The notes below the pieces were generated by a model that saw nothing but the letters and a program-made list of their open reading frames with translations, made no database searches and was not told the DNA's origin. The translations under genes and the position numbers were made by a program. From Antarcticirhabdus aurantiaca (GTDB lineage Bacteria; Pseudomonadota; Alphaproteobacteria; Rhizobiales; Rhizobiaceae), in NCBI RefSeq assembly GCF_009765365.1, contig NZ_VTOM01000007.1, positions 124,001-188,000 of the forward strand: DNA of 64,000 nucleotides, given 5' to 3'. Every line of letters begins with the position of its first letter. The stretch's first letter is position 1. Shown here piece after piece: positions 1-64,000 of the stretch.

Positions 1-1231
1 CGATGTCGTCGTCGATCGACAGGTGCTTGGCGTGGAGGAAGCGCTCCCGGTAGAGCATGACCTCGACGCCCGAGGCCAGCAGCTCGTCGTAATAGGAGCG
101 CTGGGCGAGGTCGATGTAGAGGCTGTTGGTCGTCGAGGTGACGAAGAGCGTGACCTCGACGCCCTTGTCCACGGCGGTGCGCAGTGCCCGCAGAAGCGGC
201 TCGTTCGGAATGAAGTAGGGTGTGGCGAGGACCACGCGCTCACGGGCATTGTGGATGAGATCGGCGAAGAGGATGTCGACGCCCGAATCCGGGTAGTCCG
301 GTCCCGTCGGCATGATCTGCGCCATGGCCGTTCCGGGATAATCGTTCGGGTCGGACGGCGGCATCAGGGCCGGGGAGGCGATGTCCTCCTCGGTTTCCAG
401 GAACCAGTCGCCGATGAAGATCGCCTGGAGCTCCAGGACCGCAGGGCCGAGAACGCGGGCCATGACCTCGCGGTAGAAGGTCTTCGGCTCGTATTCGATG
501 CGGTGCATGTTCTGCGACCCGACCCAGCCGATCAGGCCGTCGATGACGACGATCTTGCGGTGGTTGCGCAGATCGAAGCGCGTCGCCCGGTTCCAGAAGC
601 GCAAGGGCAGGATCACGCGAAGGTCGACGCCCGTACCCTCCAGGCGCTCGGCGATGGCGCGCCGGTCCGAGGAGGAGCCGACGGCGTCGATCAGGAGCCG
701 GCAGGTGACGCCGCGGGCCGCCGCCCGCTCGAGCGCCCGCAGCACCTTGTTGCCCGCCTCGTCGTTCTGGAGGATGTAGAACATGATATGCGCGTGGTCG
801 GTCGCGCGGTCGATGTCGGCCGCGATCGCGTCGACGACGCGGTTGTAGTCGGCGTCGAGACGGATGGCGTTGCCGGGCACCGCCGGCATGCGGCCGAGCT
901 TCTGGACGAGGTTGGCCGAGCGCCTGTGATCGTCGGGCAGCTCGTGGGCGCGGTTCATCTCGTCGAGCGAGAGTTCCTGGACGGCCTCGCGGATGATCGC
1001 GGGCAGGCGCTTGAGCCGCTCCTTGCGCCAGCGCGGGTGCTCGGCATGGCCGAAGACGGCGTAGAGCAGCAGCGCGATGAATGGCATGAAGAAGAAGAGG
1101 ATCATCCACGCCTGCGCCGCGGCCGGCGAGCGGCGGAAGGGGATGTAGACGAGCGCGCCGAAGATGATGATCCAGTTGGCGGCCGACAGCGCCGCTGTCC
1201 AGATCCACCCGTCGAAGAAGCCCGAATCCAA
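1..1231 (-). CDS. cls: Cardiolipin synthase, phospholipase D family (3' end cut by window)
   Basis: Joins two phosphatidylglycerols (or a PG and another phospholipid) to make cardiolipin at the inner membrane. Two hydrophobic N-terminal helices (about residues 12-30 and 40-62) are followed by a first phospholipase D motif, HRKIVVID, near residue 223 (around position 560). A second motif, HAKHLSID, lies at the very edge of the window (about positions 10-40). The C-terminal tail is missing only because the window ends. I chose TTG at 1231 because a GGAG Shine-Dalgarno sits 7 bases upstream. An in-frame ATG at 1285 would add 18 unconserved-looking residues. The gene is transcribed divergently from the phosphatase-fold gene at 1438. 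Confidence 0.93.
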   Translation of the reverse strand, partial: MDSGFFDGWIWTAALSAANWIIIFGALVYIPFRRSPAAAQAWMILFFFMPFIALLLYAVFGHAEHPRWRKERLKRLPAIIREAVQELSLDEMNRAHELPDDHRRSANLVQKLGRMPAVPGNAIRLDADYNRVVDAIAADIDRATDHAHIMFYILQNDEAGNKVLRALERAAARGVTCRLLIDAVGSSSDRRAIAERLEGTGVDLRVILPLRFWNRATRFDLRNHRKIVVIDGLIGWVGSQNMHRIEYEPKTFYREVMARVLGPAVLELQAIFIGDWFLETEEDIASPALMPPSDPNDYPGTAMAQIMPTGPDYPDSGVDILFADLIHNARERVVLATPYFIPNEPLLRALRTAVDKGVEVTLFVTSTTNSLYIDLAQRSYYDELLASGVEVMLYRERFLHAKHLSIDDDI

Positions 1232-1437
1232 GAAACAACTCCGCCGTGAGCGCGCTCCGCCGCCGGCGCGCAACCGCTGGACCATCGCGATGCAAGATGG
1301 GGCGCACCGCGACGATTCGTGTCCCCCCGGCCCGCATCATTACCAAAGCTTCAGGTCGGCGGCGCGCTTTTGCCTCGATCGCGACGCGTGGCTGCCCTAC
1401 AACGCCGACGAGGCTTCGCAGCCGGAGAGGTAAGAGA

Positions 1438-2223
1438 GTGACGCTTCGGATCGTCTACGCCAATCTGGGCTATTCGCGCGACATCAACGGCTCGATCGTG
1501 CATCACGTGAGCCGCCTGCACCACCACATCTACACGCCCGTTGCGGCGCAGATGCGCAGCCTCGGCTTCGTGAAGGACACGCTGCGCGGGCTCAAGCCCG
1601 ACCTGTCCTGCTTCGTGGAGGTGGACCAGGGGTCGCTCACCAACGGCTTCCTCGACCAGCTGCCGCACCTCACCGAGGAGCATCACACGCACGTCCAGGT
1701 CGATTCGAAATACGCCCGGGAAAAGCGCTTCGGGCGGATGTCGATCTCGCGCGGCAAGTCGAACGCCTTCCTGGCGACGAAGCCGATCACCTTCGAGTCG
1801 CGCTATCTCGATCACGGCCGCAAGCGGCTGGTCTACGACATCGACATCGAGGGCACGCGGGTGATGATCGCCCACTGCTCGCTGAGCCACCGCACGCGCA
1901 TCCAGCAGTTCGAGCAGCTCGCCTCGTGGATCGACGAGCGCGAAGGGCCGACGGTGCTCATGGGCGACTTCAACATCTTCCACGGCGTGTCGGAGCTGCG
2001 GCCGCTCCTGCGCTCGGGCATGCTGTTCCACCTGAACCGCGCGATGGGCCCGACTTTCCGCTTCGGCCCCTACCGGGCGAGCCTCGATACCTGCCTCGTC
2101 TCGATGGACATCGCCTCGCGCTGCGAGCTGCAGATCATCGAGCAGCCGGTCTCCGACCACCACATGCTCCGCCTCGACATCCGCCCGGCCGAGGTCGCGG
2201 CGGACTCGGCCGAGGCGGCCTGA
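1438..2223 (+). CDS. Endonuclease/exonuclease/phosphatase family protein
   Basis: A 261-residue protein of the metal-dependent EEP fold, the superfamily of exonuclease III, DNase I and inositol phosphatases. Visible landmarks are an N-terminal beta strand ending in N (YANLGY), a catalytic-type GDFN motif near residue 180 (LMGDFNIFHG), and the C-terminal SDHHMLRLD motif that supplies the active-site histidine. No signal peptide or membrane segment is seen, so it is probably cytoplasmic. The substrate (nucleic acid, phospholipid or sugar phosphate) cannot be told. GTG at 1438 follows GAGAGGTAAGAGA, a good ribosome binding site. The divergent cardiolipin synthase neighbour hints at a lipid role, but this is only inference. 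Confidence 0.85.
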   Translation: MTLRIVYANLGYSRDINGSIVHHVSRLHHHIYTPVAAQMRSLGFVKDTLRGLKPDLSCFVEVDQGSLTNGFLDQLPHLTEEHHTHVQVDSKYAREKRFGRMSISRGKSNAFLATKPITFESRYLDHGRKRLVYDIDIEGTRVMIAHCSLSHRTRIQQFEQLASWIDEREGPTVLMGDFNIFHGVSELRPLLRSGMLFHLNRAMGPTFRFGPYRASLDTCLVSMDIASRCELQIIEQPVSDHHMLRLDIRPAEVAADSAEAA

Positions 2224-2235
2224 TCGAGGCGCCTG

Positions 2236-2478
2236 TCAATTCGCCGTGGCGGGTGCAGGTGCTGCCGGAGCGGGCGCGGTGCTGCCTCCCACGGTCGCGG
2301 CGGGGCTCCCCGTCGGCGGGAGGGTGCCGGTCAGGGTGCCGTCATCCGGGCGTCCGGTGAAGAACAGGAAATAGATCACCACCGCCGCGGCGATCGCCAC
2401 GAGCGCGAACCAGGCGGCGCCGTGGCGCTGCCGAGGCCGGTTCTCGGCAGGGGTGAAGGTCGGGCGCGTGTCGCTCAT
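2236..2478 (-). CDS. Small single-pass membrane protein, hypothetical
   Basis: An 80-residue protein with a charged N-terminus (about 22 residues), one strongly hydrophobic helix (about residues 23-42) and a Gly/Pro/Ala/Thr-rich tail ending in a run of APAP units. No family is recognised. The predicted topology is N-in with the flexible tail outside or in the periplasm. The start codon ATG at 2478 is preceded by GAGGAAGG at 4-5 bases, a strong ribosome binding site, which supports it as a real gene. It lies 95 bases downstream of purB on the same strand and could be its distal partner. Confidence 0.7.
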   Translation of the reverse strand: MSDTRPTFTPAENRPRQRHGAAWFALVAIAAAVVIYFLFFTGRPDDGTLTGTLPPTGSPAATVGGSTAPAPAAPAPATAN

Positions 2479-2573
2479 GAGGCCTTCCTCGCTGAACGCG
2501 GCCCGACGGATTCGGGCCGTCTCGCGGGAAGAAGCCCTCCGGGCGGCTTATCGTTCCGCGTGCAGGCCCCGGC

Positions 2574-3920
2574 TCAACCGGCGGTGGGCGCGTCGGCGCT
2601 TCCGAAGACCCGGGTGAAGATCGTGTCGGCGTGCTTGGTGTGGTAGCCGAGGTCGAACTTCTCGCGGATCGTTTCGGGGCTGAGAGCGGCGGTGACCTCC
2701 GGATCCTTGAGGAGCTCCTCGAGGAAGTCGACGTCCGCCGAGCCGCTGGTCTGATAGCTGTTCCAGACCTTCATCGCGTTGCGCTGGACGAGGCGGTAGG
2801 AATCCTCGCGCGACAGGCCCGCCTGGGTGAGCGCGAGCAGGATGCGCTGCGAATGGACGAGGCCGCCCAGCCGGTCCATGTTGCCGCTCATCCGCTCGGG
2901 GTAGACGAGGAGCTTGTCGACGACGCCGGTGAGGCGCGCGAGGGCGAAGTCGAGCGTGATGGTCGCGTCCGGGCCGATGTAGCGCTCGACCGAAGAATGC
3001 GAGATGTCGCGCTCGTGCCAGAGGGCGACGTTCTCCATGGCCGGCATGGCATAGGCGCGCACCATCCGGGCAAGGCCCGTCAGGTTCTCCGTCAGCACCG
3101 GGTTGCGCTTGTGGGGCATCGCCGAGGAGCCCTTCTGGCCCGGCGAGAAGTACTCCTCCGCCTCCAGGACCTCGGTGCGCTGGAGGTGGCGGATCTCGGT
3201 GGCCAAGCGCTCGATCGAGGAGGCGACGACGCCGAGCGTCGCGAAGTACATGGCATGGCGGTCGCGCGGGATGACCTGCGTCGAGACCGGCTCCACCGCC
3301 AGGCCCATTGCCTTCGCGACGTGCTCCTCGACGCGCGGGTCGATGTTGGCGAAGGAGCCGACCGCGCCCGAGATGGCGCAGGTCGCGACTTCGGCGCGGG
3401 CCGCTTCGAGGCGTTGGCGGCAGCGCTCGAACTCGGCATAGGCGAAAGCGAGCTTGACGCCGAAGGTGGTCGGCTCGGCGTGGATGCCGTGGCTGCGCCC
3501 GATCGTGACGGTGTCCTTGTGCTCGAAGGCCCGGCGCTTGAGCGCCGCGAGCAACGCGTCCATGTCGTTCAGGAGGATATCGGTCGCCCGCACGAGCTGG
3601 ACGTTGAGGCAGGTGTCGAGGACGTCCGACGAGGTCATGCCCTGGTGGACGAAGCGCGCCTCCGGCCCGACGAACTCGGCGAGGTGGGTGAGGAAGGCGA
3701 TGACGTCGTGCTTGGTCTCGCGCTCGATCTCGTCGATGCGCGCGACGTCGAAGGTGGCGGCGCCGCCCTTCTCCCAGATCGTCTTCGCCGCTTCCTTCGG
3801 GATGACCCCGAGCTCGGCCAGCGCGTCGCAGGCATGCGCCTCGATCTCGAACCAGATGCGGAACTTGGTCTCCTGGGACCAGATGGCCGTCATCTCGGGG
3901 CGGGAGTAGCGGGGGATCAT
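2574..3920 (-). CDS. purB: Adenylosuccinate lyase
   Basis: Splits adenylosuccinate to AMP and fumarate, and SAICAR to AICAR and fumarate, in purine synthesis. The 448-residue protein has the fumarase/aspartase superfamily signature [11 protein letters not shown] (about residues 262-272) carrying the catalytic serine loop. It also has the TSSDVLDT and [10 protein letters not shown] motifs (H of SHGIHAEP is a general acid/base region) and the [11 protein letters not shown] block. Length fits the family (about 430-450). It is preceded by about 58 bases to the P1-peptidase gene on the same strand and probably has its own promoter, since its neighbours have unrelated functions. Confidence 0.98.
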
Positions 3921-3978
3921 GGGCGGCTCGCGCGTCTGGACAGTGTTCTGCGCGCTCTAACAGAGCCGGGCCGCCGCC

Positions 3979-4989
3979 TCAAATCGGAAGGTCGCGCCAA
4001 GCGGGAAGCCGGTCGCCCGCCGCGGCCGTCGCCGCGAAGACCCCGCGCGCGATCGCGCGGGCCATGACGCCGGTCGCGGCGGCGGCGAGTTCGACCCGGT
4101 CCGCGCCGTCTGGCGCCATGCCGCTGGCGCCCGTCGCGACCGCGAAGACGAGATCGCCGTCGAAGTCGGTGTGCGCGGGCCAGAGCGCGTGAACGAACCC
4201 GTCATGCGCTGCCACGGCGAGACGCTTGGCGCCGCCCTTGTCGAGGACCGCGTCCGTCGCGACGATCGCGATGGTCGTGTTCTCGCGGGGCGAGACGGTG
4301 AACTTCGTGCGCGGCGTCGCGGCATCCGCCGGCCAGGGCACCGGCAGGCCCAGCCCGCCGAACTCGGCGCCGACTTCGAAGGGCGCGGCGCGGAAATGGC
4401 GCGTGAGCCCGACGAGCGGCGAGCCGACGGCGTTCACCGCGACGAGGGCGCCGACCGTCACGCCCGAGGGAAGCACGACGGAGGCCGAGCCGAGACCGCC
4501 CTTGACGACGGCGGTCGTCGCGCCGGTGCCCGCGCCGACACTGCCGAGGGCGAAGTCGGCGCTCGCGGCCCGCGCGGCGGCGAGGCCAAGCTCGCGATAC
4601 GGGGCGTGGAGGCCCCAGTCCTTGTCGCCGCCGTTGGCGAGATCGAACAGGATCGCGGCGGGAACGAGCGGCACGCGGAAGCCCGCCACCTCGAAGCCGC
4701 GGCCGGCGGCCCGCAGATGCGCCTGGACCCCGGACGCCGCGTCGAGGCCGAAGGCCGAACCGCCGGACAGGACTAGCGCGTCGATGCCGCTCACCAGCTT
4801 GTCGGGCGCGAGCAGCTCGGTTTCCCGCGTGCCCGGGGCGCCGCCGAGGATCTCCACCGCCGCCGCGCAAGGGCGGTCGAGGAGGAGGGCGGTGACGCCG
4901 CTTTTCAGCCGCTCGTCCTGAGCGTTGCCGACGGATAGGCCGGCGACGTCGGTGACAAGGTTGCGGGGACCGGGAGAAAGCCAGCTCAT
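3979..4989 (-). CDS. P1 family peptidase (DmpA / beta-peptidyl aminopeptidase type)
   Basis: A 336-residue N-terminal-nucleophile hydrolase of the DmpA/BapA/NylC family. Members self-cleave into alpha and beta chains and act on N-terminal D-residues, beta-amino acids or amide oligomers. Recognisable blocks are the N-terminal ITDV-type segment (LVTDVAGLSVGNAQD), LSGGSAFGLDAASGV, and GAGTGATTAVVKGGLGSAS, where the family's self-processing site lies at GS. The start ATG (4989) overlaps the stop of the upstream binding-protein gene in an ATGA arrangement, so the two are co-translated. No signal peptide is seen, so a cytoplasmic location is likely. The natural substrate is unknown. Pairing with a binding protein suggests hydrolysis of an imported amide or small peptide. 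Confidence 0.9.
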   Translation of the reverse strand: MSWLSPGPRNLVTDVAGLSVGNAQDERLKSGVTALLLDRPCAAAVEILGGAPGTRETELLAPDKLVSGIDALVLSGGSAFGLDAASGVQAHLRAAGRGFEVAGFRVPLVPAAILFDLANGGDKDWGLHAPYRELGLAAARAASADFALGSVGAGTGATTAVVKGGLGSASVVLPSGVTVGALVAVNAVGSPLVGLTRHFRAAPFEVGAEFGGLGLPVPWPADAATPRTKFTVSPRENTTIAIVATDAVLDKGGAKRLAVAAHDGFVHALWPAHTDFDGDLVFAVATGASGMAPDGADRVELAAAATGVMARAIARGVFAATAAAGDRLPAWRDLPI

Positions 4990-6083
4990 CGCGTCGCCTC
5001 CGCTGCATCAGTGGGCTGGAAGCGGCCGTCCCGCCATTCGTACAGCCCGAAATGGTCGAGGCTCGAATCCCCCTTCTCGTCGAAGGAGATCGGCCCGAGG
5101 ATCGTCGCGAAGTCGCCGGCCGCCAGGGCATCGCGCAGCTCGGCGGTATCGCCCGCGTCCCGAAGCGCCTGATTCGCGATCTCGACCGCCGCCGTCGCGA
5201 GCCGGCGATAGCCGGCGGCGGACGGATCGACGTCGGCGCCGGGCGCCGCGGGATCGCTCGACGGGTAGAAGCCGCGCTCGGCGACGGCGAGGGTGCCCGC
5301 CGGGAGCTCCGGCGCTTCGCCGGCAGCCCTCTCGTCGAACAGGCTCTCGCTTCCGATAAGCGCGAACGGTGTGCCCGCGGCGGCCGCATCGCGCGCCAGC
5401 ACCGCCGCGTCGCCCGGCCCGGCGGCGATCACGACGTTGCGGGCGCCGGATGCGGCGAGGCGGCCGGCGAGCAGCGACTGGTTCGCCGCTCCGGCCCGGA
5501 GCGTGACGGCGATCGCAGGAGCGCGGCCTTCGGACTCCAGCGCCGCGCGCACCGCGTCGACGAGCGCCCGCGACTCCGTGCCGCCGTCGTCGACGAGGGC
5601 GAAGGACGCTGCCCCCCACCGCTCGCGGATCGCCCGCGCGAGCGCCTGCGCCTCGGCGTCGGAGCGCGGGCCGAGGCGCCAGACGAGAGCGCCGGAGCGC
5701 GCACGGTTGTCGGTGATCCGGTCGGCGCGCACGCCGACCGCGATCGTCGGAATGCCGGCCTCGCCGAGGATCGGGAGGGCGGCTTCCAGCGCTTCGGCGC
5801 ACAGGAAGCCGACGACGATCCGGGCGCCTCCCGCCCGCAGCTGCCGCGCGGCCTCGGCACCGCCTTCGGCCTCGCAGCGGGTGTCGGCCGACAGGATCGG
5901 TGTTCCGCCCGATGCGGCCTGCGCGCCGGCGACGATCTGCCGGCCGAGGAGAGCGACCGGCCCGGTCAAAGGCGCGGCGACGCCGATCGGAGCCGGCGCC
6001 TGCGCGCGCGCCGGGACGGCGGCGAGGCCGAGCACCGAGACGAGGACGAGTGGCGCGGCGAACGTGCGGAAGCAAACCGGCAT
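4986..6083 (-). CDS. ABC-type branched-chain amino acid/amide substrate-binding protein (Leu/Ile/Val-BP fold)
   Basis: A 365-residue periplasmic binding protein. A signal peptide (about residues 1-27, hydrophobic LVLVSVLGLA then ending PARAQA) is followed by the type I periplasmic-binding fold: IGVAAPLTGPVALLGRQI at the start, then repeated Rossmann-like lobes and a C-terminal DEKGDSSLDHFGLYEW. ATG 6083 is chosen because it begins the signal peptide and has AGAAG upstream. Longer in-frame starts add a basic, unconserved leader. It is translationally coupled to the P1 peptidase (ATGA) and divergent from the second binding protein. A palindrome at 6149-6164 lies between. The ligand is unknown. 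It is diverged from the neighbouring LivJ-like protein rather than a simple copy. Confidence 0.85.
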   Translation of the reverse strand: MPVCFRTFAAPLVLVSVLGLAAVPARAQAPAPIGVAAPLTGPVALLGRQIVAGAQAASGGTPILSADTRCEAEGGAEAARQLRAGGARIVVGFLCAEALEAALPILGEAGIPTIAVGVRADRITDNRARSGALVWRLGPRSDAEAQALARAIRERWGAASFALVDDGGTESRALVDAVRAALESEGRAPAIAVTLRAGAANQSLLAGRLAASGARNVVIAAGPGDAAVLARDAAAAGTPFALIGSESLFDERAAGEAPELPAGTLAVAERGFYPSSDPAAPGADVDPSAAGYRRLATAAVEIANQALRDAGDTAELRDALAAGDFATILGPISFDEKGDSSLDHFGLYEWRDGRFQPTDAAEATR

Positions 6084-6148
6084 GGCTTCTGCTTTTAACC
6101 ATCCGGCAGGGCCTTGGCGAGCCGGGCCGTGCCTTGCGCGAGGCTTGC

Positions 6149-6164
6149 TTGACCGATGGGTCAA
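6149..6164. promoter_or_regulatory. Perfect palindrome TTGACC-GATG-GGTCAA, candidate operator
   Basis: A 16-base inverted repeat, TTGACC-N4-GGTCAA, lies midway in the 147-base divergent region between the two binding-protein genes (66 bases from one start, 67 from the other). A further half-site CGTCAA follows at about 6169-6174. The same architecture recurs at 11884-11899 upstream of livG. This suggests one transcription factor controls both promoters. The regulator is not encoded in an obvious position nearby. Confidence 0.6.
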
Positions 6165-6230
6165 TGACCGTCAAACATGACGCAGCGCCTGGTATCAGGG
6201 ACGCCAGGTCGATTTTTCAGGGAGTTCTCG

Positions 6231-7427
6231 ATGTCTTTCCGCTTGAAGACGGCGCTCGCGCTCGGCGCCGCCCTCATCGCCATGCCGGCGCTCGCCCAGG
6301 ATGCGGCCGCCGTGAAGATCGGTTTCATCGGCGGCCTGACCGGGCCGATCGAGAGCCTGATGCCGCCGATCCAGAAGGGCGCGGAACTCGCCGTCGCGCA
6401 GGTGAACGGCGCCGGCGGCCTGTTCGGCGAGGGCGCGAAGGTCGAGATGATCGTGGCCGACGACGGCTGCGTCGACGCCGCCCGCGCGGCGGACGCGGGT
6501 GACCGCGTCGTCAACACCCAGCAGGCCGTCGGCATCGTCGGCGCCATGTGCTCGGGCGCGACCATCGCTGCCGCCAACGCCGCGGCGATCCCCGCGGGCG
6601 TCGTGATGGTCTCGCCGGCCTCGACCTCGCCGGCCCTGACCTCGCTCGACGACAAGGGCCTCGTCTTCCGCACCGTGCCGTCCGACGCCTATCAGGGCGA
6701 AGTGCTGGCCAAGGCGCTGGTCGACGACGGCATCACCAACGTCGCGGTCACCTACGTCAACAACGACTACGGCACGGCCTTCGCCGACGCCTTCGGCAAG
6801 GCCTTCGAGGCGGCCGGCGGCACGGTCGCCGTTTCGCAGCCACACGAGGACAACCGCGCCGACTACCGGCCGGAGATCGGCTCGCTCGCGTCCAGCGGCG
6901 CCGAGACGCTCGTCGTCCTCGCCTATGTCGACGGCTCGGGCGGCACGATCATGCGCCAGGCGCTCGAGACGGGCGACTTCAACTCGTTCGCCGGCGGCGA
7001 CGGCATGGTCGGTGCTTCGCTGGCGAGCGTCGCCGAGGGCGCCGACAAGCTGATCATGACCCGTCCGGGCGGCGGCACGGCGGCCGGCTACGCGCCCTTC
7101 GAGACGGCGGCCAAGGCCGACCAGCTCGATCCGACCGCGACCTATGCCGCGACGTCCTACGACGCCGCCTTCGCGCTTCTCCTCGCCGTGGAGAAGAACG
7201 GATCGTCCCGCCAGGGTCTCGCCGACGCGCTCAAGGAAGTCGTCAATGCGCCGGGCGAAGTGATCCTGCCGGGCGAGTGGGAGAAGGCCAAGAAGCTCCT
7301 CGCGGCCGGCACCGACATCAACTACCAGGGCGCCTCGGGCGACCTCGAGTTCGACGAGAACGGCGACGTTCCCGGCACCTACGACAGGGTGACGGTGAAG
7401 GACGGCCAGATCGTCGTCCTCCAGTAA
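6231..7427 (+). CDS. Branched-chain amino acid ABC transporter substrate-binding protein (LivJ-like)
   Basis: A 398-residue periplasmic binding protein with a classic Sec signal peptide (residues 1-22, cut after ALAQ) and the type I fold. Landmarks are KIGFIGGLTGPIESL, GAMCSGATIAAANAAA, VMVSPASTSPALT (ligand-binding Ser/Thr region) and VTYVNNDYGTAFADAF. ATG 6231 has GGAG 6-10 bases upstream. It is the most likely periplasmic partner of the LivHMGF membrane complex encoded on the other strand 0.5-4 kb away, because both have the same palindrome upstream and that operon has no binding protein of its own. A strong terminator follows at 7464. The ligand (branched-chain amino acids, amides or urea-like compounds) is not determined. 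Confidence 0.92.
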   Translation: MSFRLKTALALGAALIAMPALAQDAAAVKIGFIGGLTGPIESLMPPIQKGAELAVAQVNGAGGLFGEGAKVEMIVADDGCVDAARAADAGDRVVNTQQAVGIVGAMCSGATIAAANAAAIPAGVVMVSPASTSPALTSLDDKGLVFRTVPSDAYQGEVLAKALVDDGITNVAVTYVNNDYGTAFADAFGKAFEAAGGTVAVSQPHEDNRADYRPEIGSLASSGAETLVVLAYVDGSGGTIMRQALETGDFNSFAGGDGMVGASLASVAEGADKLIMTRPGGGTAAGYAPFETAAKADQLDPTATYAATSYDAAFALLLAVEKNGSSRQGLADALKEVVNAPGEVILPGEWEKAKKLLAAGTDINYQGASGDLEFDENGDVPGTYDRVTVKDGQIVVLQ

Positions 7428-7463
7428 GGACCGGCGCGGGGCTCTGTCCCGACGAGATGCGAG

Positions 7464-7495
7464 AAGGCCGGCGGATCGTCTCCGCCGGCCTTTTT
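7464..7495 (+). terminator. Rho-independent terminator of the LivJ-like gene
   Basis: A perfect 12-bp GC-rich stem (AAGGCCGGCGGA paired with TCCGCCGGCCTT), 5-base loop and a run of five T follow the binding-protein stop codon by 36 bases. Confidence 0.93.
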
Positions 7496-7513
7496 CGTTT
7501 GGCTGCGGCTTCC

Positions 7514-7849
7514 TCAGCCCTCCTTGAGCGGGTCATGGCCCCAGTTCATCAGCGAGTAGCGCCAGTCCGTTTCGCCGATGTCGCCCTTCGGCCTCTGGGC
7601 GAGGTGGCGCTTGATGTAGCCGGTGGTCTTGTTCATCCAGGCCCACTGATCGTCGGTCAGGTCGGCCTTCTTCGTGTGCTTGATCTCGATGATGCGGCGG
7701 CCCGACTTGTGGCCGGTCGATTCGCCCTCGCCGTGGGTATCGCCGACCGACTTCGACTCCTCGCTTTTCAGCCACGTCTCGAGCTTGGCCGGGGTCATGT
7801 TGACCAGCTCCTGCCACTCGCTCCAGATCTCGTCGTGGTCCTTCGTCAT
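7514..7849 (-). CDS. DUF3140 domain-containing protein
   Basis: A 111-residue soluble protein that matches DUF3140 along its length. Recognisable blocks are the N-terminal VNMTPAKLETWL segment, the ESKSVGDTHGEGESTGHKSG block followed by RRIIEIKHTKK, and the C-terminal HLAQRPKGD and WRYSLMNWGHDPLK blocks. The basic SGRRI and RPKG segments suggest nucleic-acid contact, but no function is established for the family. ATG 7849 has a GGGAG about 10 bases upstream. It sits between the liv operon terminator and the convergent binding-protein gene and is not part of either. In my recollection such genes travel with other small DUF proteins, which are absent here. Confidence 0.85.
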   Translation of the reverse strand: MTKDHDEIWSEWQELVNMTPAKLETWLKSEESKSVGDTHGEGESTGHKSGRRIIEIKHTKKADLTDDQWAWMNKTTGYIKRHLAQRPKGDIGETDWRYSLMNWGHDPLKEG

Positions 7850-7883
7850 GGCCGCTCGCGCTCCCGTGATGTTTGGGCGCGAA

Positions 7884-7918
7884 CGGAAAAGCCGCGCCCG
7901 GTGTTCCGGGCGCGGCTT
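7884..7918 (-). terminator. Terminator of the livGFHM operon
   Basis: A 13-bp stem AAGCCGCGCCCGG / CCGGGCGCGGCTT with a 4-base loop. Read on the minus strand it is followed by TTTTCC. It lies just after the livM stop codon (7945) and before the DUF3140 gene. Confidence 0.9.
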
Positions 7919-7944
7919 GTCGCAGGTCGTCGAGAAGCGCTCGT

Positions 7945-9243
7945 TCAGCCGCGGGCGATGCGCTCGGGCAGGACGCCGTGCGGCGCGAAGCGAAGGACGA
8001 GCGTGATCGTCAGGCCGATGACGAAGACGCGCATCTGGAGGGCGCGGCTCTGGAGGTCGGCGGGCGGCACCCAGTCGAACCAGTCCCGGCCGAGATCGCT
8101 GGCGAGGCGGAAGAGGGCGGTGGCCGCCGGCTCCGACATGACCCAGACGATGTAGACGAAGACGGCGCCGAAGATCGCGCCGCGATTGTTGCCGGCGCCG
8201 CCCAGGATCACCATCACCCAGACCAGGAAGGTGTGGTTGAGGTCGACGAAGCCGGCCGGGTCGAAGAGCTGGTTGAAGTGGACCAGCAGCGCGCCGCCGA
8301 TGCCCATCAGCGCGCCGCCGAGCACGAAGATCTCCAGCCGCCGGCCGTTGACGTTCTTGCCCATGGACGCGGCGGCCGCCTCGTTGTCGCGGATCGCCCG
8401 CATCATCCGCCCCCAGGGCGCGTGATAGGCGCGCTGGATGAGGAGGTAGACGACGAGGAGCAGCGCGGCGGACAGGGCGAGGTAGTAGGACCGGCCCCAG
8501 AGGAAGCCGACGTCGAGGGGCGTCGGCACCGGCCAGGGCAGCGGCGACACGGTGAGCGTGCCGCGCGTCAGCCAGTCGGCGTTGCGCAGGAAGGTCTTGA
8601 TGATCTGCGCGATGCCGAGCGTCGCGATGGCGAGGTAGTCCGCGCGAAGCCCGAGGCAGATCTTGCCGATGACCCACGAGATGAGGCCGGCGACGAGCCC
8701 CGCCGCGGCCCAGCCGACAAGTGGATGAAGGCCGAGGCCGCCGATCCAGCCGGCTTGGCGCTCGACGGCCGTGGTCGGCGCGTCGAAGACCGACTGGATC
8801 ACCATGAAGGCGATCGCGCCGGAGATGATGGTGAGCGCGGTCGACAGGCCTTTCGGCACGCCGACCCGCCAGCTCTGCGAGATCAGGCCGACGATGACCA
8901 CCGCGAGGATCAGCCACAGGAAGGCCATTCCGAGCTGCGGCGCCGCGTCGGAGGCCCAGAAGGCGGCGTTGACGGGGAAGGATACGAAGAGCGAGGCGAA
9001 GGATCCCGCGAGGATCAGCCCCATGATGCCGACGTTGAAGAGGCCGGCATAACCCCATTGAATGTTCAGGCCGATCGCGATCAGCGCGTAGGCGAAGGCT
9101 TCCACCGTCATGCGCAGGGCGTAGGGGCTGCCCTGGACGAAGGCGACGAGCAGGATCAGCGCGAACAGGGCGGAAAAGAGAGCCACGTCGCGGCCAAAGC
9201 CGCGCTGCTCGTGGTGGCGGCTGTCGGCGGAAAGTCCGGCCAT
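7945..9243 (-). CDS. livM: Branched-chain amino acid ABC transporter permease LivM
   Basis: A 432-residue inner-membrane permease with about ten hydrophobic segments. The LivM/LivH family core is visible: NIQWGYAGLFNVG, GLRADYLAIATLGIAQI and the EAA-like cytoplasmic loop WGRMMRAIRDNEAAAASMGKNV that docks on the ATPases. It forms the translocation pore with LivH. The start ATG 9243 comes one base after the livH stop, so the two are co-translated. It is the last gene of livG-livF-livH-livM and is followed by a terminator at 7884-7918. An extra stretch of hydrophobic sequence (about residues 100-180) makes it longer than many homologues. Confidence 0.95.
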   Translation of the reverse strand: MAGLSADSRHHEQRGFGRDVALFSALFALILLVAFVQGSPYALRMTVEAFAYALIAIGLNIQWGYAGLFNVGIMGLILAGSFASLFVSFPVNAAFWASDAAPQLGMAFLWLILAVVIVGLISQSWRVGVPKGLSTALTIISGAIAFMVIQSVFDAPTTAVERQAGWIGGLGLHPLVGWAAAGLVAGLISWVIGKICLGLRADYLAIATLGIAQIIKTFLRNADWLTRGTLTVSPLPWPVPTPLDVGFLWGRSYYLALSAALLLVVYLLIQRAYHAPWGRMMRAIRDNEAAAASMGKNVNGRRLEIFVLGGALMGIGGALLVHFNQLFDPAGFVDLNHTFLVWVMVILGGAGNNRGAIFGAVFVYIVWVMSEPAATALFRLASDLGRDWFDWVPPADLQSRALQMRVFVIGLTITLVLRFAPHGVLPERIARG

Positions 9244-9244
9244 G

Positions 9245-10231
9245 TCAGAACACCCTTCCCTTGAAGATGCCGGTCGGCCGGTAGATCAGGACGATGATCA
9301 GGATCACGAAGGGAACGGCGAGGCGGTACTCGTTCGGCACCACGGACAGGTTCGCCGGCAGGTCGAAGGGCAGAACGCCGGCAAAGGGCCGCAGCAGCAC
9401 CGACCAGTTGAACACCGCCAGCGTTTCGGAGAAGCCGACGACGTAGCCGCCCGCCACCGCGCCGTAGGGCTGGCCGATGCCGCCCAAGATCGTCGCGGCG
9501 AAGATCGGCAGGAGGATGTTGTAGGCGAGATCCGGCTGCAGGTTGACGTCGAGCGCCAGCATGACGCCGGCGATCGCCGCGAGGCCGCCGCCGATCACCC
9601 AGGTCGCGTTGACCACGGTGTCGAGCGAGATGCCGGTGACGCGGGCGAGGTCCGGATTGTCGGAGACCGCGCGCATCGCCTTGCCGAGGCGCGAGCGCGT
9701 CAGGAACAGGTGGAGGCAGATCACCGAAAGGGCGGTGAGGATGATCAGCAGCGCCTGCGGTTGCGACAGGACGATGTCCCGGAAGCCGGTCGGGATGCGG
9801 TAGATCACCTTCCGCTCGCCGCCGAGGAGGTCGTAATTGCCCGTGCCGAAGACGATGCGGATGAGGCCCTGAAGCATCAGCGTCACGCCGATCGAGGCCA
9901 TGACGAGCACGACCGGACGCGCGCCGCGGGCGCGCAGAGGCTTGTAGAAGGCCCGATCGAGGCCGATCGTGAACAGCGCCGTCAAGACGAACACGACCGG
10001 CAGGAGCACGATGGCGAGCGGCAGGCCGACGTCGATTCCGAGGCCCGACAGCAATCCGACCAGCACCAGCGTCGCGAAGGCCGCGGCCGTCATCACGTCG
10101 CCGTGGGCGAAGTGGGCGAAGCGCAGGATGCCGAAGATCAGCGTCACCCCGACGGCGCCGAGCGCGTAGATCGAGCCGATGACGAGGCCGCCGATGAGGC
10201 CTCGATTGACAAAGAAAATCAGCTCATCCAA
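9245..10231 (-). CDS. livH: Branched-chain amino acid ABC transporter permease LivH
   Basis: A 328-residue permease with about eight membrane helices. Family hallmarks are GSIYALGAVGVTLIFGILRFAHFAHGD at the N-terminus (residues about 18-42) and the ATPase-docking loop SRLGKAMRAVSDNPDLARVTG. Translation apparently begins at TTG 10231, since the next downstream ATG or GTG codons in frame would delete part of the first helix. No strong ribosome binding site is seen, so the weak start may set a low level relative to the ATPases. It follows livF after 51 bases and abuts livM. Confidence 0.94.
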   Translation of the reverse strand: MDELIFFVNRGLIGGLVIGSIYALGAVGVTLIFGILRFAHFAHGDVMTAAAFATLVLVGLLSGLGIDVGLPLAIVLLPVVFVLTALFTIGLDRAFYKPLRARGARPVVLVMASIGVTLMLQGLIRIVFGTGNYDLLGGERKVIYRIPTGFRDIVLSQPQALLIILTALSVICLHLFLTRSRLGKAMRAVSDNPDLARVTGISLDTVVNATWVIGGGLAAIAGVMLALDVNLQPDLAYNILLPIFAATILGGIGQPYGAVAGGYVVGFSETLAVFNWSVLLRPFAGVLPFDLPANLSVVPNEYRLAVPFVILIIVLIYRPTGIFKGRVF

Positions 10232-10282
10232 GGCGTTGGACCGATGTTTGGTTAAACTTGACGAAGTTGTTCATGTAACGCT

Positions 10283-10987
10283 TCAGCCGCCGAGGAAGCT
10301 CTTGGCGACCTCGGGATCGGCCAGCAGCGCCTCGCCCGTGTCGGTGTAGCGGTTGCGCCCGCTGGCCAGCACATAGCCCTTGTGGGCGATGCCGAGCGCC
10401 TGCTTGGCGTTCTGCTCCACCATGGCCACGGTCACGCCGGTCGCGTTGATCGCGAGGATCCGGTCGAAGATCTGGCTCATGTACATCGGCGAAAGGCCGG
10501 CGGTCGGCTCGTCGAGTAGGATGAGCTTGGGCTCGATCATCAGCGCGCGCCCGACCGCCACCATCTGGCGCTGGCCGCCCGACAGCTCGCCGGCCGGCTG
10601 GTTGCGCTTCTCCTTGAGCGGCGGGAAGATGTCGTAGACGCGGGCCAGCAGCCCGGACCAGTCGTCGCGCCGGACATAGGCGCCCATCTCCAGGTTCTCC
10701 TGGACGGAGAGCGTGCGGAAGACGTTGTGCTCCTGCGGCACGAAGGCCATGCCGAGGCGGGACAGCGCCTCCGGCTTGACGTTCGTGATGTCGTGCCCGT
10801 CGAACTCGATGCGTCCCTGCGTGACGTTCAGGAAGCCGAACATGGATTTGAGCATGGTCGACTTGCCGGCGCCGTTCGGGCCGACGATGACGCCGATCTG
10901 GCCGGCATCGAGCGAGAACTCGACGCCGTTGAGGATGTTCATGCCGCCGTAGCCGGCATGAACGTCGGTCAGCGAGATCAGGCTCAC
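10283..10987 (-). CDS. livF: Branched-chain amino acid ABC transporter ATP-binding protein LivF
   Basis: A 234-residue ABC ATPase. It carries Walker A (GPNGAGKST, about residues 36-44), Q-loop region (FVPQEHNVF), signature LSGGQRQMVAVGRAL, Walker B (LILLDEPTAGLSP) and the switch histidine region replaced by the LivF-type AMVEQNAKQAL. It energises the LivHM pore together with LivG. The GTG start at 10987 overlaps the livG stop (GTGA), a sign of stoichiometric co-translation. Length is typical for LivF. Confidence 0.96.
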   Translation of the reverse strand: MSLISLTDVHAGYGGMNILNGVEFSLDAGQIGVIVGPNGAGKSTMLKSMFGFLNVTQGRIEFDGHDITNVKPEALSRLGMAFVPQEHNVFRTLSVQENLEMGAYVRRDDWSGLLARVYDIFPPLKEKRNQPAGELSGGQRQMVAVGRALMIEPKLILLDEPTAGLSPMYMSQIFDRILAINATGVTVAMVEQNAKQALGIAHKGYVLASGRNRYTDTGEALLADPEVAKSFLGG

Positions 10988-11799
10988 GCGCGCACCTCCG
11001 CGGCCGGACCGTTCGGCGTCGTGGCGTGGCCGGTCGGCGAGCCGCCGAAATAGGCCTCGACCACGGCTTCGTTCGCCTGGATCTCGTCCAGCGTGCCCTG
11101 CATCATCACCTGTCCCGCGGCCATGACGATGACCGGATCGCAGAGGCGGCCGATGAGGTCCATGTCGTGCTCGATGACGAAGAAGGTGTAGCCGCGCTCG
11201 CGGTTCAGCCGCTCGATGTTGCCGGCGAGGTCGTTGAGCAGCGTGCGGTTCACGCCCGCCGCGATCTCGTCGAGAAGCACGACCTTGGCGTCGGTCATCA
11301 TGGTGCGACCGAGCTCCAGGAGCTTCTTCTGACCACCCGACAGGTTGCCGGCGAGCTCGTCGGCGACGTGTCCGATCTTGAGGAAGTCGATGACTTCGTC
11401 AGCCTTCTCGCGGACGGCGCGCTCGTTCTCGCGCACGCGCCCACCGGCCACCCACGTCGCGAGCAGGCTCTCGCCGGCCTGGTGCTCCGGCACCACCATG
11501 AGGTTCTCGCGAACCGTCAGGCGGGAAAACTCGTGCGCGATCTGGAAGGTGCGCAGGAGCCCCTTGCCGAACAGCTTGTGCGGCGGCACCCCCGTGATGT
11601 CCTCGCCGTCGAGGAGGATCTGCCCGGAGCTCGGCGACAGGTTGCCGGCGACCATGTTGAAGAGCGTCGACTTGCCCGCGCCATTGGGCCCGATCAGGCC
11701 GGTGATCGAGCCCCGCTCGACCTTCAGCGAACAGTCGTTGACGGCGACGAAGCCGCCGAACCGGCGCGTGACGTGTCTGACTTCGATGATCGGAGGCAT
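10984..11799 (-). CDS. livG: Branched-chain amino acid ABC transporter ATP-binding protein LivG
   Basis: A 271-residue ABC ATPase with Walker A (GPNGAGKST), Q-loop (RTFQIAHEF), signature LSGGQKKLLELGRTM, Walker B VVLLDEIAAGVN and the LivG-specific FFVIEHDMDLI switch region. ATG 11799 is preferred because homology starts at once (IIEVRHVTRRFGG). An upstream start at 11853 would add 18 residues without family features. It is the first gene of the operon. The palindrome at 11884-11899 overlaps a plausible -35 element (TTGACG, 17-base spacer, TACACG) for this gene. Confidence 0.95.
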   Translation of the reverse strand: MPPIIEVRHVTRRFGGFVAVNDCSLKVERGSITGLIGPNGAGKSTLFNMVAGNLSPSSGQILLDGEDITGVPPHKLFGKGLLRTFQIAHEFSRLTVRENLMVVPEHQAGESLLATWVAGGRVRENERAVREKADEVIDFLKIGHVADELAGNLSGGQKKLLELGRTMMTDAKVVLLDEIAAGVNRTLLNDLAGNIERLNRERGYTFFVIEHDMDLIGRLCDPVIVMAAGQVMMQGTLDEIQANEAVVEAYFGGSPTGHATTPNGPAAEVRA

Positions 11800-11883
11800 G
11801 ACTCTCGGAATGTCGAGGGGAGGTCGCCGAAAAATGCCGGCACCACAACTCATTGCAGGGATTGCGGGCGCGTGTAAACTTTG

Positions 11884-11899
11884 TTGACGCGCCCGTCAA
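11884..11899. promoter_or_regulatory. Perfect palindrome TTGACG-CGCC-CGTCAA, candidate operator of livG
   Basis: A 16-base inverted repeat 85 bases upstream of livG and about 90 bases upstream of the flavin reductase gene on the other strand. On the minus strand its TTGACG half coincides with a possible -35 box. It shares TTGAC-N6-GTCAA with the palindrome at 6149-6164. Confidence 0.6.
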
Positions 11900-11988
11900 A
11901 GCGTACCGGTGCGCCGGCCGCGATCCTGTCCTATGTAAGCTTCTCCAATCCGCGGCCCCGCGTGCGGCCACCCCTGGGGACGAGGCGC

Positions 11989-12483
11989 TTGCTGACGACG
12001 AATACCATCGACCGCCAGGATTTTCGCGAAGCGATGAGCCGTTTCGCCGCCGCCGTGCTGCTGGTCACGACGGACGGGCCGGCGGGCCGGCGCGGCGTCA
12101 CCGTTTCCGCGGCCTGTTCGGTTTCGGACGATCCCGCGACGATGCTCGTCTGCTTGAACCAGGGCAGCGTCCACAATCGTCGCTTCTCCGACAACGGCAA
12201 CTTCGCGGTGAACGTCCTGTCGGTCGACAGCGAGCGGCTCGCCCGCGCCTTTTCCGGCGAGGGCGGACTGTCGTTGGACGAGCGATTCGCCCTTGGCGCG
12301 TGGGAGCGCCGGGCCACAGGGGCGCCGCTCCTGGCCGACGCGCTGGTCGCCTTCGACTGCCGGATGATCGAGAACCGGGTGGTCGCCACCCACCACGTCA
12401 TGATCGGCACGGTCGAGGCGATGCGCTTTGGACCAAAGGCGCCCTCGCTTCTTTATCGCGATCGCCTTTATCACCAACTCTGA
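11989..12483 (+). CDS. Flavin reductase family protein (DIM6/NTAB-type FMN-binding domain)
   Basis: A protein of about 164 residues that reduces or binds FMN. The flavin-reductase domain fills the whole chain: FREAMSRFAAAVLLVTTDG, GVTVSAACSVSDDPATMLVCLN, NGNFAVNVLS and the C-terminal HHVMIGTVEAM. TTG 11989 is proposed because GAGG lies 5 bases upstream and the domain begins 8 residues later. An ATG at 11881 would add 36 residues of unlikely leader that also cover the palindrome. It stands 25 bases before the MoxR gene and may be the first gene of the molybdenum-maturation run, supplying reduced flavin, but this is inference. Confidence 0.85.
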   Translation: MLTTNTIDRQDFREAMSRFAAAVLLVTTDGPAGRRGVTVSAACSVSDDPATMLVCLNQGSVHNRRFSDNGNFAVNVLSVDSERLARAFSGEGGLSLDERFALGAWERRATGAPLLADALVAFDCRMIENRVVATHHVMIGTVEAMRFGPKAPSLLYRDRLYHQL

Positions 12484-12508
12484 CGAGGAACCGACGAAGG
12501 AGACGGGC

Positions 12509-13425
<917 letters not shown>

Positions 13426-13429
<4 letters not shown>

Positions 13430-14658
13430 GTGCCGTGGGCGCGGCTGCCGATCCCGACGGCAAGCTCGCCGACAACATCGCCTGGTTCGCGCGGGCGCTG
13501 CGCCGCGCCGGCCTGAAGCTCGGCCCCTCCGCGACGCTCGACGCGATCGAAGCGGTGAAGGCCGCCGGGCTCGCTTCGCGCGACGACTTCTATTGGACGC
13601 TCCATGCGGTGCTCGTCAGGCGGCACGAGGACCACGCAGTCTTCGACGAGGCTTTCCGGCTGTTCTGGCGCTCGCGCGAGCTGATCGAGAAGATGATCGC
13701 GATGTTCTCGCCCAAGGCGCCGCCGACCGATGCGCCCCGCGAGAAGAAGCGTGCCGGGGAGACCCGCGCCGCCGATTCGCTGTTCGAGGGCGCGAAGGCG
13801 CGCGAAACCCGGCAGGAGCGGCCGGAGATCGAGGTCGACGCCACGATGACCGTTTCGCCCGACGAGGTGCTCCGGGCCAAGGACTTCGCGCAGATGAGCG
13901 CGGCCGAGATCGCCGAGGCCAAGCGTGCCATCGCGGCCCTGCGCCTGCCGGCGGACCGGGTGCGCACCCGCCGCTTCCGGCCGACCCCACGCGGCCGGGC
14001 GATCGATCCGCGGGCGACGCTGCGCGCCTCGCTGCGCACCGGCGGCGACCTCGTCCTGCCGCGCTTCCGCTCGCCGCGCGAGGTGCATCCGCCGCTCGTC
14101 GTCATCGCCGACATTTCGGGCTCGATGAGCCAGTATTCGCGGATCTTCCTGCACTTCCTCCACGCGCTGACGGAGCGCCGGCGGCGGGTGCACACGTTTC
14201 TCTTCGGCACGCGGCTCACCAACGTGTCGCGCCAGATGCGGCACAAGGATCCGGACGAGGCGCTGGCGGACTGCGCCGGCACGGTGAAGGACTGGTCGGG
14301 CGGCACGCGGATCGCCGAAGCGCTCGGCGTCTTCAACCGCGACTGGTCGCGGCGCGTCCTCGGCCAGGGCGCCGTGGTGCTGCTCATCACCGACGGGCTG
14401 GAGCGGGGCGAGGTGGCGGACCTCGAACGCGAGATGGACCGGCTGCACAAGAGCTGCCGACGGCTTATCTGGCTGAATCCGCTGCTGCGCTTCGACGGTT
14501 TCGCGGCACGGGCCGGGGGCGTGCGGGCCATGCTGCCGCACGTCGACGAGTTCCGCGCGGTCCACTCGCTGGACGCCATGCGGGCGCTCTGCGAGGCGCT
14601 GTCGGCGGACGGAGACCAGCGCACCGCCGACCCGCGCCGGTGGCTCGCTGCGGCCTGA
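13426..14658 (+). CDS. VWA domain-containing protein, CoxE family
   Basis: A 410-residue protein. The N-terminal helical CoxE region (about residues 1-210) includes the ERPEIEVDATMTVSPDEVLRA-type segment and a conserved RRFRPTPRGRAIDPRATLR block. The C-terminal von Willebrand A domain has a complete metal site: VVIADISGSMSQYSR (DxSxS, about residue 228), then WSGGTRIAEAL and LLITDGLERGE. It is the adaptor partner of the MoxR ATPase and in CO dehydrogenase systems helps mature the MoCu centre. It starts at GTG 13426 overlapping the MoxR stop. No signal peptide is present, so it is cytoplasmic. Confidence 0.93.
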
Positions 14659-14677
14659 CGACGATAGGAGGAGTCCG

Positions 14678-14995
14678 ATGTCCAACCTCGATGTGCTCGC
14701 CACCGCCGAGAGCTGGTCGGCGCAGGGCCGCCCGATCGCGCTCGCGACCGTCGTCGAGACCTGGGGCTCCGCGCCCCGGCCGGCGGGCAGCTACCTCGTG
14801 ATCGATGCGGACGGCAACTTCGAGGGCTCCGTGTCCGGCGGCTGCGTCGAGGGCGCCGTGGTCGCGGAAGCCGCAGACGTCATCGCCGACGGCAAGCCGC
14901 GGATGCTGGAGTTCGGCGTCGCCGACGAGACGGCCTGGCGCGTCGGCCTGTCCTGCGGCGGGCGCATCAAGGTCTACGTCGAGAAGGTCGTCTGA
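14678..14995 (+). CDS. XdhC-type protein, N-terminal (XdhC/CoxI) domain only
   Basis: A 105-residue stand-alone XdhC_CoxI domain. Landmarks are TVVETWGSAPRPAGSYLVI and SVSGGCVEGAVV (residues about 25-65), the conserved Cys in GGCVEG and LSCGGRIKV near the end. XdhC proteins carry and sulfurate molybdenum cofactor for insertion into xanthine dehydrogenase-like enzymes. The gene has an excellent ribosome binding site (AGGAGG). It ends one base into the next gene (TGATG), which encodes the missing Rossmann half. The usual two-domain XdhC is thus split into two coupled genes. Confidence 0.93.
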   Translation: MSNLDVLATAESWSAQGRPIALATVVETWGSAPRPAGSYLVIDADGNFEGSVSGGCVEGAVVAEAADVIADGKPRMLEFGVADETAWRVGLSCGGRIKVYVEKVV

Positions 14996-15711
14996 TGGAC
15001 CGCGCGCTTCTCGCCGAGCTGAACGCGGCACGGGCCGAGCGCCGCGCAGCCGTCCTCGTCACCGAACTGGGCTCCGGCACGCAGCGCCTCGTCCACGAGG
15101 CGGGGATCGCCGCCGATCCGCTGGCCGATCCGATCCGCGCCGCGATCCGCTCGGGCAAGTCGGGGACGATAGAGACGCAGGGCGGGCCGGTCTTCCTCAA
15201 CGCGCACCTGCCGCCGCCGCGACTCGTCGCGATCGGCGCCGTTCACATCACGCAGGCGCTCGCCCGGATGGCGCCGCTCGCCGGCTACGACGTCGAGATC
15301 ATCGACCCGCGCACCGCCTTCGCGACGGCGGAGCGCTTTCCCGGCGTCAGCCTGCGCGCCGAGTGGCCGCAGGACGTCCTCGATGCGCGTCCGCTCGACG
15401 CCTACACGGCGCTCTGCGCCATCACCCACGACCCGAAGATCGACGACCTGCCGCTGATCCGGGCATTGCAGGCCGGCTGCTTCTATGTCGGCGCGCTGGG
15501 CTCGCGGAAGACCCATGGCAAGCGCGTCGAGCGCCTGAGGGACGCCGGGCTCGGCGAGGCCGAGATCGCTCGGATCGAGGCGCCGATCGGGGCCGACATC
15601 GGTGCGTCGACGCCCGGCGAGATCGCCGTCGCGATCCTCGCATCCGTGGTCGAGGCCTTTCGCAAGCGCAAGATGTTCGCCGAGCGGCGGGGCGAGACGA
15701 AGGCGGCATGA
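14995..15711 (+). CDS. XdhC-type protein, C-terminal Rossmann domain
   Basis: A 238-residue protein with an XdhC C-terminal NAD-like Rossmann domain: LVAIGAVHITQALARMAPLAGY (about residues 77-98), DPRTAFATAERFP, CAITHDPKIDDLPLI, YVGALGSRKTHGKRVERL and GADIGASTPGEIAVAI. It completes the split XdhC pair and should help load sulfurated molybdenum cofactor. Its ATG overlaps the stop of the upstream half by one base. Its own stop overlaps the next start as ATGA, so three maturation proteins are made in a coupled way. Confidence 0.92.
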   Translation: MDRALLAELNAARAERRAAVLVTELGSGTQRLVHEAGIAADPLADPIRAAIRSGKSGTIETQGGPVFLNAHLPPPRLVAIGAVHITQALARMAPLAGYDVEIIDPRTAFATAERFPGVSLRAEWPQDVLDARPLDAYTALCAITHDPKIDDLPLIRALQAGCFYVGALGSRKTHGKRVERLRDAGLGEAEIARIEAPIGADIGASTPGEIAVAILASVVEAFRKRKMFAERRGETKAA

Positions 15712-17333
15712 GGTTCGGGACCGTTCCGCTCGCCGAGGCCGAGGGCGCGCTGCTGGCCCACGCGCAGCGCCTGCCGGGCGGGCGGTTGCCCAAGGGCCGC
15801 CGGCTCTCGGCCGGGGATGTCGAGGCCCTGCGCGATGCCGGTATCACCGAGATCGTCGGCGCGCGGCTCGAACCGGGCGACCTCACGGAGGACGAGGCGG
15901 CGGCGCGGATCGGCGGCGCGCTCGCGGGTGAGGCGATCGGGGCGGGGCCCGCCGCGACCGGGCGGGTCAACCTCTTCGCCGGCGAGGCGGGCCTGTTCCT
16001 GCCGGACCGATCGGTGGTCGACGCGCTCAACGCCATCGATCCGGATCTCACCCTCGCGACGCTTCCCGAATACGCGCCGGTGCCGCAGGGCGCGATGGTC
16101 GCGACCGTGAAGATCATCCCGCTGGCGCTGCCCGGCGCCGTGGTGTCGGAGGCGGTGGCGCTGCTTCGCCAGGGAACGGCTCTGCGCCTCGCACCCTTCG
16201 CGGCGCGCACCGCCGCCCTCGTCCAGACCGAGCTTGCGAGCCTGAAGCCCAGCGTCCTCGACAAGACCCGGCGCGTCCTGGACGACCGCCTCGCGGCGTC
16301 CGGCTCGCGCGTCGTCGCCGAGGCGCGATGCCGGCACCGGGCGGACGATCTCACGCGCGTGCTGCGCGATCTGCCGCCCGCCGACCTCGTGATCGTCTTC
16401 GGCGCCTCGGCGGTGATCGACGCGGGGGACGTCATTCCGGCGGCGGTCGAGGCTGCCGGGGGCGTCGTCGAGCATCTCGGCATGCCCGTCGATCCCGGCA
16501 ACCTCCTGCTCCTCGGCCGTCTCGGCGAAGCGCGGGTCCTCGGCGCGCCGGGCTGTGCCCGAAGCCCCAAGGAGAACGGCTTCGACTGGGTGCTCGACCG
16601 GCTCGTCGCGGGCGTCGAGGTGACGCCGAACGACATCCGCCGCATGGGCGTCGGGGGACTTCTCGCCGAGATCGCCAGCCGTCCGCAGCCGCGCGAGACG
16701 AACACGACGACGGAGGTCGCGGGCGAGCCGCTGCGCGTTTCAGCCGTGGTGCTCGCCGCCGGGCGGTCGAGCCGCATGGGCGGGCCGAACAAGCTCCTCG
16801 CGACCTTCGACGGCGTGCCGCTGGTGCGGCGCTCGGTGGAAACGGCACTGGCAAGCCGTGCGGGCGAGGTGATCGTCGTCACCGGCCACATGGAGGCTGA
16901 GGTGCGGGCGGCGCTCGTCGGCCTGCCGGTCGCGTTCGTGTCGAACCCTCGCTTCGGCGAAGGCCTGTCGACGTCGCTCGTCGCGGGCTTCGGTGCGGCG
17001 TTGGTCGGGGGCGCCGACGGCGTCCTCGTGATGCTCGCAGACCAGCCGCTCCTCACCAGCGCGCATCTCGACGCCATGATCGCGGCCTTTCGGCCGAGCG
17101 GGGCCGGCGCGATCGTCCTTGCCGCGGACGAGGGGCGGCGCGCCAATCCGGTGATCCTGTCGGGCGTCTTCCGCGACGCGGTCGCCGCGCTGTCGGGCGA
17201 TGTCGGGGCGCGCGGCATCGTGGCGGCGAACGGCGACCTCGTCGCGCTCGTCGAGATCGGCCGGGCGGCGAGCCTCGACGTCGACACGCCCGAAGCCATG
17301 GCCGAAGCGGGCGGGCGCCTCGTCCAGGCCTAG
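15708..17333 (+). CDS. Fusion of molybdopterin-binding domain and MocA-like molybdenum cofactor cytidylyltransferase
   Basis: A 541-residue two-domain protein. Residues about 1-335 form a molybdopterin-binding (MoeA/MoaB-related) module: FGTVPLAEAEGALLAH at the start, LVIVFGASAVIDAGDVIP, and HLGMPVDPGNLLLLG near residue 260. Residues about 345-540 are a nucleotidyltransferase of the MobA/MocA type with VVLAAGRSSRMGGPNKLL, VVTGHMEAEV and VLVMLADQPLLT. By family knowledge the C-terminal half adds CMP to molybdopterin to make MCD, the cofactor of xanthine dehydrogenase and CO dehydrogenase family enzymes. It is coupled to XdhC by ATGA and closes the maturation run. Confidence 0.9.
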   Translation: MRFGTVPLAEAEGALLAHAQRLPGGRLPKGRRLSAGDVEALRDAGITEIVGARLEPGDLTEDEAAARIGGALAGEAIGAGPAATGRVNLFAGEAGLFLPDRSVVDALNAIDPDLTLATLPEYAPVPQGAMVATVKIIPLALPGAVVSEAVALLRQGTALRLAPFAARTAALVQTELASLKPSVLDKTRRVLDDRLAASGSRVVAEARCRHRADDLTRVLRDLPPADLVIVFGASAVIDAGDVIPAAVEAAGGVVEHLGMPVDPGNLLLLGRLGEARVLGAPGCARSPKENGFDWVLDRLVAGVEVTPNDIRRMGVGGLLAEIASRPQPRETNTTTEVAGEPLRVSAVVLAAGRSSRMGGPNKLLATFDGVPLVRRSVETALASRAGEVIVVTGHMEAEVRAALVGLPVAFVSNPRFGEGLSTSLVAGFGAALVGGADGVLVMLADQPLLTSAHLDAMIAAFRPSGAGAIVLAADEGRRANPVILSGVFRDAVAALSGDVGARGIVAANGDLVALVEIGRAASLDVDTPEAMAEAGGRLVQA

Positions 17334-17482
17334 GCGGGCTTGGGGGCCCGCGCCTCGCGCCGGCAGCGCTCGGAGCAGTACTTCACCTCGTCCCAGACGC
17401 GCTCCCATTTCTTGCGCCAGACCATCGGTCGGCCGCAATGCGCGCAGGTCTTGACGGGCAGGGTCGGCTTCTTGTGCGCCAT
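17330..17482 (-). CDS. DUF2256 domain-containing small zinc-ribbon-like protein
   Basis: A 50-residue basic protein with a CxxC...CxxxC arrangement (TCAHCGRPM and KYCSERCRR) that should bind one zinc ion. It spans DUF2256, a widespread small family of unknown function. Although short, the full family pattern (KTCxxCxRPMxWRKKW...V.YCSxRCR) is present. It converges on the molybdenum fusion gene, and the two stop codons overlap by 4 bases. Confidence 0.9.
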   Translation of the reverse strand: MAHKKPTLPVKTCAHCGRPMVWRKKWERVWDEVKYCSERCRREARAPKPA

Positions 17483-17629
17483 GGCGGACGAGATCGGTCG
17501 ACAGTCACCCTCGTTCAAGTCGCTGCCATCGGTTTGAGCAGTGCTTCCGATGCGTTCAGCCTGCGTTAAGCATCCAAGCGCACGATCCTCTTGCCGGCTC
17601 GCTCCCGGCCGGCGCGGCGAGGATGGTGC

Positions 17630-17917
17630 GTGCCGATGCAAAAGCAAAAGGTCGATCCCGGGTTCGAGCGCATGATCGGTGGATACGGGCTGACGACGGC
17701 CCAGATCCTCTACCGAATGCCGGACCACCCGACGTTCCTGCAATCCTTCTCCTGGCAGTTCGAGGACGTGGCGCCGGACTATCCGCGTCTTCATCGCTTC
17801 CTCGATCACTGGAAGCGCGAGGTCGAAGCGGCGATCCACTCCGTGCGCGTCAGCCATTCCCGGCTGATCAAGCCGGCGGAGGTGCGCTTCGCGCGCGAGC
17901 TCGGCTGGCTGCAGTAA
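17630..17917 (+). CDS. usg: Usg family protein
   Basis: A 95-residue soluble protein of the alphaproteobacterial Usg family. The family pattern is complete: GYGLTTAQILYRMPDHP, LQSFSWQFEDVAPDYPRLHRFLDHW and HSVRVSHSRLIKPAE. Early annotation linked Usg to tryptophan genes by position, but a biochemical role is not established. GTG 17630 is selected because GAGG stands 7 bases upstream. ATG 17636, two codons later, is the alternative. It is transcribed alone between divergent and unrelated genes. Confidence 0.9.
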   Translation: MPMQKQKVDPGFERMIGGYGLTTAQILYRMPDHPTFLQSFSWQFEDVAPDYPRLHRFLDHWKREVEAAIHSVRVSHSRLIKPAEVRFARELGWLQ

Positions 17918-17997
17918 CCGGAGCGGCGACGGAAACTTTTCGTCGCAGCACGCGAAAGGGCGGCGTCAAGCGCGTCTGTGCTGCTAGATAGGCGTCG

Positions 17998-18789
17998 ATG
18001 GCCATCGACTCCGATCTGCAACCCTTTCGCACCCGCGCCGCCCGCCCGCTCGTTCCCGGCGGCGCGGCGTCGCGCCGGCAGGCGGCGATCGGCCTGACGC
18101 TGTTCGCCCTGATCCTCGGGGGCTGGGTCGCGATCCACCTCTTCGGCGTCTTCGCCTTCCGCTTCACGCCCGCGACGGCGCTCCTCGCGCCGGTCCTGAT
18201 CGCGCTGCAGTGCTGGCTGACGGTCGGGTTGTTCATCGTCGCGCACGACGCGATGCACGGCTCGCTCGTGCCGTTCCATCCGCGCGTCAACGAGGCGATC
18301 GGCCGGTTCATCCTGATGATCTATGCGGGCTTCGGCTGGCGCCGGGTCCTGTCCGCCCACATGGCGCATCACCGGGCACCCGGCACGCCGGAGGATCCCG
18401 ACTTCTTCACGGACGATCCCGAGCACTTCTGGCCCTGGTATCGCACCTTCTTCCGGCGCTATTTCGGCCTGTCCTCGGTGCTCTTCGTGTCGAGCGTCGT
18501 CACGGTCTACATCCTCGTCCTCGGCGCGAGGGTCGAGAACGTCGTCCTGTTCTACGGCATGCCCTCGCTTCTGTCCTCGCTGCAGCTGTTCTTCTTCGGC
18601 ACCTACCTGCCGCACCGGCACGATGAGGACGGCTTTCTCGACGAGCACAAGGCGCGCTCCAGCGGCTTCGGCTGGGTCGCCTCGCTCGCGACCTGCTTCC
18701 ATTTCGGCTACCATCACGAACACCATGCCCACCCGGCGACGCCCTGGTGGGCGCTGCCGGCTCGCAGACAGGAGGGCCAGTCCTCATGA
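17998..18789 (+). CDS. crtW: Beta-carotene ketolase CrtW (fatty acid desaturase fold)
   Basis: Adds 4-keto groups to beta-ionone rings to make canthaxanthin or, with CrtZ, astaxanthin-type pigments. The 263-residue membrane protein has the three His boxes of the di-iron desaturase family: HDAMH (83-87), HMAHH (121-125) and FHFGYHHEHH (234-243). It has four or so hydrophobic segments and a C-terminal PWWALP motif typical of CrtW. It is translationally coupled to crtZ by an ATGA overlap. Genes for phytoene synthase, desaturase and lycopene cyclase are not in the window, so the precursor must come from elsewhere. Confidence 0.93.
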   Translation: MAIDSDLQPFRTRAARPLVPGGAASRRQAAIGLTLFALILGGWVAIHLFGVFAFRFTPATALLAPVLIALQCWLTVGLFIVAHDAMHGSLVPFHPRVNEAIGRFILMIYAGFGWRRVLSAHMAHHRAPGTPEDPDFFTDDPEHFWPWYRTFFRRYFGLSSVLFVSSVVTVYILVLGARVENVVLFYGMPSLLSSLQLFFFGTYLPHRHDEDGFLDEHKARSSGFGWVASLATCFHFGYHHEHHAHPATPWWALPARRQEGQSS

Positions 18790-19277
18790 GCCTCGCCGCC
18801 AAGATCCTGCTCGTTCTCGGCTCCTGCGCCTTCATGGAGTTCTTCGCCTGGTTCGTGCACAAGTACGTCATGCACGGCTGGGGCTGGAACTGGCACCGCT
18901 CGCACCACGAGCCGCACGACGACGCGCTCGAAAAGAACGACCTCTACGCCGCGGTCTTCGCGGTCATCGTCGTCGGACTGTTCTGGATCGGCGCGGCCTA
19001 TTGGGAGCCGCTCTGGTGGATGGCGCTCGGCGTCACGCTCTACGGGCTCCTCTACTTCATCGTCCATGACGGGCTGGTCCACCAGCGCTGGCCGTTCCGC
19101 GCCACGCCCCGCAAGGGCTACGCCAAGCGCCTCGTTCAGGCGCACAAGCTCCATCACGCGACGCATGGAAAGGACGGCGCCGTGTCGTTCGGCTTCCTGT
19201 GGGCCGAGGAGCCGCGCAAGCTCAAGTCGCGGCTGAAGCGCATGCATGGCCGCGCGATCGAGGAGCCGGCGGAGTAG
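18786..19277 (+). CDS. crtZ: Beta-carotene 3-hydroxylase CrtZ
   Basis: Hydroxylates C3 of beta-ionone rings, giving zeaxanthin or, with CrtW, adonixanthin and astaxanthin. The 163-residue protein has the sterol-desaturase-type His clusters: HKYVMH (about 25-30), HRSHHEPH (37-44), HDGLVHQRW and HKLHHATHGK, with four hydrophobic segments. Start ATG 18786 overlaps the crtW stop. A REP-like inverted repeat follows at 19302 and may stabilise or end the crtWZ transcript. Confidence 0.94.
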   Translation: MSLAAKILLVLGSCAFMEFFAWFVHKYVMHGWGWNWHRSHHEPHDDALEKNDLYAAVFAVIVVGLFWIGAAYWEPLWWMALGVTLYGLLYFIVHDGLVHQRWPFRATPRKGYAKRLVQAHKLHHATHGKDGAVSFGFLWAEEPRKLKSRLKRMHGRAIEEPAE

Positions 19278-19301
19278 GCCTTCTGGCAATGCGCCGAAAA
19301 G

Positions 19302-19464
19302 TCTCCCCTTTCCCGCTGGCGGGAGACGGTCCCGGCAGGGGGATGAGGGTGGCGGCGAAGCCGCAATGGCGGCGCGTCGAATGTTCTTCGCTTGGCCGCT
19401 TGCGCGGCCGACACCCTCACCCGGCGCTTCGCGCCAGCCTCTCCCGCAAGCGGGCGAGGGGAAG
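19302..19464. repeat. Long imperfect inverted repeat, REP-like intergenic element
   Basis: About 163 bases between crtZ and radC with nested complementary arms. On the left are CTCCCCTTTCCCGC..GCGGGAGA, CCCGGCAGGGGGATGAGGGTG; on the right are CACCCTCACCCGG, CTCTCCCGC..GCGGGCGAGGGGAAG. A shorter GCGGC-rich hairpin lies between. Whole-element folding would place the ends together. The pattern resembles dispersed palindromic elements of alphaproteobacterial genomes. No second copy is seen in this window. Confidence 0.75.
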
Positions 19465-19484
19465 CAGCGCCTGGTCCGGAACGC

Positions 19485-20201
19485 TCAGAAGAGCTTCAGG
19501 CCCTTCAGGCTCGCGTGCCCGTCGCGGCCGATGATGATGTGGTCGTGGACGGTGATGCCGAGCGGCTTGGCCGATTCCGCGACGAGGCGGGGCATCTCGA
19601 TATCGGCGCGCGAGGGAGTCGGGTCGCCGGAGGGATGGTTGTGGACGAGAACCACGGCCGTCGCCGAAAGCTCCAGCGCGCGACGGACCACCTCGCGGGG
19701 ATAGACCGGCGTGTGGTCGACGGTGCCGGTCTGCTGCACCTCGTCGGCGATCAGGGCGTTCTTCTTGTCGAGGAAGAGGATGCGGAACTGCTCGCGCGGC
19801 TCGTAGGCCATGGCGGCGCGGATGTAGTCCATCACCGCCGCCCAGGACGAGAGCACCTCGCGCTTGCGCACCGCGGCGCGCATCGCGCGCTGGTTCAGCG
19901 CCGCCGTCACGGCGAGGTCCAGCGCCACGGCATCCTTGACGCCGGCCACCTCGGCGAGGCGCTCGGGCGGCGCGTTCAGCACCTCGGCGAGCGAGCCGAA
20001 GCGCGCGATGAGCGCCTTGGCGATCGGCTTCACGTCGCGCCGCGGGATCGAGCGGAACAGGTGAAGCTCGAGAAGCTCGTAATCGGCCAGGGCCACCGCG
20101 CCGGCCTGGCGGAAGCGCTCGCGCAGGCGTTCGCGGTGACCGCTGACGTGATCGTCGGCGGCGAAGGCTTCGTCGAGGCCGGGAGGAGGCCGCTCGCTCA
20201 T
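19485..20201 (-). CDS. radC: RadC family protein (JAB/MPN domain)
   Basis: A 238-residue protein with an N-terminal helix-hairpin-helix region (about residues 40-105, with [14 protein letters not shown]) and a C-terminal JAB1/MPN metalloprotease-like domain. The metal motif is [14 protein letters not shown] (about residues 187-200) with an upstream Glu-containing strand. RadC was once called a DNA repair protein, but its biochemical role is unproven. It follows map by 22 bases on the same strand, so both are likely on one transcript. Confidence 0.94.
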
Positions 20202-20223
20202 GCGGGCCGCGACTCGCAGCGCG

Positions 20224-21081
20224 TCAGGCGGCCGCGCCGGCGAGAAAGGCCGGGTCGATCACGATGCCCGGCGTGTCGAGGCCGCCCGGCGAGAAGGTGA
20301 AGACTTCCACGCCGGTTTCGGTGACGCCGACCGTGTGCTCGTACTGCGCCGAGAGCGAGCGGTCGCGCGTGACCGCCGTCCAGCCGTCGTTCAGCACCTT
20401 CACGTGCGGGCGGCCGAGATTGATCATCGGCTCGATGGTGAAGATCATGCCGGGCTTCAGCTCCGGTCCTTCGCCGCGCCGGCCGTAGTGAAGGATGTTC
20501 GGCGCGTCGTGGAAGAGGCGGCCGACGCCGTGGCCGCAGAAGTCGCGCACCACGGAGCAGCGCTCGCCTTCGGCATAGTCCTGGATCGCCGCGCCGATGT
20601 CGCCGACGTGGCCGCCCGGCTTCACGGCCCGGATGCCGAGCAGCAGCGACTGGTAGGTGACCTCGCACAGCCGCTCGGCGGCGCGCTTGATCTGGCCGAC
20701 GGGATACATGCGCGAGGAATCGCCGTGCCAGCCGTCGACGATGAAGGTGACGTCGATGTTGACGATGTCGCCTTCGCGCAGGGGCTTGTCGTTCGGCATG
20801 CCGTGGCACACGACGTGGTTGATCGAGGTGCAGACGCTCGCCGGGTAGCCGCGATAGTTCAGCGTCGCCGACACGGTGTCGTGCGCCTTGGCGAAGGCGA
20901 CGACGTGGTCGTCGATGGCGCGGGTGGTGATGCCGGGCTTCACGATCTCGGCCAGGCTGTCGAGGCAGCGCGCCGTCAGCTGGCAGGCGCGGCGCATCGC
21001 TTCGAAGCCGGCCTCGTCGTAGAGGCGGATGGCACCGGTGTTGCGCGTCGGGGCGTCGGTGGCGTCGACGTAGGTCGTCAT
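20224..21081 (-). CDS. map: Methionine aminopeptidase, type I
   Basis: Removes the initiator methionine from nascent proteins. The 285-residue protein has the pita-bread fold and its five metal ligands, visible in HGMPND (substrate His), [22 protein letters not shown] (two Asp), [12 protein letters not shown] (His), TIEPMINLG (Glu) and [14 protein letters not shown] (Glu). ATG 21081 is taken as the start. A longer reading to 21177 adds a basic segment that is not conserved and has no ribosome binding site. It is upstream of radC with a 22-base gap. Confidence 0.96.
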
Positions 21082-21221
21082 GGCGGCGGCGATCGTCCGG
21101 TCTCGGCGAGGGGATCGAGGGTGCCGGACACACTCGACCGCAAGCGCTCGTTCAAAAGCTTGCCCGTGATGTCGCATCGAACCGCCCGCGCTTCAAGTGC
21201 GGGGCGGCTCGGCCTCCGGCT

Positions 21222-23057
21222 TCAGGACTTGCGGCGCACGTAGGACCCCGGCGCTTCCTCGATGGCGTTGAGCCGGCCGCCGCCGGGCTCGCGCGAGGGC
21301 ACCTGCTCGCCCGACTGGGCCGCCACCCAGGCGTGCCAGTGCGGCCACCAGGAGCCCGCCGTTTCCTCCGCCCGGAGCAGCCAGTCCTCGTAGGGCGCCT
21401 CGGCGTCGGGGGCCGGGCCGGTCCAGAACTGGTACTTCTTCTTGTCCGGCGGGTTCACGACGCCGGCGATGTGGCCGGAGCCGGTGAGAACGAAGGTGAC
21501 CGGCGCGCCGAGAGCGAGGCTGCCCTCGTAGACGCTGCGCGGCGGAGCGATGTGATCTTCCTTGGTCGCGAGATTGTAGATCGGGATCGTCACCTTGGAC
21601 AGGTCGATGCGCTGGCCGTCGATCTCCATGATCCCGCGCGACAGCCGGTTCTCCAGGTAGCAGTTGCGAAGATAGAACATGTGGTTCGTCTTCGGCATGC
21701 GCGTCGCGTCGGCGTTCCAGTACAGGAGGTCGAAGGGCAGTGGCTCCTTGCCCTTCAGGTAGTTGTTGACGAAGTAGGGCCAGATCAGCTCGCCCGAGCG
21801 CAGGAGGTTGAAGGCGGCCGACATCTGCGTGCCGTCGAGGTAGCCCTTGGCCTCCATGACCCTGTCGAGAAGGGCGAGCTGCGCCTCGTCGACGAAGACC
21901 TTCAGGTCGCCCGCATGGGTGAAGTCGATCTGCGTCGTCAGGAAGGTGCAGGAGCGGATGCGCTCGTCGCCGCGCTCCTTGAGATAGGACAGGCTGGCGG
22001 CCAGCAGCGTGCCGCCGACGCAGTAGCCGATGAGGTTCGCCTCGCGCTCGCCCGTGGAGCGCTCCACCGTGTCGAGGCCGAAGGCGATGCCGTCGCGGAT
22101 GTAGTCGCCCCAGCCGAGCTTCGCCTGCCGCTGATCCGGATTGACCCAGGACACGACGAACACCGTGTGACCCTCGCCGACGGCCCAGCGGATGAAGCTC
22201 TTCTGCGGGTTGAGGTCGAGGATGTAGAACTTGTTGATCCAGGGCGGCACGATGAGGAGCGGGCGCTTGAGCACCGTCTCGGTGGTCGGCGTGTATTGGA
22301 TGATCTGGCAGACGTCGTTCTGCGCGATCACCTTGCCCGGCGTCACCGCCATGTCGCGGCCGACCTCGAAGCGGCTCGCATCCGACTGGCGCAGCTTCAG
22401 CGTGCCGCGCCCCGCCGCGATGTCCTCGGCCAGCATCTTCATGCCGCGCACGAGGTTCTGCCCGTTGGCGGCGACCGTTTCGCGGTAGAGCTCGGGATTG
22501 GTCGCGACGAAATTGGAGGGGGCGAGGGCGTTGCCGATCTGCTTGACGTAGAAGGCGGCCTTGTGCCGCGTGTGCGGGTCGAGCCCGTCGGCGCGCGCGA
22601 CGAGGTCGTCGGCCCATCGGGTCGTCAGAACGTAGACCTGCTTCAGCGTGTCGAAGAAGAGGTTCTCGTTCCAGTCCTTGTCGGCGAAGCGCTTGTCGCC
22701 GCGGGCCGGCTCCATCGGATCCACGGGCGCTTCGCCCGCGAGACGTCGGATCGAGTTGTTCCACACGTTGAGGTAGCCGGAAAACAGCGCCGTCTGGGCC
22801 TCGAGGACCCGGCTCGGATCGCTGATCCAGTATTCGGTGACCTTGGCGAGCGTCTGGGCGACTTCCACCGCGGAGAGCGGCGAGGGGTCGACGTGCTCGC
22901 CCCGCTCGCGCGGCTCGACCCAGGCCGAGGCGGCCTTGCCCATGTGCTCGATCATCTTGGCCATGTTGAGCGCGAAGGCTTCCGGATCCTTCACGACATA
23001 GGCGTCGGGACCCGGTTCCGACCCGCGAGCATCGCCCGTTCCGTCCGCAGCGGCCAT
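21222..23057 (-). CDS. phaC: Class I poly(3-hydroxyalkanoate) synthase PhaC
   Basis: Polymerises 3-hydroxyacyl-CoA into PHA storage granules. The 611-residue protein has a PhaC N-terminal domain (about 90-260) and an alpha/beta hydrolase core with lipase-like box GYCVGG (catalytic Cys near residue 344), Asp in TKEDHIAPP (near 500) and His in GSGHIAGVVNPP (near 529). Length fits class I enzymes that need no PhaE or PhaR partner. No phaA, phaB or phasin gene is adjacent. It is divergent from the lipoprotein gene at 23256. Confidence 0.97.
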   Translation of the reverse strand: MAAADGTGDARGSEPGPDAYVVKDPEAFALNMAKMIEHMGKAASAWVEPRERGEHVDPSPLSAVEVAQTLAKVTEYWISDPSRVLEAQTALFSGYLNVWNNSIRRLAGEAPVDPMEPARGDKRFADKDWNENLFFDTLKQVYVLTTRWADDLVARADGLDPHTRHKAAFYVKQIGNALAPSNFVATNPELYRETVAANGQNLVRGMKMLAEDIAAGRGTLKLRQSDASRFEVGRDMAVTPGKVIAQNDVCQIIQYTPTTETVLKRPLLIVPPWINKFYILDLNPQKSFIRWAVGEGHTVFVVSWVNPDQRQAKLGWGDYIRDGIAFGLDTVERSTGEREANLIGYCVGGTLLAASLSYLKERGDERIRSCTFLTTQIDFTHAGDLKVFVDEAQLALLDRVMEAKGYLDGTQMSAAFNLLRSGELIWPYFVNNYLKGKEPLPFDLLYWNADATRMPKTNHMFYLRNCYLENRLSRGIMEIDGQRIDLSKVTIPIYNLATKEDHIAPPRSVYEGSLALGAPVTFVLTGSGHIAGVVNPPDKKKYQFWTGPAPDAEAPYEDWLLRAEETAGSWWPHWHAWVAAQSGEQVPSREPGGGRLNAIEEAPGSYVRRKS

Positions 23058-23126
23058 GTCAGTCCTCCCGATCCCAACGCCCGTTCCGCGTCCGGTCCGC
23101 CTTGCGGCTGTTATCGGACGGGATCA

Positions 23127-23135
23127 TGCTATAAT
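23127..23135 (+). promoter_or_regulatory. Extended -10 promoter element TGC-TATAAT
   Basis: A perfect TATAAT with an upstream TGN extension in very GC-rich surroundings. No well-spaced -35 is evident, as TTGCGG lies 22 bases upstream. It would drive the lipoprotein gene at 23256 with a leader of about 110 bases. Confidence 0.5.
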
Positions 23136-23255
23136 GGCGCTGATCGATCGCATTGACGAGGCGTGCCGACAACTACCCGGACGAGAAATCCGAACCCCAA
23201 GGTTCGGACCGTCCTCGAGGCGTAGACAGCACGACCCCGAACCGGAGCGGACCGA

Positions 23256-23666
23256 ATGGCCCAGCGCGCCACGCCCATCCTGCTTGTTCTCGCCGGCGCC
23301 TCGTCGCTCGTCCTAGGCGGCTGCCAGGGCTTTCCCGGCGAAGAGCCGAATCAGGCGCTCGCGAGCTACAACGCGCGGCTGGCGCGTCCGGCCTCGGCGC
23401 AGCGGCTCGACGAGAACGGCTTTCCCCTGCTCGGCGCCTATCCCACGGCCGCCGCACCGCAGCTCGACAACGCGACGGTCGCCAACGAGACCGCGCGCCT
23501 GTCGCGCCGCTCCGTCGGCAACACGAGCGGCAGCCAGCGGGCGCGCTACGACGCCGCGATCCGCAACGCGGCCGCCGTGCGCCAGCAGCAGCGCCTCGCC
23601 ATGGACCGAGCTCTGTCCGGCACCGGGGCCGCTCAGGCAGGGGCGCCCCGCACGCCGGCGAACTGA
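23256..23666 (+). CDS. Predicted lipoprotein, hypothetical
   Basis: A 136-residue protein with a lipoprotein signal peptide. A hydrophobic core of about 16 residues ends in the lipobox LGGC (Cys at about residue 23). The mature part is polar, with an Ala/Arg/Gln-rich helical C-terminal half and no domain I recognise. ATG 23256 has GGAG about 8 bases upstream. It probably resides in the outer or inner membrane leaflet facing the periplasm. It is about 80 bases before the aminotransferase gene and may share its promoter. Confidence 0.75.
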   Translation: MAQRATPILLVLAGASSLVLGGCQGFPGEEPNQALASYNARLARPASAQRLDENGFPLLGAYPTAAAPQLDNATVANETARLSRRSVGNTSGSQRARYDAAIRNAAAVRQQQRLAMDRALSGTGAAQAGAPRTPAN

Positions 23667-23750
23667 CTGCGCAGAGCCTTAGCGAGACAACGAGCCCCTG
23701 ACTGCGGGCATTGAAGCGGGCGCCATCTGAGCGTCCCGAGGTCTGATTCG

Positions 23751-24971
23751 ATGACGGAAGAATTTCACAAGGTCCGCCGCCTGCCTCCCTACGTGTTCGA
23801 GGAGGTCAACAAGAAGAAGGCCGCGGCCAGAGCCAAGGGCGTCGACATCGTCGACCTCGGCATGGGCAATCCGGACCTGCCGACCCCGAGCTTCGTCGTG
23901 GACAAGCTCTGCGAGGCGATCCGCGATCCGCGCACGCACCGCTACTCCGCCTCCAAGGGCATCGCCGGGCTTCGCCGCGCCCAGGCCGCCTATTATGCCC
24001 GCCGCTTCGGCGTGAAGCTGAACCCGGACACGCAGGTCGTCGCCACCCTCGGCTCGAAGGAAGGCTTCGCCAACATGGCGCAGGCCATCACCGCGCCGGG
24101 CGACGTCGTGCTCTGCCCGAACCCGACCTATCCGATTCACGCCTTCGGCTTCCTGATGACCGGCGGCACGATCCGCTCGATTCCCGCCAAGCCCGACGAG
24201 GACTTCCTGCGGGCGATCGACCGGGCGGTGCGCCACTCGATCCCGAAGCCCATCGCGATCATCCTGAACTATCCCTCGAACCCGACCGCCTACGAGGCCG
24301 ACCTCGACTTCTACGCCGAGGTGGTGAAGTTCGCGCGCGAGAACGAGATCATCATCCTCTCGGACCTCGCTTATTCCGAGATCTTCTTCGACGGCGCCCC
24401 GCCGCCCTCCGTGCTCCAGGTGCCGGGCGCGATGGACGTGGCCGTGGAGTTCACCTCCATGTCGAAGACCTTCTCGATGCCCGGCTGGCGGGTCGGCTTC
24501 GCGGTCGGCAACGAGCGGCTGATCGCGGCGCTCGCCCGCGTGAAGTCCTATCTCGACTACGGCGCCTTCACGCCGATCCAGGTCGCCGCGACGGCGGCGC
24601 TGAACGCCGGCGACGAGGCGATCGAGGAGGTGCGCTCGGTCTATCGCCACCGCCGCAACGTTCTCGTCGACGCCTTCGGGCGCGCCGGCTTCGAGGTGCC
24701 GCCGCCCTCGTCCACCATGTTCGCCTGGGCGCAGATCCCCGAGCGCTATCGCCATCTCGGCAGCCTGGAGTTCTCCAAGCTCCTGATCGAGAAGGCGGAA
24801 GTGGCGGTCGCACCGGGCATCGGCTTCGGCGAATACGGCGACGACTACGTGCGCATCGCCCTCGTCGAGAACGAGCACCGCATCCGGCAGGCCGCGCGCA
24901 ACATCAAGCGCTTCCTTGCCAGCGAACGGGAAGACGGGCAGAAGGTCGTGGCTCTCGGCGGTCGCCGCTGA
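23751..24971 (+). CDS. PLP-dependent aminotransferase, class I (AlaC / LL-DAP aminotransferase-like)
   Basis: A 406-residue fold-type I aminotransferase. It shows VDLGMGNPDLPTP at the N-terminus, the NYPSNPTA loop (about residue 174), the SDLAYSEIFFDG strand and the PLP lysine in SMSKTFSMPGWRVGF (near residue 240). Family knowledge points to glutamate-pyruvate aminotransferase AlaC or related LL-diaminopimelate aminotransferase-like enzymes. It stands 38 bases before hom, an arrangement I know from other alphaproteobacteria, suggesting a role in alanine or aspartate-family amino acid synthesis. The exact substrate is not proven. Confidence 0.9.
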   Translation: MTEEFHKVRRLPPYVFEEVNKKKAAARAKGVDIVDLGMGNPDLPTPSFVVDKLCEAIRDPRTHRYSASKGIAGLRRAQAAYYARRFGVKLNPDTQVVATLGSKEGFANMAQAITAPGDVVLCPNPTYPIHAFGFLMTGGTIRSIPAKPDEDFLRAIDRAVRHSIPKPIAIILNYPSNPTAYEADLDFYAEVVKFARENEIIILSDLAYSEIFFDGAPPPSVLQVPGAMDVAVEFTSMSKTFSMPGWRVGFAVGNERLIAALARVKSYLDYGAFTPIQVAATAALNAGDEAIEEVRSVYRHRRNVLVDAFGRAGFEVPPPSSTMFAWAQIPERYRHLGSLEFSKLLIEKAEVAVAPGIGFGEYGDDYVRIALVENEHRIRQAARNIKRFLASEREDGQKVVALGGRR

Positions 24972-25008
24972 GGGCGCGTCCCTCGACACGATTCTTTCGC
25001 GAGAAGAC

Positions 25009-26322
25009 ATGGCCACTCCCTTGCGGCTCGGCATCGCCGGCCTCGGAACCGTCGGCGGGGCGCTCGCGCGCCTCGTCGAAGCCAAGCGCGACGCGCTGGA
25101 GAAGCGCGCCCAACGGCGCATCGAGATCGTCGCCGTTTCGGCGCGCGACAGGATGCGCGAGCGCGGTTTCTCGACCGAGGGTATGGCCTGGCACGACGAT
25201 CCGGTCTCGCTGGCGAGCCACGCGGAGATCGACGCCTATGTCGAGCTCGTCGGCGGCTCGGAAGGGGCGGCGCTCGAATCGGTGAAGGCGGCGCTGAACC
25301 GCGGGATCCCGGTGATCACCGCCAACAAGGCGCTGCTCGCCCATCACGGCGTCCAGCTCGCCAAGCTCGCGGCCAAGAAGAACTCGACGATCCTCTTCGA
25401 GGCGGCGGTGGCCGGAGGTATCCCGGTCATCAAGACCATGCGCGAGGCGCTGGCCGGCAACGAGGTGGCGCGCGTCTACGGCATCCTCAACGGCACCTGC
25501 AACTACATCCTGACGCGGATGGAGAAGGAAGGCCTGACCTTCGCCGAGTGCCTCGCCGAGGCGCAGCGGCTCGGCTATGCCGAAGCGGACCCGACCTTCG
25601 ACGTCGGCGGCTTCGACGCCGCGCACAAGCTGGCGATCCTGACCTCGCTCGCCTTCGGCTGCGAGATCGACCTCGATTCGATCTTCATCGAGGGCATCTC
25701 CAACGTCGCCATCGAGGACATCGAGGCGGCGGCCGAGCTCGGCTACCGCATCAAGCTCCTGGCGGTGGCGCAGCGCACCGATACGGGCATCGAGCAGCGC
25801 GTCCACCCGACCATGATCCCGACGAAGTCTGCGCTCGCGCAGGTCGACGGTGTCACCAACGCGGTGGCGATCGATTCGGACCTTCTCGGCTCGATCCTGC
25901 TCGCCGGCCCCGGCGCGGGCGGCAACGCGACGGCCTCGGCGGTGCTCTCCGACGTCATGGACCTCGCGATCGGCTCCGTCACGCCGACGCTCGGCGTCGC
26001 GCCAGCGAATCTGACGCCCTACAAGCGGGCGCGGATGCGCGCGCACGAGGGCGGCTACTACATCCGCCTGTCGGTGCTCGACCGCGTCGGCGCCTTCGCC
26101 TCGATCGCGCGGCGCATGGCGGAGAACCAGATCTCGCTCGAATCGATCGTCCAGCGCCGCCGTGATTCGGACGGCGCGGAGAGCGACGTGGCGCCGGTCG
26201 TGCTCATCACCCACGAGACCACGGAAGCCGCCGTGCGCAAGGCGCTCGACCTTGTTTCCAAGGACGGGCACCTCAAGGGCGAGCCGCACATGATCCGCAT
26301 CGAGGATCTGTCTCGCGACTGA
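25009..26322 (+). CDS. hom: Homoserine dehydrogenase
   Basis: Reduces aspartate semialdehyde to homoserine, the branch to threonine and methionine. The 437-residue protein has an N-terminal Rossmann motif (LGIAGLGTVGGALARL), a catalytic core with NKALLAHHG, GIPVIKTMREAL and GILNGTCNYILTRM (about residues 160-175), YAEADPTFDVGGFDAAHK, and a C-terminal ACT domain (about 350-430) for threonine feedback. The start ATG 25009 has GAGAAG just upstream. It likely forms an operon with the preceding aminotransferase and possibly glpX (82 bases downstream). Confidence 0.97.
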   Translation: MATPLRLGIAGLGTVGGALARLVEAKRDALEKRAQRRIEIVAVSARDRMRERGFSTEGMAWHDDPVSLASHAEIDAYVELVGGSEGAALESVKAALNRGIPVITANKALLAHHGVQLAKLAAKKNSTILFEAAVAGGIPVIKTMREALAGNEVARVYGILNGTCNYILTRMEKEGLTFAECLAEAQRLGYAEADPTFDVGGFDAAHKLAILTSLAFGCEIDLDSIFIEGISNVAIEDIEAAAELGYRIKLLAVAQRTDTGIEQRVHPTMIPTKSALAQVDGVTNAVAIDSDLLGSILLAGPGAGGNATASAVLSDVMDLAIGSVTPTLGVAPANLTPYKRARMRAHEGGYYIRLSVLDRVGAFASIARRMAENQISLESIVQRRRDSDGAESDVAPVVLITHETTEAAVRKALDLVSKDGHLKGEPHMIRIEDLSRD

Positions 26323-26404
26323 TCGACACGAATGGATGGCGGCGTTGCCTTTTCGCCGCCGCCGGTCATAAGTCTCGCGACCCTTCGCGAAAGGACAGGC
26401 TTTC

Positions 26405-27391
26405 ATGAGCACCGCCGAGGCCAGCTTCGCCCAGCTCGACCGGCTGTTGACGCTGGAGATCGCGCGCGTGACGGAGCGCGCCGCCATCGCGGCGGCGATG
26501 CTGCGCGGGCGCGGCGACGAGAAGGCGGCCGATCAGGCCGCCGTCGACGCCATGCGCTCCGAGCTGAACGCCCTGGCGATCGACGGGACCATCGTCATCG
26601 GCGAGGGCGAGCGCGACGAGGCGCCGATGCTGTTCATCGGCGAAACGGTCGGAACCGGCGGGCCGGCGGTCGACATCGCGCTCGATCCGCTCGAAGGCAC
26701 CACGGTCTGCGCCAAGAACTTGCCGAACTCGCTGGCCGTGATCGCCGTCGCCCAGCGCGGCAGCCTGCTCAACGCCCCCGACGTCTACATGGAGAAGATC
26801 GCGGTCGGCCCCGGCTATCCCGCCGGCATCGTGTCGCTGGAGCGCACCCCGGACGCCAATCTCCACGCGCTCGCCGAGGCCAAGGGCGTCGCCGTCAGCC
26901 AGATCACCGCCTGCATCCTCGACCGGCCGCGCCATGCCCAACTCATCGAGGCGGTGCGCGCGACCGGCGCCGCCATCCGGTTGATCGGCGACGGTGACGT
27001 TGCCGGCGTCATCCACACGACCGATCCGGCCGAGACGGGCATCGACATCTACATGGGCATCGGCGGCGCTCCGGAGGGCGTCCTCGCGGCCGCGGCGCTG
27101 CGCTGCACCGGCGGCCAGATGCAGGGGCGCCTCCAGCTCAACACGCCGGAGAAGCGCGCCCGCGCCGCCAAGATGGGCATCACCGATCCCGCGCGCATCT
27201 ACGCGGCGGAGGAGATGGCCTCCGGCGACGTCATCTTCGCCGCGACCGGCGTGACCGACGGCAACCTCCTCGACGGCGTTCGCTTCCACGCGACCCATAT
27301 CGAGACGCACACGCTGCTCATGCGCTCGCGCTCCAAGACCGTGCGCGAGGTGCGCGCCCGCTTCCGCGACGCGTCGCGGTTCGGCCTCTGA
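26405..27391 (+). CDS. glpX: Class II fructose-1,6-bisphosphatase
   Basis: Dephosphorylates fructose 1,6-bisphosphate in gluconeogenesis; some homologues also act on sedoheptulose bisphosphate. The 328-residue protein shows the metal-binding blocks IDGTIVIGEGERDEAPML (residues about 59-76), DIALDPLEGTTVCAKN (about 90-105) and GIDIYMGIGGAPEGVLAAAAL. ATG 26405 has GAAAGGACAG upstream. Its TGA stop (27389-27391) overlaps the apparent CTG start of recJ, so the two are probably co-translated. Confidence 0.96.
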   Translation: MSTAEASFAQLDRLLTLEIARVTERAAIAAAMLRGRGDEKAADQAAVDAMRSELNALAIDGTIVIGEGERDEAPMLFIGETVGTGGPAVDIALDPLEGTTVCAKNLPNSLAVIAVAQRGSLLNAPDVYMEKIAVGPGYPAGIVSLERTPDANLHALAEAKGVAVSQITACILDRPRHAQLIEAVRATGAAIRLIGDGDVAGVIHTTDPAETGIDIYMGIGGAPEGVLAAAALRCTGGQMQGRLQLNTPEKRARAAKMGITDPARIYAAEEMASGDVIFAATGVTDGNLLDGVRFHATHIETHTLLMRSRSKTVREVRARFRDASRFGL

Positions 27392-29202
27392 CGCCGACGG
27401 GATCGAACCGGCGGCCCGCGGCGCTGCAGCGCCCGTTCCTGGGCGTCGAGCGCTCGCTCAGCGGTCGCCGATGGGTGTCTTCGCTCGATCTTCGCGCCGA
27501 GGGGGAGGCGACGCGCATCGCGCAGGCGCTCGGCCTGCCGAGCGTCGTCGCGCAGCTTCTGGCCGCGCGCGGCGTCGATGCGCCGGGGGCGGCAGGCTTC
27601 CTGAAGCCGACGATCCGCGACCTCCTGCCCAATCCCTCGCGCCTAACCGACATGGACGCCGCGGCGTCCCGGCTGGCCGACGCCATCGAGCGCCGCGAGC
27701 GCGTCGCGGTCTTCGGCGACTACGACGTCGACGGGGCGGCTTCCTCCGCCATGCTGAAGCGCTACCTCCGCCACTTCGGGCTGGAGGCCGCGGTGCGCAT
27801 TCCGGACCGGATCTCGGAGGGCTACGGGCCCAACGTGCCCGCGATGATCGAGCTCGTGGAGGACGGCGCAACGCTGATCGTCACGGTGGACTGCGGCACG
27901 ACCAGTTTCGAGTCGGTTGCCGCAGCGCGCGGCCGGGGCGCCGACATCCTGGTCCTCGACCATCACCAGACGGTGGACGCGCTGCCCGAGGCGAACGCCA
28001 TCGTCAATCCGAACCGGCGCGACGACGCCTCGGGCCTTGGCCATCTCTGCGCGGCGGGGATCGTCTTCATGACGCTCGTCGCGACCCAGCGCGAGCTGCG
28101 CCGACGCGGGCGCGACGCCGCTTCGCTTCCCGACCTGATGCGGCTCCTCGACCTCGTATCGCTGGCGACCGTCTGCGACGTCGTCCCGCTCGTCGGTCTG
28201 AACCGCGCCTTCCTCGTGCGCGGCCTTCAAACGATGGGGGAGGCGGGCAATGCCGGCATCGCCGCGCTGGCGCGCGCCGCGCGCCTCCACGGCGCCTTCG
28301 ATGCCTATCACCTCGGCTTCATCCTCGGCCCGCGCATCAATGCGGGCGGGCGGATCGGCGAGGCCGATCTCGGATCGCGGCTGCTGGCGCTCGACGATCC
28401 GATCGAAGCCTTTTCCATCGCCGAGCGGCTCGACGGCCTGAACGCCGAGCGTCAGGCCATGGAGCGCGCCATGCTGGCCCGCGCCGAGGCGGAGGTCGAG
28501 GCGGACCTCGCCAGCAAGGCGCCGCCCGCCGTGATCCTGACCGCGAGCGAGCACTACCATCCCGGCATCGTCGGCCTGATCGCGGCGCGGCTGAAGGAGC
28601 GGCATCGCCGCCCGGCCGTCGCCGTGGCGGTTGACGGGCTCGGTAAGGGAACGGGTTCGGCGCGCTCCATCGACGGCTTCGACATGGGCCGTGCGATCCG
28701 CGGCGCCGTGGAGGCCGGCATCCTGGAAAAGGGCGGTGGCCACGCCATGGCGGCGGGCCTCACCGTCCGGCGGGACCGGCTGGCGGATCTGCGCGCCTTT
28801 CTCGAAGAACGCGGCGGCGAGACGGTGTCGGCGCTCGTTTCGGGCGAGGTCCTGCGCATCGACGGGGCGCTGTCCGCGGCCGGGCTCAACGCCGATCTCG
28901 TCCACACGATCGAGAAGGCGGGTCCGTTCGGAGCCGGCCATCCCGCGCCGCTCTTCGCTCTGGCGAGCCATCGCATCGGCTCCTCGGCCGCGATCAACGG
29001 AGGCCACGTGCGCGCCACGCTGCGCGCGCAGGACGGCTCGACCGTCCAGGCGATCGCCTTCCGCGCGGCCGAGACGCCGATCGGCGAGCGCCTCCTGAAG
29101 GATCGCGATCGACCGATCCACGTTGCCGGCGCTCTGTCGATCGACACGTGGCAGGGCCGGCGCGAGGTCCGCTTCCGGATCGTCGACGTCGCCAACGCCT
29201 GA
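27388..29202 (+). CDS. recJ: Single-stranded-DNA-specific 5'-3' exonuclease RecJ
   Basis: Degrades single-stranded DNA 5'-3' in recombination and mismatch repair. DHH motif residues lie in VFGDYDVDGAAS and LDHHQTVD; a DHHA1 domain follows with KGGGHAMAAGLT. The only ATG/GTG/TTG start is GTG 27475, without a ribosome binding site. However, the same frame upstream encodes FLGVERSLSGRRWV, which matches the conserved RecJ N-terminus. The first plausible initiator is CTG 27388, which overlaps the glpX stop as CTGA. I therefore extend the gene to 27388 (604 residues); a cautious annotation starts at 27475 (575 residues). Confidence 0.93.
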   Translation: MTPTGSNRRPAALQRPFLGVERSLSGRRWVSSLDLRAEGEATRIAQALGLPSVVAQLLAARGVDAPGAAGFLKPTIRDLLPNPSRLTDMDAAASRLADAIERRERVAVFGDYDVDGAASSAMLKRYLRHFGLEAAVRIPDRISEGYGPNVPAMIELVEDGATLIVTVDCGTTSFESVAAARGRGADILVLDHHQTVDALPEANAIVNPNRRDDASGLGHLCAAGIVFMTLVATQRELRRRGRDAASLPDLMRLLDLVSLATVCDVVPLVGLNRAFLVRGLQTMGEAGNAGIAALARAARLHGAFDAYHLGFILGPRINAGGRIGEADLGSRLLALDDPIEAFSIAERLDGLNAERQAMERAMLARAEAEVEADLASKAPPAVILTASEHYHPGIVGLIAARLKERHRRPAVAVAVDGLGKGTGSARSIDGFDMGRAIRGAVEAGILEKGGGHAMAAGLTVRRDRLADLRAFLEERGGETVSALVSGEVLRIDGALSAAGLNADLVHTIEKAGPFGAGHPAPLFALASHRIGSSAAINGGHVRATLRAQDGSTVQAIAFRAAETPIGERLLKDRDRPIHVAGALSIDTWQGRREVRFRIVDVANA

Positions 29203-29307
29203 GCCGGCATCGGAATCCGGCAGACCCCTAAAATCCTTTGGAATTCCTGAACGGAACGCTGAGGTGGCGAGCCTACAACTCGGCCACCACTAGAGCGGAG
29301 CCGTTCC

Positions 29308-29553
29308 GTGACGTCGCCTATCTTGCAGGCGGTCTCGACCAGAGAGGCCGTGGATCCGGCACTCGAAGCCTGGCGTTTTCTCTGGGTTCCGCTGACGCCC
29401 ACCCCGCCGGCGCCGAGAGCGGCTCCCGCGATTCCGCCGCCGGCGGCCGTTCAGCCGTCGACCGCGCTGACCATCGCCGAGACCCTGCCGCAGAAGTTCG
29501 CCCAGGCGATCCTGCCGGCTGTCATGGCGGCATACCGTCAGAATGCCGACTGA
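29308..29553 (+). CDS. Small hypothetical protein
   Basis: An 81-residue reading frame from GTG 29308, with CGGAG about 9 bases upstream. It has an aliphatic/aromatic N-terminal part (WRFLWVPL), a Pro/Ala-rich linker and a helical C-terminus (QKFAQAILPAVMAAYRQ). No family is recognised and codon use cannot by itself prove it is translated. It sits between recJ and tRNA-Glu in an otherwise empty 380-base stretch. Confidence 0.4.
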   Translation: MTSPILQAVSTREAVDPALEAWRFLWVPLTPTPPAPRAAPAIPPPAAVQPSTALTIAETLPQKFAQAILPAVMAAYRQNAD

Positions 29554-29579
29554 CGATCGTCTCGCAATAATAGGGAAGA

Positions 29580-29654
29580 TGGCACGCCCAAGGGGAATCG
29601 AACCCCTCTCTCCACCGTGAAAGGGTGGCGTCCTGACCGATAGACGATGGGCGC
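29580..29654 (-). tRNA. tRNA-Glu (anticodon TTC)
   Basis: On the minus strand the cloverleaf starts GCGCCCATCGTC and ends GGTTCGATTCCCCTTGGGCGTGCCA, with CCA encoded. The anticodon loop in CCACCCTTTCACGGTGG reads TTC. The acceptor stem closes with G-T at its first pair. Confidence 0.97.
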
Positions 29655-29778
29655 GTCTGAGGGGGGTATAGGGGTCTTCGCGGCGAACCGCAACCGCAAA
29701 GTCGCGTCTGCGGTGGGGAAAACGTCCCGCATCCGGAACGACGAGGACCGGGCCTGAAAACCCGGATCTGTCAGAGGC

Positions 29779-30831
29779 TTAGCCGCGGCGGCGGCAGCCC
29801 CAGTTCCAGTCCCGCTGGCGTCCGACGTCGACGTGCACGGCAGCCGTGTGACAGTAGGTGCCGACGCCGCCGCGACCGGGCAGGGTGCGTGCGAAGTTCG
29901 CGAGCTCGAATCGATCGACGCCGGGCACGACGATGTCCGCCGCCTTGCAGGCCATGTGTTGGGAATGGCGGGCGCCGTTGACGCGGCGATTGTGCGCGGG
30001 GTTGCGGTAACCGGAGGTGACCACCACGCGCTTGCCGAACTTGCGCTCGATGGCCCGCAGCATGCCGACGAGCTTGGGCTCGAAGCACTGGGTCACGATG
30101 TCCTCGCGCTGGACGAGGAGGCCGTTGGGCGCGAGGCGGGCGAGACCCGACAGAGACGCCACCTCGTAGGAGCCGTCGCCGGCTCCTGTGTCTTCCATGA
30201 CCTCCTCGTCGTCGAGCGAGGCGCGCTGGCCGATCTCGAAGAGCGAGGACGCGTCGACGCCGGGAAGGGCGTTGTCACCCCCGCCGCCGACCTCGGTCGG
30301 CGCGCCTTCGCGCTCGAGGATGACGCGGCGGCTGCGCGTGCGATCGGCGTTGGGAAGAGGCGTGCGTGGCTCGGCGCTGGCGAAGAGCGAGCCGAACCGG
30401 GTGCCGTTGTTGCCGCTGCGAGCGGCCTCGTCGCCGTTGCCCCGGACGGTTCCGCCGGAATAGGCGGCGATCGACGCCGTGTTGGCGAGGAACGGCGACT
30501 GCGCCGAAGGCTTGGGATTGGAAGCGGATGCAGTCGCGGAGGCAGCGACCTCGGCGGCGTCCGCACCGCGCGCGGCCGCCGCGATCTGCTCCGTGGCGGC
30601 TGCGTCTGCGCCGGCGGACACGTCGGAAGGAATCGACGGTGCGTCGCCGCCCGCGGCGGCATCAGCCAGGGCCGATGCCGGTTTCTCCGTCGCGCCGCTG
30701 TTGAAGCCGAAGGCCGAGGAATCGTCCACGGCGGACACGCAACCGCTCGCCATGGGCGCCACGACGAGGGCGACCCCGAGCAGCCATGCCCGGCCGTCGC
30801 GCGCGCGGCGGATCAATCCACGGTCGATCAT
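29779..30831 (-). CDS. Lipoprotein with C-terminal peptidase M15-type (YcbK/DUF882-like) domain
   Basis: A 350-residue envelope protein. A lipoprotein signal (hydrophobic LLGVALVVAPM then SGC lipobox near residue 31) is followed by a long Ala/Ser/Gly-rich disordered region (about 35-240). The metallopeptidase-like domain (about 245-345) has SGYRNPAHNRRVNGARHSQH, then MACKAADI and a final HVDVG. By family knowledge such M15 proteins bind zinc and trim peptidoglycan peptides. ATG 30831 has GGGGA upstream and begins the signal peptide. Longer in-frame starts exist to 30987 but add an unlikely leader. Confidence 0.85.
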   Translation of the reverse strand: MIDRGLIRRARDGRAWLLGVALVVAPMASGCVSAVDDSSAFGFNSGATEKPASALADAAAGGDAPSIPSDVSAGADAAATEQIAAAARGADAAEVAASATASASNPKPSAQSPFLANTASIAAYSGGTVRGNGDEAARSGNNGTRFGSLFASAEPRTPLPNADRTRSRRVILEREGAPTEVGGGGDNALPGVDASSLFEIGQRASLDDEEVMEDTGAGDGSYEVASLSGLARLAPNGLLVQREDIVTQCFEPKLVGMLRAIERKFGKRVVVTSGYRNPAHNRRVNGARHSQHMACKAADIVVPGVDRFELANFARTLPGRGGVGTYCHTAAVHVDVGRQRDWNWGCRRRG

Positions 30832-31046
30832 TCGGTCCCCAATCCCTCTCCGCGCCGGGCCTTGCCCGAGCACGCCATGCGAGCCGACAAGTCGGCCCGG
30901 CTGGACGCGGTCGAGGTTCGTTGGCCGGGCATCCCCTCCCGGTTCGCCGGCGATCATCACGCCGGCGTGCGGACGAACCTCGCCCATTCAAAAGCCCGTT
31001 ACCGGCCGATTAAGGCGGCAGGATGACGGGTCGTCAAGTTGGTTGT

Positions 31047-31487
31047 CTACCAAGTGCCTGTATTGGACATGGATTTCCACGGTTCAGCCGGTTGCTTGGC
31101 TTCGCCGCGCTGCAGCAACTCGAACGAGATATTGTCGGGTGACTTCACGAAAGCCATGTATCCGTCGCGCGGCGGACGGTTGATGACGACGCCGGCTTCC
31201 ATCAGCTTGGCGCAGGTCTCGTAGATGTCCTCGACCTCGAAGGCGAGATGGCCGAAGTTGCGGCCTCCCGTATAGGTCTCGGGGTCCCAGTTGTAGGTCA
31301 GCTCCATCAGCGGAGCCTTGGTCTGGCGGGCAGTCTCGGCGTCCTCGGATGCGGCCAGGAACACCAGGGTATAGCGCCCCTTCTCGTTCTCGACGCGGCG
31401 GGTTTCGACCAGCCCGAGCTTGTTGCAGTAGAAGTCGAGCGACTGGTCAAGGTCGGTGACCCGGACCATGGTGTGGAGGTAGCGCAT
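31047..31487 (-). CDS. gloA: VOC family protein, lactoylglutathione lyase (glyoxalase I)
   Basis: Converts the methylglyoxal-glutathione hemithioacetal to S-lactoylglutathione. The 146-residue protein has the two beta-alpha-beta-beta-beta halves of glyoxalase I. Metal ligands are in [18 protein letters not shown] (His, about residue 5), MELTYNWD (Glu), [10 protein letters not shown] (His) and SFELLQ (Glu). The start ATG 31487 has AAGGA upstream. The C-terminal tail [12 protein letters not shown] is slightly longer than in classical members. Confidence 0.95.
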
Positions 31488-31781
31488 CCCGAATCCTTTT
31501 CGTTGCCGCGGCCGGTCAGGATAGGGCGGCAGCGCGCGCGAAAAAAGGAGGGCCGTGCCGAGGTCCTTCTGAGCCGGTGGATTCGAGGAGAACCGATCGC
31601 CGTCCGGTTGTTCATTATCCGTCGGGCCATCCCACCCGAGCTGTCGGGCGCGACGAACCGCCGCGCGATCCGTTCCTTCGATACGCAAATTTTAGCGATT
31701 CGTGCTCCGCGGCCTTGCCTGGACTCCATCCCCTGATGCTAAGCTCAGGGGCACGATTCACCAGACGAGCGGGACTCCCGA

Positions 31782-32360
31782 ATGTCGGAGAGAACCTCTG
31801 CCCCACTCGGCCGCGATGCGCGAGCTTCCGTTGTCGACGAGGTCGATCTGGATGTCGTGTCGGGGCACATCAAATGGTTCGATGTCGCCAAGGGATTCGG
31901 CTTCATCGTGCCGGACGACCAGGGACCCGACATCCTCCTGCACGTGACCTGCCTGCGGCGCGACGGCTTCGCGACGGCCTTGGAGGGCGCGCGGCTCGTC
32001 TGCGAGGTTCAGGAGGGCGAGCGCGGACGCCAAGCGTTTCGCGTCCTGTCCATGGACATGTCGAGCGCGACCCATCCCTCCCAGCTTCCCCCGAGCCGGA
32101 CCCACGCCAATGTCGTGCCGTCGAGCGATCTCGTTCCGGCCACGGTGAAGTGGTTCAACCGCACGAAGGGCTACGGCTTCCTGACGCAGGGCGAGGGCAC
32201 GAGCGACATCTTCGTCCACATGGAAACGCTCCGCCGCTACGGCATGACGGAGTTGCGACCGGGGCAGGACGTGCTCGTCCGCTTCGGAACCAGCGGCAAG
32301 GGCCTGATGGCCGCCGAGGTGCATCCCGGCAGCGGCCCCGCCGGACCGGCGGCGCACTGA
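31782..32360 (+). CDS. Cold-shock domain protein with two CSDs
   Basis: A 192-residue RNA/single-stranded-DNA-binding protein with tandem cold-shock domains. CSD1 (about residues 27-92) begins [22 protein letters not shown]2 (about 118-182) begins [20 protein letters not shown] and has the [16 protein letters not shown]2 motif. CSD1 has DILLHVTCL in place of the usual DVFVH, so its nucleic-acid face is altered. Duplicated CSD proteins of this size are common in alphaproteobacteria. It is 20 bases upstream of the DUF192 gene, and the pair is a conserved arrangement I recall in this order. Confidence 0.93.
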
Positions 32361-32380
32361 CAGGCGAAAGACGAGATCCG

Positions 32381-32842
32381 ATGTCCCGGAAGATCCTGAC
32401 CCTCGGCCTGGCCGGCGCAGTCTGCCTCGTCGCCGGCTATTTCGCCTACGCGGCCAACAGCCTGTCCACCGCCGTCCTCACCACCGACACCGGCAAGCAC
32501 GAGATCGCGGTCGAGGTCGCGGACACGCCGGAGACCCGCGCGACCGGGCTGATGAACCGCCCCTCCATGCCGGAGGATCACGGCATGCTGTTCGATTTCG
32601 ACGAGAACCGCGACGTGACGATGTGGATGAAGAACACCCTCATCCCGCTCGACATGCTGTTCATCGACGAGACGGGCAAGGTGACGCGGGTGTCGACAAA
32701 CGCGCAGCCCTTGTCGCTCGCGACCATCCCCTCGGGCGGCCCCGTACGCTACGTGCTGGAGATCAACGGGGGCGCGGCCGCGCGCTACGGCGTGAAGGCA
32801 GGCGACAGGCTCGCCCACCCGATCATTCCGGCCGCCAACTGA
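32381..32842 (+). CDS. DUF192 family secreted protein
   Basis: A 153-residue protein with an N-terminal signal or anchor segment (LTLGLAGAVCLVAGYFAYA) and a DUF192 domain: ETRATGLMNRPSMPEDHGMLFDF, WMKNTLIPLDMLFID and VRYVLEINGGAA. The function of DUF192 is not established, although it is widespread. It follows the cold-shock gene by 20 bases on the same strand and is probably co-transcribed. It converges on the NDUFS4-like gene (15 bases between stops). Confidence 0.92.
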   Translation: MSRKILTLGLAGAVCLVAGYFAYAANSLSTAVLTTDTGKHEIAVEVADTPETRATGLMNRPSMPEDHGMLFDFDENRDVTMWMKNTLIPLDMLFIDETGKVTRVSTNAQPLSLATIPSGGPVRYVLEINGGAAARYGVKAGDRLAHPIIPAAN

Positions 32843-32857
32843 GGTGTTTCGCCGCCT

Positions 32858-33163
32858 TCAGTGAGTCCAGGGCTGGCGGCGGTCGTAGCGGAAGTTGTCG
32901 GAATAGGAGACGCGCACGCGCTTGGTCTCGAGCGGCTCTTCGATCCGGTAGGCGATGCCGTTGCGCTCGGCATAGGCGATCGCCTGCTCCTTGTTCTCGA
33001 AGCTCAGCCGAACCTGCTGGAACATGTCTCCCGACGAGGTGTAGCCCATCAGGGGCTCCACCTGCTTGCGCTCGGCCGGCTCGTATTCGAGCAGCCATTC
33101 CCGCGTCTTCGCCTTGCCCGATTGCATGGCGGTGCGGGTGGGGCGGTAGATTCTGGCAACCAT
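32858..33163 (-). CDS. ETC complex I subunit, NDUFS4-like
   Basis: A 101-residue homologue of the accessory complex I subunit NDUFS4 (18 kDa), found in alphaproteobacteria and mitochondria. The family pattern is clear: ARIYRPTRTAMQSGKAKTREW, LEYEPAERKQVEPLMGYTSSGD, VRLSFENKEQAIAYAERNGI and DNFRYDRRQPWTH. It is expected to associate with the NADH:quinone oxidoreductase peripheral arm. The nuo operon is elsewhere. It lies directly upstream of tRNA-Pro (52 bases), the same neighbour I know from related genomes. Confidence 0.95.
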   Translation of the reverse strand: MVARIYRPTRTAMQSGKAKTREWLLEYEPAERKQVEPLMGYTSSGDMFQQVRLSFENKEQAIAYAERNGIAYRIEEPLETKRVRVSYSDNFRYDRRQPWTH

Positions 33164-33215
33164 GGCGCGATCCGGGCTTCAAGCGTCTTTGGCGGATCGC
33201 CGCGGCCTCGGGCGA

Positions 33216-33292
<77 letters not shown>

Positions 33293-33505
33293 TGAGGCTC
33301 GGTTCGACCCGACACCGTCGATGTGCAGCGCGCCAGGGTCGAAGTCAAGGCGGAGGCTCGGGCGAAGCTGAACCGGGGATGACCCGTCCGCCTCCCGCCG
33401 GCGGCGAAGCGAGCTCCTCGGCGCTCCCGGCAGGATCGCAGCCGTTGATGCCTCACGACGGTTCTCAGACAGCGTCGGAAGTACTTCAAGCAGGTCGGTC
33501 AGGCA

Positions 33506-33536
33506 TTGCTTCAAGATAGTAATATGGATTTATAAT
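33506..33536 (+). promoter_or_regulatory. Candidate sigma-70 promoter of the chemoreceptor gene
   Basis: A perfect TATAAT at 33531-33536 with TTGCTT at 33506-33511 (19-base spacer), inside a short AT-rich island (about 33510-33560) in an otherwise GC-rich 343-base gap between tRNA-Pro and the chemoreceptor. The leader would be about 95 bases. The rest of the gap (33293-33500) shows nothing else. Confidence 0.5.
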
Positions 33537-33635
33537 ACGCAACACATATTTGCTATGTGATAGCTTCGCGCAACCCCGAATGGATAAGGGTGTGGCCCTA
33601 TCTTCAACTTCCGAAGCGCTCCTGAGGAAAACATT

Positions 33636-35747
33636 ATGCGGCTTACGTACAGAGCGAAGCTTCTCGCTTCATTCGCTCTCGTTCTTGTATTTACCGGCAG
33701 CATCGGCTTTTTCGGAGCGTCAGGCATCGCGTCGGTCAACAACGCCATGCTGGGCTTCGCGAACGGCCCCTTTCTTCAGGGCACCGCTTCGAACGCGATG
33801 CAGACGAACCTGGAAACGGTTCGCCGAAGCGTCCAGGCCGGCCTGTCCACCACAGGAAGCGACGACGGCCTCAAGGAGGAATACCAGCAGGCTTGGTCCG
33901 ATATCGACTCGGCTTGGAAGATCATCGCGAATTCATTGGATGCCGATCTGGTACGGGAGTTCGCGACCCTGCCTGACGAACTCGGCAAAGCGAGGACGCA
34001 GGCCGAGCAGGCCTTGGCCGCGGCCTCGGATGCCGACCCTCTTGCCGCCGAAAGTGCTCTCGACGGACTCGAAGGCGGCAGGGCTGCCGTGCACGCGGCG
34101 ATCGTCACGTTGAGGCAGAACGTCGCGTCGGCAAGCGTGATGACGCTGCCGCTGGCGGAGGGCCTGGATCAGGCGGAGATGGCATCCAAGGACGCCCTGA
34201 TCGAGGCGACGCGGATTCTGATCCACACGGGTGATGAGGAGCTCAAGGCGGCGAGTGCGGCCCTCGACAACGCGGACAAGGAGATGGGCGCGGCCCTTTC
34301 GCAGCTTTACCAGTCGCTGCCCGCCGCCCACCATCCCGCCGTCGATGCTCTCCGGTCCGAATGGACGGAGTACTTCACGCGGCTGAGGGCCACGGCCGAC
34401 GAGGGCATGAAGAATGGCTTCACCAAAGCCCTGACCGCCATCGCCGATATGGGACCGACGATGAGCGCCCTGGACAACCGGATGGACAGGCTCACCGAAG
34501 TGGCTGAGCAGTCGGCGCAAGCCTATCTGGAGCGGGCGAACACCGCTTATGGCTCGACGCGCAGCTTCCTGATCGCCCTCGTCATCGGCGCCGTGCTCGT
34601 GGGTGCTGCGGCCGGGCTTCTGATCGCGGCGTCGATCTCGCGCGGCCTTTCACAATCCATCTCGGCCGCCGAAACGATCAGCGCCGGCGACCTCACTCAG
34701 CCGATCAAAGGCCATGGCCGCGACGAGGTGGGCGATCTTCTCACCGCGATGGAGCGGATGCGCGCGCGCCTGAGCGGCATCGTCGGTGGGGTCATCGGCT
34801 CGGCCGGGCAGGTGGCGTCCGGTTCGGCCCTGTCGGCGCAGACGGCCGAGCAGCTCTCCTCCGGCTCGACCGAGCAGGCGGCGGCTTCCGAGCAGGCGAG
34901 CGCCGCGGTCGAGGAGATGACGGCGAACGTTCGCCAGAACGCCGACAATGCCGCCCAGACCGAGAAGATCGCCGCCCAGGCCAACGTCAACGCCGAGAAG
35001 ACCGGCACCGCCGTAGCCCAGTCGGTGGAGGCCATGCGCACCATCGCCGAGAAGATCACGGTGGTGCAGGAGATCGCCCGCCAGACCGATCTCCTCGCCC
35101 TCAACGCGGCCATCGAGGCGGCGCGTGCCGGCTCTCACGGCAAGGGCTTTGCCGTCGTCGCGTCGGAAGTGAGGAAGCTTGCCGAGCGCAGCCAACAGGC
35201 GGCGGCCGAGATCGGCGAGCTGTCGGTGTCGACGCTGCAGGTGTCGGAGGAAGCGGGCGAGATGCTGCAGCGGCTCGTTCCCGACATTCGCCGCACGGCC
35301 GAGCTGGTGGGCGAGATCTCGGCGGCCTGCCGCGAGCAGTCGATCGGCATCGAGCAGATCAACCAGGCCATCCAGCAGCTCGACCAGGTGACGCAAGCCA
35401 ACGCGGGCGCCGCCAACGAGATGACGGCCACCGCCGGCGAGCTCTCGGCCGAGGCCGAAGCTCTCAACGAGCGTGCGGGGTTCTTCAAGCTCGACGCGAG
35501 CGGTGCCGCGGAGGTGAGGGCGAAATCGGTTCCTGGGGCAAGTCGGATGCCGGTGCGCCGCTCGACCGATCAACTGCGCCCGGCAGGTCTCGCCTCGGCC
35601 TCGACCGCGCGCCACTCCGTTCATCAACTCCAGGCGCGCGTGAGCGAGTTTCAAACCAAGAAGCAGCCGAACGCGCCCGCTCAAGGAGTCGCACTCGAGC
35701 TCGACGGTGGCAGCCACGATGCGGGATTCGAGCGGATGAGCGGCTGA
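33636..35747 (+). CDS. Methyl-accepting chemotaxis protein
   Basis: A 703-residue chemoreceptor. It has TM1 (about 9-30), a large periplasmic helical sensor (about 35-305, rich in Ala/Leu/Asp, four-helix-bundle-like), TM2 (about 310-332), HAMP (about 333-385), and a cytoplasmic signalling domain with the hairpin tip [21 protein letters not shown] followed by [18 protein letters not shown] (about residues 478-515). The tail (about 615-703) is polar and unstructured with no NWETF-type receptor-modification pentapeptide. ATG 33636 follows a strong TGAGGAAAA site. A terminator follows at 35791. The ligand is unknown. No che genes are in the window. Confidence 0.95.
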
Positions 35748-35790
35748 GCGCTCCGTTCATTCCCTCGCAGGCTTTACGCTCGACGAACGT

Positions 35791-35821
35791 CCCGCCCGGT
35801 TTTAACTGGGCGGGGCTTTTT
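35791..35821 (+). terminator. Terminator of the chemoreceptor gene
   Basis: CCCGCCCGG / CTGGGCGGG stem with a TTTTAA loop followed by GCTTTTT, 44 bases after the stop codon. Confidence 0.88.
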
Positions 35822-35826
35822 GCGTC

Positions 35827-36351
35827 TCAAGCGTTCAGCGATTCGGCTTTCGCCCCTTCGACGTAATCGGCGAGCCGAAAGCGCATCTCCAGGAGCGCTT
35901 GGCCGGTCGCTCGCACGACGACCTCGTCCACGGTGGCGAAGGCGTATCGCCCCACCTGGTTCATGATCTCGTCGAGCTTCTCGGCAATGGCGAACGCGCC
36001 GCTCGTCGGGTGGATGCTCTTGTGCCGGCGATTCGCTGCGCTCGGCCGGCTCTCCACCAGGTCGCGCTTCACCAACCCCTCAAGCGTGCTCTTCAGCGTC
36101 GCCGGCTCGACGTGCAGCCATTCGGCAAGCTCGGAAGGCCGAAGTCCCGGATTGCGGACGATGACGGACAGTGCGCGAATCTCCGCCGGCGGCAGGTTCA
36201 GGCCCGCTCGGCGGGCGACATCTCCCAGCGTCTGTGCCCAAAGGTACGCGACGTCCGCGACGAGCAAGCTCATCTGGCTTCCGCTCACCGGGGGCAGTGC
36301 CGCATACCGACGCGGAGCGCTCGGTTCGAAGGTCAGGATCTGGGCAGACAT
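35827..36351 (-). CDS. MarR family transcriptional regulator
   Basis: A 174-residue winged-helix regulator. The central HTH (about residues 45-105) reads LPPAEIRALSVIVRNPGLRPSELAEWLHVEPATLKSTLEGLVKRDLV, followed by a wing with ESRPSAANRRHKSI. Flanking helices form the dimer interface. ATG 36351 is chosen over ATG 36384 because GGAGGAG stands 5 bases upstream of the former. The target is unknown. It is adjacent and convergent to the chemoreceptor gene, and nothing else nearby looks like a drug or phenol target operon. Confidence 0.88.
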   Translation of the reverse strand: MSAQILTFEPSAPRRYAALPPVSGSQMSLLVADVAYLWAQTLGDVARRAGLNLPPAEIRALSVIVRNPGLRPSELAEWLHVEPATLKSTLEGLVKRDLVESRPSAANRRHKSIHPTSGAFAIAEKLDEIMNQVGRYAFATVDEVVVRATGQALLEMRFRLADYVEGAKAESLNA

Positions 36352-36539
36352 CGGCGCTCCTCCGTTCCGACGCGACTCGGCCAAACGTGAACATTATAGG
36401 AACATTGTCGGACTGCGAGCAAGCTTACTCCACGAACACGCACCTTCGATGACGTCCATGGAAGGGCCATGCCAGGAACGAAGCCGGGCCAAACGTCGGA
36501 CTCGTCTCGTGTCCGGCGCCTGCTAAGCTGCTGATGCTG

Positions 36540-36615
36540 TGGCGACCCCGGCAGGATTCGAACCTGCGACCATCGGCTTAGAAGGCCGGTGCTCTATCCT
36601 CTGAGCTACGGGGCC
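36540..36615 (-). tRNA. tRNA-Arg (anticodon TCT)
   Basis: Minus-strand cloverleaf of 76 bases, starting GGCCCCGTAGCTCAGAGG and ending CGAATCCTGCCGGGGTCGCCA with encoded CCA. The loop CTTCTAA gives anticodon TCT. The anticodon stem CCGGC/GCCGA has a C-A mismatch at its outer pair. Confidence 0.95.
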
Positions 36616-36693
36616 GTCGCAGCCGTTCCATACCAGGATCGGCGCCGGTGCAAAAGCGCGGCCGCGGCCGATCGTCGAGCGGAGAGGGAACGG

Positions 36694-37578
36694 GTGGCGG
36701 ATCGGTCGAGTGGGCAGGATGGGGGAGGCGAGGCGCAACCGCCGGGCGATGCCGTCGGCCGGCGCCGGCGTTTGGCGGCCGTCGCGCGCGCCACGCGTCA
36801 AAGGCTTCGCGAACGGCGACGCGCCGAGTTCGGGCCACCCTTCGATCGGCGCATGGCGCTGATCGCGCTGGGCGCATTGGCGCTGGTCGGCCTGCTGCTT
36901 CCCTTCGATGGGCGGGTGAAGCTCGCCATGCTCGACGAGCCGGAGGGCGTACGCGCCTTTTTCGGCGTCGCGACCGATATCGGCCTGTCTGCCTGGTACG
37001 TGTACCCCTCGGCGGCCCTTCTGCTCTTCATCGTTTTCACCGATTGGCGCGGCTTGACGCGCGTCGGCCGGCGGCGCGTCGTCAACCTCTATGCCCACGC
37101 CTTCTACCTTTTCGCCAGCGTCGCAAGCGCGGCGCTGCTGACGCAGGTCCTGAAGACGATCTTCGGCCGCGCCCGGCCCGCGCTCTTCGACGAAGAGGGG
37201 CCGGTCGCCTTTCGGTTCTTCCAGCTGCCGCACCTTTACGCGAGCTTTCCGTCGGGGCACTCGACCACCATGGGCGCGGTCACCATGGTGCTGATGCTCT
37301 GGTTCAAGCCGCTGCGCATCCCGGCGCTTCTGGCGGGCCTGTGCTTCGCCTTTTCCCGCGTCGTCGTTCTCGCGCACTACCCCTCGGACGTCGTCGCCGG
37401 CTTCACGATCGGCGCGCTCGTCGCGCTGACCCTGGCGCGGTGGCTGGCGCGCCGGGGCATTCTCTTCGGCTACGACGAGGCGGCGCGGGGCTGGGCGACG
37501 CTTCTGCCGGAGCGCGCCGGCCATTGGCGCGACTTCGGCGTCCGCACCGTCCTCGGACGGCTCCGATCGGGTCGCTGA
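36694..37578 (+). CDS. Membrane-associated PAP2 family phosphatase
   Basis: A 294-residue integral membrane lipid phosphatase. After a basic cytoplasmic N-terminus (about 55 residues) it has five to six helices and the three PAP2 catalytic motifs: LKTIFGRARP (motif 1), SFPSGHSTTMG (motif 2) and SRVVVLAHYPSDVVAG (motif 3, His nucleophile). It probably dephosphorylates undecaprenyl-PP, phosphatidate or lipid A, but the substrate cannot be assigned. GTG 36694 has GGAGAGGGA upstream. The frame is open to 36589, inside the tRNA gene, so the upstream part is not coding. Confidence 0.9.
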   Translation: MADRSSGQDGGGEAQPPGDAVGRRRRLAAVARATRQRLRERRRAEFGPPFDRRMALIALGALALVGLLLPFDGRVKLAMLDEPEGVRAFFGVATDIGLSAWYVYPSAALLLFIVFTDWRGLTRVGRRRVVNLYAHAFYLFASVASAALLTQVLKTIFGRARPALFDEEGPVAFRFFQLPHLYASFPSGHSTTMGAVTMVLMLWFKPLRIPALLAGLCFAFSRVVVLAHYPSDVVAGFTIGALVALTLARWLARRGILFGYDEAARGWATLLPERAGHWRDFGVRTVLGRLRSGR

Positions 37579-37582
37579 AGCG

Positions 37583-38782
37583 TCAGCTGGCGGCGACGGC
37601 CGTGAAGCCCCGATCGAGATCCGCCAGGAGATCGGGCACGTCCTCGAGGCCGATCTGCAGCCGGATCAGGCCGCCCTCCGGCGACCCCTTGGCGACGCGG
37701 CGGTCGGACAGGTCGACGGGAATCGCGAGGCTTTCGTGCCCGCCCCAGGAATAGCCGAGCCCGAACAGCTTGAGCGCGTCGAGGAAGCGCACGACCGCCG
37801 CGTCGCCCCCGCGCAGCGCGAAGGAGAACAGGCCCGAGGAGCCGCAGAACTGACGGCGCCACAGGTCGTGCCCGGGGAAGGAGGAAAGCGCCGGATGCAG
37901 GACGGCGGCAACCTCGTCGCGGCCCTCCAGCCACTCGGCGATCCGCAGCGCCGACTCCTCGTGGCGGCGCAGGCGCACGCCCATCGTCTTCAGCCCGCGC
38001 AGGACGAGGTAGGCGTCGTCCGGCGCCGCGTTGACGCCGATCGCCATCTGCGTGTCGCGCAGCCGCCGATACGCCTCGGCCGTCGCCGAAACGCTGCCCA
38101 GCATCAGGTCGGAGTGGCCGCCGGGATACTTGGTGAGGGCGTGGATCGACACGTCGCAACCGTGATCCAGCGGCTTGAAGAAGATGGGGGTCGCCCAGGT
38201 GTTGTCGATCATGGTCACGGCGCCGCGGCTCTTCGCCGCCGCGGCCACCGCCGCCACGTCCATCATCTCGAAGGTGTTCGAGCCCGGCGCTTCGAGGAAG
38301 ACGACCTTGGTCTCGCCGCGCATGAGATCCGCGATCCCGGCGCCGACGTCCGGCGCGAAGTACTCGACGCAAACGCCCATGCGCTTCAGAACGGTGTCGC
38401 AGAAGTGCCGTGTCGGCGAATAAAGGCTGTCGACGAGGAGCACGTGGTCGCCCGCCCCGAGGAAGGCGAGGAGCGGGAAGGTGCAGGCCGCGAGACCGGA
38501 GGGCAGGAGGATCGTGCCCGCCGAGCCTTCCAGCTCGTTCAGCGCGTTCTCCAGCGCCGTGGTCGTCGGCGTGCCCCGCAACCCGTAGGTGTAGGCGAGG
38601 GTGGAGCGCCTGCGCAGCGAAGCGACGGAGTCGAACAAAACGGTCGAGGCGTGAACGACCGGCGGGTTGACGAAACCGTGAAAGCTTCGCGGATCATGCC
38701 CGGAATGGGCCAGCTGCGTGTTGATGCCCGTCGTCTGGGCAGAACTCGTCTTGTTATCGCTCATTCCGGAAGCTTTCGGCAT
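37583..38782 (-). CDS. metC: Cystathionine beta-lyase (Cys/Met metabolism PLP enzyme)
   Basis: A 399-residue PLP lyase of the gamma-family that cleaves cystathionine to homocysteine, ammonia and pyruvate. Seen are THSGHD-like AHSGHDPRSFHGFVNPPV, YTYGLRGTPTTTALENAL, LLPSGLAACTFPLLA, the Asp of MIDNTWATP and the PLP lysine in SIHALTKYPGGHSD (near residue 215). ATG 38782 is used. An ATG six codons in (38764) is equally possible, as neither has a strong ribosome binding site. It is divergent from aapJ, with the AT-rich 190-base spacer between them serving both promoters. Confidence 0.93.
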   Translation of the reverse strand: MPKASGMSDNKTSSAQTTGINTQLAHSGHDPRSFHGFVNPPVVHASTVLFDSVASLRRRSTLAYTYGLRGTPTTTALENALNELEGSAGTILLPSGLAACTFPLLAFLGAGDHVLLVDSLYSPTRHFCDTVLKRMGVCVEYFAPDVGAGIADLMRGETKVVFLEAPGSNTFEMMDVAAVAAAAKSRGAVTMIDNTWATPIFFKPLDHGCDVSIHALTKYPGGHSDLMLGSVSATAEAYRRLRDTQMAIGVNAAPDDAYLVLRGLKTMGVRLRRHEESALRIAEWLEGRDEVAAVLHPALSSFPGHDLWRRQFCGSSGLFSFALRGGDAAVVRFLDALKLFGLGYSWGGHESLAIPVDLSDRRVAKGSPEGGLIRLQIGLEDVPDLLADLDRGFTAVAAS

Positions 38783-38972
38783 CGCTGTTGATCATATTGT
38801 TGGCAGGTCTTGGAAATAACTGGAAAATTTCGTCATCCGCTTGACCTGCTGAATTTTATGGCATGAGATCGCGTCGTCGTCAGGCCCGAAGGGCCACGTA
38901 CCGGCATGGGCGGCGTCGGCGAAGCAGGGTCGCTACGTCCTTCTGAACCATTTCATCACGGGAAGGTAGACT

Positions 38973-39992
38973 ATGAACTTGAAGCTCCTGACTGCCGCGC
39001 TCGGCGTCACGATCGCCGCGCTGGCCGCCGGAAGCGCTTCCGCGCAGACTCTCGACGCGGTCAAGCAGCGCGGCAGCGTGCGCTGCGGCGTCAACACGGG
39101 TCTTCCGGGCTTCGCATCTCAGAACGACAAGGGCGAGTGGCAGGGCCTCGACGTCGACTACTGCAAGGCCGTGGCGGCCGCGGTCTTCAACGATCCGACC
39201 AAGGTCCAGTACGTTCCCTTGTCGGCCGTCCAGCGCTTCCCCGCGCTGCAGAACAACGAGATCGACCTTCTCGCCCGCAACACGACCTGGACGATGGACC
39301 GCGACACGGCCCTCGGCCTCGCCTTTGCCGGCGTGAACTACTACGACGGCCAGGGCTTCATGGTGAAGAAGGAGCTCGGCGTGTCCTCGGCCCAGGAGCT
39401 GTCGGGCGCCACGATCTGCGTGCAGGCCGGCACCACGACCGAATTGAACCTCGCGGACTACTTCTCGAGCAACAATCTCGAATACAACCCCGTCGTCATC
39501 GAGGCGCAGGCCGACGTGAACTCGGCCTACGACCAGGGCCGCTGCGACGCGCTCACCACCGACGCTTCGGGCCTCTACGCCTCGCGCCTCGAGATGGGCA
39601 ACCCCGACGACCACATCGTCCTGCCGGAGATCATCTCCAAGGAGCCGCTCGGCCCGGCCGTTCGCCAGGGCGATTTCCAGTGGTTCAACGTCGTCAAGTG
39701 GACCCACAACGCCCTCCTGAACGCCGAGGAGCTGGGCATCACCCAGGCCAACGTCGAGGAGATGAAGAACAGCCAGGTGCCGGACGTGCGCCGCTTCCTG
39801 GGTCTCGACGGCAACTTCGGCCAGGCCATCGGCCTCGACAACGCCTGGGCGATCAACGTCGTGAAGGCCGTCGGCAACTACGGCGAGATCTTCGAGCGCA
39901 ATGTCGGCTCCAAGACCCCGCTGGCCATCCAGCGCGGCCAGAACGCGCTGTGGACCGACGGCGGCCTGCAGTACGCCCCGCCGATCCGCTGA
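38973..39992 (+). CDS. aapJ: General L-amino acid ABC transporter, periplasmic binding protein AapJ
   Basis: A 339-residue binding protein with signal peptide (residues 1-24, cut after ASAQ) and the type II periplasmic fold of the polar amino acid family: LDAVKQRGSVRCGVNTGLPGF, GEWQGLDVDYCKAVAAAVF, DLLARNTTWTMDRD and ICVQAGTTTELNLADYF. By family knowledge Aap carries a broad range of L-amino acids in rhizobia and also influences efflux. A stable hairpin at 40013-40039 separates it from aapQ, as expected if the binding protein is made in excess. Confidence 0.97.
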   Translation: MNLKLLTAALGVTIAALAAGSASAQTLDAVKQRGSVRCGVNTGLPGFASQNDKGEWQGLDVDYCKAVAAAVFNDPTKVQYVPLSAVQRFPALQNNEIDLLARNTTWTMDRDTALGLAFAGVNYYDGQGFMVKKELGVSSAQELSGATICVQAGTTTELNLADYFSSNNLEYNPVVIEAQADVNSAYDQGRCDALTTDASGLYASRLEMGNPDDHIVLPEIISKEPLGPAVRQGDFQWFNVVKWTHNALLNAEELGITQANVEEMKNSQVPDVRRFLGLDGNFGQAIGLDNAWAINVVKAVGNYGEIFERNVGSKTPLAIQRGQNALWTDGGLQYAPPIR

Positions 39993-40012
39993 TCGCGCGG
40001 ACTTGACGCTAC

Positions 40013-40039
40013 GCCGCGGGCCGGTTTCCGGTCCGCGGC
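40013..40039 (+). other. Intercistronic stem-loop between aapJ and aapQ
   Basis: A 12-bp stem (GCCGCGGGCCGG / CCGGTCCGCGGC, one G-T pair) with a TTT loop, 20 bases after the aapJ stop. There is no T-run, so it is more likely an mRNA-stabilising or partial-termination structure. The rest of the 260-base aapJ-aapQ gap shows nothing else. Confidence 0.75.
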
Positions 40040-40252
40040 TGTTCGCAGGCATGCAATGGCAGCGGGACCGGACGCGCGGATGCGGTACCGCCCGCCCGTG
40101 CCTCGCCGGAGCCCGATCCGGCCGGCTGCGCCGTGGATCCGAGGCGGGGGTATCCCCGACCGCTCGGGACCGGCGCTCGACGTCCGAGCCCGCCGCCAAG
40201 CTGCGCCCTCCGGCGCCCAAAACGTCCATCTCGAAAGGTCGCGCGCGCTGAC

Positions 40253-41449
40253 ATGACGGTCCACACTCAGGCGATGCCCCCGCAGCGAACGCCGCGCCGC
40301 GATTCGCTGATCAACAATCCCACGGTGCGCTCGACCGCGATCCAGGTTCTCCTGATCGTCGCGCTCGTGGCCTTCGGCTGGTGGATCGTCGACAACACGG
40401 CGACCAACCTTCGCAACGCCAACATCGCCTCGGGCTTCGGCTTCCTCGAGAATCGCGCCGGCTTCGATATCGCCCAGGTGCCGATCGACTACACGTCGAA
40501 CTCGACCTACGGCCGTGCCATCCTGGTCGGCATCGTCAACACGATCATCGTGTCGGTGAGCGGCATCGTCATGGCGACGATCCTCGGCTTTCTCGTCGGC
40601 ATCGGACGCTTGTCGCACAACTTCCTGATCCGCGGCCTGTCGACGGTCTTCGTCGAGACCTTCCGCAACATCCCGCCGCTGCTGGTCATCCTGTTCTGGT
40701 ACTTCGGCGTTCTTTCGGTGCTCGGACCGCCGCGCAATCTCGAAGAGAACATCGCGGGCGTGTACCTCACCAATCGCGGTCTCCAGGTTCCCGCGATCGT
40801 CTTCGGCAGCTCCGCCTGGCTTCCGCTCGCGGCCTTCGTCGTCGGCCTCGTCGCGCTGTTCGTCATGTCGCGGCGGAATCGCGCCCGGCAGATGGCGACG
40901 GGCGAGCGGCGCAGCCTGGTCGGTCCGGCGCTGGGGCTGCTCGTCGGCCTGCCGCTCGTCGTCTACTTCGTCACCGGCGACCCGATCACCTTCGACGCCC
41001 CGCAGGCCACGCGCTTCAACCTCGTCGGCGGCTGGCAGATCAAGCCCGAGTTCCTGGCGCTTTTCCTGGCGCTGTCGATCTACACCGCGGCCTTCATCGC
41101 CGAGATCGTGCGCGCCGGCATCATGGCGGTGTCGAAGGGTCAGACCGAGGCTGCGGCCGCGCTCGGCCTGCGCCGCGGCCAGGCGCTGCGGCTGGTGATC
41201 GTTCCCCAGGCCTTTCGCGTGATCATCCCGCCCCTGACCAGCCAGTTCCTGAACCTGACGAAGAACTCCTCGCTGGGTCTGGCGGTCGGCTATCCTGAGC
41301 TCGTCGCGGTCGGCAACACGGTGCTCAACCAGTCCGGCCAGTCGATCGAGGTCGTGATGATCTGGATGGTCGTTTATCTCGGCATCAGCATCCTGGTTTC
41401 TGTGGGCATGAACGCCTTCAACGCCCGTATGGCTCTGGTCGAGCGCTGA
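40253..41449 (+). CDS. aapQ: General L-amino acid ABC transporter permease AapQ
   Basis: A 398-residue permease with about eight hydrophobic segments. It has the polar-amino-acid (HisMQ-type) signatures: TYGRAILVGIVNTIIVS, STVFVETFRNIPPLLVILFWY, and the EAA loop AGIMAVSKGQTEAAAALGLRRGQALRLVIVPQAFRVIIPPL. It forms the membrane channel with AapM. ATG 40253 is used with only a distant AAAGG site. It is 12 bases upstream of aapM. Confidence 0.96.
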   Translation: MTVHTQAMPPQRTPRRDSLINNPTVRSTAIQVLLIVALVAFGWWIVDNTATNLRNANIASGFGFLENRAGFDIAQVPIDYTSNSTYGRAILVGIVNTIIVSVSGIVMATILGFLVGIGRLSHNFLIRGLSTVFVETFRNIPPLLVILFWYFGVLSVLGPPRNLEENIAGVYLTNRGLQVPAIVFGSSAWLPLAAFVVGLVALFVMSRRNRARQMATGERRSLVGPALGLLVGLPLVVYFVTGDPITFDAPQATRFNLVGGWQIKPEFLALFLALSIYTAAFIAEIVRAGIMAVSKGQTEAAAALGLRRGQALRLVIVPQAFRVIIPPLTSQFLNLTKNSSLGLAVGYPELVAVGNTVLNQSGQSIEVVMIWMVVYLGISILVSVGMNAFNARMALVER

Positions 41450-41461
41450 GGAGGACGCCCC

Positions 41462-42958
41462 ATGGATGAACAGGTCGCCCGCTTCGTCGCTTCCGATGTC
41501 AAGCAGCCGCTGCCGCCGCCGTCGAGCGACATCGGCTTCCCCGCAACCTTGCGCAAGAATTTCTTCGCCACCCCGACCGACGCGATCCTGACGGTCGTCT
41601 TCGGCGCGCTCGTGCTCTACGTCGGCTGGCAGCTCCTGAACTGGGCGGTGCTCGACGCCGTCTTCACCGGCACCAACCGCACCGCCTGCCTCGTGGCGGA
41701 GGGCGGCCACGGCGGTGCCTGCTGGGCCTTCGTGCGCGCCAAGTTCGAGCAGTTCATCTACGGCACCTATCCGATCGACCAGCGCTGGCGGGTGAACGCC
41801 GTCTTCATCCTCCTCGCGGCGCTCGTCGTGCTCGTCGCCGCGCCGAAGATTCCCTACAAGCGCTACTCGGCCATCGCGCTCTTCGCGGTGTTCCCGGTCG
41901 TGTCGCTGATCCTCCTGACGGGCGGCGAGTTCGACATCGGCACCGGCTTCGTCGCCTTTCTGATGGCGATCGCCGCCGGCTTCACGGTCGCCGCGGCGGC
42001 CGGTCGACCGGACGTCGGCGGGCGAGGCGGCCTTCTGCGCATCGCAGGCGGCCTCGCGGCGCTGGCACTGGTCAGCCTTCTGGCGTCCGGCTTCGTCAGC
42101 TCCAAGTCGGTCGAATTCCTGGACTACCGATTCACGCTTCTCGCCTTCATCTCGCTTGTCGCCTCGGTCGCGTCCGTAGCGGTCTGCGTCGCGGTGACGG
42201 CTATGGCGGCAGGCATCGCCTCGGCGGCGAAGCTCCTCGTTCCGACCGGCATCGTGCTTCTTCTCGCGACCGTGCTGGTGCTCGACTACGGCATGCCCTT
42301 CGTTCCGACCAATCTGTGGGGCGGCCTCCTCGTCACCCTGGTGGTCGCGCTCTGCGGCATCACGGCCTCGTTGCCGATCGGCATTCTCCTGGCGCTCGGA
42401 CGCCGCTCCAAGATGCCGGCGATCAAGCTCATGTCGGTGATCTTCATCGAGTTCTGGCGCGGCGTGCCGCTGATCACCGTGCTCTTCATGTCGAACTTCA
42501 TGCTGCCGCTGTTTCTGCCGCAGGGCATGTCGTTCAACCAGCTCTTGCGCGTCCTGATCGGCGTCGCGCTCTTCTCGGCCGCCTACATGGCGGAGGTGAT
42601 CCGCGGCGGTCTCCAGGCGATCCCGAAGGGCCAGTACGAAGCCGCCGACGCCATGGCGCTGACCTACTGGCAGAAGATGCGGATGATCGTCCTGCCGCAG
42701 GCGCTGAAGCTCGTCATCCCGGGCATCGTCAACACCTTCATCGGCCTCTTCAAGGATACGAGCCTCGTCTACATCATCGGCATCGCCGACCTTCTCGGCA
42801 CGGTGCGGCGCGGCTTCTCCGATCCGAACTGGATCACCCCGTCCACGCCGGCGACGGGCCTCGTCTTCGCGGCCTTCGTCTTCTGGCTCTTCTGCTTCTC
42901 GATGTCCCGCTATTCGATCTCGGTCGAGCGGCGCCTGGACACCGGACACAAACGATAG
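41462..42958 (+). CDS. aapM: General L-amino acid ABC transporter permease AapM, enlarged
   Basis: A 498-residue permease, about 110 residues longer than the roughly 385-residue AapM of rhizobia as I recall it. The conserved N-terminal third ([35 protein letters not shown]) and C-terminal channel domain ([39 protein letters not shown] loop [22 protein letters not shown], ending [10 protein letters not shown]) match AapM. Between them (about residues 150-275) are three to four extra hydrophobic segments not expected in the family. GGAGGACGCCC precedes ATG 41462. Confidence 0.95.
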
Positions 42959-42969
42959 GATCGACGCCC

Positions 42970-43767
42970 ATGTCCGAAAACCTCGCCACCTCCGCGGCAG
43001 TCGCGCCGAGGGCGCCCCGCAACATGGCGGGCCGCGAGAACGCGGTGGAGCTGATCAACGTCAACAAGTGGTACGGCGAGTTCCACGTGCTGCGCGACGT
43101 GAACCTGCGCGTGCGGCGCGGCGAGCGCATCGTGGTCTGCGGTCCCTCGGGATCCGGCAAGTCCACCATGATCCGCTGCATCAACCGGCTTGAGGAGCAC
43201 CAGCGCGGCAACATCATCGTCGACGGCATCGAGCTGACCGGGGACCTCAAGAAGATCGACGAAGTGCGCCGCGAGGTCGGCATGGTGTTCCAGCACTTCA
43301 ACCTCTTCCCGCATCTGACCATCCTCGAGAACTGCACCCTCGCGCCGATCTGGGTTCGCAAGATGCCCAAGAAGAAGGCCGAGGAGATCGCGATGCACTT
43401 CCTCACTCGTGTGCGCATCCCCGAGCAGGCCCACAAATATCCCGGCCAGCTGTCCGGCGGGCAGCAGCAGCGCGTCGCGATCGCCCGGTCGCTGTGCATG
43501 AACCCCAAGGTCATGCTGTTCGACGAGCCCACCTCGGCGCTCGATCCGGAGATGATCAAGGAAGTCCTCGACGTCATGGTGGGGCTCGCCGAGGAGGGCA
43601 TGACCATGATCTGCGTGACGCACGAGATGGCCTTCGCCCGGCAGGTTGCCGACCGCGTCATCTTCATGGATGCCGGCCAGATCGTCGAGCAGAACGAGCC
43701 GGAAGCCTTCTTCCGCAACCCGCAGCACGAGCGCACCAAGCTCTTCCTCAGCCAGATCCTGCACTGA
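42970..43767 (+). CDS. aapP: General L-amino acid ABC transporter ATP-binding protein AapP
   Basis: A 265-residue ABC ATPase of the polar amino acid type. It has Walker A (GPSGSGKST, about residues 58-66), Q-loop [15 protein letters not shown], signature [15 protein letters not shown], Walker [14 protein letters not shown] and switch His in [14 protein letters not shown]. It energises AapQM. It is the last gene of aapJQMP. ATG 42970 lies 11 bases after aapM. An extended hairpin follows at 43791. Confidence 0.97.
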
Positions 43768-43790
43768 TCGGCCGATCCGGCCAAGCGAAC

Positions 43791-43824
43791 GAGGCCCGTG
43801 CCACCCGTCAGCGGCGCGGGCCTC
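43791..43824 (+). terminator. Terminator-like hairpin after aapP
   Basis: A 12-bp stem, GAGGCCCGTGCC / GGCGCGGGCCTC, with a 10-base loop, 23 bases past the aapP stop. It is followed only by TTGCG, so termination may be partial. Confidence 0.7.
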
Positions 43825-43918
43825 TTGCGTCGGCGGCTGACGTTCTCCGCAGGAACCCGCCCTTCCGGCCCGCTGTTGACTTGGCGGGGACGATCGAAGC
43901 ATCGGGCGGATCGAAGCG

Positions 43919-45103
43919 GTGGACGGGTATGAGGGCGGCAAGGGCGCGCGGCCGGGCGCCGTAAGCGCGAAGGTCAGCGAAGCGGTTGCCCAATCGGGCG
44001 AGGAGACGATCACGCCCGCAGCGGTCGCGCCGCGCTGGGCGATCATCGGCATCTTCCTGATGCTTCTCGTCGGCGCGCTTTATTTCACCGCGAGCTTCGT
44101 GCTCCCCGTCGTCTTCGCGCTGCTCTTCGCGCTGGTGCTCAGCCCGGTCGTGCGGGTCGCGCGCCGCAGGCTGCGCCTGCCCGAGCCGCTGACCGCCGGT
44201 ATCCTGGTTGTCGGCGCGTGCCTGGCGCTGCTGTTCGGCTTCTATCTCCTCAGCGGACCGGTCGCCGACATCGTCAACAATGCGCCGCGCTACGTCGCAG
44301 CGATCGATGAGCAGCTCCAGCCGATCCGCACGCGCCTCGAGCGCCTCGCGGAAGCCCAGCGCACGATGGTCGCGACGGGCGGGCCCCAGGATGCGCCCGA
44401 GCCTGTCGTGGTCGAGAGCCCGGGTCTGGTCGACAGCGCGACGACGCTTCTGCCCGAGCTCCTCGCCGGCGTCGCCTTCGCTCTGATCTTCCTGTATTTC
44501 CTGCTGGCCTCGGGCAACCTCTTCTACGCCAAGCTGGTCCACGCCATGCCGCGGCTGTCGGACAAGAAGCTGGCGCTGACGATCGCGGGCGACATCGAGC
44601 GCGAGCTGTCGCGCTACTTCTTCACGATCACCATGATCAACGTCGCGCTGGGCGTCGTGATCGGCTCCGCCCTCTGGTTCGTCGGCATGCCGACGCCCGT
44701 TGTATTCGGCGCGCTGGCGACGCTCGTCAACTTCATTCCCTATCTCGGACCGTTGGCGGGCATGATCCTCGTCGGCATCGTCGCGCTGGCCGAGTTCGGC
44801 AGCCTCGGCGAGGCGCTTCTTCCCGTCCTCGTCTACTTCGCCTGCACCTCGATCGAGGGCCAGTTCCTGACCCCGATGATCGTCGGACGTCGGCTGGAGA
44901 TGAACGCGGCGGCCGTTTTTCTGTCGGTTGCCTTCTGGGGCTATGTCTGGGGCGTCGTCGGCATGTTCCTCGCCGTGCCGGTGATGGTGGCCGTCAAGGT
45001 CTTTGCCTCGCACGTCGAGGCGCTGCGTCCCTTTGGAGACTTCCTGTCCGCGACCGATCGACCCGCTGGGCGGGATGCCTCGCCCGAGCCGTCCGAAGCC
45101 TGA
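43919..45103 (+). CDS. AI-2E family transporter (PerM/TqsA type)
   Basis: A 394-residue polytopic membrane protein of the AI-2E family. Hydrophobic segments at about 40-95 and 95-120 are followed by an extracytoplasmic helical domain (about 120-180) and further helices. The family signature is [43 protein letters not shown] and [24 protein letters not shown]. By family knowledge members include putative AI-2 exporters and sodium-proton antiporters, so the substrate is uncertain. GTG 43919 is the first start and lacks a strong ribosome binding site. A strong terminator follows. Confidence 0.9.
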
Positions 45104-45112
45104 TCAAGCAAA

Positions 45113-45144
45113 AGGCCGGCGGCGCTTGGCAGCGCCGCCGGCCT
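45113..45144. terminator. Bidirectional terminator between AI-2E and OmpA-family genes
   Basis: A perfect 14-bp stem, AGGCCGGCGGCGCT / AGCGCCGCCGGCCT, with a TGGC loop lies between two convergent genes (stops at 45103 and 45169). It is flanked by AAAA on the left and CGTTTCG on the right. Confidence 0.85.
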
Positions 45145-45168
45145 CGTTTCGTCAGGCGTTCGGCCGCC

Positions 45169-47217
45169 TCAGTTGCGGGAGGCCGATTCGACCGGCTTCA
45201 CCAGTGCCGTGATGCGGCGGACGGTGACGCGGCGGTTCTCGGCGTTCGGCTCCTGCGTGTTCACCTTGAGGTCGGCCTCGCCGTAGCCCTGCGTCACGAG
45301 GTTCTCCGGCGGCACGTCGAAGAAGCTCGTCAGCGCCTGCGCGACGGCCTCCGCGCGGCGGTCCGACAGCGTGAGGTTGGCGACCTCGCTGCCGACCGCG
45401 TCGGTGTGGCCCTCGATCAGGAAGGTCTCGTCCGGGTTCTCGTCGATCACCCGCGCGATCGCGTCGGCAAGCGCCTGGAGATTCGTCACCTGCGACTGCG
45501 GGATCGAATAGGAGCCGAAGTCGAAGTTGATCGTGGCGAGGTCGATCCGGCGCACCTTGTCGCGGATGCGCTTGGAGCGCCGCACCTCGTCCACCGAGTA
45601 GATCCGCTCCACGGTTTCCACCGGCGGCGCGACGATCGTGCGGTAGTAGAGGTCCTCGTCCGGCTGGGCGACGTCGACGATATAGGCGTCCTCGGGGATG
45701 GTCAGGCGCACCGGCGGCAGCTCGGCGCCGACGTCGTAGTAATAGTCCTGGCCCCGGTCGTCGTCCTCGTAGGGGTCGTAGAAGAGCACCACCTCGCGGC
45801 CGTCCGGAAGGATGCGCGAGCGCTGCACCACCTCGCCATAGCGGTCATAGATGGTGACGACCTGGACGCCGTTGTCGCGCACGATCGTCTCGCGCGTCTG
45901 CGCGCGCGGCAGTTCCTCCACGTAGTACTCCTGCGAGTTCTCGCGCAGGCGGTTCTCGTCGTTGGAGCGGATGAAGTAGCTCGCCGCGGCACCGGCCGCA
46001 GCGCCCGCGAGGCCGGCGCCGATGATGGTCAGGATCTGCCGGTCGTCGTCCGTCCGCTCGACCTGCTGCACCTGCGGCGGCAGCTGGTAGACCGGCGGCT
46101 GCTCGATGCGGGTGCCCTCGACGTTCGTCACCGAGTTGATCGTGATGTTCTGCTCGATGTTCTGGACGCGCGCGTCGCTGGCCGCGACGGTGCCGGGGGC
46201 GACCTCGCTTTCCTGGATTTCGGCCGCGACCGGCTCGGGCGGCGTGGTCGGGGGCGGCGGTGCCGCGAGCGTCGCCGCGCCTTCCGCCGCCGGCGCAGCC
46301 TGCGCCGGTGCGGACTCCGGAGCAGCCGGAGGCGCCGTCCGGGCCGCGCCGTCCGGTCCGACTTCGGGCGTCACGGCGGGGGCCTCGGTGCCGGGCGCTA
46401 CCGGCTCCGGCTGGATCTCGCCGGCCGGCGCGCCCTCCGTGGCGGCAGGGCTTTCCGGGACGGTCGCCGCAGCGGGTGCTTCGGGCGAGGGCGCGGCGTC
46501 GGGCTCCGGCGTCGCGGCAGGTGCCGCGTCCGTCGGGGCCTCGGCGGGCGCTGCGGGCTGCTCGGTTTGAAGCTCCTGCGCTGCCGGCGCGTCGCTCTGC
46601 GGCTGCTCGCTCGGAGCCTCGCTCGCGGCGGGCTCCTCGGCCTGCGGCTGCTCGGCTGCCGGCTCGTCCGTGGTGGAGGGCTCGGCCGCCGGCTCCTCGG
46701 CCGGCGCAGCTTCCTCGGCGGCGGGTTCCTGCGTCTGCTCCTCGGCGGCGGGCTCTTCTGCCGGCTGCTCCTGGGCCGCCGGCTCCTCCTGCGCCGGAGC
46801 CGCCGCGGCAGGCTCCTCCGCGGGAGCTTCCTCAGCCGCCGGCTCCTCGGCCGCAGCCGGTTCTTCCGCAGCAGGCTCCTCGGCGGGCGGCTCTTCGGCC
46901 GCGGGTTCGTCCTGGGCAGGCTCCTCGGCCGCCGGCGCCTCGGCAGCGGGCTCGTCAGCCGCCGGCGCTTCCGCGGCCGGCTCCTCCGCTGCCGGCTCCT
47001 CGGCTGCCGGCTCTTCCGCGGCGGGCGCCTCGGGCGGGGCTTCCTCGGCCGGTGCCTCGTTCTCCGGCGAAAGGACGGGCTGCTCCTCGGCCTGCGCGAG
47101 GCGGACCCGTGCGGCGGCCTGATCCTGCGCGAAGGCCGCGATTGGACCGGACAGCGCCGTGGACGCGGCGAGCGCCGCGATCGTCACGATCCTGCTCGTC
47201 CTGTTGATGCTCGACAT
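45169..47217 (-). CDS. OmpA family protein with long Glu-Ala-Pro low-complexity region
   Basis: A 682-residue envelope protein. It has a signal peptide (about 1-30, ending AAFAQ), a low-complexity region of EEPAA-type repeats rich in Glu, Ala, Pro and Gln (about residues 45-330), a glycine-zipper membrane hairpin ([19 protein letters not shown], about 395-415), a middle domain with many Tyr/Asp residues (about 430-555), and a C-terminal OmpA peptidoglycan-binding domain ([41 protein letters not shown]). It should tether envelope and peptidoglycan, with the acidic repeat acting as a flexible spacer. ATG 47217 has AAAGG 7 bases upstream. The opposite strand over the repeats is also open, which is only an effect of composition. 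Confidence 0.9.
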
Positions 47218-47377
47218 CGAATGACCTTTCAAACCTGTCCCTTGCAGATTTGCGACGGAGCGGCGGCGCAGGAGCGGCGCTCGTTTCGTCGTTGATGGGT
47301 CCGCGCGTCGTTTGTGTCCCGCACGCGGTTCCCGGCCCATGTAGGTGACGCCTCGTCGCTTTCCACGGCGAGAGCGA

Positions 47378-48553
47378 TCAGGGGGCGGGCGACGAAATCG
47401 CGATGTCGGGTGGCGTCCAGTCGTAGAGCCAGCCGAGACCGCGCGCGAGCGACGCCTTCGGCTGGAGGGCCAGAACCGCGTCGCGCGCGAGCGAGGCGGG
47501 CCTGGGCAGGTGGTAGACGAAGCGATGAAAGGCGACGCGGCGGCGCACGGCATCCACGCGCGGTCGCCGCTCGGCTTCGAAGGCGGCGAAGGCGGCCTCG
47601 ACGCTCGGCCGGCTCGCCAGCATCGCGGCGCAGACGAAGGCGTCCTCGACGGCGAGCGCGGCGCCCTGCGCGGCATAAGGCGGCATCGCGTGAGCGGCAT
47701 CGCCGATGAGAAGCGTCGACGCGCCGACGCGGTAGGGACGAGCGGCGTCCACGGACAGGATCGGCCAGGGCGTCGGCGACGCGGCGGCTTCGATCCAGTC
47801 GAGGAGCTTTAGATCCCATCCCGAAAAGCGCCGGAGAAGATGCCGAACCGGATCGCCCTCGGCTCTTGCGACCTCCTGGTCGATCAGGACGAGGTTCACG
47901 GCGGCGCCGGACTCGATGGGATATGCGACGGCGTGACGCCGGGGGCCGAGCCAAGCATCGATGCCGGCCGGCGCGGCGATGCCGTTCCTGACGGGAATTG
48001 TCGTGCGCCAGGCGATCGTGCCGGTGGGCGACGGATCGGCGAAACCGGCTGCGCGGGCGACCTGCGATCGAACGCCGTCCGCCGCGACGAGGCATCGCGC
48101 CTGGGCGCAAGCGCCGTCGGCAAAGGCGAGTTCGACGCCGTCGGCGCGCTCCGACACCGAGGCGAGCGATTGGCCGAGATGCAGCCGGATGCGCGGCTCC
48201 GCCGTGGCGGCCTCGATCAGCACAGCCTGGAGCGCGCCGCGATGGAGCGACAGATAGGGCGTGCCGTCGGAGCCCTGGACGGGCACTTCCGCGATGGGGC
48301 GGCCGCTGTTGAAGCGGCGAAGGGTGACGCTTCGCGCGGCGACGGCGCGGCGGCTCAACGCATCGAGAAGCCCGAGCCGATCGAGAACGCGCAGCGCATT
48401 CGGCGAGAGCTGAAGCCCCGCGCCGACCTCCGCCAGCGCCTCGGCCCGCTCGTAGATGTCGACGGCGAAGCCGAAGCGGGCGAGGGCGATGGCGGCGGTG
48501 AGGCCGGCGATGCCCGCGCCGGTGACGGCGACCGGGCGTTCGTCGGGCCGCAT
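47378..48553 (-). CDS. FAD-dependent monooxygenase (UbiH / salicylate hydroxylase type)
   Basis: A 391-residue class A flavoprotein hydroxylase. It shows the Rossmann GAGIAGLTAAIALARFG (residues about 11-27) with Glu in IYERAEAL, the DG-type motif CLVAADGVRSQVA, and the second FAD motif LLIGDAAHAMPPYAAQGAALAVEDA (about residue 285). This pattern fits ubiquinone-type or aromatic-compound hydroxylases; a substrate cannot be named. Longer in-frame starts exist, but ATG 48553 lies directly before the Rossmann fold. It follows the zf-CHCC gene by 16 bases on the same strand and is likely co-transcribed. Confidence 0.9.
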   Translation of the reverse strand: MRPDERPVAVTGAGIAGLTAAIALARFGFAVDIYERAEALAEVGAGLQLSPNALRVLDRLGLLDALSRRAVAARSVTLRRFNSGRPIAEVPVQGSDGTPYLSLHRGALQAVLIEAATAEPRIRLHLGQSLASVSERADGVELAFADGACAQARCLVAADGVRSQVARAAGFADPSPTGTIAWRTTIPVRNGIAAPAGIDAWLGPRRHAVAYPIESGAAVNLVLIDQEVARAEGDPVRHLLRRFSGWDLKLLDWIEAAASPTPWPILSVDAARPYRVGASTLLIGDAAHAMPPYAAQGAALAVEDAFVCAAMLASRPSVEAAFAAFEAERRPRVDAVRRRVAFHRFVYHLPRPASLARDAVLALQPKASLARGLGWLYDWTPPDIAISSPAP

Positions 48554-48569
48554 CCCGGCGCCGCGGCGG

Positions 48570-48815
48570 TCAGGCCGCCTGGTCGTGGAAGAGGCAGCCG
48601 GCGGGCTGCGTCTCGTCGGCGTGGAGCTTGGGATTGTAGCGATAAAGGGTCGAACAGTAGGAGCAGACCTTCTCGCCGTCATTGCCCATGTCGATGAAGA
48701 CGTGGGGATGGTCGAAGGGCGGGCTCGCGCCGCAGCACATGAATTCGGTCACGCCGATCTCGATCACGTCGTGTCCGGCATCGTTCTGGAAGTGAGGAAT
48801 GAGCGATCCCGCCAT
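48570..48815 (-). CDS. Zinc-finger domain-containing protein (zf-CHCC, NDUFS6-like)
   Basis: An 81-residue protein with the zf-CHCC pattern: Cys pair in EFMCCGAS, His in DHPHVFIDMG, and KVCSYCSTLYRY. This resembles the C-terminal zinc domain of the mitochondrial complex I subunit NDUFS6, widely present in alphaproteobacteria. It may assist complex I, like the NDUFS4 homologue at 32858. It is upstream of the FAD monooxygenase gene (16-base gap) and divergent from the hydrolase at 48945. Confidence 0.93.
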   Translation of the reverse strand: MAGSLIPHFQNDAGHDVIEIGVTEFMCCGASPPFDHPHVFIDMGNDGEKVCSYCSTLYRYNPKLHADETQPAGCLFHDQAA

Positions 48816-48944
48816 GGGTTCGTCTGCTCCGCGGCTTGGCTTCAAGGTCGGCGGGACCATAGTGATGCGATGCCGGAAAGAACAGGGGTGTTCGCCGTTC
48901 CGCCGGCGTCCTATGAGGGCGCGACCGAAAGGGAGCTCATGGGA

Positions 48945-49703
48945 ATGGACACGTTCCGGCACGACGGGCTGCGGCTCGCCTATCTCGACACGGGACCGCG
49001 CGACGGCCGGCCGGTGCTGCTCGTCCACGGCTTCGCATCGTCGATGAAGTTCAACTGGATCGATCCGGGTTGGGTGACGACGCTGGAGGGCGCGGGTTTC
49101 CGGGTCCTCGCCTTCGATCATCGCGGCCACGGCGACAGCGACAAGCCGCACGACCCCGATGCCTATTATCCCCGGACCATGGTGGCGGACGCCTTTGCCT
49201 TTCTCGACCATGTGGGCGTCGAGCAGGCGGTGTTCTTCGGCTATTCCATGGGCGCGCGGGTCTCGGCCTTCGCGGCGCTCGACGCGCCGGAGCGGGTCGA
49301 GCGGCTCGTCCTGGGCGGCCTGGGCTCTGGCCTCGTCGAAGGCGTGGGCGACTGGGACCCGATCGCCGGCGCGCTTCTCGCCCCCTCGCTCGACGACGTC
49401 GCGAACGAGCGCGGGCGGATGTTCCGCGCCTTCGCCGATCGCACGCGCAGCGACCGCCTCGCGCTCGCGGCCTGCATCCGCACCTCGCGCGACGAGTTGA
49501 CGCCGGAGGAGGTCGCTCGTATCCGCCAGCCGACGCTCATCGGCGTCGGCACGGCCGATGACATCGCCGGCTCGGGCGAGGCGCTGGCCGCGATGATGCC
49601 GAACGCCCGCAGCTTCGCCATCGAGCGCCGCGACCACATGCTGGCGGTCGGCGACCGGACCTTCAAGGCGGCCGTCCTCGACTTCCTCGCCGAGGCGGAC
49701 TGA
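48945..49703 (+). CDS. Alpha/beta hydrolase
   Basis: A 252-residue alpha/beta-fold hydrolase. It has the oxyanion HG motif VLLVHGFASS, FDHRGHGDSDKP, nucleophile elbow GYSMGA (Ser near residue 101), Asp in GTADDIAG and catalytic His in RRDHMLAVGD. The closest types are proline-iminopeptidase-like or lactonase-like esterases. The substrate is unknown. Three in-frame ATGs are possible (48870, 48939, 48945). I chose 48945 because AGGGAG is 9 bases upstream, while it is too close to 48939. Confidence 0.88.
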   Translation: MDTFRHDGLRLAYLDTGPRDGRPVLLVHGFASSMKFNWIDPGWVTTLEGAGFRVLAFDHRGHGDSDKPHDPDAYYPRTMVADAFAFLDHVGVEQAVFFGYSMGARVSAFAALDAPERVERLVLGGLGSGLVEGVGDWDPIAGALLAPSLDDVANERGRMFRAFADRTRSDRLALAACIRTSRDELTPEEVARIRQPTLIGVGTADDIAGSGEALAAMMPNARSFAIERRDHMLAVGDRTFKAAVLDFLAEAD

Positions 49704-49811
49704 AGCCTCGCGCAAGGGGGCGATGTTCGAGCGAGGCCGGATCGCCTATATGGTCGTGACCGCCGTTCGAATCCGGCGGCTCCCGGTCGGGGGCTGCGAC
49801 AAGGAGGCCGC

Positions 49812-50645
49812 ATGAACACCATCAGCCCGCGCGTCCTGGCAGACCGCCTGCAGGCCGTCGATCCCATCTGGGAGAAGGTGCGCGAGGAGGCCGCGGTCGC
49901 GGCGGAGCGGGAGCCCGTTCTGGCGAGCTTCCTTCACGCGACGATCCTCAACCAGAACAGCCTCGAATCGGCTGTCAGCTACCGCGTGTCGCAGCGGCTC
50001 GATCATGCGGACGTTCCCGCGGTCACCATCGCGCACGCCTTCGAGGGCCTTCAAGCGGGCGGCACGCAGTGGAGCGAGACGCTTCGCACCGACATCCAGG
50101 CCGTGTTCGACCGTGATCCGGCCTGCGAGCGCTACCTGGAGCCGCTGCTGTTCTTCAAGGGCTTCCACGCGATCCAGACCCACCGGCTGGCCCATTGGCT
50201 CTGGAACGAGGGGCGGCGCGACTTCGCGCTCTACCTGCAGTCCCGATCCTCGGCGGTCTTCCAGACCGACATCCACCCCGCGGCACCGATGGGTCGAGGC
50301 ATCTTCCTCGACCACGCGACGGGCCTCGTGGTGGGCTTCACCGCCCGGATCGGCGACAACGTGTCGATCCTCCAGGACGTGACGCTCGGCGGCACGGGCA
50401 AGGAGTTCGGCGACCGTCATCCGAAGATCGGCAGCGGCGTGCTCATCGGCGCCGGCGCCAAGATCCTTGGGAACATCGTGATCGGCGACTGCTCCAAGAT
50501 CGCGTCGGGGTCTGTGGTGCTGAAGCCCGTTCCACCCTATACGACCGTCGCCGGGATTCCGGCCAAGGTGGTCGGAACGGTGGATTGCGGCGATTGCGGC
50601 GAACCTGCCCGCGCCATGGACCAGAGTTTCGGAAAGGCCGACTGA
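49812..50645 (+). CDS. cysE: Serine O-acetyltransferase
   Basis: Acetylates L-serine with acetyl-CoA, the committed step of cysteine synthesis. The 277-residue protein has an N-terminal helical SATase domain (about 10-140) and a left-handed beta-helix of hexapeptide repeats (about 145-250): HPAAPMGRGIFLDHATGLVV, NVSILQDVTLGGTGKEFGDRHPKIG, GAGAKILGNIVIGDCSKI and VVLKPVPPYTTVAGIPAKVVG. Catalytic His residues are in LDHATG and GDRHPKIG. ACAAGGAGGCCGC precedes ATG 49812. It is 75 bases upstream of the DUF3126 gene, with a shared terminator at 51001. Confidence 0.97.
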   Translation: MNTISPRVLADRLQAVDPIWEKVREEAAVAAEREPVLASFLHATILNQNSLESAVSYRVSQRLDHADVPAVTIAHAFEGLQAGGTQWSETLRTDIQAVFDRDPACERYLEPLLFFKGFHAIQTHRLAHWLWNEGRRDFALYLQSRSSAVFQTDIHPAAPMGRGIFLDHATGLVVGFTARIGDNVSILQDVTLGGTGKEFGDRHPKIGSGVLIGAGAKILGNIVIGDCSKIASGSVVLKPVPPYTTVAGIPAKVVGTVDCGDCGEPARAMDQSFGKAD

Positions 50646-50719
50646 TCGCGGCGAGTCGCCATTGGCGACGCGACGCTCCGGCCTAGCTAGAGATGCCGCA
50701 AGCCGACTTGGAGACTGAT

Positions 50720-50929
50720 GTGAAGGCCGACGAGCTCAAGAAGCTGGAAAAATACCTGCGTGGGACGCTGAAGTCGCCGACCCTGACGGTGAAGGCCCTG
50801 CCGCGCAAGAACGACACCGCCGAGGTCTACATGGCGGACGAGTTCGTCGGCCTCATCTCGAAGGACGAGGAGGAGGGCGAACTCTCCTACCACTTCACGA
50901 TGACGATCCTCGACATCGATCTGGACTGA
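50720..50929 (+). CDS. DUF3126 family protein
   Basis: A 69-residue soluble protein matching the alphaproteobacterial DUF3126 family: ADELKKLEKYLRGTL, LTVKALPRKNDTAEVYMADEFVG and GELSYHFTMTILDIDLD. GTG 50720 is preferred because GGAG lies 7 bases upstream and the family begins here. An ATG at 50693 would add 9 residues. The function is unknown. It is downstream of cysE, an order I recall as conserved, which suggests a link to sulfur metabolism only by position. Confidence 0.92.
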   Translation: MKADELKKLEKYLRGTLKSPTLTVKALPRKNDTAEVYMADEFVGLISKDEEEGELSYHFTMTILDIDLD

Positions 50930-51000
50930 TCGCCGTCCTGCAGGGCCGCCGGTTCCGTCCGGCGGCCGATCCACCAAGCGAGCCATCTTGAGACCCGCGG

Positions 51001-51034
51001 AGGGGCCGGCGCGATCGACGCCCGGCCCCTTTTC
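51001..51034 (+). terminator. Terminator of cysE-DUF3126
   Basis: AGGGGCCGG / CCGGCCCCT stem, 12-base loop and TTTT. A second T-less hairpin (GGCCGCCGG / CCGGCGGCC, about 50944-50967) lies just upstream. Confidence 0.82.
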
Positions 51035-51045
51035 GCATGTTCGCT

Positions 51046-51645
51046 TCAGCGGACTGAACCGACCAGCAGGTCGCGGAAGTCTTCGATCGTCACCCAGCGG
51101 CCCGCATCGGCGTCCGACTGGCGCTTCAGGAAGGTGTAGGGCGTCTGATCCCAGGACAGGACGCGGTCGTCCAGGTTGTCCAGGACGTAGTCGCCCTGAT
51201 CCGTGCGGATCGTCAGGACGGCGTGGCCGTCGCCGTTGCGCTGCTTGACCACGGTGATCAGGAGGGCCGAGGCGGGAACGCCTTCCTTCTCCAGCGCCCG
51301 CTGCTTGAAGAGGACGTAGTCCTCGCAGTCGCCCTGGTCGGTCGGATAGGACCAGAGCTCCGGAACGCCGTGCATCTCCTCGTCGGTGCGCGGGAAGATG
51401 CCGACATTGGCGGCGTAGTTGATCTCGGTGATCTTCGCCCACAGAGCCGGGGTCAGCTTGACCACGGCCCGAACCGGATTTCGCCGGCACTCCGACGGAT
51501 AGCGCTGACAGAACTCGTAGTGGCCGACCGGCTGCGACGTCGATCCGGCCGTGGGCATCGCGCTGCCGGCCTCGGCTGCGGTCGCGGCAAGAAGAAGACA
51601 GCTCGCGATGAGCGCCGACTTCATCGATGAAAGCACGTCCGTCAC
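51046..51645 (-). CDS. Transglutaminase-like cysteine peptidase (BTLCP, COG3672 type)
   Basis: A 199-residue exported cysteine protease of the bacterial transglutaminase-like family that includes LapG. A signal peptide (hydrophobic IASCLLLAATAAEA, cut near residue 28) precedes a C93-type core with catalytic Cys in TDQGDCEDYVLFKQRAL (about residue 105), His in GDGHAVLTIRT and Asp in YVLDNLDDRV. The N-terminal domain has the family pattern CQRYPSECR. GTG 51645 has GGGAG 9 bases upstream. An ATG at 51624 also begins the signal peptide. LapG-type enzymes release adhesins in response to cyclic di-GMP via LapD. No adhesin or LapD gene is in the window. Confidence 0.88.
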   Translation of the reverse strand: MTDVLSSMKSALIASCLLLAATAAEAGSAMPTAGSTSQPVGHYEFCQRYPSECRRNPVRAVVKLTPALWAKITEINYAANVGIFPRTDEEMHGVPELWSYPTDQGDCEDYVLFKQRALEKEGVPASALLITVVKQRNGDGHAVLTIRTDQGDYVLDNLDDRVLSWDQTPYTFLKRQSDADAGRWVTIEDFRDLLVGSVR

Positions 51646-52010
51646 GCTTGTCGTCTCCCCGTCTTCTGGAGCGACAATGACGCTGCGGTTTTATTTTGGG
51701 ACGAAACCGAGAACTTGGATTTGCGTCAATTCAGAGCGGTGACGTTTACGAGGTTTGCTTCCCGACGGGACAACAACATGCGAAGCGTTTTTCAGGTTCC
51801 TGCAGCGCGCCGTTAACCGTTAACGCCTGGAGCCTGATCGAGGCGGCTCGGCGGCTGCCGCATTTACCATGGTGCGCGACTACTCGGCATCCGAGAGGTT
51901 AACGCCGCGCGAGCGAGGGCGCCTCCGCCGTTAACGATCGCGCGAGAGCGGCCCATCGGCCGGATCGGCGGATGCCGAAGACGGTGAACCATCGGTAAGG
52001 CGAACCGATC
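51646..52010. promoter_or_regulatory. Intergenic region with four GTTAAC palindromes
   Basis: No gene is seen in this region. It holds four copies of GTTAAC at 51812, 51819, 51898 and 51930, i.e. 8 TTAAC half-sites in 124 bases of GC-rich DNA. Together with a short AT-rich stretch near 51675-51730, it is upstream of the protease gene. TTAAC is a half-site of the alphaproteobacterial cell-cycle regulator CtrA, but the TTAA-N7-TTAA spacing is not met. Confidence 0.5.
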
Positions 52011-52050
52011 AAATGCAAAGACGCCGCCCCGCGGGCGGCGGGACGGCGTC
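52011..52050 (-). terminator. Terminator of the PilZ gene
   Basis: On the minus strand GACGCCG ... CGGCGTC (with a second GC-rich hairpin nested inside) is followed by TTTGCATTT, about 60 bases past the PilZ stop. Confidence 0.7.
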
Positions 52051-52109
52051 GTCGGACTGTCGGATCGGCGAGGAATCAGCTCAGCGCCGGCTCGCGGAGA
52101 GAGCGTCCG

Positions 52110-52715
52110 TCAGCGGAAGGTGGCTTCCAACGTATCGCGCTGCTGAACGGCCGCGAACTCGATCGCGAAGCCGTCTTCCAGATGGCGCACGACGCGGCCG
52201 CGGATGTTGGCGAGGGCGACGCGCGAGCCGATCGCCGGCTTGCCGGCCGCCCGCACCGCGGCGCCCGACAGGGAGAGGTCGATGATGCGGACCTGGACGA
52301 TCTTCTCGTCGGGCAGGGTGAGCGGGCTCATCGGATTGCCCGGCTGGATGCGCTCGTGGCGGCGATCCTCCGGCAGGTCCAGCTCGTGCCGGTTGGCGAG
52401 CCAGGTGAGCTGCGCCGCGAGCTTCTCGCGCCGACGCTCCGTGCCGGCGATGTCCATGCTGTAGCCGCCCTGGAAGACGCCGTTCACCGCGCCTTCGATC
52501 CGGCCGACATGGTCGACGTAGAGGATGATCCGCTCGCCCTCGCGCGGGGTGACGGGCGTCGCCACGGCGAGGTCGCCCGGCGACATCGATTCGACGCGGC
52601 ACGGAAACTCGCGCTGATCCTCCAGCATGAAGCGCCCGAGAAGGTCGACGGCGACGTGCTGGAAGCGGCCGTCGGGGCTCAGCCTCGGGACCTCTGATCG
52701 TGCGCTGTTCTGCAT
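52110..52715 (-). CDS. PilZ domain-containing protein
   Basis: A 201-residue cytoplasmic protein with two PilZ-like barrels. The first (about residues 15-105) contains LGRFMLEDQREFPCRVESMSPGD with the RxxxR-like element degenerate. The second (about 110-200) contains EDRRHERIQPGNP and DLSLSGAAVRAAGKPAIGSRVAL, the DxSxxG motif of cyclic-di-GMP binding. ATG 52715 follows an AGGGG site. An in-frame ATG at 52808 would add 31 residues. It may be a cyclic-di-GMP effector. The neighbouring exported protease is of a type often controlled by that messenger. Confidence 0.9.
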   Translation of the reverse strand: MQNSARSEVPRLSPDGRFQHVAVDLLGRFMLEDQREFPCRVESMSPGDLAVATPVTPREGERIILYVDHVGRIEGAVNGVFQGGYSMDIAGTERRREKLAAQLTWLANRHELDLPEDRRHERIQPGNPMSPLTLPDEKIVQVRIIDLSLSGAAVRAAGKPAIGSRVALANIRGRVVRHLEDGFAIEFAAVQQRDTLEATFR

Positions 52716-52855
52716 CCCTGAACCCCTTGCGGGTTGCCCCGACCTGCTTACCTGCGAAACTAGTCGTTGACGGATTAACGGCTGGTTCGCATGGAGCCTG
52801 TCGTTCAACCTTTCCTTCAGGTCCGCGCCCGCGGTCCGACCCCAGAGGTGTGATC

Positions 52856-53623
52856 TTGACGCTTCCCGATGGCGGCCCTGCCGCGCGCCCGCCGCGCCCC
52901 GCGCGGCCGCCGGCCTTCAACGTGCCGTCCGTCATCCTTTGGCTCACCGCCGCCTTCGTCGCGGTCCACGCGGTCCGCCTTTATCTTCTCAGCCCCTTCA
53001 ACGATGCCTGGCTGCTCCTCAACATGGCCTTCCTCCCCGGCTGCTACGGGTCGGCCGACGAGATCTGCCAGCTTCGGGCGAGCGGCGCGGGCCTTTGGTC
53101 TCCGCTGACCTATGCCTTCGTCCACGCGGACTGGATGCACCTCGGCTTCAACACGATCTGGCTCGTCGCCTTCGGCTCGCCCGTCGCGGTGCGCCTCGGC
53201 CCCTGGCGCACGCTGGCCTTCTGCGCGGCGGGCGCCATGGCCGGCGCGGCGCTGTTCGAGCTCGTCAACCCCGATCTCGTCGCGCCCGTGATCGGCGCGT
53301 CAGGCACGGTGTCGGCCTTGATGGGGGGCGCGAGCCGCTTCGCCATCGGATCGCCCGCGCGACGACCGGGCGGCGGCATGATCGACGCGCGCCGTCGCCT
53401 CCTCGGCATCACCGAGGTGCTGCGCGACCGGACGGTGCTCTTCTTCGTTCTGATGTTCTTCGTCACGAACCTTGTTTTGGGAGCGGGCGTCGGCGGTTTC
53501 CTCGGGGCGGACGGACAGGTCGCCTGGGAGGCTCATCTCGGCGGCTTCGCCTTCGGCTTCCTGTTCTTCGGCTTCTTCGATCGGTCGCCGCGTGCCGGTC
53601 GTATCGGTCCGGGGCCGGCTTGA
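52856..53623 (+). CDS. Rhomboid family intramembrane serine protease
   Basis: A 255-residue membrane protease with about six helices. It has the L1 loop region, YAFVHADWMHLGFNTIWLVAFG (HxxWxHxxxN motif), catalytic Ser in IGASGTVSALMGG (GxSx) and His in WEAHLGGFAFGFL (AHxxGxxxG). TTG 52856 is favoured by AGAGG 7 bases upstream. GTG 52850 is two codons earlier. The N-terminal cytoplasmic tail is short and Pro/Arg-rich. It is divergent from the PilZ gene and may be followed by the CBS gene on the same transcript (58 bases). Confidence 0.92.
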   Translation: MTLPDGGPAARPPRPARPPAFNVPSVILWLTAAFVAVHAVRLYLLSPFNDAWLLLNMAFLPGCYGSADEICQLRASGAGLWSPLTYAFVHADWMHLGFNTIWLVAFGSPVAVRLGPWRTLAFCAAGAMAGAALFELVNPDLVAPVIGASGTVSALMGGASRFAIGSPARRPGGGMIDARRRLLGITEVLRDRTVLFFVLMFFVTNLVLGAGVGGFLGADGQVAWEAHLGGFAFGFLFFGFFDRSPRAGRIGPGPA

Positions 53624-53681
53624 AACCGGAGCGGGCGTGACGCACCATCCACCCGCAGGCATGTTTGTGGAGGAACGAGCC

Positions 53682-54116
53682 ATGACGGTGAAGCAGATCC
53701 TCGAAGCCAAGGGGCGCGATGTGGCGACCCTGAAGCCGGAGGCGACGGTCGGGGAGGCCGCCGCGGAACTGGGACGGCTGAAGATCGGCGCGCTCATCAT
53801 CCTGGACGGGAATGGCGGCGTTTCCGGCATCCTGTCGGAGCGCGACATCGTGCGCTGCGTCGGGGCGAGGGGAGCGGACAGCCTGTCGCAGCCGCTCGCC
53901 GAGGTAATGACGCGCAAGGTCACCACCTGCTCGGAGGAAACGACGATCCACGAGGCGATGGAGATGATGACCAGCGGACGGTTTCGTCACCTGCCGGTCT
54001 GCACCGACGGCCGCCTCGTCGGCATCGTGTCGATCGGCGACATCGTCAAGCGGCGCATCGAAGACGCCGTCGGCGAGGCCGAGGCGATGCGTGAATACAT
54101 CGCCGCCAGCGGCTGA
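53682..54116 (+). CDS. CBS domain-containing protein
   Basis: A 144-residue protein made of a tandem CBS pair (Bateman module). CBS1 (about 8-65) contains LKIGALIILDGNGGVSGILSERDIVR. CBS2 (about 75-130) contains MTSGRFRHLPVCTDGRLVGIVSIGDIVK. Such stand-alone modules bind adenine nucleotides and act as energy sensors for partner enzymes or channels. ATG 53682 has GGAGG 8 bases upstream. Another ATG at 53661 is in frame. Its stop abuts that of the convergent patatin gene. Confidence 0.94.
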   Translation: MTVKQILEAKGRDVATLKPEATVGEAAAELGRLKIGALIILDGNGGVSGILSERDIVRCVGARGADSLSQPLAEVMTRKVTTCSEETTIHEAMEMMTSGRFRHLPVCTDGRLVGIVSIGDIVKRRIEDAVGEAEAMREYIAASG

Positions 54117-55160
54117 TCAGGCCCGCTGCGTTTCGAAGGCGCGGGCGATCTCGGGCAGGCGAAGCTTGGCCTCGGAATAGCCGAGGTCGATCGCCTCCGC
54201 CGCGCGGTGAAACTCCGACAGGCCGATGTCGCGCACGCGCGGGTGCAGCGCGACGTCGGGCGGATCGCCCGCCATGCGCGAGCGCAGGATGCGGTCCTGA
54301 ATGATGTTGAAGGCGTCCGACATGGATTGCGTGATGCCGATCCGCTCGCGGCGGGCGAGCGCCGGCTCGCTGGCGGAGTGCGGCAGCGGGCGACCGGACG
54401 GCGACGTCGCGGGGGTTTCCTCCGGGCCGTCGCAGGCGCGCATCCGAAGCACCGCGGCCCGGCCGAACAGGTCGTAGTGCAGGTTGACGGCGACCACCAC
54501 CGGCTCCTCGTGCGCACGGCAGACGGACACGGGCACGGGATTGACGAGCGCGCCGTCGAGGAGGCGGCGGCCGTTGCAGTGCACGGGCTCGAAGACGCCG
54601 GGCAGGGCGTAGGAGGCCCGCATCGCCAGGACCAGCGAGCCCGAATCGAGCCAGACCTCGTGGCCGTTGCGCGCTTCCGAGGCGACGCAGACGAAGCAGC
54701 GGTCGAGATCCTCGATCGCGATGTCTTCGAGATGCTCTTCGAGCCGCCGATTGAGCCGCATGCCCTTGAGCAGCCCCGCGCCGCTGAAGGCGAAGTCGAG
54801 GTAGCGGATGAGACCGCGACGGGACAGCGATCGCGCGAAGGCTTCGAGCTCGTCGAGCTTGCCGGCCAGGTAGCACCCGCCGACGAGGGCGCCGATGGAG
54901 GTACCGGCGATCATGGAGATCGGGATCTTCGCTTCGTCGAGCGCTCTGAGAACGCCGATATGGGCCCAGCCGCGCGCCGCGCCGCCGCCGAGTGCCAGAG
55001 CGATGCCGGTTCGCCTCGGGCGCTGACGGCGTCGTTCGACGAAAAACGGCCCCTCGTCACCCGGCGCCGCTCGGAACCCGTCCGAGGCCGCATGCCGATC
55101 GTCTGGTTCTGCGGGCGCGACGGTCGCCGCGTCCACCTGCCCGAACACGCGATGCAACAC
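54117..55160 (-). CDS. Patatin-like phospholipase family protein (RssA type)
   Basis: A 347-residue acyl hydrolase. The oxyanion-loop motif GGGAARGWAHIGVL (about residues 58-71), the nucleophile box GTSIGALVGG (GxSxG, Ser about residue 87) and Asp of DGALVNPVPV (DGG/A motif, about 203) are all present, so it should be catalytically competent. There is a basic, Pro-rich N-terminal extension (about 50 residues) without a signal peptide. GTG 55160 follows GGGAGG. The substrate is presumably a lipid. It converges stop-to-stop on the CBS gene with zero spacing. Confidence 0.93.
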   Translation of the reverse strand: MLHRVFGQVDAATVAPAEPDDRHAASDGFRAAPGDEGPFFVERRRQRPRRTGIALALGGGAARGWAHIGVLRALDEAKIPISMIAGTSIGALVGGCYLAGKLDELEAFARSLSRRGLIRYLDFAFSGAGLLKGMRLNRRLEEHLEDIAIEDLDRCFVCVASEARNGHEVWLDSGSLVLAMRASYALPGVFEPVHCNGRRLLDGALVNPVPVSVCRAHEEPVVVAVNLHYDLFGRAAVLRMRACDGPEETPATSPSGRPLPHSASEPALARRERIGITQSMSDAFNIIQDRILRSRMAGDPPDVALHPRVRDIGLSEFHRAAEAIDLGYSEAKLRLPEIARAFETQRA

Positions 55161-55262
55161 CGTGCGTCCTCCCTTGGCTGGCCGTTCCCGAAACTAACCC
55201 GGGATTCTTGACCAGCCTCTTAAGGTCGCGCCGGCTCGCAGCGACCGCCTTCCTCCGTTCAG

Positions 55263-55700
55263 TTAGCGCTGGACGGTGGAAGGTCCCGCATCGTCGGGCA
55301 CGAACTCCAGCGAACCATCGGCGCGGGCGCGCCGGTAGAAACACGTCGTCCGGCCCGTGTGGCAGGTGTCTTCGGGCTTGAGGACGTCGACCAGGAGCCA
55401 GAGCGCGTCCTGATCGCAGTCGACGCGGATCTCGCGGATGCTCTGCAGGGCCCCTGACGTCTCGCCCTTCTTCCATAGGCTGGCACGGGAGCGCGACCAA
55501 TAATGCGCGATGCCGGTCTCCAGGCTGAGGCGAAGGGCTTCGTCGTTCATGTGGGCGACCATCAGGAGGTCCCTGGTCGCGGCATCGCTGACGACGGCCG
55601 TGACGAGGCCGTGCGCGTCGAAGCGCGGGCGCAGGAGGACGCCTTCCTCCTGCTCGCGCTTCGAGCCGGCCGGCGGATGAAGACGGGGCGCGTCGCTCAC
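55263..55700 (-). CDS. hisI: Phosphoribosyl-AMP cyclohydrolase
   Basis: Opens the adenine ring of phosphoribosyl-AMP in histidine synthesis. The 145-residue protein shows [30 protein letters not shown], the metal motif [12 protein letters not shown] (about residue 92) and Zn-binding [13 protein letters not shown] (about 113-125). GTG 55700 overlaps the folE stop (GTGA), so it is co-translated with GTP cyclohydrolase I. I recall this unusual pairing of two ring-opening cyclohydrolases as conserved in the order. Other his genes are not in the window. Confidence 0.96.
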
Positions 55701-56323
55701 CGGCGGTCGTAGACCATGGTGAGGAAGCGCGTCTGAGCGACCGGATCGTCCCTGAAGGCGCCGAGAAAGGCCGTCGTCAGCGTCTTCGAGCCGCGGGTGC
55801 GGATGCCGCGCATCGACATGCACATGTGCTCGGCTTCCAGCATGACCGCAACGCCGCGGGGCTTCAGCGAGTCCTTGATCGTGTCGGCGATCTGCTGAGT
55901 CATCGCTTCCTGCGTCTGGAGGCGGCGGCCGAATATGTCGACGACGCGCGCGATCTTGGACAGGCCGAGCACCTTGTCGTGCGGCAGGTAGGCGACGTGC
56001 GCCTTGCCGACGATCGGCACCATGTGGTGCTCGCAATGACTGTGGAAGTCGATGTCCTTGACGAGCACGACGTCGTTGTATCCGGCGACGTCCTCGAAGG
56101 TGCGCCCGAGCGCCTCCGCCGGGTCGATGCGATAGCCGCCGAAGATCTCCTCATAGGCGCGCACGACGCGCGACGGCGTGTCCACCAGCCCTTCGCGATC
56201 CGGATCGTCGCCGATCCAGCGCAGCAGCACCCGCACCGCGGCTTCCGCTTCCTCGCGGCTCGGCCGCTCGACGCTCGCATCCGAAGCGGTGCTGTTGGGA
56301 AATTGTCTGACGGTTGCGTCCAT
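55697..56323 (-). CDS. folE: GTP cyclohydrolase I
   Basis: Converts GTP to dihydroneopterin triphosphate for folate synthesis. The 208-residue protein has [22 protein letters not shown], zinc and catalytic site [40 protein letters not shown] and the C-terminal [19 protein letters not shown] (Zn Cys). ATG 56323 is taken as the start with GGAGG 12 bases upstream. The frame stays open upstream with ATGs at 56440 and 56530, giving a possible 39-residue longer, basic form that is not family-typical. It is divergent from the NifU-like gene. Confidence 0.96.
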
Positions 56324-56512
56324 GCCGGCGATACGCCTCCGCTTGGGAACTCTGGCGGCTACCCATTCGGAATGGGGATCCGGCTCTCGACGGGATTCGT
56401 CGTCGGCCGCGGCCTTGATGGGGATTCCATAAATACGCATTAGCGTCTCGATCCTGCGACGAGAAGGCCGGAAAGCGACGAGCAATGCCGACCCGCCGGC
56501 CTCGGAGCTCCT

Positions 56513-56540
56513 TTGGACCAAGCCCGCCACTCCCTATATA
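56513..56540 (+). promoter_or_regulatory. Sigma-70-type promoter of the NifU-like gene
   Basis: TTGGAC (56513-56518), 16 bases, then TATATA (56535-56540, overlapping TATAAG). This is one of the clearest -35/-10 pairs in the window, about 50-60 bases before the start at 56599. Confidence 0.6.
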
Positions 56541-56598
56541 AGGGGTACGCCGGGCGCATAACAGCTTGGCACGGCAACAGCGGACATCGAGGCTGGAC

Positions 56599-57048
56599 GT
56601 GATCGACGACGTCTACAATGCGCGGATCCTGGCTTTCGCGGGCAACATACCGAGGTCGGGCCGCCTGGAGCGCGCGGACGCGACGGCGAAGGCGCATTCG
56701 AAGCTCTGCGGATCGACGGTGCTCATCGACCTCGTTCTCGAAGACGGTGTGGTCACCGATTTCGCCCACGAGGTGAAGGCCTGCGCCCTCGGACAGGCCT
56801 CGTCCTCGATCATGGCGAGCAATATCGTCGGCGCTTCGGCCGACGAGCTGCGGCAGGTGCGCGAGACGATGCGCGCCATGCTGAAGGACAACGGCCCGCC
56901 GCCGGAAGGCCGCTTCGCGGATCTGCGCTACCTGGAACCGGTGCGCGACTACAAGGCGCGCCACGCCTCCACCATGCTGACCTTCGACGCCGTCGTCGAC
57001 GCGCTCGACCAGATCGAGGCCAAGCGCGGCGCGTCGGCCGCTGCCTGA
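56599..57048 (+). CDS. Iron-sulfur cluster assembly scaffold protein (NifU/IscU-like)
   Basis: A 149-residue scaffold-type protein: DDVYNARILAFAGNIPRSGRL at the N-terminus, ligand Cys in HSKLCGSTVLIDL (about residue 37), second Cys in HEVKACALGQASSSIMA (about residue 64), then RYLEPVRDYKARHASTMLTFDAV. The third Cys of classical IscU is replaced by His in this alphaproteobacterial branch. GTG 56599 has CGAGG 6 bases upstream. It is divergent from folE-hisI, in an order I know from other Hyphomicrobiales. A decayed MNT gene starts 12 bases downstream. Confidence 0.93.
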   Translation: MIDDVYNARILAFAGNIPRSGRLERADATAKAHSKLCGSTVLIDLVLEDGVVTDFAHEVKACALGQASSSIMASNIVGASADELRQVRETMRAMLKDNGPPPEGRFADLRYLEPVRDYKARHASTMLTFDAVVDALDQIEAKRGASAAA

Positions 57049-57059
57049 GGAGAGGGGGC

Positions 57060-57348
57060 ATGCGACCGTCCGAGGCGCTGGCGAAACACCGGGACGAGGT
57101 GATCGAGGCGATCGCGCGGCTCGGCGCGTCGAATCCTCGGCTGTTCGGCTCCGTTGCGCGCGGCGAGGACGACCATGAAAGCGACATCGACATCATCGTG
57201 GATATCGAGCCTCCGTCCACATACTAAGTCGTGTTCAAGATCGAGGACGAGCTCGGCGAGCTTTTAGGCGCGCGTTGACGCTCACACGCCGGGTAAGCTG
57301 ACATCACGCTTCATGCAGCGGATTAGAGACGACATCCGGCCCATATGA
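57060..57348 (+). pseudogene. Decayed MNT-type nucleotidyltransferase (MntA antitoxin-like)
   Basis: ATG 57060 with a perfect GGAGAGGGG site opens a frame with a minimal nucleotidyltransferase motif, GSVARGEDDHESDIDIIVD, which keeps both catalytic Asp residues. It then meets TAA at 57225. Beyond that, the same frame gives FKIEDELGELLGAR up to 57275. A one-base frameshift at about 57270-57275 then gives VDAHTPGKL and RIRDDIRPI, ending at 57346-57348. This matches the rest of an about 96-residue MNT protein with one nonsense mutation and one frameshift. No HEPN toxin partner remains beside it. Confidence 0.8.
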
Positions 57349-57502
57349 TACGTGGCCTAGAGCGCATTAGGCCTAAACGGCTTCGGGATCTCTCGAACTG
57401 GCGCGAAGAGGCGAATGTCCTCGTCGCGGAGCGCGGACTGGCTGATCGTTCGAAACGATCGCACGCCGCAGGTGAGAGCCTAATCATGGCTGGCCGAACT
57501 CG

Positions 57503-57781
57503 ATGCCGATAGGTCGTAACTACACCGGCCGGTGGCGGCTCACGCCGGGGCGGCTGCTGGGCATCGGCTTCGTGCGGCTCTACCAAATCGTCTTTTCGCC
57601 GCTCGTCGGCGGCCACTGCCGGCACATCCCGACCTGTTCCGAATACGCCTACGAGGCCGTGGCACGGCACGGGCTCCTGCGAGGCGGCTGGCTTTCCGCG
57701 CGGCGCGTTGCGCGCTGCGGGCCGTTCGGCAAGGCGGGGTTGGACCCCGTGCCGACGGAATGCCGGCGTCATCGACACTGA
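57503..57781 (+). CDS. yidD: Membrane protein insertion efficiency factor YidD
   Basis: A 92-residue small membrane-associated protein thought to aid YidC-dependent insertion. The family signature is complete: GFVRLYQIVFSPLVGGHCRHIPTCSEYAYEAVARHG, with the Cys residues of CRHIPTCS. An amphipathic N-terminal helix precedes it. ATG 57503 lacks a strong ribosome binding site. The 154 bases between the MNT pseudogene and yidD contain small palindromes (57354-57373 and 57444-57460) but no gene. It is 129 bases upstream of thrS. Confidence 0.94.
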   Translation: MPIGRNYTGRWRLTPGRLLGIGFVRLYQIVFSPLVGGHCRHIPTCSEYAYEAVARHGLLRGGWLSARRVARCGPFGKAGLDPVPTECRRHRH

Positions 57782-57910
57782 GGCCCCGGCGGTTGCGCCG
57801 TGATCCCGCGATGGTAAAAGCGCCGCTCCGGCCGAAGGGCTCGGCCGGCACAATCGATCGAACAAAGCTTACCCGCAACCGTAGGCGGGGGTGAGCGGAA
57901 AGGAAGACCC

Positions 57911-59908
57911 ATGATCGACATCCAGTTTCCCGACGGCTCCGCGCGCGCCTTCGAGCCGCAGGCGACCGGCGCCGAGATCGCGGCATCCATCTCCAAGTCG
58001 CTGGCCAAGAAGGCGGTCGCCTACGCGCTCGACGGCGACGTGCGCGACCTGTCCGATCCCGTGGGCCGCGCCGGCACCATCGAGATCCTGACCCGCGAGG
58101 ATCCGCGCGCGCTCGAGCTGATCCGTCACGACGCCGCGCACGTGATGGCCGAAGCCGTGCAGGAGCTCTGGCCGGGAACGCAGGTCACGATCGGGCCGGT
58201 GATCGAGAACGGCTTCTACTACGACTTCGCCCGCGACACGCCCTTCACGCTCGACGACCTCGCCACCATCGAGAAGAAGATGGCCGAGATCGTCCGCCGC
58301 AACGCGCCCTTCACCAAGGAGATCTGGCCGCGCGAGAAGGCGCGCCAGGTCTTCGCCGACAAGGGCGAGGGCTACAAGGTCGAGCTGGTCGACGCGATTC
58401 CCGAAGGGCAGGATCTCAAGATCTACCGCCAGGGCGAGTGGTTCGACCTTTGCCGCGGACCGCACATGGCCTCGACGGGCCAGATCGGCGAGGCCTTCAA
58501 GCTGATGAAGGTGGCGGGCGCCTACTGGCGCGGCGATTCCACCAAGCCCATGCTGACGCGCATCTACGGCACGGCCTGGGCGACGAAGGAGCAGCTCCAG
58601 TCCTACCTCACCATGCTGGAAGAAGCGGAGAAGCGCGACCATCGCCGGCTCGGCCGCGAGATGGACCTCTTCCATTTCCAGGAGGAGGGGCCGGGCGTCG
58701 TGTTCTGGCACCCGAAGGGCTGGTCGCTGTTCCAGGATCTCGTCGCCTACATGCGCCGGCGCCTCGCCGATTCTTACGACGAGGTCAACGCGCCGCAGGT
58801 GCTCGACAAGTCGCTCTGGGAAACGTCCGGCCACTGGGGCTGGTACCGCGAGAACATGTTCCAGGTGCAATCGGCCGGCGACGAGGCGGAGGACAAGCGC
58901 GTCTTCGCGCTCAAGCCGATGAACTGTCCGGGCCACGTGATGATCTTCAAGCACGGGCTGAAGTCGTATCGCGAGCTGCCGATCCGCTATGCCGAGTTCG
59001 GCATGGTGCACCGCTACGAGCCGTCCGGCGCCATGCACGGCCTGATGCGCGTGCGCGGCTTCACGCAGGACGACGCGCACATCTTCTGCACCGACGAGCA
59101 GATGGAAGCCGAGTGCCTGAAGATCAACGACCTGATCCTCTCGGTCTATCGCGACTTCGGCTTCGAGGAGATCGTCGTGAAGCTCTCGACGCGCCCCGAG
59201 AAGCGCGTCGGCTCGGACGAGCTGTGGGACCGCGCCGAGAGCGTCATGAAGAAGGTGCTCGGGACGATCGAGGCGCAGTCGGGCGGGCGGATCAAGACCG
59301 GCATCAACGAGGGCGAGGGCGCCTTCTACGGGCCGAAGTTCGAGTACACGCTGAAGGACGCGATCGGTCGCGAATGGCAGTGCGGCACGACGCAGGTCGA
59401 CTTCAACCTGCCGGAGCGCTTCGGCGCCTTCTACATCGACGCCAATTCCGAGAAGACCGTGCCGGTGATGATCCACCGCGCGATCTGCGGCTCGATGGAG
59501 CGCTTCCTCGGCATCCTGATCGAGAACTTCGCCGGGCACTTCCCGCTCTGGCTGGCGCCCCAGCAGGTCGTGGTCGCGACGATCACCTCGGAAGCCGACG
59601 ATTACGCCCGCGACGTCGCGGCGGCGCTGCGGCGCCAGGGGATGCGGGTCGAGACCGATCTTCGCAACGAGAAGATCAACTACAAGATCCGCGAGCACTC
59701 GGTCGCCAAGGTGCCGGTGATCCTCGTCTGCGGCAAGCGCGAGGCGGAGGAGCGGACGGTGAACGTGCGCCGCCTCGGCCAGCGCGACCAGACCTCGGCA
59801 AGCTTCGACGAGGCGGTGGCGATGCTCACCGCCGAAGCCGAGGCGCCGGACCTGAAGCGTCGCCGCGAGATGCGCGGCGGCGAGGCGCCGGCCGTCGCGG
59901 CCGAGTAG
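57911..59908 (+). CDS. thrS: Threonyl-tRNA synthetase
   Basis: Charges tRNA-Thr. The 665-residue class II synthetase has an N-terminal TGS domain (about 1-62), an editing SAD domain (about 65-230, with [11 protein letters not shown] and [13 protein letters not shown]), the catalytic core with zinc-ligand [10 protein letters not shown] (about residue 337), [30 protein letters not shown] (motif 2) and motif 3 [17 protein letters not shown], and a C-terminal anticodon-binding domain. AAAGGA precedes ATG 57911. No T-box leader is seen in the 129-base upstream gap. Confidence 0.98.
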
Positions 59909-59947
59909 GCCGCCGAAGTCGGCACACCGATCCCGGATCGGGCGGCG

Positions 59948-61123
59948 TCAGTCGCCCGATCCGCCGTTATCGCCGCTGCTGCCGGTCGCGGAGCCCTCGG
60001 AGACGAGGTCGGCGGCCGTGACCTCGACTTCCAGATCCTTTCCGCCCTCCACCGTGATCACCCGCTGATAAACGCGGTCGCGGTTGTTCGCGACGATCTC
60101 GTAGTCGCCGGCCGCGAGGATCAGCGAGGCGTAGGCACCGACGCTTTCCCGCACCACGTCGCCGGATGAGGACGAGATCGTCCAGGCCGTGTCCGCCATC
60201 GCCTCGCCGCCGGCCTCGCGCACGAGCTTGAGCGTCAGCTTGGCCGCGTGGTGCTGCAGCGTGGCTTCGGTGATCTTCCCGGCATCGACGTGGATGTTGG
60301 CGCGCACGACCGCGTTGATGGCGCCGTAATGCGAGACGACGTGATAGGTGCCGGCATTCAGCCGCACCACGGCGTCGGCGGGCACGTCGCTCGCCACCAG
60401 GTCGCCCTCCGTATCGCCCTCGGCCAGCGTGTAGATGTCGAAGTCGAGCTCCGGCGATTCGATCGGCGCATCGGGGCCGGCCATGGCATGCAGCGACAAG
60501 CCGCCAGCGTCGAGGAGCAGCGTTTCCTTGGCCGATAGGCCAGTGAACCGGATGCGCTTCGTCAGGCCGGCGCGGCCGAAGGCGAGATGGACGACGTAAT
60601 CGCCCTCCGGCACGTCGAAGACCGCTTCGCCGCCCGCGGCGGAGGCGACCAGCGGCAACTGGCCGTCGAGCGCCGGGACGGCGGAGAAGAGCCGCCATTC
60701 GAGACCGTCCGGCACGCTCCCACCCTCGGCCGACAGCTTGGCGTCGAGCTTGAGCGCGGGGCGCGGCTTCAGGATGTCGAGGCTGGGCAGCGGCTGCGGT
60801 GCGAAGGCGGGGAGGGCCGGTAGGTCGGGAAGCGCCGCGCTGCCCTGTTGGAGCGGAGCGGGCAGGGGAATGGGATCGAGGCGCTGGAGGCGCCGGTTGG
60901 CGGGAACGCCGACTTCGGAATCCTCCGGCACGAGCTCGCGCGCCGACGGGGAAACATAGGCGCCCGGGGCCCGGGGCTGTGCGCCGAAGAGGTTTCCGAG
61001 AAAGCTTCCGCCGCCCTCGGGTCCGCCCGCGGGAGCTCCTTGCGCCAGCGCCTGCGCCGTCCCCGAAAGGGCCAGCAGCGTCGCACATAGGACCAACCGT
61101 TTCGACGATGCCAAGGATTTCAC
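59948..61123 (-). CDS. Secreted protein with repeated beta-sandwich (carboxypeptidase-regulatory/PEGA-like) modules
   Basis: A 391-residue exported protein. A signal peptide (about 1-27, ending TAQALAQ) is followed by a Gly/Pro-rich stretch and then three similar segments: VFDVPEGDYVVHLAFGRAG, VVRLNAGTYHVVSHYG and LILAAGDYEIVANNRDRVYQ. Each has the (A/P)xGxYxV pattern of small beta-sandwich repeats. It ends in an acidic Gly/Ser tail. No enzyme motif is present. It may bind peptidoglycan or polysaccharide, which is inference. GTG 61123 is chosen because it starts the signal peptide. No good ribosome binding site is seen. Confidence 0.75.
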   Translation of the reverse strand: MKSLASSKRLVLCATLLALSGTAQALAQGAPAGGPEGGGSFLGNLFGAQPRAPGAYVSPSARELVPEDSEVGVPANRRLQRLDPIPLPAPLQQGSAALPDLPALPAFAPQPLPSLDILKPRPALKLDAKLSAEGGSVPDGLEWRLFSAVPALDGQLPLVASAAGGEAVFDVPEGDYVVHLAFGRAGLTKRIRFTGLSAKETLLLDAGGLSLHAMAGPDAPIESPELDFDIYTLAEGDTEGDLVASDVPADAVVRLNAGTYHVVSHYGAINAVVRANIHVDAGKITEATLQHHAAKLTLKLVREAGGEAMADTAWTISSSSGDVVRESVGAYASLILAAGDYEIVANNRDRVYQRVITVEGGKDLEVEVTAADLVSEGSATGSSGDNGGSGD

Positions 61124-61314
61124 CGGGATGAATTCTGCGGATGTTCGTGGGCGAGGAACGGAGCGGAGGGATGGCGCGCGATCATGGACCATTTCGTGGC
61201 GAATTGCGCCGTGATGCGTGAAGATTCCCCACTGTTGCCGATGTGTCGCCCTTCCCATCGCGGCAGTGGACGATTAGCTCGGCGGCACGACCGACAGGAA
61301 AGGCCCGTTCCGCG

Positions 61315-61899
61315 ATGGTTGACGCCGCGACCCACCTGAAGACCCGCCGCTCGATTCCCATCCCCATGCTCAAGGAGCCGGGACCGAACGAGGCGGAGCT
61401 CTCCGCCATCCTGGAGATCGCCGCCCGCGTGCCGGATCACGGCAAGCTCGCGCCCTGGCGCTTCATTCTGTATCGCGGCGACGCCGCGCGCAGCATCGGC
61501 GAAGCGCTCTTCGCCATCGTCCGCCGCCGGGACGGCGAGAGCCAGACCGACACGCGGCGGGCGGTCGAGACCGGCCGCTTCACGCGCGCGCCCCTCGTCG
61601 TCGGCGTTGTGTCCAAGGCCGCGCCGCACGTGAAGATCCCGGAATGGGAGCAGGTCCTATCGGCGGGCGCCGCCGCGATGAACCTCATCCATGCCGCCCA
61701 CGCGCACGGCTATGCCGCCAACTGGGTGACCGAGTGGGTCGCCTACGACGACGAGGCGAAGGCCGTGCTCGGCATCGCGCCGAATGAGAAGGTCGTCGGC
61801 TTCATCCATATCGGCACGCCGACCGAGCCGCCCTCCGAGCGCCCGCGTCCGGCGCTCGCCGACATCGTTTCGGAAGCCGCGACACCGGACGGGTATTGA
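61315..61899 (+). CDS. Nitroreductase family protein
   Basis: A 194-residue FMN-dependent NAD(P)H oxidoreductase of the YdjA/TdsD-like single-domain type: LKTRRSIPIPMLKEPGPNEAEL, RVPDHGKLAPWRFILYRG (FMN phosphate binding), AAAMNLIHAAHAHGYAANWVTEW and GFIHIGTPTEPPSERPRP. ATG 61315 is used; longer in-frame starts (61243) are not conserved. AGGAAAGG lies somewhat far upstream (about 12 bases). Its stop overlaps the start of the flavin reductase gene (TTGA), so the two flavoproteins are made together. Confidence 0.93.
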   Translation: MVDAATHLKTRRSIPIPMLKEPGPNEAELSAILEIAARVPDHGKLAPWRFILYRGDAARSIGEALFAIVRRRDGESQTDTRRAVETGRFTRAPLVVGVVSKAAPHVKIPEWEQVLSAGAAAMNLIHAAHAHGYAANWVTEWVAYDDEAKAVLGIAPNEKVVGFIHIGTPTEPPSERPRPALADIVSEAATPDGY

Positions 61900-62528
61900 G
61901 CGCCGTGCTGTTCTGGACCACGGACGAGAACCGGCACGGCCTGCCGCACGACCCGTTCAAGGCGATCGTCGCGCCGCGTCCGATCGGCTGGATCTCGACC
62001 CGGACGGCGGAGGGCGAGACGAATCTGGCGCCCTACAGCTTCTTCTCGGCGATCTCCGATCGGCCCAAGCTCGTGATGTTCGCCTCTTCGGGCTTCAAGG
62101 ACGCGGCGACGGCCGCGATCGCCAGCGGCGAGTTCGTCGCCAATCTTGCGACCGCCCCGCTGGCGCGCGCCGTCGTGAAGACCTCCGCGCCGGCGCCCCG
62201 GGGCGTCAGCGAGTTTGACCTCGCCGGCCTCACCGAAGCGCCGTGCCAGCTGGTCAAGGCGCCACGCGTCGCCGAAGCGCCGGCCGCGCTGGAGTGCCGC
62301 GTGACGCAGTGGTTCCACCCGGAGGCGATCGACGGCTCGCGTTCCGAGACGGTGGTGGTGATCGGGCAGGTCGTCGCCATCCACCTCGACGAGGCGGTGC
62401 TGCGCGACGGCATGATCGCCTCGGATCTCGCGCGCCCGCTCTCGCGCCTCGGCTACCTCGACTACGCCGAGACCCGCGAGACCTTCGCCATGCCGCGCCC
62501 GAAGCGTCCCGACGCGACGGACATCTGA
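61896..62528 (+). CDS. Flavin reductase family protein (DIM6/NTAB)
   Basis: A 210-residue FMN-binding protein: PFKAIVAPRPIGWISTRTAEGETNLAPYSFFSAISDRP at the N-terminus (FMN site), GEFVANLATAPLARAV, and the C-terminal GYLDYAETRETFAMPRP typical of the family. TTG 61896 gives a TTGA overlap with the nitroreductase stop, and GTG 61905 is the alternative. The C-terminal sequence differs clearly from the flavin reductase at 11989, so the two are not recent copies. A role in supplying reduced flavin to or acting on the same substrate as the upstream nitroreductase is inferred from coupling. Confidence 0.9.
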   Translation: MSAVLFWTTDENRHGLPHDPFKAIVAPRPIGWISTRTAEGETNLAPYSFFSAISDRPKLVMFASSGFKDAATAAIASGEFVANLATAPLARAVVKTSAPAPRGVSEFDLAGLTEAPCQLVKAPRVAEAPAALECRVTQWFHPEAIDGSRSETVVVIGQVVAIHLDEAVLRDGMIASDLARPLSRLGYLDYAETRETFAMPRPKRPDATDI

Positions 62529-62611
62529 CGGCTCGTTCGGATCATGGTGAACGAATTCTCAACGCATGATCGGCAGACTCGGCTTCGAGGAACGGGAGTC
62601 GGGCGCACGCC

Positions 62612-63745
62612 ATGGTCGTTGATCAGTTCATCCGCTGGTGCGAGACGGCCGGCGTCGAGGCTCGCCGACGCGGCCTCTTGATTCTCGCCCAGGCCTGGGC
62701 GGAAGGTGCGCTGGCGCCGTCCGAGCGGGTGGCGGCCGAGGAGGCCTTCCTGCTCTTCCTCGACGACCCGTCCGACCGGGTCCGCCGCGTCCTGGCCGAG
62801 ATCGTCGCGCCGCATGCCGACGCACCGCTCGGCGTACTCCTCGGCCTGTGCGAGGATATCGAGCCGATCGCCCTTCTGACGGCTTCGACCGCGCCGGCTT
62901 TGAGCGAGCGCCAACTCTGCCACGTCGTCGACGTTCGCCCGCCCTCCGTCCAGGCCGCGATCGCCGGCCGGCCTTTCCTGCCGGGAGTCGTGGTGCGCCA
63001 CATCGCGGAGCACGCCAGCCGCGAGGCCTGCCTGGCGCTTCTCGCCAACCAGTCGACCCGGCCGGCGCCCGAGAGCCTCGCGCTGATGGCCGAACGCTTC
63101 CCATCGGACGGCACCGTCCGGGCCGCGCTTCTCGAATCGCCGCGCCTTCCGGCCGCGGCGCGCCAGTCGCTCGTGGAAGCGCACGCCGCGGCGCTCTCGG
63201 ACTGCGGCTTCGTCCGCGGCCTTCTCGGATCTGCGCGAGCCCGCGACATCGTCCGCGGCGCCGCCGACAAGGCCGCGGTCGCGATCGGCCGCGAGGCCGC
63301 TTCCGCGGGTCAGTCCGCGGACTTCGTCGAGCATATGCGCGCGAGCGGCCAGCTGACGGAGGCTTTCCTGTTCCGCAGCCTCTTCGACGGCAACGTCGAC
63401 CTTTTCGCCGCCGCGCTCGCCGCGCTCAGCGGCTATTCGGACAAGCGCGTGCGCGCCGTTCTGGTCGAGGCGCGCGAGCGCCCGCTCGGCTCGCTGCTGG
63501 CTGCCGCCGGGCTCGACAGGTCGGGCGTGCCGGTGGTGCGCTCGGCCCTCGTCGCCTGGCGCGAGGCGGCGCAGGAGGGGCGGCGCGGCACCCGCGCCGG
63601 CGTCGTGACCGAGGCGCTGCGCGTCGCAGCCTCGGCAGCGCCGAAGCCTGCGCTGCGCGACCTCGTCGCCCTGCTCGGCCGTCTCGCCGCGGAAACCGTT
63701 CGCGACGAGGCACGGCCCGCCCGCCGCCGCGCCGCTGCCGCCTGA
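62612..63745 (+). CDS. DUF2336 domain-containing protein
   Basis: A 377-residue, almost wholly helical cytoplasmic protein rich in Ala, Leu and Arg, matching the alphaproteobacterial DUF2336 family. Successive helical units (AEEAFLLFLDDPSDRVRRVLAEI, DVRPPSVQAAIAGRPFLPGVVV, SVEAHAAALSDCG-like) look like HEAT-type repeats and suggest a protein-binding scaffold. The function is unknown. ATG 62612 follows a GGGAG about 15 bases away. It stands alone between the flavin reductase and the convergent NAD kinase gene. Confidence 0.85.
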   Translation: MVVDQFIRWCETAGVEARRRGLLILAQAWAEGALAPSERVAAEEAFLLFLDDPSDRVRRVLAEIVAPHADAPLGVLLGLCEDIEPIALLTASTAPALSERQLCHVVDVRPPSVQAAIAGRPFLPGVVVRHIAEHASREACLALLANQSTRPAPESLALMAERFPSDGTVRAALLESPRLPAAARQSLVEAHAAALSDCGFVRGLLGSARARDIVRGAADKAAVAIGREAASAGQSADFVEHMRASGQLTEAFLFRSLFDGNVDLFAAALAALSGYSDKRVRAVLVEARERPLGSLLAAAGLDRSGVPVVRSALVAWREAAQEGRRGTRAGVVTEALRVAASAAPKPALRDLVALLGRLAAETVRDEARPARRRAAAA

Positions 63746-63760
63746 TCTCCGACTGCCTGC

Positions 63761-64000
63761 CTAGTAGCGGAACTGCTCGGTGAGGATCCGCTCGTCCCAG
63801 GAGTGATCCCGGTCGAAGAGGATAACGCCGCTTTCGGTCAGGCTCTCGCGAATGGTGATCCGCCGGACCGACTTCACCTCGTGCGCGTCGGCGACCGCGT
63901 TGACCGGTCGCTTGCCGGGCTCGATCGCTTCGATCTCCACCGTCTGCCGGTTCGGCAGGAGCGCGCCGCGCCAGCGCCGCGGCCGGAACGGGCTGACCGG
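63761..64000 (-). CDS. nadK: NAD kinase, C-terminal part (5' end beyond window)
   Basis: Only the last 79 residues are visible. They read FRPRRWRGALLPN, EIEAIEPGKRPVNAVADA, HEVKSVRRITIRES and end SWDERILTEQFRY, which matches the C-terminal beta-domain of alphaproteobacterial ATP-NAD kinase. The enzyme phosphorylates NAD to NADP. The end is a TAG at 63761-63763, 16 bases from the convergent DUF2336 stop. The catalytic GGDG and NE/D motifs lie outside the window. Confidence 0.85.
   Translation of the reverse strand, partial: PVSPFRPRRWRGALLPNRQTVEIEAIEPGKRPVNAVADAHEVKSVRRITIRESLTESGVILFDRDHSWDERILTEQFRY

Follow-up and report, generated by a model that had tools for sequence, protein, structure and literature searches.

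A solute-binding protein gene overlapping a P1-family peptidase gene in Antarcticirhabdus aurantiaca, and the recurrent proximity of P1 peptidases to ABC importers

Peptidases of family P1 (S58) have been studied as biocatalysts that cleave beta-peptides, carnosine and nylon, and to our knowledge their natural substrates are mostly unknown. The beta-peptidyl aminopeptidases DmpA and BapA belong to this family, and DmpA has a Gly-Ser self-cleavage site with Ser as the nucleophile. Other members, namely ThnT and the NylC/Nyl nylon hydrolases, have Asn-Thr at the self-cleavage site, which in NylC is Asn266/Thr267 (PMC6021441). On the import side, the closest described proteins are the LIV/HAAT binding proteins, such as LIVBP of E. 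coli (1z15/2liv) and the proteins of Brucella (4n0q) and Agrobacterium (Atu2422, 3ip5), with a type-I binding-protein fold. A pore can be encoded apart from its binding protein: the passages of PMC2978685 describe BraC3 of Rhizobium leguminosarum, an orphan HAAT binding protein that works with the Bra pore, is specific for branched-chain amino acids and alanine, and has no peptidase partner in these passages.

Among the titles and abstract openings listed in searches of the open-access literature we recognised no description of a P1 peptidase beside a HAAT or Opp importer. The dmpA gene lies inside a deleted region, for which the passage of PMC5594592 names no importer partner, and neither does the proteome passage of PMC4287336 for Blr5678, an S58 peptidase of Bradyrhizobium. 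Here we analyze a 64,000-nucleotide stretch of the A. aurantiaca genome (hereafter the window), in which a P1/S58-family Ntn peptidase similar to ThnT and NylC is, unlike those enzymes, encoded together with a HAAT-type binding protein.

The gene pair, its peptidase and its conservation

Both genes of the pair lie on the minus strand, the peptidase (336 aa) at 3979..4989 and the binding protein, termed here SBP1 (365 aa), at 4986..6083. The ATG of the peptidase (4989-4987) overlaps the TGA stop codon of SBP1 (4988-4986), which forms an ATGA junction (4986..4989, minus strand) that can be read directly and through which the two genes are presumably translationally coupled. SBP1 is divergent from the gene of a second HAAT binding protein, SBP2 (398 aa, 6231..7427, plus strand; PF13458, E 6.8e-37), the two starts being 147 bp apart. 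Beyond SBP2, the minus strand carries between 7945 and 11853 the genes of two candidate pore subunits matched by PF02653, a LivM-type (7945..9243) and a LivH-type permease (9245..10231), followed by a LivF-type ATPase (10283..10987, an open reading frame with matches in relatives) and a LivG-type ATPase (10984..11853; PF00005 and PF12399). The downstream neighbor of the peptidase, on the same minus strand, is purB (2574..3920; TIGR00928 above the cut-off). An earlier sequence-only reading of this DNA had described the pair, the ATGA overlap and the divergence from a second LivJ-like gene, and its coordinates and all these features proved correct on re-reading.

The peptidase passes the family P1 model (PF03576, Peptidase_S58; E 6.8e-52) with 177.3 bits against a gathering score of 23.9. 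Its top matches among solved structures are ThnT (E 1e-50, nearly full-length) and the nylon hydrolase 9cxr (E 1.1e-40), followed by the L-aminopeptidase/D-esterase 9yys (E 2.6e-32) and then by Nyl12 and NylC; a D-aminopeptidase (5tzb) is found at E 1.2e-7. The pair N237/T238 aligns with the self-cleavage site of ThnT, and self-cleavage is predicted at this position from the alignment. T238 and N186 are kept in all 128 aligned peptidase rows, and position 237 is Asn in 90 of them, Ala in 27, Ser in 10 and His in one. The sequence-only reading had termed the enzyme P1-family and DmpA-like. The family assignment stands, but ThnT and the newer nylon hydrolases come closest to the enzyme, which carries their Asn-Thr motif, and we rejected "DmpA-like" as a precise label because none of its 19 solved matches at E 1e-3 is a chain named DmpA. 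Membership of the DmpA subfamily is likewise not borne out: the enzyme has N237-T238 at the self-cleavage site, and the putative nucleophile is Thr in 128/128 rows, as opposed to Ser in DmpA.

No signal peptide is seen in the peptidase. The earliest column kept in at least 95% of the rows is N10, and because conservation from this residue on leaves a signal peptide no room from this start, the enzyme is probably cytosolic. The listing of Blr5678 as periplasmic in the proteome table of PMC4287336 speaks against this location. The 2D gel table of the same source gives masses of 33744 and 27000 for Blr5678, which could reflect self-cleavage with release of a small chain, provided that a calculated mass stands beside an observed one.

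To follow the pair through related genomes, we kept the best 80 of 171 loci with relatives of the peptidase, a selection that leans toward close relatives. In 47 of these 80 the peptidase gene is preceded, on its own strand, by an SBP1 ortholog. The gene pair, whose conservation the sequence-only reading had proposed to check, is thus conserved across relatives, and chance adjacency was rejected on the same count. The paired loci come from Aurantimonadaceae, Phyllobacteriaceae and Rhizobiaceae, with one from an unplaced alphaproteobacterial MAG (L028). SBP1 has an ortholog in Sinorhizobium meliloti (L026). With the start taken in each locus as the ATG, GTG or TTG nearest to the SBP stop, a choice that favors short gaps, the stop-to-start gap is -4 in 13 pairs, -1 in nine and 0 to 12 bp in 23, i.e. 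within -4 to +12 in 45 of the 47. The junction is no accident, because 22 of the 47 pairs overlap by one or four bases and 23 more have these very short gaps. Two loci from Jiella (L008 and L035) have about 1 kb of extra sequence between the two genes. Short contigs can hide neighbors in such counts, and one locus (L045) starts inside the peptidase gene. In comparison with the single nearest relative (L001), dN/dS is 0.19 for the peptidase and 0.24 for SBP1; the latter value, from this one relative, and 26 invariant columns in 48 rows rule out SBP1 as a decayed pseudogene.

The order sample includes 12 genomes of the window's own family that have a strong match to SBP1, and the peptidase is adjacent to it in eight. 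In the remaining four (G023, G187, G281 and G295) SBP1 lies near purB without an adjacent peptidase, and a relative of the peptidase with 56-58% identity is encoded elsewhere. The coupling is therefore not obligatory.

P1 peptidases beside ABC importers

To examine other families of the order, we took by a fixed rule the first-printed peptidase of each, with the window's own family excluded. The resulting sample covers 31 of 42 matching families and leaves out 11 with weaker matches (f4, f5, f7, f17, f19, f23, f24, f37, f38, f39 and f47); all counts given here at the order level come from this rule-based sample only, earlier loci from other families having been chosen partly after the adjacency was seen. 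In 16 of the 31 families the gene of a HAAT binding protein is no more than 3 kb from that of the peptidase (on the same strand in 15), and in the other 15 families this range contains none. The stretch fetched around each peptidase includes LivH in 13, and the complete order livH-livM-livG-livF-SBP-peptidase is found on one strand in 11 (L090, L094, L101, L102, L104, L105, L108, L110, L111, L112 and L142). The HAAT link is absent from all 34 control stretches (Fisher p 5e-7), which are up to 18 kb long, lie about 17 to 60 kb away on the contigs of the fetched loci and are not matched one-to-one with the 31; a further control (L167) was dropped from the original 35, as it overlaps a test locus (L114). 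An Opp-type neighbor was found in two of the 31 families, and neither type in 11. When mapped on the peptidase tree, the label of a HAAT neighbor requires at least six changes on supported branches, and this neighbor has therefore been gained or lost several times.

For the class level, the sample consists of the first 20 places printed for genomes outside the order; three of the 19 planned controls had no suitable stretch, which left 16. No HAAT binding protein was found near the peptidase in any of the 20 loci. Opp/Dpp genes (SBP_bac_5 or DppB-type) occur within 3 kb in seven of them and within 7 kb in nine, the latter against one of the 16 controls (p 0.02), which makes the link to Opp genes beyond the order a modest one. 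Six of the seven neighbors within 3 kb share the strand of the peptidase, at a distance of no more than 91 bp; the remaining one (L182) is a weak match on the opposite strand. Thus, P1 peptidases of this clade are repeatedly found beside importers, which belong to two unrelated types (HAAT within the order, Opp/Dpp chiefly beyond it), and the conserved SBP1-peptidase pair sits within a wider, non-obligatory association of P1 peptidases with ABC importers. Such neighbors match what a system of uptake followed by cleavage predicts, and the enzyme of the window probably digests something that the cell takes up.

The alternative with the best prospects, to which we give an appreciable though clearly minor chance, is that the two genes adjoin through an inherited arrangement of genes around purB, with SBP1 as an orphan importer subunit and the peptidase as a housekeeping aminopeptidase that act independently. 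The gene purB is present in the fetched stretch in 15 of the 31 other families, about as often as a HAAT binding protein, and part of the importer linkage may therefore be inherited order. It also lies near the orphan SBP1 in the four genomes mentioned above, where SBP1 persists without an adjacent peptidase, and there are peptidases near purB with no HAAT binding protein within 3 kb (e.g. L093, L098, L115 and L117). Inherited order fits less well, however, with the overlap or near-contact of stop and start in 45 of the 47 pairs, and it leaves unexplained that some relatives of the peptidase without a nearby purB adjoin Opp importers instead. Function accounts better than gene order alone for an importer neighbor that persists through a change of importer class. 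As for purB itself, its place beside the peptidase is probably inherited gene order, and the gene would be outside the system.

Two further features of these loci were observed. P1-linked liv loci encode, between LivF and the binding protein, a small DUF6867 protein (PF21741, tested in L103 only, at L103:7073-7489), and similar proteins were seen in 16 loci. In seven of 14 Rhodobacterales loci (L047, L048, L050, L055, L059, L060 and L064; a count without a matched control) the gene of an SSADH-type aldehyde dehydrogenase starts at most 0.9 kb downstream of the P1 peptidase. The type was called by a score of at least 770 bits to the L055 protein, the sole one tested against NCBIfam (SSADH, 702 against a cut-off of 646). 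Weaker aldehyde dehydrogenase matches occur in two of the 16 class-level controls and in none of the 34 order-level controls. The downstream SSADH-type gene gives a hint of the release of a GABA-like omega-amino acid, with which it would fit.

The binding protein, its pocket and its pore

SBP1 passes the HAAT/family-4 model (PF13458, E 1.1e-23) with 84.9 bits against 31.7, and has, as judged by eye, a Sec-type signal peptide. An AlphaFold2 model calculated from 48 SBP1 sequences, i.e. that of the window and 47 orthologs, has a pLDDT of 90.6 and matches LIVBP (2liv) with a Z-score of 33.2 and an rmsd of 3.3 over 319 residues at about 24% identity, the predicted fold being the type-I fold of the LIV/HAAT proteins. 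Both cysteines of LIVBP (C70 and C95) are present as well.

In order to compare the pockets, we followed through the alignment alone the ligand residues of LIVBP, which we take to be Ser79, Thr102, Asp121, Tyr150, Tyr202 and Glu226. In SBP1 of the window these positions are A96, R119, S141, E170, G222 and E246, so that only the acid at position 226 is retained, and SBP1 does not qualify as a LIV amino-acid binding protein. Throughout the 48 rows the position of Thr102 is occupied by Arg (R119 in the window), whereas Asp121 is retained in only two and Ser79 is Ser in five; Tyr202 is usually lost (replaced by Asp in 26), Tyr150 is Tyr in 21, and the acid at 226 is Glu in 45. Judged from these alignments, SBP1 has exchanged the amino-acid pocket for a conserved, non-canonical one with an invariant arginine, and its ligand would be anionic. 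The sequence-only reading had held that loss of the ligand-pocket residues would tell against it. Most of the LIV-type residues are indeed gone, but a conserved set, Arg119 foremost, stands in their place. In the four SBP1 proteins without an adjacent peptidase (L083, L084, L085 and L152) Glu246 is replaced by Asp, compared with the predominant Glu of the paired set; this may be a single change, three of the four forming one clade.

Binding proteins from other peptidase loci show a different picture. Those that group with LIVBP have Ser79, Thr102, Asp121, Tyr150 and Asp226 in 24 of 24 cases. Among 10 divergent ones Thr102 is Thr in four, and Arg is found only in L089, a locus of another family that also has, as in the window, an ATGA junction to the peptidase. 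Because all 24 LIVBP-grouped proteins keep Thr102 and only one of the 10 divergent proteins has Arg, the arginine pocket appears to be no general mark of the peptidase partners, and to judge by their residues the systems without SBP1 may import ordinary amino acids. The same could be proposed for the window, with the peptidase freeing amino acids from imported peptides or amides and a ligand that is nothing exotic. We regard this explanation as unlikely: it draws on the canonical pockets just described and on the match of the L101 binding protein to the branched-chain model PRK15404 (355 bits, below the cut-off of 477), but has against it the SBP1 lineage itself, with Arg for Thr102 in every row, Asp121 all but lost and Asp for Tyr202 in over half of the rows.

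In a quick tree, whose deep forks are weak and whose long branches are flagged, the SBP1 sequences form a separate clade (26 rows, SH-aLRT 100), and the other peptidase-linked binding proteins mostly fall with LIVBP. The tree separates these clades, and it does not uphold the binding proteins of P1-linked liv operons in other families as direct orthologs of SBP1. In one locus (L095:9413-11765) LivF and the P1 peptidase are separated by tandem genes for two HAAT binding proteins, one canonical and the other divergent. This arrangement suggests tandem duplication as the origin and is possibly similar to the ancestral one, a point that the tree does not resolve.

SBP2 has the canonical amino-acid pocket, with S79, T102, D121, Y150, Y202 and an acid at 226 in seven of seven SBP2 rows. 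Together with LivGFHM (6231-11853) it makes up a HAAT system, in which SBP2 is distant from LIVBP on the tree (branch of 1.48) and canonical in its pocket residues. According to the sequence-only reading, SBP1 would borrow this nearby LivHMGF pore. In the window, where LivGFHM is near the pair, this is possible, but the arrangement is not general: LivM and SBP2, with LivH where matched, are beside the pair in 10 of the 47 loci, SBP2 alone in one (L028), and neither LivH nor LivM was matched in 37 within the fetched flanks, some of which are on short contigs. The gene order of the window recurs in another family (L113), but there the peptidase-adjacent binding protein is outside the SBP1 clade. 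A pore in trans, as with BraC3 and Bra, is proposed for SBP1 in relatives that lack the cluster. At E 1e-10 the genome of A. aurantiaca has six LivH-like places, and in a set of 13 family genomes there are 3 to 15 in 12 and one in a genome of 1.5 Mb, counts that may include other permeases. That SBP1 is a sensor or scavenger feeding no transporter, as the 37 loci without a LivH or LivM match might suggest, is very improbable in view of these LivH-like places in 12 of the 13 genomes.

A proposed uptake-and-cleave unit

We propose that SBP1 and the peptidase form a dedicated uptake-and-cleave unit, a proposal for which we see about equal chances of being right or wrong. SBP1 would be exported to the periplasm and would bind there a small anionic ligand, probably a carboxylate-bearing aminoacyl amide or dipeptide held by the invariant Arg119. 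It would then deliver this ligand to a HAAT pore of the LivHMGF type, that of the adjoining cluster here. The P1 peptidase, made simultaneously with SBP1 by virtue of the ATGA overlap, would cut itself between Asn237 and Thr238, and Thr238 would then act in the cytosol on the imported compound and release its N-terminal residue, the ligand of SBP1 thus being the substrate of the enzyme. An uptake-and-cleave system for a non-standard amide or peptide was also what the sequence-only reading had suggested. Conservation of the pair, the importer linkage and the non-canonical pocket speak for it, but the DmpA label, the nearby pore as a general feature and an obligatory coupling had to be given up.

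A broader and more tentative reading, which we consider clearly less likely than not, makes the P1 peptidases of this clade the cytosolic partner in a modular system that scavenges amides and dipeptides of the omega-aminoacyl (beta-alanyl or GABA-like) type. The importer would be interchangeable: Rhizobiaceae and related bacteria would use a HAAT system whose reshaped binding protein bears the arginine, the rest of the order would use other HAAT systems, and Opp/Dpp systems would serve mainly beyond the order. The freed omega-amino acid would enter succinate-semialdehyde metabolism. If true, this reading would give the P1 family a natural role. The reshaped pocket of SBP1, with its invariant arginine, could extend the HAAT binding proteins to a further class of ligands, and a conserved binding protein made beside a P1 enzyme is a ready probe, since whatever SBP1 catches is a candidate natural substrate of its peptidase.
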